The notes beneath the pieces were generated by a model. It was not told the DNA's origin and did not search any database. It saw only the letters and a program-made list of their open reading frames with translations. A program made the position numbers and the translations under genes. This document shows, one piece after another, positions 1-64,000 of a stretch of 64,000 nt of DNA. Source of the stretch: Gemmatimonas aurantiaca T-27 (GTDB lineage: Bacteria; Gemmatimonadota; Gemmatimonadetes; Gemmatimonadales; Gemmatimonadaceae); contig NC_012489.1 in the NCBI RefSeq assembly GCF_000010305.1, positions 4,409,646 to 4,473,645 of the forward strand, given 5' to 3'. Every line of letters starts with the position of its first letter. The first letter of the stretch is position 1.

Positions 1-1449
1 TGGAATGATGGTGAGCGAGACGAACAAGCTGGCCAACACCGCGTACACCACTGCGATCGGCAATGACCGGATATACTTGCCGGCAAGCCCCGGCAGGAAC
101 AGCAGCGGCAGGAAGGCAAAGATGAGCGTTCCGGTGGCGCCCACCACGGCCACACCAATCTGCTTGGTGGCTTCGATCGCAGCAGCCGTGCGCGAATAGC
201 CTTGCCGCAGAAAACGTGAGATGTTCTCCACCACCACGATGGAGTCATCCACCAGCAACCCCAGCGCGATCACAAAACCCACGATCGAGAGCTGATTGAT
301 GGAGAAGCCAGTGGCATAGAGCATCGTGACGGCCATTGCGAGCGACAGCGGAATGGAGATCATCACGATGATCGACGCCCGTGTACCCAGGGGCAGCAAT
401 GTGATGAGCACCAGCAGAATGGCGATCACAAAGTCTTCACCCAGACGGGCCAGTCTCCGGTCGACATTCTCCGACTGATCGAAACCACGGGCCAATGTGA
501 CGCTCTTGGGCAGCGTGGGTTCGAATTCATCGAGCACCTGCCAGACGGCCTGTTTGACGCTGGAAACGTTTTGTCCTTTTTGTACGGCCACGGTCACCCA
601 CATGGCACGTTCCCCGTTCCAGCGACCCATGTGCACCGGATCACCGTCACCCCACGATACCGTGGCCACGTCCTGCACCCGCACCATGGCTCCATTGGCG
701 CCGGCAATCACGGTGCGTTCCACATCGGCCGCGGTGCGATACCGCCCGGTGGTAGCCACGTTGTAGCGCCGCGTGCCCACGTCCACTGATCCGCCGGGGA
801 TCTGCGTGTTGTCACTGCCCAGCGCATTGAGCACCTGCGACGGCGTGATACCCAGTCGAGCCAGACGACCAAGATCGAGCGTCACCTGCATTTCACGCGG
901 CGGTGCGGCCCAGCGTTTGGCGTGTTTGACACCGGGCACTTGCTCGAGCGCATCCTCGAGGCGCTTGGCGATATCGTCCACCTGTGTGAACGGTGCTGAC
1001 GGTGCGACCAGTGCCACCTGAAACACGGTCAGATCGGAATTCTCGTTGCGCTGGATATCCAGGCGATTGAGGGCCGCCGGCAGGGTGGGACGCAGAGCAT
1101 TCACCTCGCGTACGACCTGATCGTATTTGCGTTCGGCGTCCACATCGGGATCGAACTCCACGCGCACCACCGACAGACCATCGGAGCTGGTGCTTTCCAG
1201 CTTGATGACATCGGTGAGTGTCTTGAGCTGCTTCTCCACCGGATCGGTGACGAGTTGTTCCATGTCTTCCGGCGATGCACCCGGATAGACGGCCACCACG
1301 GTGAAGATGGGAACAGGGAAATCCGGATCTTCGGCGCGCGGGATGGCCATCCAGCTCGACACCCCAAGTGCGGCGAACATCAGGAACAGCAGCACCGTGA
1401 ACTGCCACCGCTTCACGGCAAATTCGGCGAGAGCGCTGAGGGGGTTCAC
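1..1449 (-). CDS. RND efflux permease, N-terminal part
   Basis: Inner-membrane resistance-nodulation-division permease, which would drive proton-coupled export through the adaptor and outer-membrane channel encoded just upstream. The substrate cannot be told from sequence. The first 483 residues are visible; the rest lies beyond base 1. A first hydrophobic helix (about residues 13-30) is followed by a long periplasmic porter domain and further helices from about residue 335. The paired acidic residues of the helix-4 proton relay are D401-D402, within GLLVDDSIVVVEN, matching AcrB D407/D408. The start is a GTG at 1449 that shares GTGA with the adaptor stop codon, so translation is probably coupled. 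Family assignment is firm; whether it is a drug (HAE1) or other subtype is open. Confidence 0.93.
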   Translation of the reverse strand, partial: MNPLSALAEFAVKRWQFTVLLFLMFAALGVSSWMAIPRAEDPDFPVPIFTVVAVYPGASPEDMEQLVTDPVEKQLKTLTDVIKLESTSSDGLSVVRVEFDPDVDAERKYDQVVREVNALRPTLPAALNRLDIQRNENSDLTVFQVALVAPSAPFTQVDDIAKRLEDALEQVPGVKHAKRWAAPPREMQVTLDLGRLARLGITPSQVLNALGSDNTQIPGGSVDVGTRRYNVATTGRYRTAADVERTVIAGANGAMVRVQDVATVSWGDGDPVHMGRWNGERAMWVTVAVQKGQNVSSVKQAVWQVLDEFEPTLPKSVTLARGFDQSENVDRRLARLGEDFVIAILLVLITLLPLGTRASIIVMISIPLSLAMAVTMLYATGFSINQLSIVGFVIALGLLVDDSIVVVENISRFLRQGYSRTAAAIEATKQIGVAVVGATGTLIFAFLPLLFLPGLAGKYIRSLPIAVVYAVLASLFVSLTIIP

Positions 1450-2633
1450 GGTGTGCTCCCCGCAGTGTTGTTCTTCTCCCGGCGCGAGGTCGCAGAGGCA
1501 GCCGGTGACGCCGAGTCGAGTGTCGCCTGGGTAATGATACGAACGCGTGCGCCATGGGCCACGTACGGTGCGCCCCGCGTGATCACGCGAGCCTCGGCAT
1601 CGAGTCCGTCCACGGTGGCGTGGTCGCCCTGCAACTGCACGACACGCACCCGTACGGCCTGCGCGATGGGTTCACCCGCAGTGGACACGGTGAACACGGT
1701 CGCCGAGTCGCGGTCGGCTTCGATGAGAGCATCCACCGGAATGGCGTGTCGTGTGGCGCTGGTGTTTGCGTCCGCCGAGCGAGTGGGTTGGACCTGCACC
1801 GTGAGTTGTCCCACGAGACCATTGGGCAGTGCCTCGGCACCACTCAGCGACACTTCCACCGTGAAGGTGCCGGTGCGTGCGTCGGCGGCGCGTCCGAGCA
1901 ACACCACGTTGCCCGTAAACGTACGCTCCGGGATGGCGTCGAAGTGCACCGTTGCCTTGTCACCGGTGCGCACGCGCAATGCATCACGATCCGTGAGTCC
2001 GGCCCGCAATACACGACCGCGCTGTGAGCCTCCAAGTGACAGCACCGATTGCCCAGCGGCGACGGTGCTGCCGGGTGTGCCCTGCCGGCGCAGTACGATG
2101 CCGGCTTCTGGCGCAACGATGATGGCGTATTCACGGTTCACGCGGGCCGTGGCAAGATCCGCACGTGCCGCGTCGAGCGCCGACGTGACATCCTGCAACT
2201 GCGAGAGTGTAGCCACACTGTCGGCGGCGAGTCGCTCGAGACGTGCATGATCCCGCTGGGCTTTGTCCACGGCGACCTGCGCTTTGGTGACCGCAGCGTC
2301 GATCTCGCGCAGATCGAGGGCCGCCAACAGTTGACCGCGCTGCACGGTGGCGCCTTCGTCGACCAGCACGCGTGCCACCACACCGCCGATCTTGAACGCG
2401 AGGGGGATTTCGTCACGCGAGCCGAATGTGCCAGTCACAGTGACGGGCGCGGCTGCGGACGCATGGCGAACCGGAGCGACACTCACGGGGATCGCGGAAG
2501 ACGTGGTGGCCGCGGCGCTGTCAGCAGCCGGAGCGGCACCGCGATCGGTGCAGGCAACAAACAGGGGCAACAGCGGCAGCATCGCCACCGGCAGATACAT
2601 CGTGGGGCGCAGAGAATGAGAATGGGCAGACAT
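1446..2633 (-). CDS. RND periplasmic adaptor lipoprotein (MFP)
   Basis: Membrane-fusion adaptor of the HlyD/AcrA type that links the permease to the outer-membrane channel. With the start at 2633 it is 395 residues. The N-terminus is a lipoprotein signal ending in LFVAC, with the lipidated cysteine at C28. Upstream in-frame ATG codons would bury this signal, which is why 2633 is preferred. A biotinyl-lipoyl-like hairpin follows, with an alpha-helical coiled-coil stretch around residues 110-170 rich in Ala/Arg/Asp, then beta-barrel and membrane-proximal domains. It lies between the TolC-like gene (58 bp away) and the permease (4-bp overlap), completing a tripartite pump operon under the TetR regulator. 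Confidence 0.9.
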   Translation of the reverse strand: MSAHSHSLRPTMYLPVAMLPLLPLFVACTDRGAAPAADSAAATTSSAIPVSVAPVRHASAAAPVTVTGTFGSRDEIPLAFKIGGVVARVLVDEGATVQRGQLLAALDLREIDAAVTKAQVAVDKAQRDHARLERLAADSVATLSQLQDVTSALDAARADLATARVNREYAIIVAPEAGIVLRRQGTPGSTVAAGQSVLSLGGSQRGRVLRAGLTDRDALRVRTGDKATVHFDAIPERTFTGNVVLLGRAADARTGTFTVEVSLSGAEALPNGLVGQLTVQVQPTRSADANTSATRHAIPVDALIEADRDSATVFTVSTAGEPIAQAVRVRVVQLQGDHATVDGLDAEARVITRGAPYVAHGARVRIITQATLDSASPAASATSRREKNNTAGSTP

Positions 2634-2691
2634 GGGAGACTCGTGGAGGTGTGAACGCGGAGTCGGAAAATTCAGAGAAATGCGGTGTGCA

Positions 2692-4071
2692 TCAGTTGGG
2701 CAGCGTGCGCAGGGCCGCGGCGCGTTCGAGCTCCACGAGACGTGAAGCGAGCGCAAAACGTGTGACCACCTGGTTGATGGCGGCCGCGGTGAACGCGGTA
2801 CGTGCGCTCAGGAAATCCACCGGGGTGGCCAGCCCTTCGGCGTAGCGACGCTGCACCAGCGTGAACGCACGCTGCGCTGCGTTGTAGCGATCGTCGGCGG
2901 TGGTGAGCCCCGAGCGAGCAACACGCACCGCGTCGATGGCATTGTCGACCTGCAGACGAATGGCCCGTTGCGCTTCCTGCTGCCGATACTCGGCTTCGCT
3001 GCGCAATGCCTGCGCCTGTTCGCGACGCGCGGCATCCTGTGTGCCGTTGAACAGATTCCACGACAACACGAGTGATGCGAGTGCGACGTCGCTATTGCGA
3101 TCGAAGCGATAGCTGTTGCCTTGCACGCCGTAGCTGGCCGCGAGGGCGAGATTGGGCAGATACGAGGCGGTGGCGACACGCTCCTGCGCCTGAGCGAGCC
3201 GGATGCCGCCGGTGGCCTGCGCAATTTCTTCACGACGGGCGAGGGCATGAGCCACCAGTGCGTCGGCGGCCACCGTATCGGCGTGCACGATCGAGCTGTC
3301 GGCGGCAAGGCGTACCTCGGTGTCGGCATCGCGATTGCGCAGCATGTTCACCGCGCGGCGTGCCGCATCCCGCTGGCGCCTGGCGTCGTCGAGTTGCTGC
3401 TGCAGTTCACTGCGTTCGGCACGCGCGCGGAGAAGCACATCGGGGGTCGCCTGGCCGGCACCGATCAGGCGTTCGCTCACCCGCATGTGCTCATCGAGTA
3501 CGGGCACGGTGGCTTCGAATGTTTCCACGGCGCGTGAGGCGGTGGCGTATCCCAACCAGGCGAGTTGCACGTCGGCGGCGAGTTGACGCATGGCGGCCTG
3601 GCGTCCCGCTCCTACGAAGTCGCGCTGTGCCCGCGCGGCGGCGCGTGCCCCGAACAGCGCGTCATTGAACAGGGGCAGGGTCATTTCGAGCTTGGTTTCC
3701 TGCCGAAATGGGAGTGTGGCCGCGACGTTGGTGGGAAAGCGGGCCTCGCCAATGAGTTGGTTCAGCGCGGCATAGGCGGGGTTGATGAAGTCGCCGATGT
3801 TGACCACGCCGCTGAACTCCGAGTAGCGGGCATTCAGTCCCACGGATGGCAAGAACCGTCCGTTCGCTTCCCGTAGGCCGGCATTGGCTCGCCGGAGCGC
3901 GGCCGTTTGCTGGGCGAGGGCGAGGTTGGCTGAGAGGGCTTCACTCACGTAGCCATCGAGGATGGCGCGGGCGGTTTGTGAGTCGGCCGGCGGCGGTGCT
4001 TGCTGGGCGGCGGTGATGGCCGGTGTCAGCACGATCGCGGCGGCGAAGGTGCGCCGGGATGCGGATGACAT
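2692..4071 (-). CDS. TolC-like outer-membrane efflux protein
   Basis: Outer-membrane factor of the RND pump (OEP family, two repeated coiled-coil/beta halves). The chosen ATG at 4071 gives 459 residues beginning with a Sec signal (basic SASRR, hydrophobic FAAAIVL, likely cleavage near AITAA/Q). Upstream ATGs (4110 or 4185) would add sequence lying in the promoter/operator region. Heptad-rich Ala/Arg/Gln helices fill much of the protein (for example RAERSELQQQLDDARRQR). It is the first gene of the three-gene pump operon, and a palindromic TetR-type operator lies about 50-65 bp before its start. Confidence 0.9.
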   Translation of the reverse strand: MSSASRRTFAAAIVLTPAITAAQQAPPPADSQTARAILDGYVSEALSANLALAQQTAALRRANAGLREANGRFLPSVGLNARYSEFSGVVNIGDFINPAYAALNQLIGEARFPTNVAATLPFRQETKLEMTLPLFNDALFGARAAARAQRDFVGAGRQAAMRQLAADVQLAWLGYATASRAVETFEATVPVLDEHMRVSERLIGAGQATPDVLLRARAERSELQQQLDDARRQRDAARRAVNMLRNRDADTEVRLAADSSIVHADTVAADALVAHALARREEIAQATGGIRLAQAQERVATASYLPNLALAASYGVQGNSYRFDRNSDVALASLVLSWNLFNGTQDAARREQAQALRSEAEYRQQEAQRAIRLQVDNAIDAVRVARSGLTTADDRYNAAQRAFTLVQRRYAEGLATPVDFLSARTAFTAAAINQVVTRFALASRLVELERAAALRTLPN

Positions 4072-4120
4072 GAGGCGGGCAATGTTGAACGTCGGTGCTT
4101 CGCTGTACATGGCTTTACCG

Positions 4121-4135
4121 ACTAACAGTGTTAAG
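4121..4135. promoter_or_regulatory. Probable TetR operator before pump operon
   Basis: The 11-bp perfect palindrome TAACAGTGTTA at 4123-4133 lies 52 bp upstream of the TolC-like start. The same element with one mismatch precedes the TetR gene itself. On the minus strand the palindrome contains TTAACA, which could be a -35 hexamer (CATGTA lies 17 nt further on), so a bound repressor would block the promoter. The palindrome is seen directly; the regulator match is inferred from its duplication and position. Confidence 0.6.
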
Positions 4136-4221
4136 CGTGAAGACCTGAAGAAGGGCGCCGAGGCGCCCAGGGTGTTCGGGATCAATTGCGGAGCGTGTTC
4201 CGTTCACCTAACGGCGGAAGG

Positions 4222-4875
4222 TCACTCCGGGTTTCGCAGTGTGCCTCGCATCAGGACCGTGCAGATGCGTTCGACCGCCTGATGTGGGTCGCGAAGGTTG
4301 ATGTAGCTGTTGTTCTGGTGGGTGAACCAGAGCGAGATGACGCCGTGGATGCCGCTCCAGAAAGTCTGCGCCAGGGTGTGGGGTTCGTCAAATTCTGCAC
4401 GGAAGACCCCTCGCTGGATGCCCTCTTCGACGGACCCGAGCAAGAAGGCATAGGCATCTTCTTCCGGCGCCTTCTCGATGTTCTCGGCCTCTTCATCGAA
4501 CGAGTGGCCGGGTTCTGTCATGAACATGAAGCGATACTGGCTTGCATTGGCCAAGGCAAAATCGGCGTAGGCCATGGCCATGCGGCGCATTCTTTCGGCC
4601 GGGTCATCGATTCGCCCGATGCTGTACAGTGCTGACCCGAGGGCCCGGAAGTCCGCCACGCACAACTCCATGATCAAGGCGTCTTTGTCCTTGAAATGAT
4701 GGTAGATGGCTGTGGGGGTGTATCCGATCTTTGCCGCGATGGCGCGCATGGTGGTCGCATCCACGCCGTCTGCCACAAACAATTCGCGGGCAGCGTCCAG
4801 AATCGCCTGTCGGGTTTCCGCCTTTTGCCGTTCGCGGCGGGCAAGCGAACCATTCCTGATTTCTGCGGTGCTCAT
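4222..4875 (-). CDS. TetR-family transcriptional regulator
   Basis: 217-residue TetR repressor. The N-terminal DNA-binding domain has its helix-turn-helix at about residues 41-61 (MRAIAAKIGYTPTAIYHHF), and a C-terminal ligand domain of the WHG type follows (around FWSGIHGVISLWF). It is encoded upstream of and codirectional with the RND pump operon, with 150 bp between its stop and the channel start. Near-identical palindromes precede both, so it most likely represses the pump and itself and responds to a pump substrate. The start at 4875 is supported by the operator lying 23-36 bp upstream. Confidence 0.92.
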   Translation of the reverse strand: MSTAEIRNGSLARRERQKAETRQAILDAARELFVADGVDATTMRAIAAKIGYTPTAIYHHFKDKDALIMELCVADFRALGSALYSIGRIDDPAERMRRMAMAYADFALANASQYRFMFMTEPGHSFDEEAENIEKAPEEDAYAFLLGSVEEGIQRGVFRAEFDEPHTLAQTFWSGIHGVISLWFTHQNNSYINLRDPHQAVERICTVLMRGTLRNPE

Positions 4876-4897
4876 GACTGAACGATGCCTAAGTCAC

Positions 4898-4911
4898 CTA
4901 ACAGTGTCAAG
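4898..4911. promoter_or_regulatory. Probable autoregulatory TetR operator
   Basis: TAACAGTGTCA at 4899-4909 is the same motif as at 4123-4133, with one mismatch breaking the dyad. It lies just upstream of the TetR start codon. On the minus strand it reads TTGACACTGTTA, so the candidate -35 hexamer TTGACA is inside the operator, consistent with negative autoregulation. Confidence 0.55.
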
Positions 4912-4967
4912 CTATTGACGAACCTGGGAATTCAAGGGACTTGCCTGGATCTGAAGGGGAAACAGCG

Positions 4968-5064
4968 GCCGCTTCGCGGCGAACAAAGAGAAAAAGAATG
5001 GAAAACCGCAGGCCTTCTTACCATTTGATCTTTTCATTTCCTGCTGTTTTCGCCGCATAGCGGC
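4968..5064. repeat. Paired-hairpin intergenic repeat, copy 1
   Basis: Two GC-rich hairpins face each other across about 70 bp: GCCGCTTCGCGGC (4968-4980) and GCCGCATAGCGGC (5052-5064). Their flanks are also inverted copies (GCGGCGAACAAAG against GCGGCGAAAACAG read from the other strand). The AT-richer middle differs from the neighbouring coding DNA. The arrangement and the GAACAAAG flank recur in the larger element at 57309-57515, suggesting one repeat family (REP/BIME- or MITE-like). No gene was found in this 226-bp gap. Confidence 0.55.
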
Positions 5065-5101
5065 AGCGTAGGAACCATTCCATCCATTCATCTCCCTTTC
5101 T

Positions 5102-5464
5102 TCATGAGCCTCGGAACATGAAGTACAACGCGCCCATGATGCACAGACCAGCCCACAGGAAGTCGAGCTTCACTGGCTGCTTCATATAGAAGACGGCGAA
5201 CGGCACAAAGACCGTCAGCGCGATCGCCTCCTGCAGCATCTTGAGCTGGGCGATGCTCATGGTGGTCGCCCCCATCCGGTTGGCCGGCACCTGCAGCAGG
5301 TATTCGAACAGGGCGATCCCCCAACTGACCAGCGCCGCAATGATCCAGGGCCGTCCACTCAGATTCTTGAGATGGCCATACCAGGCGAACGTCATGAACA
5401 CGTTCGAGGCGGTCAACAGGAGCACAGTGCGCAGGATGGTGCCGGAGATGGGGACCATGGACAT
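5102..5464 (-). CDS. DUF486 family small membrane protein
   Basis: 120-residue protein with four predicted membrane helices, resembling the DUF486 family (distantly related to small drug/metabolite transporters). The conserved-looking stretch SNVFMTFAWYGHLKN is near the N-terminus. The function of the family is not established. I place the start at 5464, where family members usually begin. An ATG at 5503 preceded by GAGGACGGGGA would add 13 residues and cannot be excluded. It is apparently a single gene, 93 bp from the preceding dehydrogenase stop on the same strand. Confidence 0.8.
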   Translation of the reverse strand: MSMVPISGTILRTVLLLTASNVFMTFAWYGHLKNLSGRPWIIAALVSWGIALFEYLLQVPANRMGATTMSIAQLKMLQEAIALTVFVPFAVFYMKQPVKLDFLWAGLCIMGALYFMFRGS

Positions 5465-5557
5465 GCCAGGTGGAAGGACAGGGCGATCAGTGTCGCCGAA
5501 CATTCCCCGTCCTCGGCACCCGGCGCCAGCCCCCGCCTCGGGTTTGTCCCGACCGCG

Positions 5558-6964
5558 TCAGCGTGCGACCGGCGTAGACGCGTCATAACCCTTCACCACG
5601 ATGCGCCATTCGCCGTCGCGCTTGAGCAGGGTCATATGGTCCCGCGCGATCATATCCGGATAGTCGAGCGCAATGACTCCCGTCGCCACCTGGCCATTGA
5701 TGGTGAGCGACTCGATACGCCGCCGCCTCTGCGCTTCATCGGCGGGCGCCCGGCCGCTGGACGAGACGCGGATGTACTCACTCGCCGGCCACTGCCGGTA
5801 TTGTCCGTCCTTGATGCCCACCAGCATGGCATCGGACGCAAACGCCCGACGAAAATGCGCTTCCTGTCCGGTGGCATGTCCATCGAGGTAGGCCTGCAAC
5901 GGCTCCAGCGCGCCGGCCGTCTCACTGGCGCGCATATCGACGACCACCTTGCCGCGGGTGCGACCACTCCGGCTGTGCTGCTGCGCGGCCATGATTTGAT
6001 CGAGTGTGTACACGCTGTCGATATGCACCTGCAACTGCCCGGCCTCGATGAGCGGTGCAACGTACGCCAGACCACGTGGCACATCCCATGGCGCACGTGA
6101 TGGACAGAGAATGCCCGCCGCACGACACGTCTCCGCCGGCACCGACCCGGCCGATGACACCAGCCGCCCACCACGACGCACCACCGCCACCGATCGAGTG
6201 AGCGTTTCTCCCCCGACCGCGTCCACCACCACATCCATGTTGCGCGCCACGTCTTCGAAACGCGTGGTGGTGTAGTCGATCATCTGTGCTGCGCCCAGCG
6301 CGCGCACAAAGTCATGATTGCGCGCCGACGCGGTACCGATCACCGTGGCGCCGCGCGCTGTGGCGATCTGCACCACCATCGAGCCCACGCCACCCGATGC
6401 GCCATGCACCAGCACCCGCTCGCCGCGCTGCACATCGGCGCCCGCAATGAGAAAACGCCACGCAGCAATGGCCACCGTCGGATAGGCCGAGGCTTCCTGC
6501 ATGCTGTAGCGCGCAGGCTTTTTCACCATGGCATCGAGCGGTGCCACCAGATACTCGGCATAGCTACCGCCCGTCTCCATCTGATCCACCGTGCCCGCCA
6601 CACGATCACCGCATCGATAGCGCGTGACACCGGCACCCACAGCCACCACCTCTCCGGCAAAGTCCCCACCGGGAATGGCGAGCGGCTTGAGATCCCCTTC
6701 GTCCTGCAGCTTCCAGTCCACCGGATTCACGCTCGCCGCATGCACACGGACCAACACGGTATTCGGTGTCACACGTGGCAGTGCGACCGTGTCGACGCGC
6801 AACACGCGCGTGTTGCCCTCACCATGCACACGGGCCGCGCGCATGACGGACGGCAGCGCACCGCACGTTTGTGTCATGCGCAACGGTATCATCGGCGGTC
6901 TCGGTACGACGGACACTGTTGATGCCATCGAGGTCATCACGGCCAGCATCGTGAAGCTCATCAT
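5558..6964 (-). CDS. MDR quinone-oxidoreductase-like protein fused to NTF2-like domain
   Basis: 468 residues. Residues about 40-340 form a medium-chain dehydrogenase/reductase of the quinone-oxidoreductase group, with the nucleotide-binding loop HGASGGVGSMVVQ near residue 190 and no obvious catalytic or structural zinc cysteines. Residues about 353-468 look like an NTF2/SnoaL-type or putative lumazine-binding domain (LEPLQAYLDGHATG, and a C-terminal DGEWRIVVKGYDA typical of that fold), an unusual partner. The start is set by GGAGG five bases before the ATG at 6964; this ATG overlaps TGA of the PEP-CTERM frame (ATGA). The N-terminus is Met-rich and hydrophobic, so export is possible but not clear. 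Third gene of an operon with a PEP-CTERM-type protein and a lipoprotein. Confidence 0.85.
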   Translation of the reverse strand: MMSFTMLAVMTSMASTVSVVPRPPMIPLRMTQTCGALPSVMRAARVHGEGNTRVLRVDTVALPRVTPNTVLVRVHAASVNPVDWKLQDEGDLKPLAIPGGDFAGEVVAVGAGVTRYRCGDRVAGTVDQMETGGSYAEYLVAPLDAMVKKPARYSMQEASAYPTVAIAAWRFLIAGADVQRGERVLVHGASGGVGSMVVQIATARGATVIGTASARNHDFVRALGAAQMIDYTTTRFEDVARNMDVVVDAVGGETLTRSVAVVRRGGRLVSSAGSVPAETCRAAGILCPSRAPWDVPRGLAYVAPLIEAGQLQVHIDSVYTLDQIMAAQQHSRSGRTRGKVVVDMRASETAGALEPLQAYLDGHATGQEAHFRRAFASDAMLVGIKDGQYRQWPASEYIRVSSSGRAPADEAQRRRRIESLTINGQVATGVIALDYPDMIARDHMTLLKRDGEWRIVVKGYDASTPVAR

Positions 6965-7064
6965 GCGTGCCTCCGGCGTGACCATGTCATGAGCGCCACC
7001 GTGCCGATACCCAACAGCACAAACGTCGACGGTTCGGGCACTGTGGTCGGTGGTGGATCGATCA
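6961..7064 (-). other. Out-of-frame PEP-CTERM anchor (-1 frame)
   Basis: Directly after the stop of the preceding exported protein, the -1 reading frame encodes a complete PEP-CTERM sorting tail: a proline-rich linker, VPEPSTFVLLGIGTVALMTW (7041 downwards), then RRRHA and a TGA at 6963-6961. This stop overlaps the ATG of the downstream dehydrogenase as ATGA, as expected for the true end of the upstream gene. The tail is clearly real as a motif. Whether the frame break is a mutation, an assembly error or programmed is open. Confidence 0.8.
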
Positions 7065-7904
7065 CACTTCCGTCACTGCACACGTCACCCAGCGCGGTGT
7101 GCCATCGGCATCGCCGAAGCTGGTGTTGGTGTCGAGGTAGCGCGTGCAGAACGCCGCCACACCAACGTCACTGTCAGCAAAACGCGCCCAGGTGCTCACG
7201 CCCACCGAATGCACATTGGCGGCATCGAACCAGGCATCCGTGAAGGTGAGGAACTGATAGCCACCATTCCCACAGGTCCACATTTCCGTCTGGTAGAACG
7301 CATCCACGCCCCCGTTCGCGGCTGCCACACCACAGCCGCCCACATACTGCGTGAGCAGTTGGCCGCTACCGTTGTCGACCTGGAGCGCATTGGTGAAAGC
7401 GAGATAGTTGTCGAACTCCGGACTCGCCGACGTAGCCGTGCTGCTGCGCGCGGTGTGACGCCAGCCGTCGGTATACACAGGATAAGGCGCCACAGACGGA
7501 TCGTCCGTCAGCACCAGCGCGGACGTCAGTCCGAGTTCGTCGGAAATGTCCGTGGTACCAGCCGGTGTGACCGCGCTGCCTGCATACGCAAAATGAAAGC
7601 CCGTCAGTGCGCTGACGACGGCGGCGTTGTTCGCCGGTTGACCTTCTGCGTGTCGCACGAACAGATCCACGGCCGTCCCGATACGACCACCGGCACCGTC
7701 GAAAAACGCGGTGGTGGTGAGCTCGAGATACGTGCACGAACGCACCCCGCCGGTGAAACACACCGTGAACGCGCGGCTGTCCGCGCGGGCCGCGGTGGGA
7801 GCGAACACCGTCGCCCCCACCCCTCCCACCCATAGCAGCGCGCCCACCGACCAGAGCCGGAGTTGCCCGAAGGTCCCCAGCGTGCGGAGAAGAAAGCGCG
7901 CCAT
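7062..7904 (-). CDS. Exported PEP-CTERM-type protein, frameshifted at C-terminus
   Basis: 280 residues as read, starting with a Sec signal (cleavage probably after the ARA before DSRAF). The mature part has no family I recognise; it is rich in Thr/Ala/Asp and contains several cysteines (VCFTGG, RSCTY, GGCG, MWTCG, FCTRY, VTCA), typical of secreted beta-rich proteins. It ends prematurely with a TGA at 7062, while the -1 frame continues into a PEP-CTERM anchor ending at 6961. The intact gene probably spanned 6961-7904 and would have been sorted by an exosortase encoded elsewhere. It follows the lipoprotein gene with only 2 bp between stop and start and is coupled to the dehydrogenase fusion. 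Confidence 0.75.
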   Translation of the reverse strand: MARFLLRTLGTFGQLRLWSVGALLWVGGVGATVFAPTAARADSRAFTVCFTGGVRSCTYLELTTTAFFDGAGGRIGTAVDLFVRHAEGQPANNAAVVSALTGFHFAYAGSAVTPAGTTDISDELGLTSALVLTDDPSVAPYPVYTDGWRHTARSSTATSASPEFDNYLAFTNALQVDNGSGQLLTQYVGGCGVAAANGGVDAFYQTEMWTCGNGGYQFLTFTDAWFDAANVHSVGVSTWARFADSDVGVAAFCTRYLDTNTSFGDADGTPRWVTCAVTEV

Positions 7905-7906
7905 GA

Positions 7907-8359
7907 TCAGCGCGCCTCTCCGGCCAACCGGCTTCCCAACGGGCTTCCCAACGGGTTCACCAACGGCGCCACGGCCGGATGGACGAGCTGACTGCGTACC
8001 ACCTGGAGCTGCACCGCCAGTGCCGCCCGATCGGCCTGGTCGAGCGTCTGGGCAGCCTGCGAAAAGTCGAGCGTCAGTTCGGCGTCATGCAGTGCCGTCA
8101 GCGCCGCCTCGCGATCGGCCCCCACCAGTGCGCGGTGCAGCGCGCCAAATGCCTGGGCGACGGGTGTCTCCCGCCCAAGATCAGCGAGCAGGCGAGAACT
8201 GGCGTCATCGACCATCACGGCCAGTGTGGCGGTGAGTTGCTGCTGACGGGCGTCAGCGGCGACATCGGGCACTTCAATAGAAGGGGCGACCGGATGCGCA
8301 TCCGCGCAGGCGGTCAGGGTGGAAGCCGCCACCAGGAGAGACCAGGAGAGACGGCGCAT
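7907..8359 (-). CDS. Putative lipoprotein of unknown function
   Basis: With the ATG at 8359 this is a 150-residue lipoprotein: MRRLSWSLLVAASTLTAC carries a clean lipobox with the lipidated cysteine at residue 18. The mature part is mostly alpha-helical and Ala/Leu-rich (LDQADRAALAVQLQVVRSQL), with a Pro/Gly-rich end (LVNPLGSPLGSRL). An ATG at 8401 in the same frame would add 14 residues before the signal. First gene of a minus-strand operon with the PEP-CTERM-type protein, divergent from the S74 fibre gene. No family recognised. Confidence 0.7.
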   Translation of the reverse strand: MRRLSWSLLVAASTLTACADAHPVAPSIEVPDVAADARQQQLTATLAVMVDDASSRLLADLGRETPVAQAFGALHRALVGADREAALTALHDAELTLDFSQAAQTLDQADRAALAVQLQVVRSQLVHPAVAPLVNPLGSPLGSRLAGEAR

Positions 8360-8518
8360 CGGCGTCGATGGCGTGAGGTGAATGGACTGTGCGGGCGACA
8401 TGATCGGAGATCCGAAGAAAGGGCAAGGAAGTCCGGCGCCTGGTCAGGAACCGCTGATCGGTCCCTCGGCGTCCGGTCGTGTGGAACGCCCCTAACGTCG
8501 CGACGGCCGTCTCCGGGT

Positions 8519-8551
8519 CATCACCGACCCATCACCTGCCTATCACCTGAC
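8519..8551. promoter_or_regulatory. Three 11-bp-spaced heptamer direct repeats
   Basis: CATCACC at 8519-8525, CATCACC at 8530-8536 and TATCACC at 8541-8547 recur with an exact 11-bp period. SARP regulators with an OmpR-type HTH recognise heptamers with this spacing near the -35 region. A SARP-like gene lies 2.8 kb downstream (11355). The array is in the divergent promoter region between the lipoprotein operon (start 8359) and the S74 fibre gene (start 8662). An inverted copy, GGTGATGGG (8565-8573), pairs with CCCATCACC (8528-8536). I see no convincing -10 box. The repeat is observed; its use is inferred. Confidence 0.5.
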
Positions 8552-8661
8552 CGTTTTTTGGCCCGGTGATGGGCAGGCGAAGGCGATTTCGAGCTTGTCG
8601 GCGTCCAACGCGGCCCACCTGGCCGTGCGACCTGACCACCCGACTCCTTCACGAGACTTCC

Positions 8662-10374
8662 ATGTCCTCCTTTGCACGCTGCGCCGATGCACGTGGCACC
8701 GTTCGGCATTTCCGTTTCCAGCCGCTGACGCTCGCTGCTTCCACCCTCGCCGTTGCCGCGCTGACGTTGGCCTCGGCGTTGACCGCTTCCCCGCTGGAAG
8801 CCCAGGCGGTCTTTCATGCCTGCTACGTTCCCGCATCAGGAACGGTTTATCGCGTCAAGGCACCCAACACGCCGGCCAACTGCCTGCAGCCCACGCATGT
8901 CGCGTTCAGTTGGACCGACGGCGCTGACGCCGCAGCCGCATTGCAGAACGCGGTCAAGAAGACCGATGTGGCGGCGGGTGATGTGACCGGGGTGTTCAGC
9001 AACCTCACGGTTGGCAAGCTGCTGGGCCGAGCATTGGCCACGACCCCGCCGACCGACGGGCAGGTGCTGGCCTGGAATGCGTCGACCAGCCAATGGGAGG
9101 CGAAGACGGTGGCGGCCGGCGGTGGGAACGGCGTCAGCGACCATGGCGCGCTGACGGGGCTCGGCGATGACGACCACGCGCAGTACCTGCTCTCGAGCGG
9201 TGTGCGGACGTCGATCGGCTTTGCGGTCCAGAGCCCGAGCGGGGTTTCTGCTCTGCCAGTGCTCACCGATCCCAATAAGCCGACCCTACTGTGGGCCGGG
9301 AGCTACGGCGCACTGCGAACCGGATTCGACGGCGTGGGCGGCTGGGCGGCGAACAAGATCGGCGGGGCGTCCGCCTCATTCGGGGACAACAATGAAGCCT
9401 CTGGCTGGGGGTCGTTCTCGGCCACGGCGTATGCCGTCGCTTCTGGCATGTACAGCATTGCGATGGGAACCAACGCTGAAGCCACCAACGTGAGCGCAAT
9501 CGCATTGGGGCCGTATGCCCGCGCCTCGGGCAATAGCGCGATCGCCTTCACGGGTGGCATCGCCAGCGCCAACGATGCGATGGCGTGGCGGGGCAAAGCC
9601 GAAGGTACTGGATCGTTGGCGTTGGGAAGCGGTTCGAACGCCACCGGAAACCAGGCGATGGCCTTTGGCGTGGGAAGCGCGGCGGCCAACTATTCGATGG
9701 CCTTGAACGGCGATGCCGGAGGCACGTCGTCGACGGCGATCCGCGGCATCTCGTCGGGCGACCACAGTGTGGCCATCGGGCGCAACGCCAATACCAACTA
9801 CCAGGCCAACGCCATTGTGTTGAGCGCTTCGCAATCGATGGGAGTTGCAAAGGCGCTGGCCGATGGCCACTTCGTGATGCAGGGCTATCGATTCTGGATG
9901 GGCAATGGTCCGCAGACTGCCATCACGCCGGGACGCTTCCTCGAAACCAGCACGGGTGCGTACCTCTCGACGGGCGGCACCTGGACCAACACCTCCGACT
10001 CCACCAAGAAGGCAAACTTCCGCGCTGTCGACGGCGAATCGGTGCTGAGCACACTGGCCGCGCTGCCGGTGTACACGTGGAACTACACCGCAGAAGACAC
10101 CACCACGCGCCACATGGGCCCCACCGCACAGGCGTTCCGCGCGGCCTTCAATCTCGGCGACACCGACAAGGCGATCAGCACGGTGGACATCGATGGTGTG
10201 GCCATCGCCGGTGTGAAGGCGCTCGAAGCGCGTACCAAGTCGCTCAAGACCGAAACGATCGCACTGCGTGAAGAGAATGCGGCACTCACCGCGCGTCTGT
10301 CGCAGCTCGAGGCACTGGTGGCGCAGCTTGCCAACCAGCTCGCCACCCAGCAGTCCAACACCACGCGCAATCCG
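8662..10374 (+). CDS. Secreted YadA-head-like fibre with S74 chaperone tail
   Basis: 570-571 residues from the ATG at 8662 (stop TGA at 10375-10377). A Sec signal ends near residue 49 (PLEAQA). A phage-tail-fibre-like stretch, DHGALTGLGDDDHAQYL, is near residue 160. About residues 240-400 hold YadA-head-like repeats of about 14-16 residues (AIAMGTNAEATN, SIALG-like, SLALGSGSNATGN, SVAIGRNANTN) that form left-handed beta-roll trimers. Residues about 450-560 are a peptidase-S74 intramolecular chaperone (SDSTKKANFRAVDG, then a terminal coiled coil KTETIALREENAALTARL). In such proteins the C-terminal chaperone trimerises and then cleaves itself off. No YadA translocator barrel is present. The stop overlaps the globin start, so expression is linked. 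Confidence 0.85.
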
Positions 10375-10376
10375 TG

Positions 10377-10829
10377 ATGACCGCCGACCAGATCGCCACG
10401 ATCCGGTCGACCTGGAACCTGATGGGAGCCACCACCGATGCGGTGGCTCCCCTGTTCTATGACCGGCTCTTTCAACGCGACCCACTGCTGCGCGCCCTGT
10501 TCACGAGCACGGACATGCCGGCGCAGGGCGAAAAGCTCGCCCAGACCCTCGCCGTGGTGGTGCGGGGTCTCGATCATCTCGATCAACTGATGCCGGCCGT
10601 TCAGGCACTTGGCCGCCGGCACGCGACCTACGGTGTGCAGGACGCCCACTACGATCTCGTGGGTGCGGCCTTGCTTGATACGTTCGCGGATATCCTGGGT
10701 GATGCTTTCACCGCCGACGCGCGCTCGGCATGGGCCACCGCCTATGGCGCGCTCGCGACCGTGATGCAACAAGCCGCCGCATCGGCGAACGCCCATGCGA
10801 CCACGCACGCTGCGATCAGCGCACCGTGA
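10377..10829 (+). CDS. Single-domain bacterial globin
   Basis: 150-residue haem globin of the Vitreoscilla/flavohaemoglobin type. Predicted haem-pocket residues are CD1 Phe42 (LLRALFTS), E7 Gln50 (MPAQGEKLAQ) and proximal F8 His82 in ALGRRHATYGV, with Tyr85 beside it. There is no reductase domain. Members bind oxygen or NO and act in NO detoxification or gas sensing; which applies here is unknown. The ATG at 10377 overlaps the TGA of the S74 gene by one base; an in-frame GTG one codon earlier is also possible. Its stop overlaps the GTG start of the globin-like gene that follows. Confidence 0.9.
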   Translation: MTADQIATIRSTWNLMGATTDAVAPLFYDRLFQRDPLLRALFTSTDMPAQGEKLAQTLAVVVRGLDHLDQLMPAVQALGRRHATYGVQDAHYDLVGAALLDTFADILGDAFTADARSAWATAYGALATVMQQAAASANAHATTHAAISAP

Positions 10830-11299
10830 GTGTGGTCGATGCCTCAGGTGAGGATGCCGGCGTTGCGTCGATGGCAGGCGTCCCGGCATCATCACCATTC
10901 ACCACACTCATCGCGCAGATCACCGCCGTCCGTGTGCCGATGGCCAGCGCGTTTGCCGTCCGACTCGATCGCCTGCGCGGCATGGGCAGTCCGGTGCCAT
11001 TGCTCGATCGTGACGTGATCGACGCCTGGTTTCTGTCATTGCTGGCGACACTGCAGGTCCCACTCGATGATCCCGCCATTGTGCCAACCCTCGCCACGCT
11101 GGTGGCCCATGGGCGGGCGCACGGCATCGACGGGGCCGGTCAGCGCGTTGGACTCGAAGCCTTTGTCTGGGCATGCCGGGATGTCCTGCCGGATGATTGT
11201 CCCACGCGCCTGGCCGCGGAAATGGGTGCGCGTGGTGCTGTCATCGATCGACTGGCGGTGCGACGCATGACTTCCCCCACGTCGCCGATCGACGCATGA
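10826..11299 (+). CDS. Degenerate globin-like protein
   Basis: 157 residues from a GTG at 10826 that shares GTGA with the globin stop. No clear family by motif. However, residues about 72-145 follow the layout of the neighbouring globin from the E helix onwards: LLATLQVPLDD then TLVAHGRAHGID, in the place of ALGRRHATYGV, then a long helix and an acidic turn. A histidine at residue 95 or 99 could be the proximal ligand; the CD1 Phe and E7 Gln are not obvious. It may be a divergent partner or a sensor globin that arose by tandem duplication. The relationship is inference; the coding status is supported by the overlap and open frame. Confidence 0.65.
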   Translation: MSVVDASGEDAGVASMAGVPASSPFTTLIAQITAVRVPMASAFAVRLDRLRGMGSPVPLLDRDVIDAWFLSLLATLQVPLDDPAIVPTLATLVAHGRAHGIDGAGQRVGLEAFVWACRDVLPDDCPTRLAAEMGARGAVIDRLAVRRMTSPTSPIDA

Positions 11300-11300
11300 T

Positions 11301-11333
11301 GGAGACGTCTCCGCGCGCCTGGTGGGCGCGCGG
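11301..11333. promoter_or_regulatory. 12-bp palindrome and GC hairpin before SARP gene
   Basis: GGAGACGTCTCC (11301-11312) is a perfect palindrome. It runs into a 9-bp perfect stem, CCGCGCGCC (11311-11319) and GGCGCGCGG (11325-11333), with a 5-base loop. This lies between the globin-like stop (11299) and the SARP start (11355). The hairpin may act as a terminator or attenuator (no long T-run follows, only CGTTTTCG), and the palindrome as an operator. Function is not shown by sequence. Confidence 0.45.
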
Positions 11334-11354
11334 CAATCTCGTTTTCGTCATGAC

Positions 11355-14318
11355 ATGAATCGGTTTGTCACCTTCGGTGGTTGCGCAGTCGTTTCCAGTG
11401 GTGGTGAGGTGCGTGGCGCTGCGACCCAGCAGCGTCGGCTCGCCCTGTTGGCGGTGTTGGCCCGCGCGGGCGAACGCGGCGTATCGCGCACCCGCCTGTT
11501 GTCGTTGTTCTGGCCTGATGAAGACGATGATGAGCGTCGCCGCAAAGCCCTCGCGCAGGCGCTGTATGCGTTGCGTCGCGATCTCGGCGATGAGCGCATC
11601 ATCACCGGTTCGCAGGAACTCAAGCTCGACGCCGAGGTTTTGCCGCACGATGTCGGCGAGTTCATGCACCACCTGCGGCATGGTCGTCACGCAGAAGCGG
11701 TAGCGCTGTACGACGGCCCGTTTCTGAGTGGTTTCCATCTCGTCGGAGCACCAGCATTCGAGCGATGGGCCGATGAAGAGCGTCGAGTGCTGGAGCGTGA
11801 CTACACGCGCGCGCTCGAAACGCTGGCCGGCAACGCAGAGCGACAGGGACAGCGCGCTGAAGCCATTACCTACTGGCGCAAGCTGGCGGCAGTCGATCCA
11901 CTCGATTCACGGGCCACGCTCGCCCTCATGCGGGCCTTGGCAGCCAATGGTGAAGTGTCGGCAGCCATCCGACAGGCCGCCATTCACGAAACGCTGTTTC
12001 AGCAGGAGCTCGAGCTTCCGCCCGATCGGGAAGTGATGGCATTTGCGATGGAGTTGCGTGCCCGACAGGGCACCGAGCCTGTCGCGCCGTTGGTACCGGT
12101 TGACGTGGCGCCTGTTGTGGCCGCACCGGTCCCGGTGTTGGCTGGCGCGACGGACGACACGATCGCCGAGCCGCCAGCGGCGGTCTCAATCGCATCGCTG
12201 GTAACACCGCTGACAGTGGCGCTGGCAACACCTTTGCGTCGTCGATGGACTCGCGCGCGTGTGTTGGCAGTGGCGGTCGGTGTGGCTGCACTGGCCGCTT
12301 TGGGCACATGGGGCGTCTCGGCGTTGCAACATCACGAACCGGCACCGGGCGAACCGCGCTATCACGCACCACCAAGCATTGCCGTCGGTCTCATCGCGGA
12401 TTTCCGTGAACCGTCGACCGGTCCGGTGCGCTCTCTCGCGGCATTGCTGGCCACCAGTCTCGCCCGCAGCGAAGCGTTGCGTGTGGTGAGTGCCGCGCGA
12501 CTCAGTGAATTGCTGCACCACGGTGGCGTGGGTGACAGCACCGAGGCGGCGTATATCAGTGCGGCGCGGCGGGCCGGTGCGCATGAACTCATTGACGGAT
12601 CACTGTTCGATCCCGGTGATGGCACGCTGCGTCTCGACTTGCGCCGCGTGGATGTGGAGACCGGCTCCGTGCTGGCCGCACTCACCATTCGAGGCCAGGA
12701 TCTCTTTGCGCTAGCCGATAGTGGCACGGCGCGTCTGCTCGATGGCTTCGGCATCGAGCCACTCGCCGGCAGTGTGCGTGATGTGACCACCCGTTCCGCC
12801 GTGGCACACCGCTTCTATGCCGAAGGACTGAAAGCCAACGCGTCCTACGATCTGGAGGCGGCCCGTCGACTGTTTGGTGAAGCGCTGCGGGCCGACTCCC
12901 AGTTTGCGATGGCGGCGTACGAGTACGCGCGTGTCAATCCGAATCGCGCCGAGTTGGCGGAAGAGATGTCGCGAGCGCTACACCTGGCCAAGCGCGCGAC
13001 CGCACGTGAGCGACTGATCATTCGGGCAGGATGGGCGTCCACCATGCAGGTGGCGGGGCTCAAGGAAACCGCCGACTCCTTGCTGCAGCTCGACCAGAGC
13101 GACCCGCAGGCATTGTTGTTCGCTGCTGAAGCGCGACTCAATCTGGGCCTGCCGGGTGAAGCCATTCCGTTGTTGCAACGTGCGCTCGCCATCGATTCGG
13201 CAGCACTTGGCGCGGTACGCCCGGAGCACTGTTACGCCTGTGAAGCCGTGCAGATGTTGTCACGTGCGTATCTCGATCAGGACAATCCCGACGCTGCCAT
13301 CGCCATCATCAAGCGCTGGGTGGACCGTCAGCCGCAGTCGACCGAGGCGTGGGCGTCGTACTCCCGCGTGCTCGATTTCACCGGACGTCTGCCCGAAGCC
13401 TCGCGTGCGCTCGATCGTGCGCTGGCGCTCAATCCGGCCTATCCGGCTGGCTTTGTGCGACGTGTGAGTAATCTGCTGCGTGCGGCACGATTGTCAGAAG
13501 CCGAACAACTGGCGCGCGAGCAGACCACACTGGCCACGGCAGACCAACGGCTCGATGGATGGTGGCAGCTTGCCACCGTGCTCCGTCATCAGGGTCGCAT
13601 GCGCGACGCGCTCGTGGCCGTCAATCGTTTTCGTGCCATACGGGATACGGTGGATGGTGGTCAGATGGCACTCAATCATGCCTACCTGCCGGCACTCATT
13701 CTGGCCGATGCCGGACGCATCCCGGCCGCCATTGCCCTGTTCGATTCGATGGCCACCGGTGCCATTCGGCCAGGAGAACACGATGCCAATGTACGACGCC
13801 TGCGCACCATCTCGCTGACGGCCGCCGCCGACCTGGTGGCCCAACAAGGTGACACCACGTCACTGCAGGCGCGCATGCGTGCCATCGAAGAAGCGGGTTC
13901 ACAGAGCGGCGTGGTGCGCGATACGCGGGCGCACCACTATGTACGTGGCCTGCTCTGGCGGGCGCGTGGCAAGTCGGACTTGGCGATCACCGAGTTCCAG
14001 GCTGCCATGGCTCCGCCGCTGCGGGGCTATCACTCACGCATCAACATCGAGCTGGCACGCGGCCTGGTGACACGCGGTGAACCCGATGCCGCCATCACCG
14101 CCGTGCGCTTCATCATGCGCGATGTAGTGGATGGCATTGCCGTTACACAGACCGAGATGCATGAAGTGCTGGCCCAGGCTCATCATGCCGCCGGCCGCGC
14201 CGACTCCGCCTCGTTTCACGCGGACTGGGTGAAGCGTGCCTGGTCGACGGGCGAACCTGCGTATCAGGCACGAGCGCAACGACTGTCGCAATTCATCGGC
14301 GTGCGCGCAACGCGATAG
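11355..14318 (+). CDS. SARP/BTAD-TPR transcriptional regulator, membrane-bound
   Basis: 987 residues from the ATG at 11355. Residues 1-95 form an OmpR-like winged helix (GAATQQRRLALLAVLARAG and the SRTRLLSLFWPD region); residues about 100-240 are the BTAD helical domain (ALYDGPFLSGFHL, YWRKLAAVDPLDSRATL). A Pro/Ala-rich linker leads to one membrane helix at about 297-320 (VLAVAVGVAALAALGTWGV). Then comes a FlgO/TolB-like domain (PSIAVGLIADF, about 335-470) and a long TPR array to the C-terminus. This layout, with DNA binding in the cytoplasm and sensing outside the membrane, is common among Gemmatimonadota and Acidobacteria regulators. The heptamer repeats at 8519-8551 are a plausible target. 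Confidence 0.85.
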   Translation: MNRFVTFGGCAVVSSGGEVRGAATQQRRLALLAVLARAGERGVSRTRLLSLFWPDEDDDERRRKALAQALYALRRDLGDERIITGSQELKLDAEVLPHDVGEFMHHLRHGRHAEAVALYDGPFLSGFHLVGAPAFERWADEERRVLERDYTRALETLAGNAERQGQRAEAITYWRKLAAVDPLDSRATLALMRALAANGEVSAAIRQAAIHETLFQQELELPPDREVMAFAMELRARQGTEPVAPLVPVDVAPVVAAPVPVLAGATDDTIAEPPAAVSIASLVTPLTVALATPLRRRWTRARVLAVAVGVAALAALGTWGVSALQHHEPAPGEPRYHAPPSIAVGLIADFREPSTGPVRSLAALLATSLARSEALRVVSAARLSELLHHGGVGDSTEAAYISAARRAGAHELIDGSLFDPGDGTLRLDLRRVDVETGSVLAALTIRGQDLFALADSGTARLLDGFGIEPLAGSVRDVTTRSAVAHRFYAEGLKANASYDLEAARRLFGEALRADSQFAMAAYEYARVNPNRAELAEEMSRALHLAKRATARERLIIRAGWASTMQVAGLKETADSLLQLDQSDPQALLFAAEARLNLGLPGEAIPLLQRALAIDSAALGAVRPEHCYACEAVQMLSRAYLDQDNPDAAIAIIKRWVDRQPQSTEAWASYSRVLDFTGRLPEASRALDRALALNPAYPAGFVRRVSNLLRAARLSEAEQLAREQTTLATADQRLDGWWQLATVLRHQGRMRDALVAVNRFRAIRDTVDGGQMALNHAYLPALILADAGRIPAAIALFDSMATGAIRPGEHDANVRRLRTISLTAAADLVAQQGDTTSLQARMRAIEEAGSQSGVVRDTRAHHYVRGLLWRARGKSDLAITEFQAAMAPPLRGYHSRINIELARGLVTRGEPDAAITAVRFIMRDVVDGIAVTQTEMHEVLAQAHHAAGRADSASFHADWVKRAWSTGEPAYQARAQRLSQFIGVRATR

Positions 14319-14340
14319 CGGTTCTCACGGGCAAGTCATC

Positions 14341-14369
14341 AAGGCGCACCGCAGCGTGCCGTGCGCCTT
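14341..14369. terminator. Bidirectional terminator hairpin
   Basis: A perfect 9-bp stem, AAGGCGCAC (14341-14349) and GTGCGCCTT (14361-14369), lies between the convergent stops of the SARP gene (14318) and the transporter (14374). The A and T bases at the stem ends suit termination in both directions. Confidence 0.65.
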
Positions 14370-14373
14370 CGAC

Positions 14374-15672
14374 TTACGTGGTTTCAGCCTGCTTCTTCAG
14401 TTGCTGACGGCCCAACCAAAACGCCACGGCCAGCCAGATGGCGCTCATCGGCGCCGCCGCGAGAGAAATCGTGCTCACGGCCAGACCGGCCGCCGACAGA
14501 CCCGCAAAACTCCACGCACCGATCTGGTCGCCTGAGCGGTAGACAAACGTGTCGATGAAGTTCTTCGCCTTGTACTTGTCCTCGGGCGGCACAACCGTGT
14601 ACAGCACTTCGCGCGCCGGGCGCCCGAATGCGTACTCACCCGCGCGGCGCAGCACCTGGAACACCACGAACACCGCCAGCGTGCCCCAGGTGCCCAATGC
14701 CGCAAAGCCCACCAGGCTCAGTACTGGCATGATGGCCAACGTGACCGCTACGCCGAACCACTTGATCACGCGCCCCGTGACAAACAACTGCGCGAGAATG
14801 GTCAGCGACTGCACCACCGTATCGATCGTGGCCAGGAACGCGGTACGCGATTCCCGATCGGCGTAGCGCGCGCCCACGATCTCCGCCTGCTGAAAGTACA
14901 GCACCGTGGAGCCGATGGTGAACATCAGCATGTAGAGACAGATGCCGAGCAGATACGGCGAGGCCAGCACATGCGTGATACCGGCAAACGCCGATCCACC
15001 AACCGGCTGCTCGGCTTCATCACGCGCGCGGGTATCCGGACGAAAACTGGGTGGGAACCGGCGCGCCGACTGGACTGCCGCTTCGAGCAACAGCACCGAC
15101 ATCACCATGAGCACCGGCGTGCCCACCACTTCGGCCAACCGCGACGTGAGGAACGCACCAGCCAATGCGCCCAGTGTGCCACCCACACTGATGAATCCGA
15201 ACAGCCGCTTGCTCTGCTCCGGCCGGAACGTATCGGCCATGAATCCCCAGAACACCGAGGGGATGAACAGACTGTAGATGCTGGTGAGAATCCAGAACGC
15301 CGGGCCGAGGTATGGCTCCCAGGTGTGCGGCCCCCACTTGATGACACCGGCAAACGTAAGCAGCAGCCCGATGAAGATGCGGTACACGATCGGGATGAAG
15401 CGCCGCACCGGCAACTTCGCCACGATCGATGAATACAGCGGATTCATCGCCAACGTGGTGAGCAGCGTGCCGGTGAACAGCCATGGCAGCCGGTCCGTAC
15501 CGGCCGCCACACCCACCGCATCACGTACGGCGCGCAGGATGAAGTAACTCGCCAGGGCAAAAAAGAAGTACGTCGCTGCCAACAACGTGGCGCGTTCTTC
15601 ACCGGCCTCGATGGTACCCAGCCGATTGAACGTGCGACGCATGAACCCTACTTCTGCCCCCGCTCCTGTCAC
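14374..15672 (-). CDS. ATP/ADP-translocase-like (NTT/MFS) membrane carrier
   Basis: 432 residues with about 11-12 membrane helices. Sequence such as ATLLAATYFFFALASYFILR near the start and LYTVVPPEDKYKAKNFIDT before the last helices resembles the bacterial branch of the TLC ATP/ADP-translocase superfamily, often annotated only as MFS. The substrate is unknown; free-living bacteria carry these without being energy parasites. The GTG at 15672 overlaps the stop of the upstream SDR gene as GTGA; an ATG at 15642, preceded by GTAGGG, is an alternative start. Last gene of a five-gene operon. Confidence 0.7.
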   Translation of the reverse strand: MTGAGAEVGFMRRTFNRLGTIEAGEERATLLAATYFFFALASYFILRAVRDAVGVAAGTDRLPWLFTGTLLTTLAMNPLYSSIVAKLPVRRFIPIVYRIFIGLLLTFAGVIKWGPHTWEPYLGPAFWILTSIYSLFIPSVFWGFMADTFRPEQSKRLFGFISVGGTLGALAGAFLTSRLAEVVGTPVLMVMSVLLLEAAVQSARRFPPSFRPDTRARDEAEQPVGGSAFAGITHVLASPYLLGICLYMLMFTIGSTVLYFQQAEIVGARYADRESRTAFLATIDTVVQSLTILAQLFVTGRVIKWFGVAVTLAIMPVLSLVGFAALGTWGTLAVFVVFQVLRRAGEYAFGRPAREVLYTVVPPEDKYKAKNFIDTFVYRSGDQIGAWSFAGLSAAGLAVSTISLAAAPMSAIWLAVAFWLGRQQLKKQAETT

Positions 15673-16709
15673 CGACCCTCACTCTGTTTGGCATGCCATG
15701 CGGCGAGCACTTCCCGCTCCCGCTCCATCGAGATTCCCGCGCGCAACTTCTCCTGCTCGGCGGCTGGCCGGCTATGGTACCACGCCATGCCATCCCGCAC
15801 CGTGGTGGCCAACGGGCGGAATGTGAGCCCCGCCTTCACGGCTTTGTCCACCACGGTCGTGCAGAACGCCACCGTGGTGGCCCCCGTGTAGCTCCACACC
15901 GGCATCTCTGCCCACGAGCGCACCTTCTGCTCGGTGAGAAACGACTCGGGCACCCACGTGAACCGGGTATCGTTGGCATAACATGCCTTGATCCCGTACA
16001 ACAACTCACCGATGCCACATACTGTCCGCGGGCCCACGGCGTTGAACACACCGGTCGTACGCGATTCCACCATGCGCACCATCCACTCGGCCAGGTCGCG
16101 GGCATCGATCCACTGCGCCGGATCTTCCAGCTTGCCGGGCGCGAGTACCTCGCCGCCCTTTTCGATGCGTACGGGCCAGTAGGTGAAGCGGTCGGTGAGG
16201 TCGCCAGGACCGACGATCAACCCGGGACGCACGATGGTGGCGCCATTGCCAAACGCCTCCTGCACGAGCTGCTCACAGCGCACCTTCTTGTTGCCGAAGG
16301 GCGCGGCGGCGGCATCGGGCCCGGTGATGGGGGCCGGATCCTGCGTGGGGTGGGTTTCGTCGGGGAAGGACCGCGCAAAGTCCTTGTAGGCGGCAGTGCT
16401 GGACACGTAGACGTACTGGTCCACCTTGCCCTTGAGCACCGCCGCCGCATTCACCACCCACTGCGGTGTGGTGGCCGGCAGATCGAACACCACATCCCAC
16501 GTGCGCCCGGCCAATGCGGCATGTCCATCGGGCGCATTGCGATCGCCGATCAACTGTTCGGCCTTGGGAAACAGACCGGGCTTGGTGCGACCACGATTGA
16601 ACAGCGTGAGCGTGTGCCCACGCGACAGCGCGTATTCGACCAGGTGAGGACCGATGAAGCCGGTGCCTCCCAGTACGAGAATGCGCAACGGCTTCACGGT
16701 GCTCGTCAT
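15669..16709 (-). CDS. Cytosolic SDR / NAD-dependent epimerase-like protein
   Basis: 346 residues, extended short-chain dehydrogenase with the dinucleotide-binding motif GGTGFIGP at residues 12-19 and VSSTAAY where the family has its catalytic Ser region. The usual YxxxK reads as GNKKVRCE, so the tyrosine is not conserved here and epimerase activity is doubtful. The start at 16709 removes an Arg-rich upstream extension that overlaps the previous gene. It lacks any signal peptide, unlike its paralogue immediately upstream, with which it shares IVRPGLIVGPGDL, YWPVRI and RPAAEQEKLRAG. Stop overlaps the carrier gene. Confidence 0.82.
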   Translation of the reverse strand: MTSTVKPLRILVLGGTGFIGPHLVEYALSRGHTLTLFNRGRTKPGLFPKAEQLIGDRNAPDGHAALAGRTWDVVFDLPATTPQWVVNAAAVLKGKVDQYVYVSSTAAYKDFARSFPDETHPTQDPAPITGPDAAAAPFGNKKVRCEQLVQEAFGNGATIVRPGLIVGPGDLTDRFTYWPVRIEKGGEVLAPGKLEDPAQWIDARDLAEWMVRMVESRTTGVFNAVGPRTVCGIGELLYGIKACYANDTRFTWVPESFLTEQKVRSWAEMPVWSYTGATTVAFCTTVVDKAVKAGLTFRPLATTVRDGMAWYHSRPAAEQEKLRAGISMEREREVLAAWHAKQSEGR

Positions 16710-16713
16710 ATGA

Positions 16714-17883
16714 TCAGCCGTTCTTGGCGCGCCACGCCGCCAACACCGTCTTTTCTTTGTCCGGCGCAAGGCCAGCGCGGAGCTTCTCCTGCTCGGCCGC
16801 AGGACGGGTCTTGTACCAGTCGAGCGTGCTCTTGGCCGTGTCGGCCAACGGACGGCAGGTCAGACCCGCCGCATAGGCCTTCTGGCAATTCACCGCCATG
16901 AAACCCGCCGTGCGTCCCTGACCTGGCTGCCACACGGGCATATCAGACCACGCACGTACCGTATGCTGCGCGAGGAAATCGGCCGGCACCCACGTGAACT
17001 TGGCATCGCTCGAGGTCACCGCTTTGATGCCATACAGCATCTCGGCCATGTTGGTGGGCGACTTGGGGCCGGTGGCATTGAAAGTGCCGATGGTGTGGTT
17101 CTCACCCAGACGCACGATGAACTCGCTGAGATCGTGCACATCGATGTACTGCACGGGGTCACTCGGAAGACCCGGCGCCATGATGTCGCCACCCTTGTCG
17201 ATGCGCACGGGCCAGTAGGAGAAACGATCGCTCAGGTCACCGGGGCCAACGATGAGCCCCGGACGCACGATGGTCACCTTGTCGGCACCGAACTGCGCCT
17301 TCGCATCGATTTCGCACTGCACCTTGTTGGGACCGTAATAGTTGCCGTCGTTGCTGGCCCAGTTCTCCGGTGCGGCCGGCGCGTGCATAGGACCATTTTC
17401 GTCCATGCCAGGCTTGGAGTAGTCGCTGAACACCGAGATCGTGGACACCAGGATGTACTGACCCACGCGTCCTTTCAGTGCTTCACCGGCACCACGCACC
17501 CACTGCGGATTGCGCGTCGGATTGTCGATGACGACATCCCATGTGCCCTTCTTGAGTCCATCGTGCCCATTGGCGGCGTTGCGATCGCCCACGATGCGCG
17601 GCACCTGCGGGAACAGTCCCTTGCCACTCTGTCCACGATTGAACAGGGTGATCTGATGTTTACGGGCCAGTGCGTAGTCGACCTGCTGCGGCCCGATGAA
17701 ACCCGTGCCGCCGAGGATGAGAATGCGCATCGGCTTGGGCTGCGCGTCACCCGTTTCCGGGCGATAGGCTTGCGGACGCACACCATCGGCGTTGAACGCC
17801 TGGGCAGCGGCGGGAATGCCCAGCCCGAGTGCGCCACCCACGAGGGCGGTCGACTTGAGGAACGTGCGGCGATCGAGAGTCAT
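16714..17883 (-). CDS. Tat-exported SDR / epimerase-like protein
   Basis: 389 residues. The N-terminus has a twin-arginine signal (DRRTFLKSTALVGG, cleavage near AAAQA at about residue 29), followed by the nucleotide-binding motif GGTGFIGPQQ near residue 58. Where the classical YxxxK is expected the sequence reads YYGPNKVQCE, which keeps a tyrosine five residues before the lysine rather than four. A Tat signal suggests the protein folds with bound NAD(P) before export, as known for glucose-fructose oxidoreductase. Paralogue of the next gene (4 bp gap), and downstream of an M19 dipeptidase. Substrate unknown. Confidence 0.85.
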   Translation of the reverse strand: MTLDRRTFLKSTALVGGALGLGIPAAAQAFNADGVRPQAYRPETGDAQPKPMRILILGGTGFIGPQQVDYALARKHQITLFNRGQSGKGLFPQVPRIVGDRNAANGHDGLKKGTWDVVIDNPTRNPQWVRGAGEALKGRVGQYILVSTISVFSDYSKPGMDENGPMHAPAAPENWASNDGNYYGPNKVQCEIDAKAQFGADKVTIVRPGLIVGPGDLSDRFSYWPVRIDKGGDIMAPGLPSDPVQYIDVHDLSEFIVRLGENHTIGTFNATGPKSPTNMAEMLYGIKAVTSSDAKFTWVPADFLAQHTVRAWSDMPVWQPGQGRTAGFMAVNCQKAYAAGLTCRPLADTAKSTLDWYKTRPAAEQEKLRAGLAPDKEKTVLAAWRAKNG

Positions 17884-17915
17884 TGGGCGGGAATGAAGGG
17901 GGAAATGCGGAAGAG

Positions 17916-19259
17916 TCAGGGAACGATCTTGCGATCGAGCTGCTGGATGGTCTTGGTGCTGGCGGGACGTTCCTTGCGCAGACGCGCAGAGACCGTTTCT
18001 GCACGCGAGAGCACCCGCATCACGTTTTCACCGGCCAGTGCACGCAGTTCGGCGTCGGTCCAGCCGCGCTTCACGAGTTCCGCCAACAGGTCGGGATACT
18101 TTGAGACATCCTCGAGTCCCTGCACGGTTTCCGTGATGCCGTCGAAATCGCCGCCGATGCCCACATGCGCGGAACCCGCCACCTTCTTGATGTGATCGAG
18201 ATGATCGGCCACATCACCAATGACGGCTGCCGGTACGGGGTTGGTTTGCCGCCACGCGGCGAAGGCTTTGAACTGCGCGTCGGTGTCACCGGGATACTGC
18301 TTGATGATGGAATCCCTTTGCATACCCCAGTCGACGATGCGCTGTGACACGAACCCCGGCACGAACGTCACCATCACCACGCCGCCATTTTTCGGCATGC
18401 GTGCGAGAATGGAATCCGGCACGTTTCGCGGCACATTGGTGAGTGCACGGGCATTCGAATGCGAGAAGATGACCGGTGCTTCACTCACATCGAGCGCGTC
18501 GCTCATGGTGCCGGGTGAGACATGCGACAGGTCGACGAGCATGCCGAGGCGATTCATCTCGCGCACGACTTCCTTGCCAAACTCGGTGAGACCTCCATGC
18601 ACCGGCTTGTCAGCAGCAGCGTCGGCCCAATCCAGGGTGACGTTGTGCGTGAGCGTCATGTAGCGCGCGCCGAGCGTGTAGTACGACCGGAGCGCACCGA
18701 GGGAGTTCTCAATAGCATGGCCTCCCTCCATGCCCAACAGGGAGCCGATCTTGCCCTGTGTGTACGCCTTTCGTACATCTGCCGCCGTGTAGGCGGGCGA
18801 GAGCACGTCGGGATACCGCTCGATCACGCGGCGCGCGATATCGAGCTGCTCGAGCTGCACGCGGGCATAACCGGAGTCGCGGATCTCGCCGGGGATGTAC
18901 ACCGACCAGAACTGTCCGCCCACCATGCCTTTGCGCAGACGGGCAATGTCCGTCATGCCACGCGTCTGACGCAGGTTGTAGTCGACGACATCGAGCGGCT
19001 TCTGCTTGTCCTCGCGCATCGCCCACGGCAGATCGTTGTGACCGTCGATCAGCGGTGAGGAGCGCAGCAGACGGCGTACATGGGCCAGGCGCTGTTCGAG
19101 CGACGCATTGCGCAGCGGCTGTCCCGTGGGTGTGGGAGCCACGGCGATGCCGGCACGCGCGGTCTGTGCTGCGAGCGGTGCGGTGGCAGACATCGCCGTG
19201 AATGCCGCGGTCACCGCAGCCGTGCACCAGGCCAGTGATGCGCCGCGTCGCCGGGACAT
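17916..19259 (-). CDS. Secreted M19 membrane dipeptidase
   Basis: 447 residues from the ATG at 19259 (1-base overlap with the hydrolase stop). A basic N-terminus MSRRR and a hydrophobic segment end in PLAAQ, indicating export. Zinc-binding signatures of renal-dipeptidase-type enzymes are visible: DGHNDLPW (His/Asp), the bridging glutamate in MEGGHAIE, and histidines in SHSNARAL. Members hydrolyse dipeptides, including some with D-residues, in the periplasm. Its place in an operon with an esterase-like hydrolase and two SDRs does not reveal a pathway. Confidence 0.92.
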   Translation of the reverse strand: MSRRRGASLAWCTAAVTAAFTAMSATAPLAAQTARAGIAVAPTPTGQPLRNASLEQRLAHVRRLLRSSPLIDGHNDLPWAMREDKQKPLDVVDYNLRQTRGMTDIARLRKGMVGGQFWSVYIPGEIRDSGYARVQLEQLDIARRVIERYPDVLSPAYTAADVRKAYTQGKIGSLLGMEGGHAIENSLGALRSYYTLGARYMTLTHNVTLDWADAAADKPVHGGLTEFGKEVVREMNRLGMLVDLSHVSPGTMSDALDVSEAPVIFSHSNARALTNVPRNVPDSILARMPKNGGVVMVTFVPGFVSQRIVDWGMQRDSIIKQYPGDTDAQFKAFAAWRQTNPVPAAVIGDVADHLDHIKKVAGSAHVGIGGDFDGITETVQGLEDVSKYPDLLAELVKRGWTDAELRALAGENVMRVLSRAETVSARLRKERPASTKTIQQLDRKIVP

Positions 19260-20023
19260 CAGCATCCGATACGCTCCAGATAGTACGGCAACATCTTGCG
19301 CCACCACGGCCAGTCGTGATTCACGTCGTGCCCCCACAATTCGTAGAGGTGGCCAATGCCCTTTCGGTCGAGCAGATCATGGAAGTCGCGCGTCATGTCG
19401 GGACGCTCGTACGCGCCCTGTCCGCTGGTGAGCACGATACGCGAGTGATTCCGCAGTTGATCGAGCGGCCATCCCTCGGTATTCCTCACGTACCACATCG
19501 GATTGTTGAAGTAGCAGTTGTCATCCGAGTACCCCATGAAGTAGCTCGGCGACAAATCGTAGAAACCACTCATGCCGATGACGCCACCGAACAGATCGGG
19601 GCGGCGGAAGAACGAATTGGCCGCATGGAAGCAGCCGAAGCTCGCGCCGGTGGTGATGGCACGCGCACCGCCATCACCGACCACGTGTCGGATGAAGGGC
19701 ACGACTTCGTCTTCGACGTAGCGGGAATAGAGTGCTTGCCGACGTGCGCACTCCGGCACCGAAATACCACGTTCCATCCACGCGAGACGATTGATGGAAT
19801 CGATGGAGAAGACGCGAATGCGTCCCTGTTGCAGTAACGGCTCGATGGCTTTGATGAGCCAGAACCGTTCGTTCTCGAGGAAGTCGGCCGCAGCCGTGGG
19901 AAAGAGCAAGACCGGCTGACCGCGCCAGCCGTAGCTCACGATGGGCATCTCAAGACCGAGCGCGGGGCTGCGCCAACGGTCGATGCGCTTGGGCAGCGCC
20001 GGATCAACAAACTGTGGGGCCAT
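19259..20023 (-). CDS. Esterase-like alpha/beta hydrolase
   Basis: 254 residues, putative-esterase family (esterase D/PF00756-like). The nucleophile elbow reads TTGASFGCF, the acid is likely in the SGQGAYERPD region, and the histidine in GHDVNHDW. The open frame extends far upstream to 21121, but that part is antisense to olsB and has no family features, so the start is taken at 20023. First gene of the five-gene minus-strand operon; divergent from olsB with about 147 bp between starts. Confidence 0.82.
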   Translation of the reverse strand: MAPQFVDPALPKRIDRWRSPALGLEMPIVSYGWRGQPVLLFPTAAADFLENERFWLIKAIEPLLQQGRIRVFSIDSINRLAWMERGISVPECARRQALYSRYVEDEVVPFIRHVVGDGGARAITTGASFGCFHAANSFFRRPDLFGGVIGMSGFYDLSPSYFMGYSDDNCYFNNPMWYVRNTEGWPLDQLRNHSRIVLTSGQGAYERPDMTRDFHDLLDRKGIGHLYELWGHDVNHDWPWWRKMLPYYLERIGC

Positions 20024-20170
20024 CGGGGGAAACTCGCTGTGGGAATTGCCGGTGGCCAGTCTGCGGACGCCGCTGGGGCGGATCGTACGAGCCGGACCGT
20101 TGCGGTGCGGTGACGTGACCGTGGTCGCGCCGACACGTTGCCGTTGCGTGGCGGGCCCACTGTCCTTGGC

Positions 20171-21052
20171 ATGGAGACTCCACCGCTCGTGGGAGCTGCG
20201 ACCGTGGGCATGCCGCTCGCGGCTCCGACCGACCTCGATGTCTTCCCGCACCACAGCGACGCGATCCCACCTGGGGTGGTCGCCGCCGGTGCCTACGATC
20301 TGCGCTTTGCCTGGACCCGCGCCGATCTTCACGCCGTGCAGACGCTGCGCTACCGCGTCTTCAATGAAGAGTTGCAGGAGGGGCTTTCCGCCGCCGCAGC
20401 CGAGGGACGAGACGCGGATGAGCGGGACCCGTGGTTCCATCACTTGATGATCGTGCATCGGCCCAGTGGCGACGTGGTGGGCACCTACCGCCTGCAGACG
20501 GCCGTCATGGCCGCCACCCGGCATGGCTTCTACAGCGCCACCCTGTTCGAACTCGGTGCCATACCGGGGTCCATCCTTGGTGAAGCCGTGGAGATCGGCC
20601 GAGCCTGTGTGGCGCCGGCCCATCGTTCCGGTCGTGTCCTGCGCCTGCTCTGGAAAGGGCTCGCCCGCTACCTGCAGTGGAATGACAAGCGTTTCCTGTT
20701 CGGCTGCTGCTCCATTGCCGGGCTCGACGAGACCCACGCGGTGAACACCTGGCGAGCTCTGCATGCCCGTTCGGCACTGCACGACCAGGTGCTGGTGCGG
20801 CCGCGGCCCGCGGTGCGGGCCCTCGCCGACGATGGACGCCAGCGCCCGTCGGGAGACGCCGAATCGGTGGCGGAAGCCCTCAAGACCGCCCTGCCGCCCT
20901 TGTTCGACGGGTATCTCGCGCTCGGCGCGCGCATCTGCGGTGCACCGGCCTTCGATCGCGAGTTCGGCACCACCGACTATCTCGTGCTGCTCGACCGGCA
21001 AGCGATGGATCCGCGCACCTATCAATCGTTTTTCGGAGGAGCCGAGCGATGA
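20171..21052 (+). CDS. olsB: Ornithine lipid synthase OlsB-like N-acyltransferase
   Basis: 293 residues from the ATG at 20171. GNAT-type acyltransferase of the OlsB/haemolysin-acyltransferase group, which transfers a 3-hydroxyacyl chain from ACP to ornithine (or a related amino acid) to give the lyso-lipid. Features: RYRVFNEEL, VVGTYRLQT, EIGRACVAPAHR and the Gly/Cys stretch LFGCCSIAG. Its stop overlaps the start of a PlsC-type acyltransferase as ATGA, the usual olsB-olsA pair for phosphorus-free membrane lipids. An upstream in-frame ATG at 20138 is less likely. Confidence 0.85.
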   Translation: METPPLVGAATVGMPLAAPTDLDVFPHHSDAIPPGVVAAGAYDLRFAWTRADLHAVQTLRYRVFNEELQEGLSAAAAEGRDADERDPWFHHLMIVHRPSGDVVGTYRLQTAVMAATRHGFYSATLFELGAIPGSILGEAVEIGRACVAPAHRSGRVLRLLWKGLARYLQWNDKRFLFGCCSIAGLDETHAVNTWRALHARSALHDQVLVRPRPAVRALADDGRQRPSGDAESVAEALKTALPPLFDGYLALGARICGAPAFDREFGTTDYLVLLDRQAMDPRTYQSFFGGAER

Positions 21053-21846
21053 GCACCTCGAAGCCGCTACAGTCGCTGCTACAGTCGCCTCTGCAGCCGC
21101 CCCTGCCCACCGTGCGCCCATCGTCGCGCCTGGTCGCCGGCCTCGTGCGGGGGCTGTGTCGCAGCGTGCTCACCGTCATGGGTGTGCGAGTGTCGGTGCG
21201 TGGCGCCTGGCCACGTGAGGCCACTCTGGTGATTGCAAATCATCTGTCCTGGCTCGACATCGTGGCCGTGCTCGCCCGCAAACGGTGCACCTTCGTGGCC
21301 AAGAGCGATGTGCGGCGCTGGCCACTCGTCGGCTGGCTTGGCGACGCCATGGGCGTGATCTGGGTGGACCGTCACCACAAGCGTGATCTGCTGCGAGCCA
21401 TTCCGGTGCTGCAGGCCACGCTGACCGCGGGCACATCGGTGCTGCTGTTCGCGGAGGGCACGACGACCAACGGGCAGACGTTGCTGCCGTTCAAGTCGGG
21501 GCTGGTGGAGGGCGCGGTACGGGCCGGTGTGCCGGTGGTGCCCATTGCAGTGACGGCGTCGGCCAGCGCCGGTGACCTGGATGCGCTGTGCTGGATTGGC
21601 GACGAAACACTGGTGGCCAACATTCCGCGGGTCTTTGCCCTACGCGACGCGCGCCTGACGCTGCATGCGGCGCCGGCCATTGAACCGCTGCGGGGTGTGC
21701 GGGCTGCCCGCAAACTCGCCACCGCGGCGGCCCGCACGGCCATTGTCGCACGGACGGCAGGCGGTGCCATCACCACGGCTCCCGCCACTCAGATCCCGGT
21801 CGTTCGCCCCCGAACCGGGACGCCGCGCCTTACAACGGCTTCCTGA
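21049..21846 (+). CDS. olsA: Lyso-lipid acyltransferase, PlsC/OlsA-like
   Basis: 265 residues. The acyltransferase motif HX4D is H65-D70 in ANHLSWLD, and motif III is FAEGTTTNGQ near residue 130. A single N-terminal hydrophobic segment would place it at the cytoplasmic membrane. Coupled by ATGA to olsB, so it probably adds the second acyl chain of ornithine lipid rather than making phosphatidic acid; this functional choice is by context. The last 17 bases overlap the 3' end of the convergent GNAT gene. The N-terminal 20 residues contain a short Leu-Gln-Ser repeat. Confidence 0.85.
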   Translation: MSTSKPLQSLLQSPLQPPLPTVRPSSRLVAGLVRGLCRSVLTVMGVRVSVRGAWPREATLVIANHLSWLDIVAVLARKRCTFVAKSDVRRWPLVGWLGDAMGVIWVDRHHKRDLLRAIPVLQATLTAGTSVLLFAEGTTTNGQTLLPFKSGLVEGAVRAGVPVVPIAVTASASAGDLDALCWIGDETLVANIPRVFALRDARLTLHAAPAIEPLRGVRAARKLATAAARTAIVARTAGGAITTAPATQIPVVRPRTGTPRLTTAS

Positions 21847-22312
21847 AGCAGAACTTCCGGCCGATCGACAACTCGGAGCGCGAGATCGAGCGGTATCGCG
21901 CGATCTTCTCGGGATACTTCAGGATCGTCGATTCGGCGTAGCCCATGCGCAGGAACAGTGGCTCGGCCAGCGAGATGGCAAAGATCTCGGGGAAATTCCG
22001 CTCGCGGGCGAGATGTTCGGCTGCGCTGATGAGCACCTGTCCGAGTCCACGGCCCTGCGTGTCCGGCGCCACGGCGAGCGACACCAGCTCCACCAGCGAC
22101 GGCGAATACTCGTCGAGCGCTACCTGGCCGATCACCTGGCCATCGTCCGATCGCACCACCTGATAGTCCTGCAGGTGGCTGGTCACGAACGCCTCACTGC
22201 GCATCAACGTCAGACCGTCGGGCGCATAGAGATTGTTGAGGGCCACAATGGCCGGGATGTCGGCCTCCTCGGCGTGATGCACGAGGACGCCCGACGATTG
22301 ATCGGAGATCAC
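21830..22312 (-). CDS. GNAT acetyltransferase, ArgA-like short form
   Basis: 160 residues, single GNAT domain with the acetyl-CoA loop LAVAPDTQGRGLGQVLI and the ISLAEPLFLRMGY segment typical of the stand-alone N-acetylglutamate synthase-like group. It could make N-acetylglutamate for arginine synthesis, but related GNATs have other substrates. It lies 8 bp after the DUF411 gene on the same strand, and its 3' end overlaps olsA by 17 bp. Confidence 0.8.
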   Translation of the reverse strand: MISDQSSGVLVHHAEEADIPAIVALNNLYAPDGLTLMRSEAFVTSHLQDYQVVRSDDGQVIGQVALDEYSPSLVELVSLAVAPDTQGRGLGQVLISAAEHLARERNFPEIFAISLAEPLFLRMGYAESTILKYPEKIARYRSISRSELSIGRKFCFRKPL

Positions 22313-22320
22313 GGCAGGGG

Positions 22321-22848
22321 CTATCGCGAAGCGTAGACGCGGGTCTTACCGGCCTTGTCGAACAGCAGCACGTCGTAGGCGTCCTTGCGGGAGCCCATTT
22401 CCATGCCCGGCGATCCCACTGGCATGCCGGGAACGGCGAGTCCACGACCGGCCGGCTGCTCCTTGAGCAACTTCACGATCAGGTCGGCCGGCACATGGCC
22501 TTCGATGGCGTAGTTGCCCACGCGCGCGGTGTGGCAGGAGGCCAGCGCGTTTGGCACGCCAAACGACGCCTTCACGCTGTCCATGTCGGCGGTGTCGCGC
22601 ACGGTGACGGTGAAGCCGGCCTTTTTCACGTGGTCCACCCACTGCGAGCAGCAGCCGCAGTTGGGGTCCTTGTAGACCGTCATGTCCTTGATGGCAGGCT
22701 GAGCCGTGGACTGAGCCCAGGCGGTGCGGCCAATGGCGGCCAGGCCGACCATGGTGGCAGCACGCTGCAGGAACGCACGACGACCCTGCGCCCGGTCAGC
22801 GCTGGCGTCGGCGTTCGCCGGATCGCTTTTGGGAAGATATGCAGACAT
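22321..22848 (-). CDS. Exported DUF411 metal-binding protein
   Basis: 175 residues from the ATG at 22848. An RR-containing signal (GRRAFLQRAATMVGLAAIG, cleavage near AWAQ) exports it, possibly by Tat. The mature domain matches DUF411 proteins, which are often tied to copper or other metal resistance: VYKDPNCGCCSQW holds C64, C66 and C67, and ASCHTARVGNYAIEGHVPA is the second conserved block. It is divergent from the cbb3 oxidase operon, so a role in periplasmic copper handling for that oxidase is plausible but unproven. Confidence 0.88.
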   Translation of the reverse strand: MSAYLPKSDPANADASADRAQGRRAFLQRAATMVGLAAIGRTAWAQSTAQPAIKDMTVYKDPNCGCCSQWVDHVKKAGFTVTVRDTADMDSVKASFGVPNALASCHTARVGNYAIEGHVPADLIVKLLKEQPAGRGLAVPGMPVGSPGMEMGSRKDAYDVLLFDKAGKTRVYASR

Positions 22849-22999
22849 GGTGGAAGTATAGCGATTTACGGAATGGATGGTTCCCGGGCATCGGGTTTTC
22901 CCCGACGGAAGTCCATCTCGCCCCTGACGGGAAGAAATGAGACAGCGGCCTACACTCAGGTCACTGTCCCAACTCCTTTGCACCCCCTGAGGGCTATCG

Positions 23000-25258
23000 A
23001 TGACCTCCGCACCAAGCGCGGTTGCTCCATCAGCCGCGACCCTGGACCGCTTCTCGTACGACGATGACATCGTCCGGAAATTCCTGTTTGCCACGCTGAT
23101 CTGGGGCGTGGTGGGCATGGTGGTCGGACTGCTCATCGCGCTGCAGCTCGCGAGTCCCGTCTTCAACTTCAACACCTCGTTCCTGTCCTTCGGTCGCCTG
23201 CGGCCGTTGCACACGAATGCGGTGATTTTTGCCTTTGCCGGCAACGCGTTCTTCACCGGCTGTTACTACAGCACCCAGCGCCTGCTCAAGGCGCGCATGT
23301 TTTCCGATGGACTGAGCAAGTTTCACTTCTGGGGATGGCAGGCCATCATCCTGTCCGCCGCCCTCACACTGCCCTTCGGCTACACGCAGGCCAAGGAGTA
23401 CGCGGAGCTCGAGTGGCCCATCGACATCGCCATCGCGGTGGTGTGGGTGGCGTTTGCGGTGAATTTCTTCGGCACGCTGATCCGTCGTCGTGAGCGACAC
23501 ATCTATGTGGCGCTGTGGTTCTACATCGCGTCGATCGTCACCGTCGCCATCCTGCACATCTTCAACAACCTGGCCATGCCGGCCGGCATGTTGAAGAGCT
23601 ACAGCATCTATGCGGGTGTGCAGGACGCCTTCATGCAGTGGTGGTACGGCCACAACGCCGTCGCGTTTTTCCTGACGACGCCGTTCCTGGGTCTCATGTA
23701 CTACTTCATGCCCAAGGCCGCCGAAGGGCCGGTGTTCAGCTACAAGCTGTCCATCCTGCACTTCTGGTCCTTGGTGTTCATGTACATCTGGGCCGGTCCG
23801 CACCACCTGCACTACACCGCGCTGCCCGAGTGGGCGTCCACGGTGGGCATGCTCTTCTCGGTGATGCTGTGGGCCCCGTCCTGGGGCGGCATGATCAACG
23901 GCCTGCTCACGCTGCGCGGCGCGTGGCACAAGGTGGCGCAGGATCCGATCCTCAAGTTCTTCGTCGTTGCCATCACTGCCTACGGCATGGCCACGTTCGA
24001 AGGCCCGATGCTCTCCATCAAGAGCGTCAACGCCCTCTCGCACTACACCGACTGGATCATCGCGCACGTGCACACCGGCGCGCTGGGTTGGAACGGCTTC
24101 ATGACGTTCGGCATGGCGTACTGGCTGCTGCCGCGCCTGTTCCAGACGGAGATCTACAGCAAGCGCGCGATGGAACTGCACTTCTGGATCTCGTCGGTGG
24201 GCATCGTGCTGTACGTGGTCGCGATCTACAGCGCTGGCGTGACACAGGGGTTGATGTGGCGCGCATTCGACGAAACGGGACGCCTGGCGTATCCCGATTT
24301 CGTGGAAACGGTGCTCAAGCTGATGCCCATGTACTGGATGCGCGTGGTGGGCGGCACGTTCTACATCGTCGGCATGTTCATCTTCGGCTGGAACGTGTTC
24401 AAGACGTGGGCGAACCGGCCGGCGCGGTACGATGTGCCGGTGATCGAAGCGGCTCCGCTGGCGCCGCGGTATGTGCCCGACCATCCGGTGATCCCGGCCA
24501 AGGGGCTGTGGGCACGCTTCAATCAGGTGGAGTGGCACCGCTCGTGGGAACGCGCACCGATGCTCTTCACGGCGCTGACCGTGCTGGCCGTGGTGGTGGC
24601 GTCGCTGTTCGAGATCCTGCCCACGTTCCTCATCAAGTCGAACGTGCCCACGATCGCGTCGGTGAAGCCGTACACGCCGCTCGAACTGGCCGGTCGCGAT
24701 ATCTACATCGCCGAAGGCTGCTTCAACTGCCACTCGCAGATGGTGCGTCCGTTCCGCTACGAAACGGAGCGTTTCGGTGAGTACTCGAAGCCGGGTGAGT
24801 CGGTGTACGAACATCCGTTCCTCTGGGGCTCGCGCCGTATCGGTCCCGATCTGGCACGTCAGGGCGGCAAGTATCCGGATCTCTGGCACGTCCGCCACTT
24901 CGAAGACCCGCGGGCGGTCACGGCAAAGTCCATCATGCCGGCGTATGCGCACTTCAGCACCACCACACTCGACTTCAATGCGATCCAGAGTCGTGTCGAT
25001 GCGATGGCGATGGTCGGTGTGCCGTACGGCGATGCGCTGAACCGCGCTCCGGACATGGCGCGTGAACAGGCCAAGCAGATCGCGGCCGCCATCGTCGAAC
25101 AGGGCGGACCAGCGGGTCTCGAGGACAAGCAGATGGTGGCCATCGTGGCCTACATGCAGCGCCTCGGCCGCGACATCAAGGTCACGACCACATCGTCCAA
25201 CACCACGTCGTCCAACGCCCCGTCTTCCGCGGCGTCCGCGCCGGGAGCGCAGCACTGA
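23000..25258 (+). CDS. ccoNO: cbb3 oxidase fused subunits I and II (CcoN-CcoO)
   Basis: 752 residues. The first ~470 are CcoN, the copper-haem b subunit with 12 helices: haem and CuB histidines occur in GHNAVAFF, AGPHHLHYTALPEW and WIIAHVHTGALGW. After a helix near residue 530 comes CcoO, a mono-haem cytochrome c with C574-F-N-C577-H578 and the downstream WGSRRIGPDLARQGG and SIMPAYAHF blocks. A Ser/Thr/Asn-rich tail ends the protein. In most bacteria these are two genes; the fusion forces 1:1 assembly. GAGGG precedes the ATG. The enzyme reduces oxygen at low tension at the end of the respiratory chain. Start of the cco operon; the stop overlaps ccoQ by one base. Confidence 0.95.
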   Translation: MTSAPSAVAPSAATLDRFSYDDDIVRKFLFATLIWGVVGMVVGLLIALQLASPVFNFNTSFLSFGRLRPLHTNAVIFAFAGNAFFTGCYYSTQRLLKARMFSDGLSKFHFWGWQAIILSAALTLPFGYTQAKEYAELEWPIDIAIAVVWVAFAVNFFGTLIRRRERHIYVALWFYIASIVTVAILHIFNNLAMPAGMLKSYSIYAGVQDAFMQWWYGHNAVAFFLTTPFLGLMYYFMPKAAEGPVFSYKLSILHFWSLVFMYIWAGPHHLHYTALPEWASTVGMLFSVMLWAPSWGGMINGLLTLRGAWHKVAQDPILKFFVVAITAYGMATFEGPMLSIKSVNALSHYTDWIIAHVHTGALGWNGFMTFGMAYWLLPRLFQTEIYSKRAMELHFWISSVGIVLYVVAIYSAGVTQGLMWRAFDETGRLAYPDFVETVLKLMPMYWMRVVGGTFYIVGMFIFGWNVFKTWANRPARYDVPVIEAAPLAPRYVPDHPVIPAKGLWARFNQVEWHRSWERAPMLFTALTVLAVVVASLFEILPTFLIKSNVPTIASVKPYTPLELAGRDIYIAEGCFNCHSQMVRPFRYETERFGEYSKPGESVYEHPFLWGSRRIGPDLARQGGKYPDLWHVRHFEDPRAVTAKSIMPAYAHFSTTTLDFNAIQSRVDAMAMVGVPYGDALNRAPDMAREQAKQIAAAIVEQGGPAGLEDKQMVAIVAYMQRLGRDIKVTTTSSNTTSSNAPSSAASAPGAQH

Positions 25259-25455
25259 TGAAACTCTCCGACATCATGTCGCACGCGGGATTGTCGTTCT
25301 ACACGCAGGTCTCGCTGGTGCTCTTCCTGGCGGTGTTCATCGCCGTGGCCATCCGCACCTGGATGCCGTCGCGTCGCGGGGAACTCGACACCGCGTCGCG
25401 CCTGCCGTTCGATGAAGGCACGGTGGTGGCTCACACCAGCCGCCGGGAGCGCTGA
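25258..25455 (+). CDS. ccoQ: CcoQ-like small cbb3 oxidase subunit
   Basis: 65 residues with one membrane helix (residues about 17-33) followed by a basic stretch WMPSRRGE. Position between ccoNO and ccoP, size and topology fit CcoQ, which stabilises the oxidase; sequence similarity in this family is always low. Starts inside the ccoNO stop (TGATG) and ends 2 bp before ccoP. Confidence 0.8.
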   Translation: MKLSDIMSHAGLSFYTQVSLVLFLAVFIAVAIRTWMPSRRGELDTASRLPFDEGTVVAHTSRRER

Positions 25456-25457
25456 CG

Positions 25458-26084
25458 ATGACGGACCATCCCGAACGTCAGAACGAATCCGAGACCCCGA
25501 CGGCGGCCGACAAGCCGAAGGCCAAGGGTGGGTATGCGGATCGTGTGCTCGATCATACGTACGACGGCATCCAGGAATACGACAATCCGATGCCGCGCTG
25601 GTGGCTTGGTACCTTCGCGGCCACGATCGTGTTCTCGGTGCTGTATGTGTTCAACATCGGCCCCATCGGATCCGGCAAGGGCTGGATTGCCGACTACGAA
25701 GCCGACATGAAGGCGTTTGCGGCGGCGCATCCGGCGCCGAGTGGCAACGATGTGTCGGAAGCGGCGCTGGCCGCGTTGGTGAGTGACCCGAAGGCCGTCG
25801 CGGCAGGCAAGACCACGTTCGACGCGTACTGCGCTTCATGCCACCGCCAGGATGGTGGTGGGCTCATCGGACCGAATCTCGCCGACAACTACTGGCTGCA
25901 CGGTGGCAAGAGCACCGATATCTACAAGTCGGTGGTGGATGGTGTGCTCGCCAAGGGCATGCCGCCCTGGGGCAAATCCCTCAAGCCCGAGCAACTCACG
26001 ACGGTCGTGGCATACGTCGTGTCGTTGCACGGGACGAATCCGGTCAATCCGAAGGCGCCGCAAGGAGAGCCGGTGACGCCGTGA
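25458..26084 (+). CDS. ccoP: Single-haem CcoP subunit of cbb3 oxidase
   Basis: 208 residues: a soluble N-terminus with the CcoP signature YDGIQEYDNPMPRWW, one helix (about 50-68), then a single cytochrome c domain with C125-A-S-C128-H129 and a likely Met ligand in KGMPPWG. Canonical CcoP is near 290-300 residues and carries two haems; here only one CxxCH exists, so the second domain is absent. It feeds electrons to the CcoO haem. The stop overlaps the ccoG GTG start. Confidence 0.92.
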   Translation: MTDHPERQNESETPTAADKPKAKGGYADRVLDHTYDGIQEYDNPMPRWWLGTFAATIVFSVLYVFNIGPIGSGKGWIADYEADMKAFAAAHPAPSGNDVSEAALAALVSDPKAVAAGKTTFDAYCASCHRQDGGGLIGPNLADNYWLHGGKSTDIYKSVVDGVLAKGMPPWGKSLKPEQLTTVVAYVVSLHGTNPVNPKAPQGEPVTP

Positions 26085-27517
26085 GCAGTCAGGCTGCACC
26101 TCCACGGGTGGGGGGACGTGTTCTCCCCACCCTCAATGAAGACGGCACCCGTCGCTGGATCCGCCCCAAGCCGTCGCACGGCGCGTGGTGGCACCGGCGC
26201 CGGGTGATGGCCTATGCGCTGATGGCGGTGTTTTTCCTCGCCCCGCACATCAGGATTTTTGGCAAGCCGGTGTTCCTCATGGATCTGCCGCGCCGCCAGT
26301 TCACGCTGGGCGGATTCACATTCCTGCCCACCGACACGCTGCTGTTCATGTTCGTGCTGGCCAGTGGCGTGGTGGGGATCTTTCTGGTCACCGCGCTGTT
26401 TGGGCGGGCATGGTGTGGCTGGGCATGTCCGCAGACAGTGTATCTCGAATTCCTGTTCCGTCCCATCGGACGTTGGTTCGACGGCGGGTACTCCGCCTCC
26501 CGCACGGCCGACAAAAAAGGCCAGTGGTTCACACCACGCCGTATCGGGAAGTACATCACGTTTTTTCTGATGTCGCTGTTCGTGGCGCACACGTTCCTCG
26601 CGTTTTTCGTGGGCACCGATCAGCTCTATCGCTGGATGCTGCATTCGCCGGCCGACCATCCCACCGCTTTTGCGTTCGTGGTCGTGTTCACCGGCATCGT
26701 ATGGTTCAACTTCACGTACTTTCGCGAGCAGACCTGCCTCATCGTCTGCCCGTACGGCCGTTGGCAGGCGGCCCTGATCGATCGGCAATCGACGATCGTG
26801 GCCTACGACTACGTGCGCGGAGAGCCGCGGGAGCACGCCACCAAGACCCGCGATCCGAATGCCGGTGATTGCATCGATTGCAACGCCTGCGTGCAGACCT
26901 GTCCCACCGGTATCGACATTCGCAACGGCCTGCAGATGGAGTGTGTGCACTGCACGCAGTGCATCGATGCCTGCGACGACATCATGCGCAAAGTGGGGAA
27001 GCCCACGGGACTGATCCGCTATTCCTCGCAGGATGGGATCGCCGGCAAACCCAAGCAGTTGGTGCGCCTGCGTACGGTGCTGTATCCGCTGGTACTCGCC
27101 ATCCTGCTGGGTGGTCTCGGATTTGCGTTGTTCTTCAAGGAATCCGCCGATCTCACCGTGTTGCGCGGCCTCGATGGCCCGTTCGCCACGGAGAGTGATG
27201 GTCGCATCTCCAATCAGGTCCGTATCAAGCTCACCAATCGCCGTGGCGACGACATGGCATACACCATCACGGTGGATGGCTTGGCCGATGCGGGTGTGGG
27301 CACCGAAGAGGTGGCGGTGGTGATCCCCGAGAATCCGCTGCGCATCGTCGCCGGTGAAACCCGCACGACGAGCCTGTTCGTGCTGTTGCCCCCGCGCGCC
27401 TTTGTACGCGGCGAGCGCTGGGTGAACATCACGGTCAGTGATCCGCGTGGCTATCGGGAAACCGTGAAATATCGTCTGCTCGGACCCTCGGGTCCGGCAA
27501 CTGGAGGTACACCGTGA
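26081..27517 (+). CDS. ccoG: CcoG/FixG-like oxidase accessory iron-sulfur protein
   Basis: 478 residues from a GTG at 26081 sharing GTGA with ccoP; a longer open frame upstream is antigenic to ccoP's frame and not used. Membrane helices in the first half include the cysteine-bearing GRAWCGWACPQTV. Two [4Fe-4S] ferredoxin motifs are at about residues 262-300 (CIDCNACVQTCPTG and CVHCTQCIDACD). The C-terminal ~120 residues form an Ig-like periplasmic domain. CcoG is reported to reduce copper for cbb3 assembly. Confidence 0.93.
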   Translation: MSSQAAPPRVGGRVLPTLNEDGTRRWIRPKPSHGAWWHRRRVMAYALMAVFFLAPHIRIFGKPVFLMDLPRRQFTLGGFTFLPTDTLLFMFVLASGVVGIFLVTALFGRAWCGWACPQTVYLEFLFRPIGRWFDGGYSASRTADKKGQWFTPRRIGKYITFFLMSLFVAHTFLAFFVGTDQLYRWMLHSPADHPTAFAFVVVFTGIVWFNFTYFREQTCLIVCPYGRWQAALIDRQSTIVAYDYVRGEPREHATKTRDPNAGDCIDCNACVQTCPTGIDIRNGLQMECVHCTQCIDACDDIMRKVGKPTGLIRYSSQDGIAGKPKQLVRLRTVLYPLVLAILLGGLGFALFFKESADLTVLRGLDGPFATESDGRISNQVRIKLTNRRGDDMAYTITVDGLADAGVGTEEVAVVIPENPLRIVAGETRTTSLFVLLPPRAFVRGERWVNITVSDPRGYRETVKYRLLGPSGPATGGTP

Positions 27518-28020
27518 AATCAGGTATCGGTTGGCCCATTGGTGTGGCCGTCATTCTCGGCTCCACCGTCGTGGCCAACATCGCTGTCATGCGTATCGCG
27601 AACGACGATCCGTCGTTCGCGGTGGAGCCCAACTACTACGCCAAGGCTGTCGCATTCGACTCCACCATGGCCCAGGAGCGGCGCAACCTCGCGCTGGGCT
27701 GGGGTGTGGAAACCGCGCTCGATTCTCTGGTGGCGGGACAGCCGACCCGTCTGACGATTCGTCTCAAGGGCGCCGATGCCGCCCCGCTGCCTGGGGCGGC
27801 CGTCTCGGTGGTGGCGCGCTTCAACGCGCGGGCCAACGACACGCTGACCACCGTGCTGCCGGAAACGGCGCCCGGTGCATACACCACGACGTTGCCGATT
27901 CACACACCCGGAGAATGGGAGGTGCGCATCGATGCGACGCGTGCCGATTCGGTTACGCACGAAGTGTCGCGGTTTTCGGTCAGCACGCGGGTGACCGCCG
28001 TACGGGCCGGCGTGCGCTGA
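27514..28020 (+). CDS. ccoH: FixH/CcoH-like cbb3 assembly protein
   Basis: 168 residues starting at GTG 27514, inside the end of ccoG. One N-terminal helix (WPIGVAVILGSTVVANIAVM) anchors a periplasmic beta domain containing the FixH-like EPNYYAKAVAFDSTMAQ and a late GEWEVRIDA. FixH/CcoH proteins stay bound to cbb3 assembly intermediates. The stop overlaps the next start (TGATG). Confidence 0.9.
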   Translation: MKSGIGWPIGVAVILGSTVVANIAVMRIANDDPSFAVEPNYYAKAVAFDSTMAQERRNLALGWGVETALDSLVAGQPTRLTIRLKGADAAPLPGAAVSVVARFNARANDTLTTVLPETAPGAYTTTLPIHTPGEWEVRIDATRADSVTHEVSRFSVSTRVTAVRAGVR

Positions 28021-28808
28021 TGATCGACACCGGCCTCGGCACGGCAGCAGGCGTACTCGTTGCCAGTCTGGTGGGCAGCGTGCATTGCGCCGGCATGTGC
28101 GGTGGCTTTGTCTGTTTTTATGCGGGCTCGGAGCCGACCGGCGCTGCCGGCGGTACGGCGCCACGTTTGTTGCACGCGCATGCGCTGTACAATGTCGGTC
28201 GCCTGCTGTCGTACCTCACGCTCGGTGCCGTCGCGGGAGCGATCGGTGCGCGCGTCTCGGCGTTGGGGGTGTTGGCGGGAGTGCAGCAGGGTGCGGCCAT
28301 CGTGGCCGGTGCGTTGATGGTCGCCTGGGCGCTCAGCACTCTGGCCGCACAACGCGGGGTGTCATTGGGGACCGTGCGCGCCCCCCTCGTATGGCAGCGG
28401 GCGCTTGGTCGGGTGTTGCATGCGGTGCGTGAACAGCCCGTGGCGCGCCGTGCATTGCTCACAGGCTTTCTCACCACGCTGCTGCCGTGTGGTTGGTTGT
28501 ATGTGTTCGTGGCCACGGCCGGCGGCACGGGCAGTGTGTGGTCGGCCATGTCGCTGATGGCCGTGTTCTGGCTGGGCACCGTACCAGCACTCGTGGCCGT
28601 CGGGGTTGGTGCACAAACCATCCTGGCGCCCTTTCGTCGTCGGCTGCCTCTTGTGAGCGCCACGGTGGTGCTGGTGATGGGTCTCTGGTCGATGGCCGGC
28701 CATCTGCGTGCGCCGTCACACGACGCGCGACACACAGAGTCTTCATCTGGAATTTCCGCCATACCGGCCGCTACGGCGCACCCTGCAGGCTCGACACATG
28801 TCCACTGA
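28020..28808 (+). CDS. SafE/DsbD-like membrane protein in cbb3 operon
   Basis: 262 residues with about six helices; belongs to the family usually labelled sulfite exporter TauE/SafE or DsbD-like. A cysteine motif, SVHCAGMCGGF, lies at residues about 20-30 and a second cysteine is in TTLLPCGWLYVF, the pair expected of thiol- or metal-handling members. Its position between ccoH and ccoI suggests a role in copper or thiol delivery for the oxidase rather than sulfite export (inference). It ends in a His-containing tail that overlaps the ccoI start by 11 bp. Confidence 0.85.
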   Translation: MIDTGLGTAAGVLVASLVGSVHCAGMCGGFVCFYAGSEPTGAAGGTAPRLLHAHALYNVGRLLSYLTLGAVAGAIGARVSALGVLAGVQQGAAIVAGALMVAWALSTLAAQRGVSLGTVRAPLVWQRALGRVLHAVREQPVARRALLTGFLTTLLPCGWLYVFVATAGGTGSVWSAMSLMAVFWLGTVPALVAVGVGAQTILAPFRRRLPLVSATVVLVMGLWSMAGHLRAPSHDARHTESSSGISAIPAATAHPAGSTHVH

Positions 28809-31332
28809 CACCCTGCGTTTGGCCGGCACCATCCGGACCGCGCATCCCGCGGTGGGTGAGGCCACCCTCTGCGCTCACTGCTCGCTGCCGGTGCCCTCCG
28901 GACTGATACAGGAGAGTGCGGAACATCAGTTCTGCTGCACCGGCTGCCATACCGCGTTTGCCATCCTCCACGAACACGGCCTGGACAGCTACTACGGTTT
29001 TTCGCAGCGCCGCGAAGCCCCGGTGCAGGCGTCCGGACGCAGCTACGAAGAATTCGATCATCCCACGTTTGCGGCGCTGTACGTCCAGTCGTTACCCGGT
29101 GGGCTGTCGCGCACGGAGCTGTATCTCGAAGGCGTGCATTGTGCGTCCTGCGTCTGGCTCGTGGAACGGGTGCCCCTGCTGCAGACCGGTGTACTGCGCG
29201 CGGAGCTCGATGTGCGGCGCTCCCTCGCCGTTGTGGAATGGGATCCGAACACCATCACGTTGTCGGCGATTGCCCGATCACTCGATGTGCTGGGTTATCC
29301 GCCGCATCCGTTCCGCGGCGTGGCACGCGCGGATATGCGCCGCCGCGAAGATCGCGCCATGCTGGTGCGCATCGGGATTTCCGGTGCGATCGCCATCAAC
29401 ATGATGCTGGCCGCACTGGCGCTGTACGCCGGTGAACTGAATGGCATGGACGCGGGCTTCACGCACTTCTTCCGGTGGGTGAGTTTTGCGCTCATGGTGC
29501 CGGCGTTTGTCTGGCCGGGTCGTGTGTTCTTCACCGGCGCGTGGGCGTCGGTGCGCACGAAGTCGTTGCACATGGATCTGCCCATCGCCATCGCACTGGC
29601 CGCTGGCCTGGTGCGCGGTGCCATCAACACGATTACGGGCACGGGTCCGATCTACTTCGACGGATTGGCGTTGTTGATCTTTGCCCTGCTGGTGGGCCGC
29701 TTTCTGCAACAACGTGGTCAACGGCTGGCCGCCGATTCCGCCGAACTGTTGCACGCGATCGCGCCAAGCACGGCCCGTATCGTGGAACAGGGGACGGTGC
29801 GGGAGATTCCGGCCGAGGCGTTGTTGCCGGGTATGACGCTCGATGTACGAGCGGGCGAAACGTTTGCCGCAGACGGCGTGGTGGTGCTTGGTCAGTCTAC
29901 GGTGAACGCGGCGCTGCTCACCGGGGAATCACGCCCAGCGTCGGTGCAGACGGGTGAACTGGTGTATGCCGGCACGCTCAATGTGGAAGCCCCGCTGCAG
30001 GTGCGTGTCGAACAGGCCGGCGAAACGAGCCGCATCGCCAAGCTGTTGTATCAGGTGGAAGAGAGCGCGCGTCGTCGGGCCCCCATCGTGCAGACCGCGA
30101 ATCGCCTCGCCGGGATTTTCACGGCCGTGGTGCTGGTGCTTGCCGCCGCGACATTTGGTATCAAGGCGTCATTCAACGCGCCACACGCGCTCGACGATGC
30201 CATCGCACTGCTCATCGTCACGTGCCCCTGCGCCCTGGCGTTGGCCACCCCGCTGGCCATCACGGTGGCGGTGAGCCGCGCGGCCGGCAACGGGATGTTG
30301 ATCAAGGGTGGTGATGCGCTCGAGTTGTTGGCATCCCCGGGTACGATGGTGTTCGACAAGACCGGCACCATCACCGAGGGACGCACGGCGCTGGTACGCT
30401 GGGTGGGACCGGCGTGGGTGCAGCCCATGGTATTGGCGCTCGAAGCCGGCTCGTCACATCCCCTGGCCGAAGGTTTTCGTCAGGCGTGGCCCACGTTGGG
30501 CACGCCCGACGTGATCGACGCACAGCATGTGGTCGGCGGCGGGCTGGAAGGCACCATCAATGGTCATCGGGTGCGGGTCGGGTCGCCGCGATTTGTCGCC
30601 GCCTCACTCACGGCCACCTCGGATGTGATGACCGCCGCGCTGCGTGCCGAAGACGACATCGGACGCACACTCACACCGGTGCATGTGAGCGTGGATGGCG
30701 AGTTGGTGGCCATGGCCGGTATGGGTGACCGTGTACGTGATGATGCACGGACCGCACTGGACACACTGCGCGCAAACGGCTGGCGCACGGTGTTGCTCAG
30801 CGGCGACGCCGTCGACGTGGTGCGCACGGTGGGTGTGTCGCTCGGATTTGCAGACGGCCAGGCCATCGGCGGTGCCTCGCCTGAGCAGAAGCTCGCGTTC
30901 ATCGAGGACGCCAAGCGGCGTGGGCGCGTGGTGATGGTGGGCGATGGTGTGAACGATGCCGCTGCCATCGCGGCCGCCAATGTGGGCATCGGCGTGCAGG
31001 GTGGTGCAGAAGCCTGCCTTGCGACCGCCGACGTCTATCTCACGCGCAGCGACCTGTCGGCATTGGTGGAACTCACCGATGGCTCACGACGCACACTGCG
31101 GGTGATCCGTCGCAACATCGCGCTGTCCATCGCGTACAATGTGGTAGGTGCCTCGATGGCCATGTTCGGCCTGCTCACACCATTGGCTGCTGCCATCCTG
31201 ATGCCCGCCAGCTCGATCACCGTGGTGCTGGGCTCGTGGTATGGTTTCAGCTTTCCCCGCAAAGATCGAACGCCGCCCCGCGGATCGCGCACCGAACTCG
31301 CGGCGCCACACGTTCTGGAGGTCGCCGCATGA
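28798..31332 (+). CDS. ccoI: CcoI/FixI copper P-type ATPase
   Basis: 844 residues from the ATG at 28798. An N-terminal cysteine-rich metal-binding domain (LCAHCSLP, C25/C28, and FCCTGCHTAF) is followed by an HMA-like domain with HCASC near residue 113. Ion-pathway CPC begins at C476 (VTCPCALALATP), the phosphorylated aspartate is D520 in DKTGTITEG, and GDGVND starts at G715. P1B ATPases of this type load copper into cbb3 oxidase. Overlaps SafE at its start and ccoS at its end (ATGA). Confidence 0.95.
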   Translation: MSTDTLRLAGTIRTAHPAVGEATLCAHCSLPVPSGLIQESAEHQFCCTGCHTAFAILHEHGLDSYYGFSQRREAPVQASGRSYEEFDHPTFAALYVQSLPGGLSRTELYLEGVHCASCVWLVERVPLLQTGVLRAELDVRRSLAVVEWDPNTITLSAIARSLDVLGYPPHPFRGVARADMRRREDRAMLVRIGISGAIAINMMLAALALYAGELNGMDAGFTHFFRWVSFALMVPAFVWPGRVFFTGAWASVRTKSLHMDLPIAIALAAGLVRGAINTITGTGPIYFDGLALLIFALLVGRFLQQRGQRLAADSAELLHAIAPSTARIVEQGTVREIPAEALLPGMTLDVRAGETFAADGVVVLGQSTVNAALLTGESRPASVQTGELVYAGTLNVEAPLQVRVEQAGETSRIAKLLYQVEESARRRAPIVQTANRLAGIFTAVVLVLAAATFGIKASFNAPHALDDAIALLIVTCPCALALATPLAITVAVSRAAGNGMLIKGGDALELLASPGTMVFDKTGTITEGRTALVRWVGPAWVQPMVLALEAGSSHPLAEGFRQAWPTLGTPDVIDAQHVVGGGLEGTINGHRVRVGSPRFVAASLTATSDVMTAALRAEDDIGRTLTPVHVSVDGELVAMAGMGDRVRDDARTALDTLRANGWRTVLLSGDAVDVVRTVGVSLGFADGQAIGGASPEQKLAFIEDAKRRGRVVMVGDGVNDAAAIAAANVGIGVQGGAEACLATADVYLTRSDLSALVELTDGSRRTLRVIRRNIALSIAYNVVGASMAMFGLLTPLAAAILMPASSITVVLGSWYGFSFPRKDRTPPRGSRTELAAPHVLEVAA

Positions 31333-31505
31333 GTGTCGTATTCCTGGTCCTGCCCCTTGCCCTGTTGGTCGTCGGTGGTGCGGTCCTGGCGTTTGTCTGG
31401 AGTGCACGCAGCGGGCAGTTCGATGATCTCGACACACCGGCCGTGCGCATGTTGCATGATGAAGGCGCGTCCTCGCGCCCTCAGGGATCGCGCGAGAAAA
31501 CCTGA
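31329..31505 (+). CDS. ccoS: CcoS cbb3 assembly protein
   Basis: 58 residues: one helix (about 3-25) followed by the family's WSARSGQFDDLDTPAVRML. CcoS is needed for cofactor insertion into cbb3 oxidase. The ATG at 31329 overlaps the ccoI stop, and it closes the operon; only 22 bp separate it from the convergent glucan synthase stop, with no clear hairpin between. Confidence 0.93.
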   Translation: MSVVFLVLPLALLVVGGAVLAFVWSARSGQFDDLDTPAVRMLHDEGASSRPQGSREKT

Positions 31506-31527
31506 GGGCGTGAAGTCACTGGTACAT

Positions 31528-34500
31528 TCACGCAGAACCCGTCGGCACGTTGCCATCGATCACGACACGATGGCGCCGACCATCGTCGATCAGCAGGATT
31601 CGACCATCTCCTGAGAGTGCGTCATCGACCACGGTGCGAGCACCGTGCTGGCGAATGGCCGAGGGACCGCGCACCTCGATTTCATACTGCGCGGCGCCAA
31701 AGCGGTATACGAGAGAGAACCCCGGCCAGTCGTCCGGCACGTTCGGCTTCACTCGCAGCACGTTGCCCTCCTTCGTGATGCCCAGCAGATGTTCGAGTCC
31801 CACCCGATACATCCAGCCTGCTGATCCCGTATACCAGGTCCAGCCACCGCGCCCATGCTGCGCCGCCGCCGTATAGACATCGGCCGCCACGACATACGGC
31901 TCCACTTTGTATTGCTCCATGCCAGCCGGTGACCCGCCATGGGTCAGTGGATTGAGCAGCTGAAAGAGCGCGAAGGCCTGGTCCCCATCCCCCTGCAGGG
32001 CTGTGGCCATCACGACCCAGAGCGCCGCATGCGTATACTGAGCGCCGTTCTCCCGCACTCCAGGCAGGTAGCCCTTGATGTATCCCGGATTGCGCGTGCC
32101 TTGATCGAACGGCGGTGACAGCAGCTGAATCAGACGGGCGTCCCGCTGAACCAGCAGGGCCTGCACCGATTCCATCGCCTGCCGTTGCCGTTCTGGTTGC
32201 CCCGCACCGGAGATGACGCTCCAACTCTGGGCGAGGGAATCGATGCGACACTCGCTGTCGGACGCCGTGCCGATCGGCGTGCCATCGTCGTAGTACGCCC
32301 GGCGATACCATGCGCCGTCCCAACCGTGGGTCTCCACGGCCTCCACATACACATTCGCCTGATCCCGGAAGCGGCTGGCCTCCGCCGTGTCACCACGAGT
32401 CTCGGCACGATCGGCGAAGGTGCGCAGAGTGCTGATCAGAAACCACGCGAGCCAGACACTTTCACCCCGTCCTTCAGCGCCCACGAGATTGAGTCCGTCG
32501 TTCCAATCGCCGGTACCAATCAATGGCAGGCCATGCGCGCCGTGTGTGCAAGCACGCGTCAGTGCACGGCGGCAATGGTCATACAGGCTTGCGACCTCCG
32601 TGCTGACTGCGGGCAACTCATAGCGTTCATGTTCATGAGGGGCGAGCGGTTCGGACGCGAGGAACGGGATGACCACATCGAGGATCGCCGAATCGCCCGT
32701 CACGCGGACGTAGTGGTCGACGAGATACGGCAACCACACCAGATCATCGGAGAATCGGGTGCGTACGCCACGGCCCGTATGCGGATGCCACCAGTGTTGC
32801 ACATCCCCCTCGGTGAACTGACGGGCCGCAGCCCGGAGGATCTGCGCACGGGCCAGCGCCGGCTCGGCGTACAACAGCGCCATCGCATCCTGCAGCTGAT
32901 CGCGGAACCCATAGGCGCCACTGCTCTGATAGAGCCCCGTGCGCGCCCAGAGGCGTGACGAGGTCGTCTGGTAGAGCATCCAGGTGTTGATGAGTGCATC
33001 GAATGACGATTCCGGTGTTTCCACACGTATGACACCCAACCGGTTTGTCCATGCCGTTTGCACATGCTGTATCGCGTCGCGTGCCAGCGATGGGGTGCGA
33101 TATCGCGCCAGCAGCACCCGTGCCTCGGCCTCCGATGCAGCCGCGCCTACCTGCACGACGATGTCCCGCGTTTCACCAGCGGCCAGTGTCACGCGCATCT
33201 GCAACGCGCCACAGGGATCGAGGTCAGCACCCGTCCTGCCGTCCAAATCTCCCTGCCGCAACGCGAGCGGATCGCGGCGACTTCCTCGCGCACCCAAAAA
33301 CGCGGCCCGGTCGGCGGTGTGGCTGGTCACAGGCTCGCTGACGCCGAGGAATGCGACCCAGTCCATGAACGCGGGATCGAAGCTGTTCCCGGCCATGAGA
33401 CAGGACTCGTCACGCACATAGCGCGTGCGCACCTGGTGCTGCGTGATATCGCGATGTGCGCCGAGGACCCACTCCACAAAGGCCGTCACCACCAACTGCC
33501 GTGGTCGATCCGTCCGATTGGTCAGGCGCAGCACAGAAAGCCGAACGGCATCGGCCTCCGGCACGCTCACCGTCAACTCCGTACCGATACCGTTGTGTTC
33601 ATGTTCGAAGGTGGTGGAACCCGTGCCATGACGCACACGATATTCCCCCACCCCACTTACCGGGGCCGGCGTCGCGGACCAGAGATCTCCCCGTTCCTCA
33701 TCCTGCAGATACAGCACATCGCTGATCGGATTGCTCACGGGATCGTTGTGCCACGGCGTGAGGCGGAAGAAGTGTGCATTCTCAGCCCATGTGCATCCGA
33801 TTCCGGATTCCGACACGATGCAGCCACCACGAGGATTGGCGATCACGTTGATCCATGGAGCTGGCGGCAGGTGCTGTGCATCGACGCGCATCAGATAGCT
33901 GTCATCTTCGTCCAGCCCGCCAATACCGTTATCGAAACGCAAAGGTGGCAACGACAATGCCAAGGTGGGCGCTGATGCAGACGGCGGGGTGTGGACCAGC
34001 GCAGGCAGGAGTGGTTCAACGAGTGGCTTGATGGCCGACACGATCGTAGCCAGCGCTCCGCGGTCGCTGCCACTGGGCACCGTGCTGCCCGTGGCACGTA
34101 CGTCTGCCACGGAGAGCAGGCGCTGCAGGGAACGGCCGTCACACGGGACCTGCAGGCGCGCCGTCGCCGACAGCATCAGGTAGTCGCTGCTCGTCAGGCC
34201 ATCGCGGCGGCGCACAAAGGTGCCACCCGATTGATCGATGAAAGCGCTGTCGCCGAAGGACGCGATCGCATCGTTGATGGCGTCGCGTAGTTCCTGCTGA
34301 TAGCCGTGCTGTTCGCCGTTGATAATGACGAGATCCACCAACACGCCGCGCCGGCGCCAGTAGTGATGTGCCATGCACAACTCACGCAACGTGGCGAGCC
34401 CCGCCATGCTGTCGATCGTGGCCAGCACAATGGGCAAGTCACCGGAGATGCCATGTACCCAGAGTGATGGCTGCGCGCTACGATTGCGCCAGCGTTCGTC

Positions 34501-37500
34501 GGCCGGTGGAGCCAGACTGCCTCGCCCGAAGAGCAGCTGGGTCGCCAGATCCTGAAAGAGTGCAGCCTGTGACGCGGTGAGATCGAGCTCCCGCAACTCG
34601 ATCTGCGTCACCGTTGCTGCGATATCGAAGGCACGCTGTGCCGCGTGTGCCGCATGGTACCGATCGGCCAGCGCAAACGCGGCCTCGCGGCTGTCGGCCA
34701 CAAAAGTACTGAACGCCACACTCACCGATTGACCGGGCGGAACCTGAACATGTGTCCGCAAGGCCATGATCGGATCGAGCACTGCACCGGTTGTTCCAGA
34801 GAGCGGTCCACTGTCGTCGCACACTGCGGGATTCCGCACGGACCGTCCGCGTCCGATGAAGCGAGCACGATCGGTCTCACAACTGACGGAGCCAAGCCGA
34901 TCAGGGCCATCGTCCACGAGGTGCACACACCAGCGGGCAGGGTCCGACGGCGACCGGGGCCGGCGGTAGGCCGTGATGGCCGAACACCATGCATGCCATT
35001 CCGTTTCGACAAACAGATTGGAAAAGGCGGGGTGTGCACGGTCGGTGTCGACCGACGTCATGACGATCTCACTGTAGCTGGTCAGTTCGATGTCATGCGA
35101 CGTCCGCCCGGTGTTCGTGATTGTGATACGCCGGACTTCAGCGGCGTCACCCGGCATGACGGTGATCTCTGTCTGGGTGGTGATCTCGCCATCGACCCGG
35201 TGCAGCGAGACACGATCGAGCGCCATGTACGCCGACGAACTCTCCACCGACGGTCCAAGAGGGGCCGCGCCCGCAGACCACAATCGTCCGGTGGTCAGGT
35301 CTTTGAGATAGAAAAACTGACCCAAGTCATCAGTCGTGGCGTCTGCGCGCCAGCGGGTGACCGCCATCGTGTTGTGGAGACTGTAGCCACTGCCACTGTG
35401 GTTCAACATCACGGTGTAGGAGCCGGAACCGAGCAGCGCGACGCGTGGCGCTGCAGCGAGCATGGATGCGTTGGTGGTATCCACGACACGGGCCACGGAC
35501 GGCTCGGCGAGTTCGGCGCGCTCCGGTGCATCCTGCAGTCCAGGCTCCGCCGTGCGTTTCACGACCACGCGCGGCACCCGTTCATGCAGCAGCTGCTCGG
35601 CGGCCTTCACAAGAGGATCCGCGTGAAACCGCTGCACCCAGATATCGGACCGAAGCACGTTGGTCAGAGCCACCAATGTCATGCCGACGTGGTGCGCCAT
35701 CCAGGCTTGCACCGCATCAAACGATTCACCGGGTGCCGGCCTGGTATAGTCGAGTGCATCGAAGAACCCGTAGGGCCCGAGCACACCCATGGCTTCGAAT
35801 GTCCGAAGATTGGCCAGTGCTCTGCGTGGATCCACGAGCGCCGCCAAGGCGGTGGCATAGGGCGCTACGACGATATCGCGTCCGAGACCACGCTGCAGCG
35901 CCAGGTCGGGCACACCAAACGCCCGGTACTGATATGTCTGTTCATGATCACGCACGTTGTGGAGGCTTTCACTCATCCCCCACGGGGTGCCCTTGGCACG
36001 TGCATACCGACGCTGTTGTTCGACGGCGCCATCGTACGTCTGGTCGAGCAATGTGCCGGGCAGCGATCGCATGACCAGCAGCGGCATGAGATACTCGAAC
36101 ATGCTGCCGCTCCACGACACCAGCGTTGTGGCTCCTCGCGCATGGGTCAGCAGACGGGACAGGCGGAACCAGTGCTCCACCGGCACATCATTCTTGGCGA
36201 TCGCCACAAAACTGGCCAACCGGGCTTCCGACGCCAGCAGATCATAGAACGCGTCGTCATTGGCCATCGTGTCCGTGTGAAAGCCAATCGTGAACAGCTT
36301 CCGTGACGGATCGTACAGGAAGCCAAACTCCATCTCCATCACCCACGTACGCGCTTGCCCTGCCAGCCGGCGTAAACGCGGCGCCAGTGCAGGATGTTCG
36401 GCCGCGAGCTGTCGGCATCCCTGACGCACCGCCAGGAGATGTCCCGCCAGATTGCCACTGTCGACGGTGCTGACATAGGCCGGCGGCAGCGGCGCCAGAT
36501 CCTTCAGATCGTACCAATTGAGAAAGTGCCCACGATAGCGCTGCAGGCGGTGCATGCTGGCAAAAGTGCGTTCGAGTCGCTCGACCACATCGTCAACGGT
36601 GATGAGGCCGAGGTCGTGCGCGCTGAGTGTCGCCAGGAGCTGCAAGCCGATGTTGGTGGGTGATGTGCGCATGGCCACCACGGGTGCAGGATCTGCCTGA
36701 AAGTTGTCTGGGGCCAACCAATGGGATTCGGCCGTGACGAATCGATCGAAGAACGCCCAGTGCTGCTCTGCATAGCGCTGCACGTCGGCGCGCTCTTCAT
36801 CAGAGAGCTGGCTGCGGTCGGTGACGAGTGGTTGACTCCAGTGTGCAACGAACCATGGCGCGCTGAGCCACAGCAGCACCAAGGGCCACATGGACAACAC
36901 GAGCGGCAGGAGCGTGGACCATGCTCCATTCGTGAGCAGGATTGTGCGGATCGAGGCCCCGGTGATGCTCACCGCGATAAGCACGACCAACATCGTGACG
37001 ACACGGAAAGCCCGGCGGCTCTCGCGAGGGACATCGATCACCTGCTGTTCCACGAGTGCTGCCGATTGCCATTCCAGCAGCTGCCGGCGGGATATGCAGA
37101 CGCGGTAGAGCGTGCGAAGAATCGCATCGGCGGAGATCCATGCCTGATGTGGCAGTACGACGATCGTCATGAACGCCTGCCGGGCGCCGATCCAAGCATC
37201 CTGCCCTATGGATGCATAGTGTTCACGCCAGGCTCCATCACGCGGCAGCCGCAGCAGCGCAAAACCCAGTGCCACCACCCACGGTGCGATCACCAGTGCC
37301 AGAGTGAGCAGCGTCCAGTACACCGATGATCCCGGCAACACGGCCCACGCCACGCACAGCAGCAGCATCTGCGAGATCTCGATTGTGCTACGACGCAGAT
37401 TGTCGACAATCTTCCAGCGCGCGAGGAACGACAATCGGTTGCGTTCGCGTCCAGCCGGACCGGGTACCGTTGCGCGCAGCCAGGTCAGGAGCTGCCAGTC

Positions 37501-39861
37501 TCCGCGAATCCACCGATGCTTGCGACGACTGTAGCTGAGATAGGTAGACGGAAAGTCGTCGTAGACAATGACATCACTGGCAAGCCCGGCGCGGGCATAG
37601 TTGCCTTCGAGCAGATCGTGCGAGAGCAACACGTTCTCCGGAAAGCGGCCTTCCGTGACACGCTCGAAGATCTCGACATCGTAGATCCCTTTGCCGGTGT
37701 AACTGCCCTCGCCGTGGAGATCCTGATATACATCGGAGCTGGCCGTGGAGTAGGGATCCACGCCGGGTTGTCCCGACGCGATCGCCGCGAACCACGAGGC
37801 GTGCGCGCTGGGTAGCGAGACCCCGACCCGCGGCTGAAGAATGCCAAATCCACGCCGCACACAGTGCCGCGACACATCGTACACGGCCCGGTTGAGCGGA
37901 TGGGCCATGGTGCCGATCAGCGCAGCCGCGCCGTCCTGTGGCAACATGGTATCGGCGTCCAGGGTGATGGCGAACCGCGCGCCCTGAAGCACCGAGACAT
38001 CTTCGCTGATCAGCGAAAATCCCGAACGATCACCGTCGCGAAGCAGGCGATTGAACACGTGGATCTTGCCACGCTTTCGTTCCCAGCCCATCCAGGTGTC
38101 CTGGCTGGCATTCCATTGACGCGCGCGATGCAACAGGAAGAAACGTGCGGGGCCATCGGTGGCATACTGCGCATTCAGGCGGGCAATTCCCTGCTCTGCC
38201 GTGGAGACAATTGCCGTATCCCCCGGCATGGTCTCCTGTGGAGCATCCATGAAATCGGAGAGCAACGCGAAGTGCAGAGGGGCGTCACTGTTTGCCAGAA
38301 ACTGCACTTCCAGGCGTTCCAGCGCCCGCTGTACATCACGCGGATCTCCGAAGAGTGTCGGCATCACCAACACCGTGTGGTGCGCGGATGCGACACCGGA
38401 CATTCGAAGATCGAGACGAGGCAGCACCTGCGTGGGCAGGACGGCCATGATCACTTGCTGTACGAGCACGAGCCCGAGATCCACCAACGGTCCGACCAGC
38501 AACAGCAGAAACCAGATCGGTTCGACCGTCGGCGGTCCGCGCATGAGCAGGACTGCCAGGAAGGCAACAGTGGTGCACGCCGTGAGTCCGCCGATCAACA
38601 CGACATTCGGTGCGCGATAGGCCCAGCGTTGGAGGCGTTGCCGGAACGTGGGTCGGTAGCCGGCCCATCGTTCGAGATCCTCGAGCCCCTGATCGACGAG
38701 ATAGTAGCCGACGTGCCCGTATGGTGGGGTCTCACCAGGAACCGATGTGCGGATGCCCTGATGCGCCAATTCGACGGCACGCGTCGCCACAGCCACTTCG
38801 GATCGACCAGTCGCCTTGGCAATGCGCTCCACGACATGGCGATAGTGGTCGCGCGTGGCGAACACCATGGTGGGATAGGTCCCATCGGGATCTGCGCACA
38901 ACACCGTATTCATCGCGCTCTGTTGTTCGACGAATACTCGCCAGTCGCGCAGGCCGACCTCACGCAGGCTGGTAATACTGTTCGCCATTACACGCTGCGT
39001 CAGGGCCAGTCGCTGCGTCGATTCGGCCACAACCTGAGCGGGAGGCACACCGGCGTCGTGCAACCAGTGTTCGAGCCATTCCAGAGCGATGGATGCCCCT
39101 TCAGTCTGGCGAAGCAGTTGTAGAAATCGTGATACAAAGTGCGGTGACAGTGCGTGATCCTGTTCGGCAAACTCCTGCAGCGCGAGGCGCACATGCGGAC
39201 CACCAAGCGAATTGGCGTCACGAATACGATCGGCGGCAGCGGTGGCCCGGGCTCGTTCGTCCAGACGCATCACCGTTCGCAGTGTCATGCGGCGCACACT
39301 TTCGATGAGCCCCAGGCGCAACATGGCCGGTATGGCCCACAATTCACCAATCGATAGTGGCGTCACGCCCTGAAAGGCTTCGACGTACAGATCCACATTG
39401 ACGGGTGTCAATCGCGCTTCGGTATGCGAGATCAGCGAAATCGCCATTTCATAGACACGCGGATAGCCGGTCAGTGGGCCAGACATCAGCTCCGGCAGCT
39501 CGCGGTAAAATCCACCTGGCAGGCTGCTCCGCACCGCCTGCAATTGCTCTTGCACCACATGGTAATTGTCGAGAAACCAATCGCCTGCTGCATCACCTTC
39601 CACTTCTGTCGCTGCCGAAAGAATCAATCGATTGCGGGCAGTGGCCAGAATTTCGCGGGTCTGAGCGAGCCGCTCCAGTAACCTGGCGGGCCGCAGCGGA
39701 CTTCGGCCCGCGACGATCTTCTGATGGCGTGCGATCTCCCGGGCTCGCGCTGCAAGGTGATCCGCACCCAGCAGATCGCCTCTGATCGGCCCTGCGAGCA
39801 ACTCTTCACTGGCATTGGTGCGCAGTGAAGGGGTACGAATCGACCCGGGAAACCATCGCAT
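31528..39861 (-). CDS. ndvB: Cyclic beta-1,2-glucan synthase (NdvB/ChvB-like)
   Basis: 2777 residues, by far the longest gene here and close to the family's usual ~2800. The glycosyltransferase region has the acidic motif LDADTMLPQDG near residue 632 and RRKHRWIRGDWQ near 780, with membrane helices around 420-480 and 830-1010. A glycoamylase-like segment (WSGSMFEYLMPLL) is near 1250. Two GH94-type beta-sandwich regions (about 1510-1640 and 2010-2120) precede the GH94 catalytic barrel, whose acid is in GTGDWNDGLN near 2454. It makes cyclic glucans of the periplasm that act in osmoadaptation. It stands alone on the minus strand; no glucan exporter gene is adjacent. Confidence 0.92.
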   Translation of the reverse strand: MRWFPGSIRTPSLRTNASEELLAGPIRGDLLGADHLAARAREIARHQKIVAGRSPLRPARLLERLAQTREILATARNRLILSAATEVEGDAAGDWFLDNYHVVQEQLQAVRSSLPGGFYRELPELMSGPLTGYPRVYEMAISLISHTEARLTPVNVDLYVEAFQGVTPLSIGELWAIPAMLRLGLIESVRRMTLRTVMRLDERARATAAADRIRDANSLGGPHVRLALQEFAEQDHALSPHFVSRFLQLLRQTEGASIALEWLEHWLHDAGVPPAQVVAESTQRLALTQRVMANSITSLREVGLRDWRVFVEQQSAMNTVLCADPDGTYPTMVFATRDHYRHVVERIAKATGRSEVAVATRAVELAHQGIRTSVPGETPPYGHVGYYLVDQGLEDLERWAGYRPTFRQRLQRWAYRAPNVVLIGGLTACTTVAFLAVLLMRGPPTVEPIWFLLLLVGPLVDLGLVLVQQVIMAVLPTQVLPRLDLRMSGVASAHHTVLVMPTLFGDPRDVQRALERLEVQFLANSDAPLHFALLSDFMDAPQETMPGDTAIVSTAEQGIARLNAQYATDGPARFFLLHRARQWNASQDTWMGWERKRGKIHVFNRLLRDGDRSGFSLISEDVSVLQGARFAITLDADTMLPQDGAAALIGTMAHPLNRAVYDVSRHCVRRGFGILQPRVGVSLPSAHASWFAAIASGQPGVDPYSTASSDVYQDLHGEGSYTGKGIYDVEIFERVTEGRFPENVLLSHDLLEGNYARAGLASDVIVYDDFPSTYLSYSRRKHRWIRGDWQLLTWLRATVPGPAGRERNRLSFLARWKIVDNLRRSTIEISQMLLLCVAWAVLPGSSVYWTLLTLALVIAPWVVALGFALLRLPRDGAWREHYASIGQDAWIGARQAFMTIVVLPHQAWISADAILRTLYRVCISRRQLLEWQSAALVEQQVIDVPRESRRAFRVVTMLVVLIAVSITGASIRTILLTNGAWSTLLPLVLSMWPLVLLWLSAPWFVAHWSQPLVTDRSQLSDEERADVQRYAEQHWAFFDRFVTAESHWLAPDNFQADPAPVVAMRTSPTNIGLQLLATLSAHDLGLITVDDVVERLERTFASMHRLQRYRGHFLNWYDLKDLAPLPPAYVSTVDSGNLAGHLLAVRQGCRQLAAEHPALAPRLRRLAGQARTWVMEMEFGFLYDPSRKLFTIGFHTDTMANDDAFYDLLASEARLASFVAIAKNDVPVEHWFRLSRLLTHARGATTLVSWSGSMFEYLMPLLVMRSLPGTLLDQTYDGAVEQQRRYARAKGTPWGMSESLHNVRDHEQTYQYRAFGVPDLALQRGLGRDIVVAPYATALAALVDPRRALANLRTFEAMGVLGPYGFFDALDYTRPAPGESFDAVQAWMAHHVGMTLVALTNVLRSDIWVQRFHADPLVKAAEQLLHERVPRVVVKRTAEPGLQDAPERAELAEPSVARVVDTTNASMLAAAPRVALLGSGSYTVMLNHSGSGYSLHNTMAVTRWRADATTDDLGQFFYLKDLTTGRLWSAGAAPLGPSVESSSAYMALDRVSLHRVDGEITTQTEITVMPGDAAEVRRITITNTGRTSHDIELTSYSEIVMTSVDTDRAHPAFSNLFVETEWHAWCSAITAYRRPRSPSDPARWCVHLVDDGPDRLGSVSCETDRARFIGRGRSVRNPAVCDDSGPLSGTTGAVLDPIMALRTHVQVPPGQSVSVAFSTFVADSREAAFALADRYHAAHAAQRAFDIAATVTQIELRELDLTASQAALFQDLATQLLFGRGSLAPPADERWRNRSAQPSLWVHGISGDLPIVLATIDSMAGLATLRELCMAHHYWRRRGVLVDLVIINGEQHGYQQELRDAINDAIASFGDSAFIDQSGGTFVRRRDGLTSSDYLMLSATARLQVPCDGRSLQRLLSVADVRATGSTVPSGSDRGALATIVSAIKPLVEPLLPALVHTPPSASAPTLALSLPPLRFDNGIGGLDEDDSYLMRVDAQHLPPAPWINVIANPRGGCIVSESGIGCTWAENAHFFRLTPWHNDPVSNPISDVLYLQDEERGDLWSATPAPVSGVGEYRVRHGTGSTTFEHEHNGIGTELTVSVPEADAVRLSVLRLTNRTDRPRQLVVTAFVEWVLGAHRDITQHQVRTRYVRDESCLMAGNSFDPAFMDWVAFLGVSEPVTSHTADRAAFLGARGSRRDPLALRQGDLDGRTGADLDPCGALQMRVTLAAGETRDIVVQVGAAASEAEARVLLARYRTPSLARDAIQHVQTAWTNRLGVIRVETPESSFDALINTWMLYQTTSSRLWARTGLYQSSGAYGFRDQLQDAMALLYAEPALARAQILRAAARQFTEGDVQHWWHPHTGRGVRTRFSDDLVWLPYLVDHYVRVTGDSAILDVVIPFLASEPLAPHEHERYELPAVSTEVASLYDHCRRALTRACTHGAHGLPLIGTGDWNDGLNLVGAEGRGESVWLAWFLISTLRTFADRAETRGDTAEASRFRDQANVYVEAVETHGWDGAWYRRAYYDDGTPIGTASDSECRIDSLAQSWSVISGAGQPERQRQAMESVQALLVQRDARLIQLLSPPFDQGTRNPGYIKGYLPGVRENGAQYTHAALWVVMATALQGDGDQAFALFQLLNPLTHGGSPAGMEQYKVEPYVVAADVYTAAAQHGRGGWTWYTGSAGWMYRVGLEHLLGITKEGNVLRVKPNVPDDWPGFSLVYRFGAAQYEIEVRGPSAIRQHGARTVVDDALSGDGRILLIDDGRRHRVVIDGNVPTGSA

Positions 39862-40100
39862 GTCGGCGGCAGGGAGGCATGGTAGTAGTCAGGATCGTGT
39901 GCCGTTGCAGCCCAAATCACGGTTTTGTACAGGGACTGCGAACCATCGACCGCCCAATCGCTCTGGATCACGAGCTTTGGGTCTTGTTGTATGAATACAC
40001 CACCCCACAGCGACGGATCGGTCAATCATGCGCCTTTCCTGATATCCGATGGCTTGGATTCACGTATTGTCCGGCATGTGATTTGCGTCAACATTGCGGT

Positions 40101-40319
40101 ATGACTCCTGCCTTCCCTTCCCCCTCGCGTTTCGACGGACCGGAACGCCGCCAGAATCCGCACCTCCGCGAACTCGTGGACGAGATGCTGGCTTCCATCC
40201 GTATCGCCGCGAATCAGGATCTCTGGACGCCTGACGAACGCACCCGCTGTGAAGCGGACATGCTGCGCATCATGGCCACCGTGCGCTCCAAGGCTCTCGA
40301 AGGACGTCCCAAGTCCTGA
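40101..40319 (+). CDS. Small hypothetical protein
   Basis: 72 residues from the ATG at 40101: a Pro-rich start then an amphipathic helix-rich part (HLRELVDEMLASIRIAANQDLW, shown in two blocks HLRELVDEML and ASIRIAANQDLW) with many charges. No family recognised. The frame is open upstream to 39825, and a CPACD motif lies there, but that part crosses the glucan-synthase promoter region. Ends 67 bp before the convergent universal-stress gene, with a hairpin between. Confidence 0.5.
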   Translation: MTPAFPSPSRFDGPERRQNPHLRELVDEMLASIRIAANQDLWTPDERTRCEADMLRIMATVRSKALEGRPKS

Positions 40320-40320
40320 C

Positions 40321-40361
40321 CCATGCAGCGGCTCGCGGCTCCGGCCACGAGCCGCTCATGG
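40321..40361. terminator. Bidirectional terminator hairpin
   Basis: AGCGGCTCG (40327-40335) and CGAGCCGCT (40348-40356) form a perfect 9-bp stem, extended by CCATG/CATGG flanks with a bulge. It lies between convergent genes ending at 40319 and 40387. The repeated GTCAGTTGTT unit just after it (about 40365-40386) is a short direct duplication. Confidence 0.6.
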
Positions 40362-40386
40362 CGGTCAGTTGTTGGTCAGTTGTTCG

Positions 40387-41673
40387 TCAGTCGAACACCA
40401 ATTGTGTCTGTCCGTCGCTGTAGCTGATGCGCAGCACCCGGTCGCGGCCTTCCTGGTCCGCGATCACGTCGACGTGGCCCCGCCCGCGCACCTGATGCGT
40501 GAGGTGACCACTCGTGGTGTCTCCGAACATCAGCATGACCCGACCTTCCGGTCCATCCAGGCTCGCTCCGGCAAAAACGAGATGGTGCCCGATGGGCTGC
40601 ACACCGATGTCAGGCTGGTGCACTTCCACTGTGCACTCGCGCCCTGCGTTGCGGGCCGAAAAATCCGCGAGCTCCGTATCGAGACGCTCCACTGATAGCC
40701 GGCGTGTCTGCTGGTGCAGCGCCACGGCCTGTGCCCGGGCCTGTGCCAGTGTGCGCGCACTGCCCGGTACACAAAGCACCGAACACGAAGCCGAGCGCAC
40801 CAACTCCGCGCCAACACTGCCCAGCACCATGCGCCGCAGGAAGCCGTAGCCGTGTGTGGCCGTGACCACGAGATCAGCGCCCACTGCGGACACATGCTCC
40901 ACCAGGCGCACCGACGCCGTGCCGTCGAGCAGTACGGAGTCGAACGTGAGCCCCGGACGGTGCAGGTGTGCGATCAGTTCCGCAAAACTGCTGCGGGCCT
41001 GAGTGCGATACTCCTCGGCGAAGTCGCGCAGCATCGGTGCCGTGCCACTCAGCGACGGCGCAACATGCACGAGCTGCACCCAGGCATCCGGTGCAATGAA
41101 GTCGAGCGCAACCTGCGCGGCATAGATACTGAAGACGCTGAAGTCGGTGGCGATCACGACACGCTTGGGCAGTACTTCGAGATCACTGCTCACGGCGAAT
41201 ACGGGGGTATCACCAAGCTGGAGCAACCGCAGCACCGACTCACCACCGAGGATGCGCTCCACGAGATCGTGTTTGCCACGACCCACCACCACGACGCGGG
41301 CTTCCGTTTCCCGAGCCTGCCTGACGATCTCGCGCACGGGATCACCGCCGCGCACCGTCACAGGCCACGGGGCATCGGGCACGAGGCGATCCATCTGCGC
41401 GCGCAACGACTCCTGCCGCGTCGCCATCAGCACGTTGACAGGCACGCCGGGCATGGGCATCGCGTCGAACGCGTACGTGGGCATGGTGTTCGGCACGAGC
41501 GCGCTGATCACCTGCACCGGTGCGCCGGTGTGTGCGGCGAGTGCGCGGGCCATGGGAAACGCCGCGTCCGACGCCGGTGCACTGTCGCTGGCCAACAGCA
41601 ACGGTCCACGCGGTGCCACGACCGGCTCGAACGTGGACAGAAAGTCGTTGATACGCGGCTCGCTCGTGCCCAT
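40387..41673 (-). CDS. Tandem universal stress protein with DUF5335-like tail
   Basis: 428 residues from the ATG at 41673. Two Usp domains occur in tandem: residues about 25-165 (VVVVGRGKHDLVERILGGES holds the G2xG9G(S/T)-like ATP loop) and about 168-305 (VVTATHGYGFLRRMVLGSVG). After residue ~325 comes a DUF5335-like beta domain (GRVMLMFGD, HVDVIADQEGRDRVLRI). Usp proteins bind ATP and help survive starvation or stress; the attached domain has no known role. An upstream Arg/Pro-rich extension of the frame was not used. Confidence 0.88.
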   Translation of the reverse strand: MGTSEPRINDFLSTFEPVVAPRGPLLLASDSAPASDAAFPMARALAAHTGAPVQVISALVPNTMPTYAFDAMPMPGVPVNVLMATRQESLRAQMDRLVPDAPWPVTVRGGDPVREIVRQARETEARVVVVGRGKHDLVERILGGESVLRLLQLGDTPVFAVSSDLEVLPKRVVIATDFSVFSIYAAQVALDFIAPDAWVQLVHVAPSLSGTAPMLRDFAEEYRTQARSSFAELIAHLHRPGLTFDSVLLDGTASVRLVEHVSAVGADLVVTATHGYGFLRRMVLGSVGAELVRSASCSVLCVPGSARTLAQARAQAVALHQQTRRLSVERLDTELADFSARNAGRECTVEVHQPDIGVQPIGHHLVFAGASLDGPEGRVMLMFGDTTSGHLTHQVRGRGHVDVIADQEGRDRVLRISYSDGQTQLVFD

Positions 41674-41775
41674 GGGTCTCTCGGCTGAAGGAGGCGTTTC
41701 CCTGTTCCGGTCCATCTGATACCGACAGGGACAACACCTTGGTTCCTTCAGCATCGGCCAACGAGGCACGTCACA

Positions 41776-43440
<1,665 letters not shown>

Positions 43441-43574
43441 GGAAGCACCGGGCAGGCGTTTGCGGCGCGGCATCCACATGATGCCGGCAAGAGACGTGTG
43501 CCTGGTGCTGATCCATGCTGCTCCTCACATCGAGAGGGCGGCTTCGCCGGGTGCGAAGCCAGTGCTGCAATATA

Positions 43575-44024
43575 CTACCCGCGCTTACTGGCGGCCGTCA
43601 TTTCGCCCGTGATGCGGAGCGTGTCTTCCTGGTGCGTTTCACTGCGCTCATCGGCGGGAATGATCCCCGCGTCATTGAGCATGAGCCCGAAGGCATCGGG
43701 TACCATCGCGGGCCAGAGGATCAGCCCCGTGAGGCGCAGGATGGGGCGAGGCCGCCGCCCGGTGCCCGCGTAGCGGCGGCGCGCCCACAGCTCATACACC
43801 GACGTCAGCATGCCCCCGAGTACCGCGAACAGCGACCACGTGATCAACGCCTCGACCAGTGGCAGGTCGAACACCATCCAGGCCAGCACCGCGTAGCTGA
43901 GCACCAGTCCCATGATGCCCATGCCGCGACGCAGGGCAGCGTTGAGCACCACACACACCGTGGTCCAGAGCAGGACACCGAAGAGCACGATGGCCCACAT
44001 CACGTTGACGTGCAGAAATGTCAT
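43575..44024 (-). CDS. Hypothetical membrane protein
   Basis: 149 residues with four hydrophobic segments (about 5-27, 36-56, 58-75, and 95-112) and a soluble acidic/Thr-rich tail. No family recognised. It follows the M20 amidohydrolase by 45 bp on the same strand; a small hairpin (GTCGCG/CGCGAC) lies in that gap. Confidence 0.7.
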   Translation of the reverse strand: MTFLHVNVMWAIVLFGVLLWTTVCVVLNAALRRGMGIMGLVLSYAVLAWMVFDLPLVEALITWSLFAVLGGMLTSVYELWARRRYAGTGRRPRPILRLTGLILWPAMVPDAFGLMLNDAGIIPADERSETHQEDTLRITGEMTAASKRG

Positions 44025-44069
44025 GGTCTGTTCTCCGTGTAGGTCGCGTCGTCGCGACGGCTGCTGCGA

Positions 44070-45419
44070 CTACTTCCGTGCCGGTGTGCCGCTCAGATAG
44101 TCCGTCGCCAGGTTGGCCATGGCCCGTACACCGGTTTCGAGAGCGCCTTCATCCGCGAAAAACAGGGGCGAATGATTCACGGCGACGGTTGCCAGGTCAG
44201 TGCCCTTTGGCGTCACGCCCAGAAAGAAGAAGACACTGGGGATGGTGCGGGCAAACTCCGGAAAGTCTTCCGAGCCCATGATGGGACCGATCATCTGCAG
44301 ACCATTCGCACCGGCCGTGCGCTTGAGCGTGGGCAGCATGCGGTCGGTGAGCGTGGTGTCATTGGCCTGCACGAGGCCACCCTTGTCGATCTTCACGATG
44401 GCGGTGGCACCGGCCGACCGTGCGATGTCTTCAGCGGTGCGTGTGATGCGGGCGGCGATGTCCGCGCGCATCGCGTCATCGAAGGTGCGTAGTGTGCCCA
44501 CCATCACCACACTGTCCGGAATGATGTTGCTGCGATTGCCACCAGCGATCTGCCCCACCGTGATGACCGAAGGCAGATAGGCCACGTTCACCTGACGGCT
44601 GGCGATCGTCTGCAGCCCCAGCACCACCTGCGACGAGACCACGATCGGATCGACGCCCGACCAGGGCTGCGAACCGTGGGTCTGCTTGCCCTTGATGATG
44701 ATCGTGAAGTTGCCGGCTGCCGACATCTGCGGCCCCACGCGGATTCCGATGGACCCCACCGGTGTGGGCCACACGTGCAACCCGAAGACCGCCGCCGGCG
44801 CCGGATTGGTGAGCACGCCGTCCTTCACCATCGCGGCCGCGCCACCCAGTCCTTCTTCTGCCGGCTGGAAAATGAACTTCACCGTGCCGGGCAGCGTGGC
44901 CTTCATGCCCGCAAGCACTTCAGCGGCACCCATGAGAATGGCCACATGATTGTCGTGGCCGCAGGCGTGCATCACCCCCACTTCAGCACCCTGCCACTGG
45001 GTGCGCACCTTGCTGCGAAACGGCAGGTCGACCAGTTCGGTGACGGGGAGCGCATCCATGTCGGCTCGCAGCGCCACCACCGGGCCTGGACGTCCACCAC
45101 GCAACAGTCCGACCACGCCGGTGCCACCCACGCCGGTCTGGACTTCCAGTCCGAGCTGCTTGAGGTGTGCCGCGACGAGAGCCGCCGTGCGCGTTTCCTG
45201 ACCGCTCAGCTCGGGGTGTTCATGAATGTCGCGGCGCCAGCTCACCACCTTGGGCATCACCCCCGTCAAACGGCTTTCGATGGTGCGGGCCAGCTCTGCC
45301 GATGCGCCGCCCTGCGCGACACCGACGGTCGGCAACGCCGAACACAACGTTGCCGCCAACAACGCGGTGATGTGACGACGAACCGGAGCGATGAACGAAG
45401 GGGCGGAATGACGAGACAT
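44070..45419 (-). CDS. Secreted M20 amidohydrolase/peptidase
   Basis: 449 residues. A long Sec signal ends near VGVAQ (residue ~36). M20-family metal ligands: ALRADMDALPV, GVMHACGHDNHVA and GSEDFPEF. Closest in style to hippurate/N-acyl-amino-acid amidohydrolases (HxxE-type aminoacylases), which cleave an N-acyl or amide group from amino acids. Export to the periplasm suggests scavenging. Divergent from the FecR fusion gene, with 242 bp between them in which I see no gene. Confidence 0.9.
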   Translation of the reverse strand: MSRHSAPSFIAPVRRHITALLAATLCSALPTVGVAQGGASAELARTIESRLTGVMPKVVSWRRDIHEHPELSGQETRTAALVAAHLKQLGLEVQTGVGGTGVVGLLRGGRPGPVVALRADMDALPVTELVDLPFRSKVRTQWQGAEVGVMHACGHDNHVAILMGAAEVLAGMKATLPGTVKFIFQPAEEGLGGAAAMVKDGVLTNPAPAAVFGLHVWPTPVGSIGIRVGPQMSAAGNFTIIIKGKQTHGSQPWSGVDPIVVSSQVVLGLQTIASRQVNVAYLPSVITVGQIAGGNRSNIIPDSVVMVGTLRTFDDAMRADIAARITRTAEDIARSAGATAIVKIDKGGLVQANDTTLTDRMLPTLKRTAGANGLQMIGPIMGSEDFPEFARTIPSVFFFLGVTPKGTDLATVAVNHSPLFFADEGALETGVRAMANLATDYLSGTPARK

Positions 45420-45661
45420 GGCGAGCCTGTACGGGACGAGTCTTCGGATGCGATATGGTCAGGGCCGCTCAGGCCCATCCTAGCGAACGTATCCCAGGCT
45501 CGGGCCAGGCGATAGCGCTGGTGATTCCCGACGCCGATAGGCGATTTGCCGTTTGCTTCTGGCGATACCGTGCTGCAGGATCAATACACCACGCGACGTT
45601 GTATCCCGTTCCCATCGACGTCGCGGCAGGAGGCCCATCGCTCATCAGGAGGAGGGTACTC

Positions 45662-46948
45662 ATGTCCATTGTCCTTCCCACGCCAGACGCCGCCCTTGCG
45701 GCGCGTTTTGCCGGCGGCGACGAGAACGCGCTCGCCACGTTGTACCGGCAGCAGTACGACAGCCTGTTGTCGGCTGCCCGACATGTGCTCGGCGATGATC
45801 TCGCCCACTACCGTGGACGGGTGGCACACAAGGCCATGCTCGATGCCTGGGTGGCACGCGACCGATTCCAGAACGCCACCGCACTCGGCGCCTTTCTCGA
45901 AGAGGCGATCCAACAGGAAGCCGGTGTGCAGCGACGCAAACATGCCGCGCTGCATCATCGCGGCAGCGGTATCGACAGCGGGTCGCATGTGACGGTGCCC
46001 GATGTCGAGGAGGCCATGCGGCAGTTGCTGGCCGAGGTGCATGCTCCGGCGATTGATCACGATGCGGCGCTCGCCGAAGCGCGGGCGGTCAAACGGGCAC
46101 ACGCCAAAGCTCATGTGGAGCGTGTGGGCTCACGCCCCAAATGGGTGCTGCAGGCGATCGGTGCGGTGGCCGTGCTCGTCGGCATCTTCGTTTTCCAGCG
46201 ATGGATGACACGCTCCAGTGAAAACGTGGCGGTCGACCGTGCACTCAAGGGCGAAGAAGTACAAACCCTGACATCAGGCAGGGGGCAACGCGGCACGCTC
46301 ACCCTGCGTGATGGCACCAAGGCCACGATGGGCAGCGAGTCGCTGCTGCGTGTACCACCAGAGTTCGCCAACTCACAGCGCACCGTGCAGATCGAGGGCA
46401 CGGCCACGTTTGCGGTGACGCCGGATACCGTGATGGCCGCGCGGCAATTTGCCGTGCGTGCGGGTGATCTCACCGTGACCGCGCACGGCACCGTGTTCTC
46501 GGTGCGCTATTACCCGGAAGACTCCACCGCCTACGTGCAGGTGAGCGAAGGCACCGTGTCAGTGCACGATCGTGTGCGCAACACCAGGCAGGAGCTCAAG
46601 GCCGGTGAAGGGCTACGGCTCACACGCGATGGCCAGCTCGGGCCGTTGGAAGGCATGGAACGCGATGTGGCGCTCGCCTGGACCCGCGACACCATCGTCT
46701 TCGACAAGGCACCACTCAAGCTGGTGGTCCCGGAGCTGGTGCGGTGGTTCGGCCTGAATGCGCAACTGGCCGATGAATCCATCGGTGATCGGCCGGTATC
46801 GATGCGCGTGGCGCTCGCCTCGTCTGGTGATGCCACCAAGGCGCTCACGCAGGCGGCCAATCTCGCCATCACGTTCGGGCAAAACGATCGCATCGAGTTC
46901 CGTGATGCGAGCGCTGTGCCACCGGCACCGGCAGGCAAAAAGAAGTAG
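45662..46948 (+). CDS. Sigma-region-2-like domain fused to FecR anti-sigma
   Basis: 428 residues; strong ribosome site GGAGGAGGG before the ATG at 45662. Residues 1-100 resemble ECF sigma region 2 (ARFAGGDENALATLYRQQYD, then WVARDRF and FLEEAIQQE) but no region 4 follows. A membrane helix lies at about 160-180, then a FecR domain (RGTLTLRDGTKATMGSES, TVTAHGTVFSVRYY) and an STN-like C-terminal part (ELVRWFGLNAQLADESIGD). Usually a separate sigma factor is held by FecR. Here the N-terminus could be a decoy or scaffold. No TonB receptor or sigma gene is next to it. Confidence 0.8.
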   Translation: MSIVLPTPDAALAARFAGGDENALATLYRQQYDSLLSAARHVLGDDLAHYRGRVAHKAMLDAWVARDRFQNATALGAFLEEAIQQEAGVQRRKHAALHHRGSGIDSGSHVTVPDVEEAMRQLLAEVHAPAIDHDAALAEARAVKRAHAKAHVERVGSRPKWVLQAIGAVAVLVGIFVFQRWMTRSSENVAVDRALKGEEVQTLTSGRGQRGTLTLRDGTKATMGSESLLRVPPEFANSQRTVQIEGTATFAVTPDTVMAARQFAVRAGDLTVTAHGTVFSVRYYPEDSTAYVQVSEGTVSVHDRVRNTRQELKAGEGLRLTRDGQLGPLEGMERDVALAWTRDTIVFDKAPLKLVVPELVRWFGLNAQLADESIGDRPVSMRVALASSGDATKALTQAANLAITFGQNDRIEFRDASAVPPAPAGKKK

Positions 46949-46977
46949 CGCGTGTTGCCGCGGAGAAACGCAGCAGC

Positions 46978-47889
46978 TCAGCCCGGAAAGATGCCGGTGC
47001 TGAGGTATCGGTCGCCACGATCACACACCACGAACACGATCGTGGCGTTCTCCACTTCCGCAGCCACGCGCAGGGCGATCACACACGCTCCCGCTGCCGA
47101 CGGCCCGCAGAAGATCCCTTCTTCGGCCGCCAGGCGGCGGGCCATGTCTTCGGCCTCGGTCTGCGTGACCTGCTCGATGCGATCGACGCGCGACGCCTCG
47201 TAGATCTTCGGCTGATAGGCCGGTGACCATTTGCGGATACCGGCAATCTGCGAACCTTCCGCCGGCTGTGCGCCCACGATGGTGATGTCGTTGCGCTGTT
47301 CCTTGAGGAAACGCGTGACGCCCATGATGGTGCCCGTGGTGCCCATCGCACTCACGAAGTGCGTGATGCGCCCTTCGGTGTCGCGCCAGATTTCCGGACC
47401 GGTGGTCTCGTAGTGCGCGCGCGGATTGTCGGGGTTCGCGAACTGATCCAGCACGTGCCCTTCCCCACGCGCCTGCATTTCCATGGCCAGGTCACGCGCG
47501 TACTCCATGCCACCCTTCGACGCCGGCGTGAGAATCAACTCGGCGCCATACGCGCGCATCGACGCCCGACGTTCGGCGCTCAGATTGTCGGGCATGATGA
47601 GGGTCATGCGGTAGCCCGTCATGGCCGCAATCATCGCCATGGCGATCCCGGTGTTGCCACTGGTCGCTTCGATGAGACGATCACCCGGACGGATTTCGCC
47701 ACGCTGTTCGGCGCCCCGGATCATCGACAACACCGGCCGGTCCTTCACCGAACCGCCAGGGTTGTTGCCCTCGAGCTTGCCCAGGATCACCGTGCCGCGT
47801 GCTGTGATCTCAGCACTCGGGAGACGTTGTAGCTGAACGAGCGGTGTGCGGCCAATGGTCCGGTCGATGGTGGCGTACGACGGCGGCAT
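46978..47889 (-). CDS. cysM: Cysteine synthase B (CysM-like)
   Basis: 303 residues, fold-type II PLP enzyme. The Schiff-base lysine is K49 in NNPGGSVKDRP; the substrate loop is EATSGNTGIA and the phosphate loop MGTTGTIMG. The sequence after it (QPAEGSQIAGIRKW) is of the CysM type. It makes cysteine from O-acetylserine with sulfide, thiosulfate or another carrier. The ATG at 47889 lies 5 bp after the membrane-protein stop; a TTG three codons earlier is possible. Ends 29 bp from the convergent FecR fusion. Confidence 0.93.
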   Translation of the reverse strand: MPPSYATIDRTIGRTPLVQLQRLPSAEITARGTVILGKLEGNNPGGSVKDRPVLSMIRGAEQRGEIRPGDRLIEATSGNTGIAMAMIAAMTGYRMTLIMPDNLSAERRASMRAYGAELILTPASKGGMEYARDLAMEMQARGEGHVLDQFANPDNPRAHYETTGPEIWRDTEGRITHFVSAMGTTGTIMGVTRFLKEQRNDITIVGAQPAEGSQIAGIRKWSPAYQPKIYEASRVDRIEQVTQTEAEDMARRLAAEEGIFCGPSAAGACVIALRVAAEVENATIVFVVCDRGDRYLSTGIFPG

Positions 47890-47894
47890 GGCGC

Positions 47895-48707
47895 TCAACT
47901 CAGGCCGAATTCTTCGCGGGCCTGGCGTGCCGCGCGCGCCGGTGCGTCGGCGATGCGCGTGTCGTCGTCGTGGTCCAACGACACCATGGCCATGGCATCT
48001 TCGCGCCGCTTGAGCAGCGTCCAGAATTCTCCGGCATCCGGATCGGCGCCGTCTTCTGCCGGCAGCAAGGCGTACATGGTCTTGTACATCAGGCTGAACG
48101 CAAAGAACAGCGCCAGCATGTCTGGCAGCACCAGCACGATGCGCGTGATGGCGTTGACGTTGGCCACCTGATCGTTGAACGCCGGGGTGTTGAACGGCGC
48201 CAGCACCATCTTGTAGTTGATGATGTAGTTCACGACGCCGGCACCGAGGTTCGTCACACCGATCATGAGCGCCGACTTCTTCATGGCGCTCAGCACCGTG
48301 GGCTCATCGAGCAGCCGGTTCATCTGCGCTTCGCGTTCGGGCGTGTCGGGCCCAAGCCCCTGCAGGGCAATGGCGCGCGTCACCGGCTTGCCGATCAAGG
48401 CCGATACGCCGAACACAAAAAACGCCAGGACGTAGCTGGCGCTGTCCTTGAAGGCGAACAGCGCGCCATCGACATACCAGAACGCCAGCGCGCCACGCAT
48501 GATCGCCGAGCCGCCGCCGTACGTGGTGATGAAGTTGAAGCGGCGGCTGATGACCAGCAGGTCGAGCAATACCCACGCCACAGGCACCAAGGCAGCGGCG
48601 AGATACGCCTGCAGCGTCCCCAGCGGGGCGGTGCCGTACTTGAGGATCAGCACCGGTGCGACGGCACCGATGAGGATATCCAGCGTGAGCTTGAGCGACT
48701 TCGACAT
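47895..48707 (-). CDS. VC0807-like integral membrane protein
   Basis: 270 residues from ATG 48707 with about six helices, similar in layout to the VC0807 family (ILIGAVAPVLILKYG at the start, FITTYGGGSAIMRG, a conserved FNxxxAxND-like NTPAFNDQVANVNA). Function unknown. The acidic/basic C-terminus (DHDDDTRIADAPARAAR) is cytoplasmic by prediction. Immediately upstream of cysM. Confidence 0.75.
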   Translation of the reverse strand: MSKSLKLTLDILIGAVAPVLILKYGTAPLGTLQAYLAAALVPVAWVLLDLLVISRRFNFITTYGGGSAIMRGALAFWYVDGALFAFKDSASYVLAFFVFGVSALIGKPVTRAIALQGLGPDTPEREAQMNRLLDEPTVLSAMKKSALMIGVTNLGAGVVNYIINYKMVLAPFNTPAFNDQVANVNAITRIVLVLPDMLALFFAFSLMYKTMYALLPAEDGADPDAGEFWTLLKRREDAMAMVSLDHDDDTRIADAPARAARQAREEFGLS

Positions 48708-48771
48708 GAGCGTGGAATCTCGCTCCGGTGGCCCGGCGGTGGTACCCGGGCCTACCGAACTGCCCGGAACC

Positions 48772-49491
48772 TCAGCGTCGGGTGGACACCGGCAGCCCCA
48801 AGGCCCCATTGAGCCAGCGGACAAACGGCGTCATGGCCGCAAAGTGGCGCTTCAGTGTCTGCGGCAGCTTGGGGCTCGTGACCTCTTCCACGGACAGCTC
48901 ACAACCGGCCGTGAACGACTGGTAGCGCAGCCAGTTGGCCGAGGGATGGTCGACCGTAAAACCGCGCGGAGGGCGAGTCAGCATTCCCTCGGTGTCCAGA
49001 TCGCCAAACCGCCGACGAAATGCCTTGTCGGTGACCAGCTCCTCCCAGCCCTCCAGATCGTCCACCAGCGCCTGCCGGATCTTTGCCAGCGCCGGCCGCG
49101 GGGGCATCCAGATACCGCCGCCACAGAACGAGCCTTCGGGCGCCAGATGGAAGTAGAAGCCGGCGCCACCATGTGCCGCTTCGCCGCCCACGCCATGGCC
49201 TGCATCCCGATGAAAGAACCAGCAGGCCACGTGCGTCTTGTACGGCGACTTGTCCTTGCTGAACCGCACATCACGATGGATGCGGAACGCCGACTTTTTC
49301 GGTGACCCGATGATCTCCGGCGCAATCGACGCCAACTGGACATCCACTTCTTCGATAAGCTGCGCCAACGGCACCTTGAGATACTGCTCGTATTCGGCGC
49401 GATGCTCCTCGAACCACTCCTTGCGATTGTGTTTGGTCAAACCGCGCAGGAATGTGAACGCCTTTGGCGAGAACTGCGTGAATCCTTCCAT
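48772..49491 (-). CDS. DUF2461 protein
   Basis: 239 residues, DUF2461/TIGR02453 family: the start FTQFSPKAFTFLRGLTKHN, then HRDVRFSKDKSPYKTH and GGGIWMPP are characteristic. No enzyme activity is established. It lies 29 bp downstream of the esterase gene and 64 bp before the VC0807-like gene, so the minus-strand run esterase-DUF2461-VC0807-cysM may be one transcript. Confidence 0.9.
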   Translation of the reverse strand: MEGFTQFSPKAFTFLRGLTKHNRKEWFEEHRAEYEQYLKVPLAQLIEEVDVQLASIAPEIIGSPKKSAFRIHRDVRFSKDKSPYKTHVACWFFHRDAGHGVGGEAAHGGAGFYFHLAPEGSFCGGGIWMPPRPALAKIRQALVDDLEGWEELVTDKAFRRRFGDLDTEGMLTRPPRGFTVDHPSANWLRYQSFTAGCELSVEEVTSPKLPQTLKRHFAAMTPFVRWLNGALGLPVSTRR

Positions 49492-49520
49492 CGGTCTCCC
49501 GCTGCTGGATTGGTGCCGCG

Positions 49521-50393
49521 TCAGGACATGCCCGACGACATCGATCGTGCGATATCGCTGTGGGACGTGATCGCCGGAAAGAGGAAGCTGAGAAACTGTC
49601 CCGTGCGTTCTCCCCAGGCGCGTTCATCGTGCAACGCCCCTTCGGCTTCCATGTAGTGCAGGTCTTCACCGACACGCCACCCGAGCCGCAACAGCATGCG
49701 ATAGAGCAGTCGCGTGCCCCGCAACATGCGATGTTCGGCGGTGCCCACATCGAGCCAGATGCGCAGATCGGGGCGCCGGGCACCGGTGGTGGCAAGCTGC
49801 CGCACGATCCATCGGTCGTCCCACCACACACTCGGACTGAGCAGCCCCAGCTTGCCGAACACGGCGGAGTGCGTCAGTCCCAGATGCAGCGTGAGCAATC
49901 CGCCCAGCGAACTCCCTGCCAAACCCGTGTCGCGCGGACCACGCCGGGTGCGCCATTGGCGGTCGATCCACGGCTTGATCTCATACACCAGCATCTGTCC
50001 GTACCGATCCGCATCACCACCCGCGTCGTGCATGCTGTCGCGGGTGGGGGTGTACTCATCGATGCGCTCACGGCCGGCATTGCCGATCGCCACGATGATG
50101 ATCGGTTCGATCACGCGTGCATGCATCAGGGCACGCGCTGTGGTATCGACCCCCCACTGCACCCCAAAGGGCGACATGGGCAGATCGTCGAATACGTTCT
50201 GCCCATCGTGCAGATACAGGACGGGATACCGACGATCCGGATGCTGATCATACTCCGGCGGCAGCATCACCGTCACATCGTGCGGATGTGACAGGAAACG
50301 CGACGTGATGCCGGCGAAATGCAACAACGAACCCGCGACCGTGGGGGTCGGCGGATTCGTGTCGTCGAGACCGGCGTGGACAGGGCGCTGCAT
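49521..50393 (-). CDS. Putative esterase (PF00756-like)
   Basis: 290 residues without a signal peptide. Alpha/beta hydrolase of the esterase D/Fes-like group: YPVLYLHDGQNVFDD near the oxyanion region, nucleophile in LAGSSLGGLL, acid likely in LDVGTAEH, histidine in LHDERAW. Related proteins hydrolyse acyl or siderophore esters. A terminator-like hairpin separates it from the upstream dehydrogenase gene. Confidence 0.87.
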   Translation of the reverse strand: MQRPVHAGLDDTNPPTPTVAGSLLHFAGITSRFLSHPHDVTVMLPPEYDQHPDRRYPVLYLHDGQNVFDDLPMSPFGVQWGVDTTARALMHARVIEPIIIVAIGNAGRERIDEYTPTRDSMHDAGGDADRYGQMLVYEIKPWIDRQWRTRRGPRDTGLAGSSLGGLLTLHLGLTHSAVFGKLGLLSPSVWWDDRWIVRQLATTGARRPDLRIWLDVGTAEHRMLRGTRLLYRMLLRLGWRVGEDLHYMEAEGALHDERAWGERTGQFLSFLFPAITSHSDIARSMSSGMS

Positions 50394-50432
50394 GCGTGAA
50401 TGCTAATGACTCACGGCGACAACGGCATACGA

Positions 50433-50461
50433 CGTAGGGAGGGGGTGCGCGCCTCCCTACG
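50433..50461 (-). terminator. Terminator hairpin after the 2-hydroxyacid dehydrogenase gene
   Basis: CGTAGGGAGG (50433-50442) and CCTCCCTACG (50452-50461) form a perfect 10-bp stem with a 9-base loop. It begins 13 bp after the minus-strand dehydrogenase stop and before the esterase start. Confidence 0.6.
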
Positions 50462-50474
50462 CCTTGACCCGCCG

Positions 50475-51461
50475 CTAGACGACCCGGTCCGGCAATTCCC
50501 GTCCGGCCACAAAGGCCTCCACATTCGACAACGCGCGCATGCCCATGTTCGTGCGCGTTTCGATCGTCGCGCTGCCCAGGTGTGGCAGCAACACGGCGTT
50601 CTCCAGTGTCATCAACTCGGCCGTGACACGTGGCTCAAATTCGTACACATCGAGGCCCGCACCGGCGAGGCGGCCACTCTTGAGCGCGTCCACCAGCGCC
50701 GCTTCGTCGATCACGTCACCGCGCGCGGTGTTCACCAGGAACGCGTGCGACGGCATCTGGGCCAGCGTGGTCGCATTCATCAGGTGACGCGTTTCCGGCG
50801 TGGCCGGACAGTGCAGTGACACCACATCCGACTGGCCAAGCAGAGCTTCCAGCGACGCCACCCGCACGGCATCGGCCGGTCCGGCCGTGGAGGGATCATC
50901 AATGCGCGGATCACGCGGCGCGTGATAGATGATCTTCATGCCAAACGCATCGTGCGCCGCACGAGCCACCGCACGACCGATGCGACCGTAGCCGATGATG
51001 CCGAGCGTTTTGCCACGCAACGTGCGGCCCAGCATGAACGTGGGACGCAAACCGCCCCACGTACCGGTGCGCAGGTGCCGCTCGCCTTCGCCGAGGCGGC
51101 GCATCACCATCAGCATGAGGGCGATGGCCACATCGGCCGTGTCATCGGTCACGACATCGGGCGTATTGCTGACCATCAATCCCGCCGCACGTGCCGCTTC
51201 TTGCGCGATGTGATTCACGCCGACACCCACATTGGCGAGCAGCTTGGCGCGACGGTTGGGGGTCTCCAGCACCGACGGCAGCCACTTGTCGGTCACCGTG
51301 GTGACGACGATATCGGCATTCTGCAGCGCGGCGCTCAACTGCTCCGGCGTGAATGGGGTGTCGGTGGCATTGAACTCGGCATCGTACAGCTCCGTGATGC
51401 GCGCTTCCATCGGTGCCGGCATCTTGCGCGTGACAATCACGCGAGGACGGGACAGGCTCAC
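50475..51461 (-). CDS. D-2-hydroxyacid dehydrogenase (glyoxylate/hydroxypyruvate reductase-like)
   Basis: 328 residues from GTG 51461 with GGAGG six bases upstream; GTGA overlaps the aminotransferase stop. NAD(P)-binding loop GIIGYGRIGRAV near residue 155, catalytic arginine in NTARGDVID, and histidine in LLPHLGSAT. The DVVTDDTADVAIALML block is typical of glyoxylate/hydroxypyruvate reductases. Together with the upstream aminotransferase it would convert serine-derived hydroxypyruvate to glycerate. Confidence 0.92.
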   Translation of the reverse strand: MSLSRPRVIVTRKMPAPMEARITELYDAEFNATDTPFTPEQLSAALQNADIVVTTVTDKWLPSVLETPNRRAKLLANVGVGVNHIAQEAARAAGLMVSNTPDVVTDDTADVAIALMLMVMRRLGEGERHLRTGTWGGLRPTFMLGRTLRGKTLGIIGYGRIGRAVARAAHDAFGMKIIYHAPRDPRIDDPSTAGPADAVRVASLEALLGQSDVVSLHCPATPETRHLMNATTLAQMPSHAFLVNTARGDVIDEAALVDALKSGRLAGAGLDVYEFEPRVTAELMTLENAVLLPHLGSATIETRTNMGMRALSNVEAFVAGRELPDRVV

Positions 51462-52630
51462 GCGTTGCCTCCCACACGCCAGTGCTGCAGTGCGGCACCC
51501 ACGCCGCTGCCAAGCGTCACGAGCACACCAGCATCCGCCAGTGCCATCTCCACACCGGCGAGTGCGCCGGCCAGTGTCAGTGCGTTCATATCTCCGAGAT
51601 GTCCGATGCGGAACACCTTCCCCGCGACTTCGCTGAGCCCCGAGCCCAGAGCGATGTCGTAGCGGGTGAAGGCGAGGTCAATAACCGTGCGGGCGTCGAT
51701 TCCCTCGGGAACCACGACCGCCGTGAGCGAATCCGACGCGATCTCCGGTCGACGCGCGCATTCGTGCAGCCCCCACGCCCGCACTGCTGCACGGACACCG
51801 GTGGCCAGTCGATGATGGCGCGCGACCACCTGATCCATGCCCTCATCGAGCAGCATGGTCAGCGCTTCATCCAACCCGTACAACAGCGACAGCGCCGGCG
51901 TGCTGGGGAAATATCCTTGCGCGTTGTTGGTGCGCATGGCGCGCAGATCGAAATACGCCCGTGGCATGGTGCAACTGTCCACGCGGGCCAGTGCCTTCTC
52001 ACTCACGTAGAGAATGCCAAGGCCCGCCGGTAGCATGAACCCCTTCTGCGAACCGGTGATGGCGCAGTCCACTCCCCAGGCATCGAAACGGAAATCGAGA
52101 CTGGCAATGGAGCTCACCCCGTCCACATACAACAGTGCCGGATGTTTCGCGCGATCCATCGCCGCGCGCACCGCAGCCACATCACTGGTCACGCCGGTGG
52201 CCGTTTCGTTGTGCACCAGCAACACACCCTGAATCTCGTGCGCGGTATCGGCGGCCAGCGCGGCTTCGATCTTCGCGGGATCGGCCGCTTCGCCCCACGG
52301 CTCCTCGATCACATCGACATGATGTCCGAGATTGCGCGCGGTCTGAATGAAGAGATGCGAAAACTGTCCGAAGCGGGGCGCGAGCAGTCGCGAGCCCGGG
52401 TTCAGCGTGTTCACCAGAGCGGCTTCCCACATGGCCGAGCCGGTGGCGGGAAAGACAAACGCCTCTCCCTTCGTCTGGTGCACCACCTGCGGCAGGCGCG
52501 AGAGGATCGATCGGGTCAGCGCCGGAAACGTGGCCGAACGGTGATCCTCCATCTGTCGATGCATCGCCCGTTGCAGGCGATCCGGAACCGGCGTCGGGCC
52601 GGGGATCTGCAGAAAATGACGTCCCGCCAT
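51458..52630 (-). CDS. Serine-glyoxylate-type aminotransferase
   Basis: 390 residues from ATG 52630. Class V PLP aminotransferase; begins IPGPTPVPDRLQRAM, has HNETATGV, DGVSSIASL, and the PLP lysine in TGSQKGFMLP, all as in alanine/serine-glyoxylate aminotransferases. Probable reaction: serine + glyoxylate to hydroxypyruvate + glycine. Coupled to the reductase gene, giving a two-step route from serine to glycerate. Confidence 0.92.
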   Translation of the reverse strand: MAGRHFLQIPGPTPVPDRLQRAMHRQMEDHRSATFPALTRSILSRLPQVVHQTKGEAFVFPATGSAMWEAALVNTLNPGSRLLAPRFGQFSHLFIQTARNLGHHVDVIEEPWGEAADPAKIEAALAADTAHEIQGVLLVHNETATGVTSDVAAVRAAMDRAKHPALLYVDGVSSIASLDFRFDAWGVDCAITGSQKGFMLPAGLGILYVSEKALARVDSCTMPRAYFDLRAMRTNNAQGYFPSTPALSLLYGLDEALTMLLDEGMDQVVARHHRLATGVRAAVRAWGLHECARRPEIASDSLTAVVVPEGIDARTVIDLAFTRYDIALGSGLSEVAGKVFRIGHLGDMNALTLAGALAGVEMALADAGVLVTLGSGVGAALQHWRVGGNA

Positions 52631-52680
52631 GATGGTGCGAGGTCTCGCGGCTGAAGGGGAAAGAGCAGTGGGGCGGAGCG

Positions 52681-53292
52681 TCAACTGGCCGATGAACGAT
52701 CCGCGGTATCGTCGCGCGGGTTCTCATCGTCGTCATCGTCATCCGCATCGGCCGTGCTGTCTTCGGCGCCGTCGTCATCACCATCGTCGGACACGTCATG
52801 CGATGACGCTTCGGCGGCATCGTCCGCCGCATCCTCGGGGGTGGCTTCGCTGGGATCGAGGACACGCAGGAGACGACGGCAGAGCCGTGTCAAACGCGCG
52901 CGCTGGTCTCCGCTCAGTTCCCGCATGAGGCTCACGATGGCGTCGGTGCGCGCCGGCGCCGCTTCGGCCAGCATCTTTCGGCCGTCGTCGGTGAGGTACA
53001 CCGAGATGAAGCGTCGGTCGACCGCGTGCCGTTCACGACGCACCAACCCGCGTGATTCGAGCGCGTCGATGATGGCCGTCATCTGCGCTTTGCTGCGCCC
53101 CAGCGCCTCGGCCAGCTCCTGCTGGTGCACGGGACCACGCTGCTGGAGGGTGTCGAGCACCCCGTACTGCGACGCCGACAGACCGAACGGGTGGACAGCA
53201 TCTTCCACGCGCGTGGCAGCCATCGTGGCGGCACGCTGCAGGGTGCCATACGCTTCGAGCGCGCGGCGCCGCTTCTTGTCGCCTTTGCTCAT
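52681..53292 (-). CDS. MarR regulator with long acidic tail
   Basis: 203 residues from ATG 53292. Winged-helix MarR domain in residues about 10-145 (FGLSASQYGVLDTLQQRGPVHQQELAEAL as in the family; helix RSKAQMTAIIDALESRGLV; wing RRERHAVDRRFISVYLT, each read separately). The last ~50 residues are almost only Asp, Glu, Ala and Ser. A TGTAC-N5-GTACA palindrome lies 55 bp upstream. The target could be itself and the adjacent aminotransferase genes (51 bp away). The start was chosen because the longer frame upstream lacks MarR sequence. Confidence 0.87.
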   Translation of the reverse strand: MSKGDKKRRRALEAYGTLQRAATMAATRVEDAVHPFGLSASQYGVLDTLQQRGPVHQQELAEALGRSKAQMTAIIDALESRGLVRRERHAVDRRFISVYLTDDGRKMLAEAAPARTDAIVSLMRELSGDQRARLTRLCRRLLRVLDPSEATPEDAADDAAEASSHDVSDDGDDDGAEDSTADADDDDDDENPRDDTADRSSAS

Positions 53293-53346
53293 GCAGTCGG
53301 GGGTGAGGACACTGCGTATACGGAGACAGGGAACATCGTTCGGTAA

Positions 53347-53361
53347 TGTACAGACCGTACA
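53347..53361. promoter_or_regulatory. Palindrome upstream of MarR gene
   Basis: TGTAC AGACC GTACA is a perfect 5+5 bp inverted repeat with a 5-bp centre, 55-69 bp upstream of the MarR start. Position and symmetry fit an autoregulatory MarR site. Only one copy was noticed. Confidence 0.5.
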
Positions 53362-53468
53362 CGCCCGGCGATTGGGCGGCGTGATGTTCGTGGCCAGCCG
53401 TACTGCGCCGGCGCTGGACCGTATCGATATGGTCTTCCGACACCCCTCATTGGCGCGTGCACAGCAAA

Positions 53469-53505
53469 ACGCCCGCCGCTCCGGTGGTTCGGAACGTGCG
53501 GGCGT
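53469..53505 (-). terminator. Rho-independent terminator for hypothetical gene
   Basis: On the minus strand the arms ACGCCCGC/GCGGGCGT (53469-53476 and 53498-53505) form an 8-bp stem that runs directly into GTTTTGCTG. It lies about 70 bp after the stop of the membrane-protein gene at 53573. Confidence 0.55.
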
Positions 53506-53572
53506 CACCATGATGCCGAGTGGGACCCATTCGAGCGCGAGCATCACGCGCCCGGATGGCACCGCAGGGGCA

Positions 53573-53935
53573 TCAGCTATTGAAGGCGAAGATCTGGCGG
53601 GACTCTTCGTGCGTCAGCACCCAGATGGAATAGGCGCCAAACGCGGTGCCGAAGGGCCACTTGAAGAGGCGGAAGGCCGAGACCGCAAGGATCACGTAGC
53701 GCGCCCACTGCTGATGATTGAGCAGCGCGAAGCCGGCGATGAGTCCAAACAGGCTGAACAGGCCAATCACGGTGGCCGCGAGCAGTCCGGTCACGGTGCC
53801 CACCACCACGATGAGCGGATTGAACGTGGCCAGCGAACCGAAGATGCCACTGAACAGCACGCCGGCCGCGACCAGCATGCCGAGTGCGCTGTACAGGAGG
53901 TTGACGAGTCCGACAATCTTGATGTGCGTGCGCAC
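53573..53935 (-). CDS. Hypothetical small membrane protein
   Basis: 120 residues, three to four hydrophobic segments (about 8-32, 40-72, 80-95) separated by short loops; the ending WVLTHEESRQIF resembles many uncharacterised DUF-type proteins. No family recognised with confidence. Single gene: 114 bp from the upstream EamA stop and followed by a terminator. Confidence 0.7.
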   Translation of the reverse strand: MRTHIKIVGLVNLLYSALGMLVAAGVLFSGIFGSLATFNPLIVVVGTVTGLLAATVIGLFSLFGLIAGFALLNHQQWARYVILAVSAFRLFKWPFGTAFGAYSIWVLTHEESRQIFAFNS

Positions 53936-54049
53936 GATGGAGCTCCGGTAAAGGGACGTGCAACATCGTACGGCTCGGGTCGGCCCAGGGATTCAGCCGG
54001 GGACACGTTCAGCCAAAATCGGTGGGACAAGGCGTGCCTGTGCCGTCGC

Positions 54050-54985
54050 TCAGGCGCTCCGACGCCGACCGTCCACCAGACTGACCAGCGCCACACCACC
54101 CACGATCACGCTCATGGCGATCCAGGCCAGACTGGGCAGACGCTCACCTCCCAGGGCGACGCCGAGCAGCACGGCCACCACCGGGTTCACGTAGGCATAC
54201 GTGCCCACCGCGGTGGGGCTGGCCACCTTGAGCAGCCACATATAAGTGCTGAAGCCGATCAGTGAACCAAAAGTCGCCAGGTAGAGCAACGACAGCAGCG
54301 ATGCCGTCGACACGCTCTCCGGGCTGACCCGCTGCCATTCGCCCAGCACCAGGGACAGCACCAGCATGCAGGCGCCGCCGATGAGCATCTGCATGGCGAT
54401 GGCCAGGGCGGCCGAAGAGGACTGTTTGGCCGTGCGCGAATACAGCGACCCCACGGTCCATGACAGCGCACCGGTGGCCAGCACAGCGGCCCCGATGGGA
54501 TCGACGGCGGCCTGACGTTCACCGCCCACTGGCAAGACGAGCAGTCCTACGCCCACCAGCCCAATGGCCACACCGATCACCTGCGCGAGACGCGGTGGGC
54601 GCCCCTGCCAGGCTTCGCACAACACCAGCCAGAGCGGCACGGTGGCCACGATCACCGAGGTGAGTCCCGAATTGACCCGCTGACTGGCCCACGAGACCGC
54701 GCCGTTGCCGACAAACAGCAGCAAGGCGCCGATGACAGCCGAGGCGCGCCATTCAGGGAGCGTGGGTCGCGGTGCCCCGCGCGCGCGCATGAAGGCATAG
54801 AGCGCCCCGCCAGCCAACAGGAAACGCGCCGCTCCCATCACGAACGGCGGAATGGTGGCTACGCCCCATTTGATGGCGAGATACGTCGAGCCCCACACCA
54901 CATAGATGATCAGAAACCCGCCCACCAACTGCCAGCGCGGCACAACCGGCGCCGTGGTGTCGGGGGTCTGTGTTGGTGTACTCAC
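54050..54985 (-). CDS. EamA/DMT-family transporter (YedA-like)
   Basis: 311 residues with ten helices in two EamA repeats. Characteristic stretches are YVVWGSTYLAIKWGVATIPP in the first repeat and LYLATFGSLIGFSTYMWLL with VNPVVAVLLGVALGGE in the second. Such carriers export amino acids or related metabolites; the substrate is unknown. GTG 54985 overlaps the upstream flippase-like stop as GTGA. Confidence 0.9.
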   Translation of the reverse strand: MSTPTQTPDTTAPVVPRWQLVGGFLIIYVVWGSTYLAIKWGVATIPPFVMGAARFLLAGGALYAFMRARGAPRPTLPEWRASAVIGALLLFVGNGAVSWASQRVNSGLTSVIVATVPLWLVLCEAWQGRPPRLAQVIGVAIGLVGVGLLVLPVGGERQAAVDPIGAAVLATGALSWTVGSLYSRTAKQSSSAALAIAMQMLIGGACMLVLSLVLGEWQRVSPESVSTASLLSLLYLATFGSLIGFSTYMWLLKVASPTAVGTYAYVNPVVAVLLGVALGGERLPSLAWIAMSVIVGGVALVSLVDGRRRSA

Positions 54986-56007
54986 GGCGATTCCGGCAAA
55001 GCGTGTGACGCGGCCCCTCGACGCAGGGCGCGCAACGTGGCATCACCGGCCGCGAGCCCACCGATGAGGATGTAGAGATAGAAGGTGTAAAAGCGCCACC
55101 AGAGCAACGCGGCCGCAAACATCGACACCGGAATGGCATCGGACAGGGTGGCGGCAAACGCGCCTTCGATGAATCCACCACCGCCGGGCGCCGGCACGAC
55201 CACGCCACCGTAGAATAGCGCCAGGGGCCAGAGCACCAATGGTGCGAGTGAGTCCATCGTCAGCGCGAGCGTGGGATCCCCCACGAAGACCAGAATGGGC
55301 AGCGTGGCCACCTTGAACAGCACGTGCAGCACCGAGCCGGTGAACGCCAACAGCATCAGACCGGGCTTGGCGTGTCGCAGCGCGTGCACCGCGCCACGCA
55401 GACCACGCAGCATGTGCTGGATGGTGCGCCACCGCCCGGCGTGCAGTCCGATACGACGGGCCCAGGCAGGAGGCGGACCATGGGCATTGCGCCGCGACAG
55501 CACGAGTCCAATGGCGCCGACGGTCAACACGAATACGCTGTAGCCACCCACCAGCCCCAGAAGACCGGTGGTCGAGGCACCGCGCCCGCGGAACAGCACC
55601 GCGAGCACGACACACACCAGCGCCAGCGACCACATCTCGAGAAAAAGCTCGAGGAACAGCACCAACACCCGCGACGCCGGCGGGGTCCCACTCTCGGCCA
55701 GTACCAGAAATCGTGCCGGCTCGGCGCCCGAACGGGCCGGCGTGATGGCCGCCGCAAAGTCGCCGGCCAGGCACACCCGCAGCGCGGTGCCAAATGTGAG
55801 AGGAATGCCGCAGCTCCGGGCCGACGCCTGGATCTTGAGGGCGCGCGTGATGATCTCCGCCGTCACCGTGGCCAGCGCGGCGGCGTGCACCGGCCAGGCC
55901 AGCCAGGGCATGCCGGTGGCCGGCCAATGTCCGGCAACGACATAGGCCGACACCCCGAGCATCAACACGAACGACAGGGCCGTCACAAGCCAGCGTTGCC
56001 AGGTCAT
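54982..56007 (-). CDS. LPG-synthase-TM/UPF0104 flippase-like membrane protein
   Basis: 341 residues, about eight helices. Like the membrane part of lysylphosphatidylglycerol synthases, without the catalytic synthase domain. Family signature near the C-terminus: VVVPAPGGGGFIEGAF; also ITPARSGAEPARFL in the first half. Members are proposed lipid flippases or glycosyltransferase-like proteins. Coupled to the EamA gene. Confidence 0.85.
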   Translation of the reverse strand: MTWQRWLVTALSFVLMLGVSAYVVAGHWPATGMPWLAWPVHAAALATVTAEIITRALKIQASARSCGIPLTFGTALRVCLAGDFAAAITPARSGAEPARFLVLAESGTPPASRVLVLFLELFLEMWSLALVCVVLAVLFRGRGASTTGLLGLVGGYSVFVLTVGAIGLVLSRRNAHGPPPAWARRIGLHAGRWRTIQHMLRGLRGAVHALRHAKPGLMLLAFTGSVLHVLFKVATLPILVFVGDPTLALTMDSLAPLVLWPLALFYGGVVVPAPGGGGFIEGAFAATLSDAIPVSMFAAALLWWRFYTFYLYILIGGLAAGDATLRALRRGAASHALPESP

Positions 56008-56094
56008 GCCGCAAGATAGCCGCGCTCGCTGGCGCTCCCCACCGCGACGCTGTCGATTAGCGCAGACCGTTACCTCCCTCCGCTCTCACTGAAC

Positions 56095-57273
56095 ATGCGC
56101 GATCCGTTCTCCTCGCTGTCCCGCCGGCAATGGCTGCAGGCGGGCCTCGGCCTTGGCGCCACAGCGGCCCTGCCCGGACTGCTCCCGGCCCTCGAAGCCA
56201 CGCGTGTACTGGGTGGCGTCTCGTACGCCGAATTGCTGCATCGCCTCGAACAGGACGCGACCACTGCACGACGCGCCGCTGGTCCGGTGCGGCTGATGTA
56301 CAACGAGAATCCGTACGGCATGTCGCCGAAGGCAAAAGACGCACTCATGAACAGTTGGTCGGAGCACGGCTGGTATGATCCGCCGATCCGTCAGCAGGCG
56401 CGGGACACGTTTGCCGCGCACGTGGGTGTGCCGCCGGAGTATGTGATGGTGACGCAGGGGTCGAGCGAAGTACTGGCCATGCTGGCCATTGCCTACGGTG
56501 CAGAGGGCGGCGAGATCGTGGTGCCCCACCCCACGTTCGAAGACCTGCCGCGCTACGCCTCCACGCTCAAGGCCACCGTGCGCCAGGTGCCGCTCGACGA
56601 TCGCATGGATCACGACTTTTATGCGATGGACGCAAAGATCGGCAACGGCACGAAGCTGGTGTTCGTGTGCAATCCCAACAATCCGACCGCCACGCTGCAC
56701 GACGACGCGACGGTCCGTGATTTTGTGACCACCACGGCCAAACGAACGCCGGTGATCGTGGATGAAGCGTACATCGATTTTGTGGACGTGCCGGGCCATC
56801 GATCAATGATCGATCTGGTGCTCAAGGGCGAATCGGTGATCGTATCACGCACGGCCAGCAAGATTCACGGTCTGGCCGGACTGCGCGTGGGTTTTGTGGT
56901 GGCACGCCCCGACATCATTGCGCGTCTCGACCGCTACAAGACCGGTGACCCGAACGTGTTCGGGTTGCACGCCGCCACGGCGTCCCTGCGCGATACGGAA
57001 TACCAGACATTCGTGAAGCAGAAGAACCGCGAAGGGCGCACCATGCTGCTGGATGCGCTGCGTTCGGCGGGACGCAAGGCGACCGTTTCGCAGACCAACT
57101 TCGTGTTCTTCCACGCTGGCAAGCCGACGGCCGATGTGCAGAAGTACTTCCTGCAGCAAGGGTTTGCAGTGGGTCGTGCATTTCCCCCTTACACCGACTG
57201 GTGTCGTGTGAGCATCGGCACGCCCGACGAAATGAAGGCGTTCGTGAAGGTACTGCCGGGGGCGTTTGCGTAG
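56095..57273 (+). CDS. Tat-exported HisC-like aminotransferase
   Basis: 392 residues. A twin-arginine signal SRRQWLQAGLGLGATA precedes a full class I/II PLP aminotransferase close to histidinol-phosphate aminotransferase: LMYNENPYGMSP, CNPNNPTAT, DEAYIDF, PLP lysine in SRTASKIHGLAGLRVG. The enzyme is presumably exported folded with PLP. Export makes a role in histidine synthesis unlikely; a periplasmic amino-acid or other amine substrate is possible. No other his gene is near. Confidence 0.88.
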   Translation: MRDPFSSLSRRQWLQAGLGLGATAALPGLLPALEATRVLGGVSYAELLHRLEQDATTARRAAGPVRLMYNENPYGMSPKAKDALMNSWSEHGWYDPPIRQQARDTFAAHVGVPPEYVMVTQGSSEVLAMLAIAYGAEGGEIVVPHPTFEDLPRYASTLKATVRQVPLDDRMDHDFYAMDAKIGNGTKLVFVCNPNNPTATLHDDATVRDFVTTTAKRTPVIVDEAYIDFVDVPGHRSMIDLVLKGESVIVSRTASKIHGLAGLRVGFVVARPDIIARLDRYKTGDPNVFGLHAATASLRDTEYQTFVKQKNREGRTMLLDALRSAGRKATVSQTNFVFFHAGKPTADVQKYFLQQGFAVGRAFPPYTDWCRVSIGTPDEMKAFVKVLPGAFA

Positions 57274-57308
57274 GGCGGGACGAAGAAGAGCCACAAAGGG
57301 ACTACTGC

Positions 57309-57515
57309 AAAGGGCAACCGCGTTGCGCTGCTGCGCAGCGCGGAAAACCGCATGAATTGAAGGGAACACAGCAGGTCGCCTGGCGCGTGCATGAAAAGAC
57401 TCTGAAGCGATCAGGTTTTTTTGCATAAGAATTGAACAGCGAACTGATAGCCATTCCCTTCTTTTCATTCATGCTTTGTTCCGCGCTGCGCAGCAGCGCA
57501 ACGCGGTTACCCTTT
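57309..57515. repeat. Large paired-hairpin inverted repeat, copy 2
   Basis: The arms 57309-57344 and 57480-57515 are inverted copies identical in 35 of 36 bases. Each contains its own hairpin (GCGCTG CTGCG CAGCGC). Inner parts are also related (GCATGAAT...GAAGGGAA in both). The 135-bp centre is AT-richer than nearby genes. Outer copies of GCAAAGGGCAA occur around 57306-57316 and 57525-57545. Paired hairpins with a GAACAAAG flank also occur at 4968-5064, so this looks like a mobile or dispersed family (MITE or BIME-like). The gap 57274-57555 holds no gene. Confidence 0.7.
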
Positions 57516-57555
57516 CCGTTGCTCTTTGCAGTTGCCCTTTGCGGTCCCAGCGCCC

Positions 57556-60105
57556 CTACTGCCCTCTTGGCTTGGCGCGCCGCGTGGGGACGGCCGTGAG
57601 TGGATCATCAGGCCAAGGGTGCCGCGGATAGCGTCCGCGCAGCTCTTTGCGCACTTCGAAGTAGCTACCCTTCCAGAAGCCGGCGAGATCACGCGTCACC
57701 TGCACCGGTCGTTGTGCCGGTGACAGCAGGTGCATGGTGAGTGGCACCCGTCCATCGAACAATGTGGGCGTGGTGGTCCAGCCGAAACACTCCTGCAGCT
57801 TCACGGCCAGCACCGGCGCCTCGGTGTCGTGGTAGTCCACGGCAATGCGCGAGCCGCTGGGGACTTCGATGTGGGTCGGTGCAAGGCGATCGAGTGCCGC
57901 GCGTTGCGACCAGGGCACCAGCGACGCCAACGCCTCGTGCCAGTCCAGCGATTCGAGCTGAGACCAGTTGCGCACGTTTTCGAGGAAGGGACCAAGCCAT
58001 TCCTCGAGTGACACCAGCAGCGCGTCGTCGGACACGTCGGGCCACGACACATCCTGACGATGCAGGAACATCAATCGTTCGCGCAGCCGCGTCGCGCCAT
58101 CCGACCACGGCCACGCATCCACTCCGATGCGCTGGAGGTGTGTGATGAGCGCGGCCCGCACGGTATCGGCCGCCACATCACGCCACGGCTTTTCCTCGAG
58201 CACGAGCGCGCCGAGTGTGGTGCGCAGTGTCGCGCGGACCGACCGCGTGGTGTCGTCCCACCAGGCGCGTGGTTCACGCACGTACTGCTCGGAAAAATCG
58301 GCCGTGATCTCCTCGAGGGTGATCGGCGCGGCACGCACGATGCGATACTCGGGCGGCTGGCCTTCCAGTTCGGCGATGGCCAGCCAAGGCGCATCGTGCA
58401 ATCCGTCGCGTTTCTCCAGGATCGCACCACTGCCGTTGCGCATCAGATAGCGCGGCTCCGGACCACTGCGTCGCTGCGCCACCCGATCGGGAAATGCCAA
58501 GGCCAGCAGCGCACCGATATCGTCGTCCGACCACGGCGCCTTGGCGTCGACGGCACCAAAGTCTCCGCGCCGGAGCAGGTCCTGCATGCTCTGCCGCGCA
58601 CGACGCGTCGCATCTCGATCGACACTGGCTCCGAACAGCCCGGCCGATGTGCCCCCGTCGCCATCACGACGGAGCAACTCGGTGCGCAATCGCAGGTCGG
58701 CCGGTGGCCGTCCGCCGTCGGCACGCAGCACATCGCGTTCCTCCAGCAGCGCCGCGATAGCCGCACCGGCCATTGTTTCACCACGCGTGGCCGCCATGAG
58801 CAGCAGATGCGCGAGGCGTGGTGCGAGTGGCATGGAAGCCATGCGCTTGCCATGCGGCGTGATACGTCCCTGTGCATCGAGGGCCCCCAGTTGTGTCAGC
58901 AGCGCGCGTGCCGCCGCAAACGGCGCGGCTTTTGGCGCGTCGAGCCACCGCAACTGCAATGGGTCACCGATGCCGGCATCCGCCAGCTCCAGCGCCAACG
59001 ACGACAGATCGGCGTCGACAATCTCGGGACGGGTCGCAGCGGGCATCACATGTTCTTCGTGCACGTCCCACAGCCGATAGCAACTGCCAGGAGCGGTGCG
59101 CCCGGCACGTCCTCGGCGTTGATCGGCCGACGCGCGACTCACCCGCACCGTGTGCAGTCGCGTCAGTCCTGCGGCGGCATCGAAACGCGGAATGCGCGAC
59201 AGCCCGACATCGATCACCACCCGCACGCCTTCCACCGTCAGACTGGTTTCGGCGATGCTCGTGCTCAACACGACCTTGCGCCACCCCGAAGGAGCTGGCG
59301 CGAGCGCGGCATCCTGCTCGGCCAGCGGCATGCTGCCATGCAGCACGTGCACATGCACTCGCGCGAGATCCTGACCGCCCTGCAGGCGTTCCGCCACCCG
59401 CCGTTGCTCACCGGCCCCTGGCAGGAATACCAGCACATCACCCTCGGTGTCCTGCAGCGCTTCCCGAATCACGCGACTGGTCGTGGCCTCCACGCGTTCG
59501 TCGGCTCGCGATGCCCGATGGTGTGTGGTGACCGGGAACATGCGACCAGCACTGCGCACCACGGGCGCTGCCCCGCCGGCATCGGCAATGAGCGCCGCGA
59601 CCGCATCCCCATCGAGCGTGGCCGACATGACGAGCACGCGCAGCTCGGCGCGGAGCTGTTGCTGGGTCTCCAGCACCAGCGCGAGCCCCAAATCAGCGTG
59701 CAGCGAGCGCTCATGGAACTCGTCAAAAATCACCGCACCATAGCCATCGAGCGTGGCATCGGCCGACAGCAGACGCGCGAGCACCCCTTCAGTGACCACT
59801 TCAATGCGTGTACGAGCCGAGACGCGTGTTTCGCCGCGCACCCGATATCCAACCGTGCCGCCTACGGATTCTCCGCACTGACGGGCCATGTATGTGGCGG
59901 CGGCCCGGGCCGCGAGCCGGCGCGGCTCCAGCATGACGATGCGCTGCGTGCCAAGCCACGACGTATCGAGCAAGGCCAGTGGCACTCGTGTGGTCTTGCC
60001 GGCACCGGGTGGTGCTTCCAGTACGGCCACGGCACGCTGCTGCAACGCAGCCAGGAGTTCCGGAAGCGCGCTGTCGATAGGCAGGGGCGTGAGCTGGCGC
60101 GACAC
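57556..60105 (-). CDS. hrpB: ATP-dependent helicase HrpB
   Basis: 849 residues from GTG 60105, matching the family's usual 820-850. DEAH-box helicase: LEAPPGAGKTTRVPL (motif I) near residue 32, DEFHERSLHADL (motif II, DEFH), QRRGRAGRTAPG (motif VI), and a C-terminal HrpB-specific domain ending with GHPWPDDP-like RHPWPDDPL. The cellular role of HrpB is poorly defined. An ATG at 60204 would overlap the upstream lipoprotein gene by 46 bp and was rejected. No strong ribosome site is seen before the GTG. Confidence 0.92.
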   Translation of the reverse strand: MSRQLTPLPIDSALPELLAALQQRAVAVLEAPPGAGKTTRVPLALLDTSWLGTQRIVMLEPRRLAARAAATYMARQCGESVGGTVGYRVRGETRVSARTRIEVVTEGVLARLLSADATLDGYGAVIFDEFHERSLHADLGLALVLETQQQLRAELRVLVMSATLDGDAVAALIADAGGAAPVVRSAGRMFPVTTHHRASRADERVEATTSRVIREALQDTEGDVLVFLPGAGEQRRVAERLQGGQDLARVHVHVLHGSMPLAEQDAALAPAPSGWRKVVLSTSIAETSLTVEGVRVVIDVGLSRIPRFDAAAGLTRLHTVRVSRASADQRRGRAGRTAPGSCYRLWDVHEEHVMPAATRPEIVDADLSSLALELADAGIGDPLQLRWLDAPKAAPFAAARALLTQLGALDAQGRITPHGKRMASMPLAPRLAHLLLMAATRGETMAGAAIAALLEERDVLRADGGRPPADLRLRTELLRRDGDGGTSAGLFGASVDRDATRRARQSMQDLLRRGDFGAVDAKAPWSDDDIGALLALAFPDRVAQRRSGPEPRYLMRNGSGAILEKRDGLHDAPWLAIAELEGQPPEYRIVRAAPITLEEITADFSEQYVREPRAWWDDTTRSVRATLRTTLGALVLEEKPWRDVAADTVRAALITHLQRIGVDAWPWSDGATRLRERLMFLHRQDVSWPDVSDDALLVSLEEWLGPFLENVRNWSQLESLDWHEALASLVPWSQRAALDRLAPTHIEVPSGSRIAVDYHDTEAPVLAVKLQECFGWTTTPTLFDGRVPLTMHLLSPAQRPVQVTRDLAGFWKGSYFEVRKELRGRYPRHPWPDDPLTAVPTRRAKPRGQ

Positions 60106-60158
60106 CGTGTTTGTCGGGTGCTCAGTACGAGTGTTCAGTGCGGAAGCACAGCGCCAAT

Positions 60159-62657
60159 TCAGCGCCGACGTCGCGTGGCGCCATCGAGCTGTTGCAGCAA
60201 CCATTGCTGCGCACGTTCCACCACATCGTCAGCGCCAGTGCGAAATGCTCGCGCCGTCATGCGCGCTTCCACCACCGGCGTGATGCCCACACGCTGCCAC
60301 TGCGCGCCATCGGCACGACGCAACTCCGCCGCCGGAATGCCGATGCTCAACTGCCCCGGCAGTCCCAGACGTACCGGTTCCACCGGAGAACCTGCCGTGG
60401 TGCTGCCTACGAATGTCACGTCGGTCGTGGCTTCGAGCGCCATGGCGAGGCGCTCCATGGTACCCGATGTGCGCTCATCGAGCAGCGCGACCAGGCGACC
60501 CGCGTAGTGTCCAGTCGTATCGCCGCGACTCACCCGCGCGCGCATCTCGCGTTCATCCGCACACTGCTGTGTGGCCTCACGCAGCGACGCCACCAGGCAC
60601 GGTGCGCTCTGATAGCGGTGCAACTCGCGCGCCGTCACGGCGACTGGGCGGGCACGGACTGCCGACAGAATCCGCGCAAACACCGCACTCGTATCGGGCA
60701 GCGCTCCACGCAGATCGAGAATCCAGGCGCGCGCATTGCGATGCTGCGCCAGCTCCGGTCCCACCGTCTGCTCGGTGAGCCGGTTCACATCGATGTACAC
60801 GATGCCCGACGAAAGCGCACGCGACGAAGCCTGCCATGGCCGCTCGATGGTGGCCAGCAGGGGCACATGGCTCTCTCGGCGTGGCACATCGATCTGCCGC
60901 TCACGACCCGACATGTCCCGCACCCGAAACAGCGCGCGTCCCGGTGGACCGTATGGCAACTGTTGCATCAGTTGATGCATGCGACTCCAGTCATTCGGTG
61001 CGGCCACGCGACCACGGTGTTCCAGAATCCAGGCTGGCAGCGGGAAACCATCCGCCGCGGTGACCTCGAGTCCGGGTTCCAGTCCCAAGGTCTGCGTATC
61101 GGCATCACGGACCACATCGGTGATCAGGGCCCGACCATCCACCCAACGTACGCGGAAGGGGACACTGGCCACACCGCGCACCGAATCGGCCGATGCACCT
61201 GTGAGGTGCACCTGCGCATCGTCGAATACACTCACAAATCCCGTGAGCGCCGCCGCGTATTCATGGGCGTATCGGGCGGCTTCGAGCTTCGGAATCGCGC
61301 GCTCGAAGGCGATGTCGATGTCTTCATCGTACAGATCACGATGCGCATGCCGCGCCCGCATCGCACTCCACAGACGTGCCGCACCCAGCACCCGCGCACC
61401 CATGTACGGATACGGATCAGTGTCGTAGTAGCTGGGCAACACCGCCGGCGAGCGCACCACGGGCATACGCGAGGCCCGTACACTGCGGCCCGTGCGCAAC
61501 AACTGCAGCGCCGCGCGCATGGCCGGCACACTGTCCGCCGCCACACCCGATGCGGCCAGCGCCACCGTGGTATCGGCCAGCACACCACTGCTGCCGTCCA
61601 CGTGTACCACTTCGCCCGTGCGAATGCGCACGGCAAGCCCCTGACCGATACCCACCTGCACGCTGGGTACGAGGGCGTCATCGCGCAGCGGGCCTTCGCC
61701 AATCAGTGTACCACGCCCTGTCGCGATCAGACCCAGCACGGCACGAGGCAACACCGTCCCCGCACTGGCGATCACCATCACGCGCTTCGGAGTGGTACTG
61801 CGCGCCACCACCAATACACCATCACGGCCGAGCCACGAATCGTCGTAGGTCCAGGTACCCTGCACATCCCGCGCGCCACCCACCCGGCGCACACGGACCG
61901 TACTGCGGGAGAACGGCACGGTAGCCAGGCGTTCACCCAACTCCATCCGAGCGATGAACGCGTCGAGGCTGTCCGGATCGGCAGCCGGGCCACTGGTGCG
62001 CAAATCCAGCACCACGCGGGCAGGTGCGCTGACCAACGCGTCCCGCAGCGCCACTTCAGCGCGCGAGGAATAGCGGGTGGCGGTGGGCATCGTCACCACC
62101 AAAATGCTGTCGGCGGTGCGCTCGACCGAGATCTCACCAGCGGCCACATCAGCCGCACTCCCACGATCGGCCGTGCCAGCCGCCTGCAGCGGTTCGACCC
62201 GCGTGAGGGGATCGTTGAGTGCGGCCAGAAACCGGGCGTAGGCCACCTGCAACAGCGCGGGATCCTGCGCCCGCCGCACCAAGGTCACCGCACGGATGAA
62301 TGCCGAATCGAAGGGCGCGCCGCGCACCGCCACCGCGGGATGATGCAGCGACACGAGGTGCCACACGTGTGTGAGCTGCACCAGACGCGCCACACCCGCC
62401 GAATCTGATGCTGCTGGATCGGGCTCGGGATCGGCCGGCGCATCGGGCATGCTGACACGAGGCGTTTCGATCGGCCGTTCGATCAGCTCGGTCGATGGGC
62501 CGGCCGGCGTGGCAGACTTGCCGAGTGCACCACCCAATGGCTGGCACGCGGCCAGTGTCAGGAACGCCGTGGCGCACAGCAGCCGTGGAAGCGCTCGCGG
62601 GAATACTCGCGGAAGCGGGTACCGCGCTGGGGCTGGTCGCAGATCGCGAAGTGGCAT
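60159..62657 (-). CDS. Large lipoprotein with S41-like peptidase halves
   Basis: 832 residues. The signal RLLCATAFLTLAACQPL has a lipobox (C38). Residues about 85-390 resemble the helical and core parts of S41 C-terminal processing peptidases (LASLHHP-like VSLHHPAVAV, LNDPLTRVEP), and residues about 410-820 look like a second, more complete copy with a PDZ-like part and ALLDERTSGTMERLAMALE where the catalytic serine is expected. The usual serine-containing ISxAE reads SGTME, and no typical catalytic lysine follows (TTAGSPVEP). It may be an inactive or atypical peptidase. Upstream of hrpB and divergent from the AlaX-like gene. Confidence 0.75.
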   Translation of the reverse strand: MPLRDLRPAPARYPLPRVFPRALPRLLCATAFLTLAACQPLGGALGKSATPAGPSTELIERPIETPRVSMPDAPADPEPDPAASDSAGVARLVQLTHVWHLVSLHHPAVAVRGAPFDSAFIRAVTLVRRAQDPALLQVAYARFLAALNDPLTRVEPLQAAGTADRGSAADVAAGEISVERTADSILVVTMPTATRYSSRAEVALRDALVSAPARVVLDLRTSGPAADPDSLDAFIARMELGERLATVPFSRSTVRVRRVGGARDVQGTWTYDDSWLGRDGVLVVARSTTPKRVMVIASAGTVLPRAVLGLIATGRGTLIGEGPLRDDALVPSVQVGIGQGLAVRIRTGEVVHVDGSSGVLADTTVALAASGVAADSVPAMRAALQLLRTGRSVRASRMPVVRSPAVLPSYYDTDPYPYMGARVLGAARLWSAMRARHAHRDLYDEDIDIAFERAIPKLEAARYAHEYAAALTGFVSVFDDAQVHLTGASADSVRGVASVPFRVRWVDGRALITDVVRDADTQTLGLEPGLEVTAADGFPLPAWILEHRGRVAAPNDWSRMHQLMQQLPYGPPGRALFRVRDMSGRERQIDVPRRESHVPLLATIERPWQASSRALSSGIVYIDVNRLTEQTVGPELAQHRNARAWILDLRGALPDTSAVFARILSAVRARPVAVTARELHRYQSAPCLVASLREATQQCADEREMRARVSRGDTTGHYAGRLVALLDERTSGTMERLAMALEATTDVTFVGSTTAGSPVEPVRLGLPGQLSIGIPAAELRRADGAQWQRVGITPVVEARMTARAFRTGADDVVERAQQWLLQQLDGATRRRR

Positions 62658-62704
62658 ATTGCCTAAGATACTCCACTGTCCGGATCTGCCACCTGCCTCC
62701 GCTC

Positions 62705-63937
62705 ATGTCTGAATCGTCTGCCGCTTCGTCGACGGGTTCCTCCGCCACCGCGCGACTCTATTACGACGACGCCACCCTGGCTCGTTTCAGTGCCACCGTG
62801 ACCGGCGTCGCTGGCGATGGACGGATCGTCTATCTCGATCGCTCGGCGTTCTATCCCACATCGGGCGGACAGCCACACGACCTGGGATGGCTGGCGGATA
62901 TTTCCGTGGTGGATGTGGTGGACGAAGACGAACGTGTGGCGCATCACCTGGCCGAACCGCTGGGGCTGCCGATTGGCGCGATGGTAGTGGGGTTGGTGGA
63001 TATGGCACGCCGCTTTGATCACATGCAGCAGCATACCGGGCAGCACCTGCTGTCAGCGCTGATGGCTGATCGGTACGGATGGCCCACCGTCAGTGTGCAC
63101 TTCGGCGACATCACTTCCACGGTGGATGTGGCGGCGGCCGAGGTGACACCGGCGCAGTTGATCGAGATCGAGCAGCGGGCCAACGCGCTGGCACTCGACA
63201 ATCTCGAAGTATCGGTGAGCTATGAAGACGCTGAAACGGCGTCGGGGCTGCGCAAGGCCAGTGATCGATCGGGCACGCTGCGCATCGTGACCATCGACGG
63301 ACTCGATCGCAGTGCCTGTGGTGGCACACATGTGGCGCGCACGGCGGAAATCGGCGCCGTGTTGTTGCGCCGCGCCGAACGCACCCGCGGGCATACACGC
63401 ATCGAGTTTGTTTGCGGACATCGTGCGGTGCAACGCGCACGACTCGACGCGGATCTGCTCACGCGGGCTGCACGACCGCTGTCGGCCGCACCCCACGACG
63501 TGCCGGCACTGGTCGAACAGATGCAGCAGCGTCTGCAGGATCTCGAACGGGAGCTCAAGCGCACCACGCTCGCACTCGCGGCGCACGACGCACTCGCGCA
63601 TTGGAATGCCGCCATACCCGACGCCAACGGTGTGCGCCGTGTGCGTCTCACCGTGAATGGTGCGGTGAAAGACTCCGAAGCCCTGGCCCAACAACTCACC
63701 GCGCGCGGTGGTTGTGTGGTGTTGGTGACAAGCGCCACGGTGGGTGGAGTACTGCTCGCAACGGCCGACGATGTGTCCATCGACGCGGGGCAGCAACTCC
63801 GCGCCGCATTGCAATCCGTCGGCGGCCGTGGTGGTGGTTCTCCGCGTGTCGCGCAGGGAGCCGTCCCCGGCGGCAGCGATGGGAATGCGCATCTGCGCGA
63901 AACCCTGGACGCGGTCGCCCGTATGCTCGGGTTCTAG
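62705..63937 (+). CDS. AlaX-type alanyl-tRNA editing protein with DHHA1
   Basis: 410 residues from ATG 62705. Editing-domain core at about 55-230: SAFYPTSGGQPHD, HMQQHTGQHLLSA (zinc histidines) and the zinc CGGTHV. The C-terminal ~130 residues form a DHHA1-like region after a coiled coil (MQQRLQDLERELKR). Such free-standing proteins deacylate mischarged Ser/Gly-tRNA(Ala). The start was placed after the divergent promoter region; the frame upstream overlaps the S41 gene. The remaining 63 bases to the window end show no gene. Confidence 0.92.
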   Translation: MSESSAASSTGSSATARLYYDDATLARFSATVTGVAGDGRIVYLDRSAFYPTSGGQPHDLGWLADISVVDVVDEDERVAHHLAEPLGLPIGAMVVGLVDMARRFDHMQQHTGQHLLSALMADRYGWPTVSVHFGDITSTVDVAAAEVTPAQLIEIEQRANALALDNLEVSVSYEDAETASGLRKASDRSGTLRIVTIDGLDRSACGGTHVARTAEIGAVLLRRAERTRGHTRIEFVCGHRAVQRARLDADLLTRAARPLSAAPHDVPALVEQMQQRLQDLERELKRTTLALAAHDALAHWNAAIPDANGVRRVRLTVNGAVKDSEALAQQLTARGGCVVLVTSATVGGVLLATADDVSIDAGQQLRAALQSVGGRGGGSPRVAQGAVPGGSDGNAHLRETLDAVARMLGF

Positions 63938-64000
63938 CCGACGCGCGCCGTCCTCCATGGCGAAGTGTCGGCCCCCTTCACCGTGGAGTCATAGATGCCG

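Follow-up and report, generated by a model that had tools for sequence, protein, structure and literature searches.

The SARPs of Streptomyces, among them PimR, ActII-ORF4, DnrI, and AfsR, have a winged helix, a BTAD domain, and heptamer operators. Published SARP boxes consist of heptamers with 4-nt spacers, in 11-bp (sometimes 10-bp) units present in two or three copies (PMC5930380; PMC10972967). In globin-coupled sensors, a globin is fused to a transmitter domain, and in the RsbR sensors of the stressosome, a non-haem globin is fused to STAS. Hell's Gate globin I and Vitreoscilla haemoglobin represent the single-domain haem globins. In haem globins, F8 His is the proximal, haem-ligating residue, and B10 Tyr and E7 Gln have recognized roles as well. 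Fibres of the YadA-head/S74 (endosialidase-chaperone) type join head repeats to an S74 domain, an intramolecular chaperone with a Ser...Lys dyad.

Here, we describe a locus of Gemmatimonas aurantiaca T-27 in which parts of these systems stand together. The window (the whole stretch of 64,000 nucleotides that was analyzed) comes from a genome that is a single contig of 4,636,964 bases. We compared it with a sample of 148 genomes (G numbers; L numbers denote loci). Among the relatives, the Desfum bins G069 and G146 are MAGs of the Gemmatimonadaceae, G028 is a soil Gemmatimonas MAG, G043 is Roseisolibacter sp. H3M3-2, and G397 is the MAG SZUA-318. Judging from the sequences, we think it fairly probable that the locus is an autoregulated SARP regulon that coexpresses envelope and surface proteins with a globin/pseudo-globin pair.

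Gene organization

The features of the locus are listed in Table 1. An earlier note on this DNA had described it as a candidate unit with overlapping genes, and the overlaps on which it relied were confirmed: the fibre stop and the globin start have one base in common (TGATG), and the globin and the pseudo-globin, P3, overlap by 4 nt (GTGA). P3 is separated from the SARP gene, with its start at 11355, by 55 nt. The divergent lipoprotein/PEP-CTERM operon of the same note does contain both genes, but the PEP-CTERM signal (VPEPSTFVLLGIG...RRRHA) is in another frame, at about 6955 to 7090 on the minus strand, just past the stop of the 7062-7904 gene. The signal is in frame in four relatives, so either a frameshift has occurred in the window copy or an indel error was made in its sequencing. 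An exosortase is encoded in the window genome.

Table 1. Coordinates of the features of the locus within the window
Feature	Position	Strand	Description
Secreted PEP-CTERM-type protein	7062..7904	-	Sorting signal not in frame in the window copy
Small lipoprotein	7907..8401	-	First gene of the divergent operon
SARP-box-like array	8509..8550	+	ATCACC units at 8520, 8531, and 8542 (11-bp period); degenerate fourth at 8509
Reverse-oriented pair	8565..8580	-	TCGCCTG-N4-TCAC(C); faces the lipoprotein operon; kept in relatives
Secreted fibre	8662..10377	+	N-terminus of the Sec type; YadA-head repeats; S74 domain (SDSTKK), an intramolecular chaperone; coiled coil at the C-terminus
Single-domain haem globin	10377..10829	+	Hell's Gate globin I/VHb type; F8 His, B10 Tyr, E7 Gln
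Pseudo-globin (P3)	10826..11299	+	Globin fold by prediction; Gly in place of F8 His; haem probably absent
Membrane SARP	11355..14318	+	Winged helix with BTAD; a single hydrophobic segment; outer half predicted as small alpha/beta domain and TPR superhelix; alternative start GTG at 11322

The SARP and the fibre

The regulator that follows the globins had been called a membrane-bound SARP/TPR protein, and our searches bear this out. The BTAD domain matched at 1.8e-13 (51.5 bits against a cut-off of 22.1), and TPRs are present. The BTAD domain stands behind an N-terminal winged helix of the OmpR type (23.9 bits, just under the cut-off of 26.2), which is the arrangement that defines the SARP/BTAD class. 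A single hydrophobic segment lies near residues 303 to 321 and has the same position in most full-length relatives, being weaker in L016.

Using family profiles, we found YadA_head (8.5e-11) and Peptidase_S74 (3.2e-10; 40.6 bits against a cut-off of 22) in the fibre. The start of the S74 domain, SDSTKK, is kept in the three congeners, and L071 and L073 have SD...K. The profile search showed only head repeats and S74; because the YadA membrane anchor was absent from it, we do not regard the fibre as a trimeric autotransporter. A phage origin was considered and rejected, the only match to a PHROG tail fibre being weak (7.9e-4).

The haem globin and the pseudo-globin

The globin at 10377-10829 has 150 amino acids, matches Pfam Globin at 1e-16, and has no reductase domain. 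Its closest PDB matches are Hell's Gate globin I and Vitreoscilla haemoglobin, and in an alignment with E. coli Hmp, the residues F8 His, B10 Tyr, and E7 Gln match. O2 or NO chemistry is thus plausible for it.

P3 (10826-11299) had no Pfam or NCBIfam match, and its only homologues with good support were those of the three congeners. Sequence comparison was set aside as proof that P3 is a globin (hhalign E value of 0.0033, probability of 10%), and since that support is weak, the globin claim rests on a fold model. An AlphaFold model built from two sequences had a mean pLDDT of 79. When it was compared with the PDB, the Z score was 12.4 over 133 residues to Vitreoscilla haemoglobin and 11.7 to the RsbR non-haem globin, values of a size that can arise by chance between helical folds, and the best Foldseek E value was only 0.0063. 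Given these caveats, we accepted the globin fold because the top chains are globins throughout and nearly all match over their full length. The F8 position is Gly in all three aligned sequences, so the proximal histidine is missing, and P3 is probably a haem-less globin. The second protein, called globin-like in the earlier note, has a predicted globin fold but lacks the haem-ligating histidine.

Pairs of a globin with a His-less globin occur in four lineages: the window clade, L068, L077, and L111. Among the tandem globins outside the window clade, one copy in L068/L150 has GRRT for GRRH, one copy in L077 has the F region deleted, and one copy in L111 has lost F8.

Conservation of the gene set

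The gene set and its order are kept in three congeners, G069, G121, and G146. The order oxidoreductase-PEP-CTERM-lipoprotein, then divergently fibre-globin-P3-SARP-MFS, is identical in L016, L017, and L070 with L018, the last being split by contig ends. This synteny is weak evidence alone, because the flanking genes are also conserved. Fibre, globin orthologue, and pseudo-globin were together absent from the ten other Gemmatimonas genomes of the sample; G022 and G142 have a distant globin only, and G022 additionally gave a weak match to the fibre N-terminus.

In G043 (L071), the lipoprotein, the PEP-CTERM protein, and the globin form one run that is divergent from the fibre, and the C-terminus of a SARP is convergent to the fibre. 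This is a shuffled version of the window set. L147 has a 63% SARP and, upstream of it, a gene for a predicted membrane protein that is preceded by an array. This locus possibly represents the N-terminal half that the L071 cluster lacks, although joining the contigs failed.

The intergenic array

The heptamer array between the divergent genes, already pointed out in the earlier note, proved real. At 8520-8547, ATCACC stands three times with a period of 11 bp; this array is unique in the genome and was matched in 0 of 100 shuffles, and the consensus is (A/G)TCACC(T/C)G every 11 bp. The corresponding gaps of L016, L017, L070, L078, L112, L117, and L118 (in L118, ahead of the globin) also carry arrays, with scores that none of 500 Markov shuffles attained. 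The array thus occurs ahead of SARP/globin units from other genera and families as well. The L068 array is weaker (14 of 500 Markov shuffles), and that of L071 has 10-bp units. No clear array was found in L080 or in the gaps ahead of the two L118 SARP genes, which counts against the regulon model.

Over 590 kb, pairs of RTCACCYG occurred 14 times at 11-bp spacing versus 4 times over thirteen other spacings together, a contrast that is somewhat inflated: the octamer was derived from the same loci, two of which (L074 and L118) overlap, and L141 had been included on account of its array. Across the 148 genomes, the three-copy and two-copy patterns gave 20 and 34 matches, the former including tandem repeats, versus 7 and 4 in reversed controls. 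These family-wide matches were not used as a list of the regulon, many two-copy matches lying inside coding sequence. The reverse pair at 8565-8580 is kept in L016, L017, L070, and L071, as read by eye from aligned gaps and scored for L071 only. Scans for promoters and terminators stayed at shuffle level, with no sigma-70-like promoter near the window array. Like the matches inside coding sequence, the lack of such a promoter weighs against the regulon model.

The geometry of the array is that of the published SARP boxes, and we predict that it is an operator. In G016, an array lies upstream of a globin/pseudo-globin pair with no adjoining SARP (L077). At L141 (8085-8793), a SARP gene and a PEP-CTERM gene diverge; an array of three copies lies at the start of the SARP, and there is no globin in the neighborhood. 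From these two arrays, it follows that both the globin and the PEP-CTERM genes are likely targets. In G044, more distant SARPs (L238 and L250) have 11-bp arrays of GTCACCTG in the interval that separates them from a divergent gene, whose secreted product resembles OmpA.

It could be argued that another regulator, e.g., an OmpR-family response regulator, uses the array as its operator and that the SARP is just one more target. There is a precedent in Streptomyces, where AfsR and PhoP have sites in common (PMC10972967). Against this stands the finding that the intergenic arrays outside the unit that were found by pattern mostly adjoin SARP genes, distant ones included: G016 (L128/L141 and L231), G043 (L242), and G044 (L238 and L250). 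We consider another regulator very improbable and retain the SARP as the predicted ligand of the array.

Linkage of the globin to the SARP

The earlier note had linked the globin to the fibre and looked to relatives for the same pairing. The pairing does occur there, but over a wider range it is the SARP, and not the fibre, that stays with the globin. As the core link, fibre-globin was discarded: most fibre relatives have no adjoining globin, and most globins have no fibre. Globin-centered searches placed a SARP near the globin in L068, L071, L078, L080, L112, L117, L118, and the window clade. A SARP stood beside the globin in 8 of 21 collapsed loci versus 0.4 expected from the SARP counts (P of about 2e-9 under a rough model, in which genomes that were not searched were given a SARP count of 20 and L071, L118, and L068 are from one genome). 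The linkage is spread through the phylum: it is also seen outside the family, in G154, and in another family of the class, in G397. Scanning from the SARP side, we found globins only beside close SARP relatives (L145, L148, L150, L153, and L154) and none beside more distant SARPs. In the wider family, SARPs mostly lack a nearby globin, and this too counts against the regulon model.

These counts bear on whether the globin belongs to the regulon at all. It might instead carry out housekeeping O2 or NO chemistry in a variable surface-gene island, with a common transcript, no common function, and an array that serves the surface genes only. Many globins of this type do lie in unrelated neighborhoods, and the congener synteny takes in unrelated flanks; however, globin-SARP adjacency is far above expectation, and arrays lie directly upstream of globin units that have no fibre (L078, L117, and L118). 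We regard a housekeeping globin as quite unlikely.

The linkage could also mean that the globin pair is the input of the system. In that case, the haem globin would bind O2 or NO, the haem-less globin would relay its ligand state to the cytoplasmic half of the SARP, and the two would form a split globin-coupled sensor that ties fibre production to gas. That the array precedes the L077 globins, with no adjoining SARP, marks the globins as outputs rather than inputs; the outer TPR half of the SARP could itself sense, and most related SARPs have no linked globin. Such a sensor would nevertheless account for a globin-SARP linkage that crosses genera and families even without the fibre, and for haem/haem-less pairs that recur in four lineages. 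A stand-alone globin in L079 (2940-4888) points the same way: it has a 4-nt overlap with a gene resembling, as read from its sequence, a cyclic-nucleotide-binding histidine kinase, and L079 is possibly another split globin sensor. On balance, we find the gas-input reading doubtful and favor the autoregulated regulon, with the globins among its products.

Discussion

In an autoregulated regulon, the SARP would span the membrane, with its DNA-binding half on the cytoplasmic side and its TPR half on the outer side. Upon a signal, the SARP would bind the 11-bp repeats at 8509-8580 and activate the fibre, globin, pseudo-globin, and SARP genes, presumably as one transcript, in a positive feedback; in the opposite direction, it would activate the lipoprotein and PEP-CTERM genes. 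The predicted products are a secreted fibre processed by its S74 domain, envelope proteins, and a cytoplasmic globin pair, which may handle O2 or NO during the surface program. Gas-dependent adhesion or aggregation, the idea put forward in the earlier note, fits this model as a candidate role.

This provides a predicted regulator, operator, and regulon, all accessible to tests in a cultured strain, for a phylum with few studied regulators. It would also extend SARPs from antibiotic clusters to the membrane-bound control of envelope genes. The recurrent haem/haem-less gene pairs suggest a globin arrangement of which we found no description in a literature search that covered few subscription papers. 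The same search gave no account of a membrane SARP with globins and nothing relevant on Gemmatimonas globins or membrane SARPs.

Like its Streptomyces counterparts, the window SARP has a winged helix, a BTAD domain, and a predicted heptamer operator. However, the ATPase/TPR parts of Streptomyces SARPs are cytoplasmic, whereas the window SARP has a segment for the membrane and, beyond it, a predicted outer half with TPRs; the former are linked to antibiotic genes, and the latter to envelope proteins and globins. The repeat sequence TCACC also sets the window array apart from the Streptomyces operators. The window globin resembles Hell's Gate globin I and Vitreoscilla haemoglobin in sequence and in its F8 His, B10 Tyr, and E7 Gln but differs in that its operon includes a SARP and a His-less globin. 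Unlike in globin-coupled sensors, the globins and the regulator are separate genes. The fold of P3 resembles the N-terminal domain of RsbR (Z score of 11.7), which hints at a possible signaling role, yet P3 is a stand-alone protein of 157 amino acids in which no STAS or transmitter domain was found, and its partner is a SARP. The fibre has the head repeats and the S74 domain with the SD...K motif in common with YadA-head/S74 fibres but lacks the YadA anchor and sits in a chromosomal operon, not in a phage tail. Every part of the locus is thus already known, and it is the combination that is, to our knowledge, new and previously undescribed.
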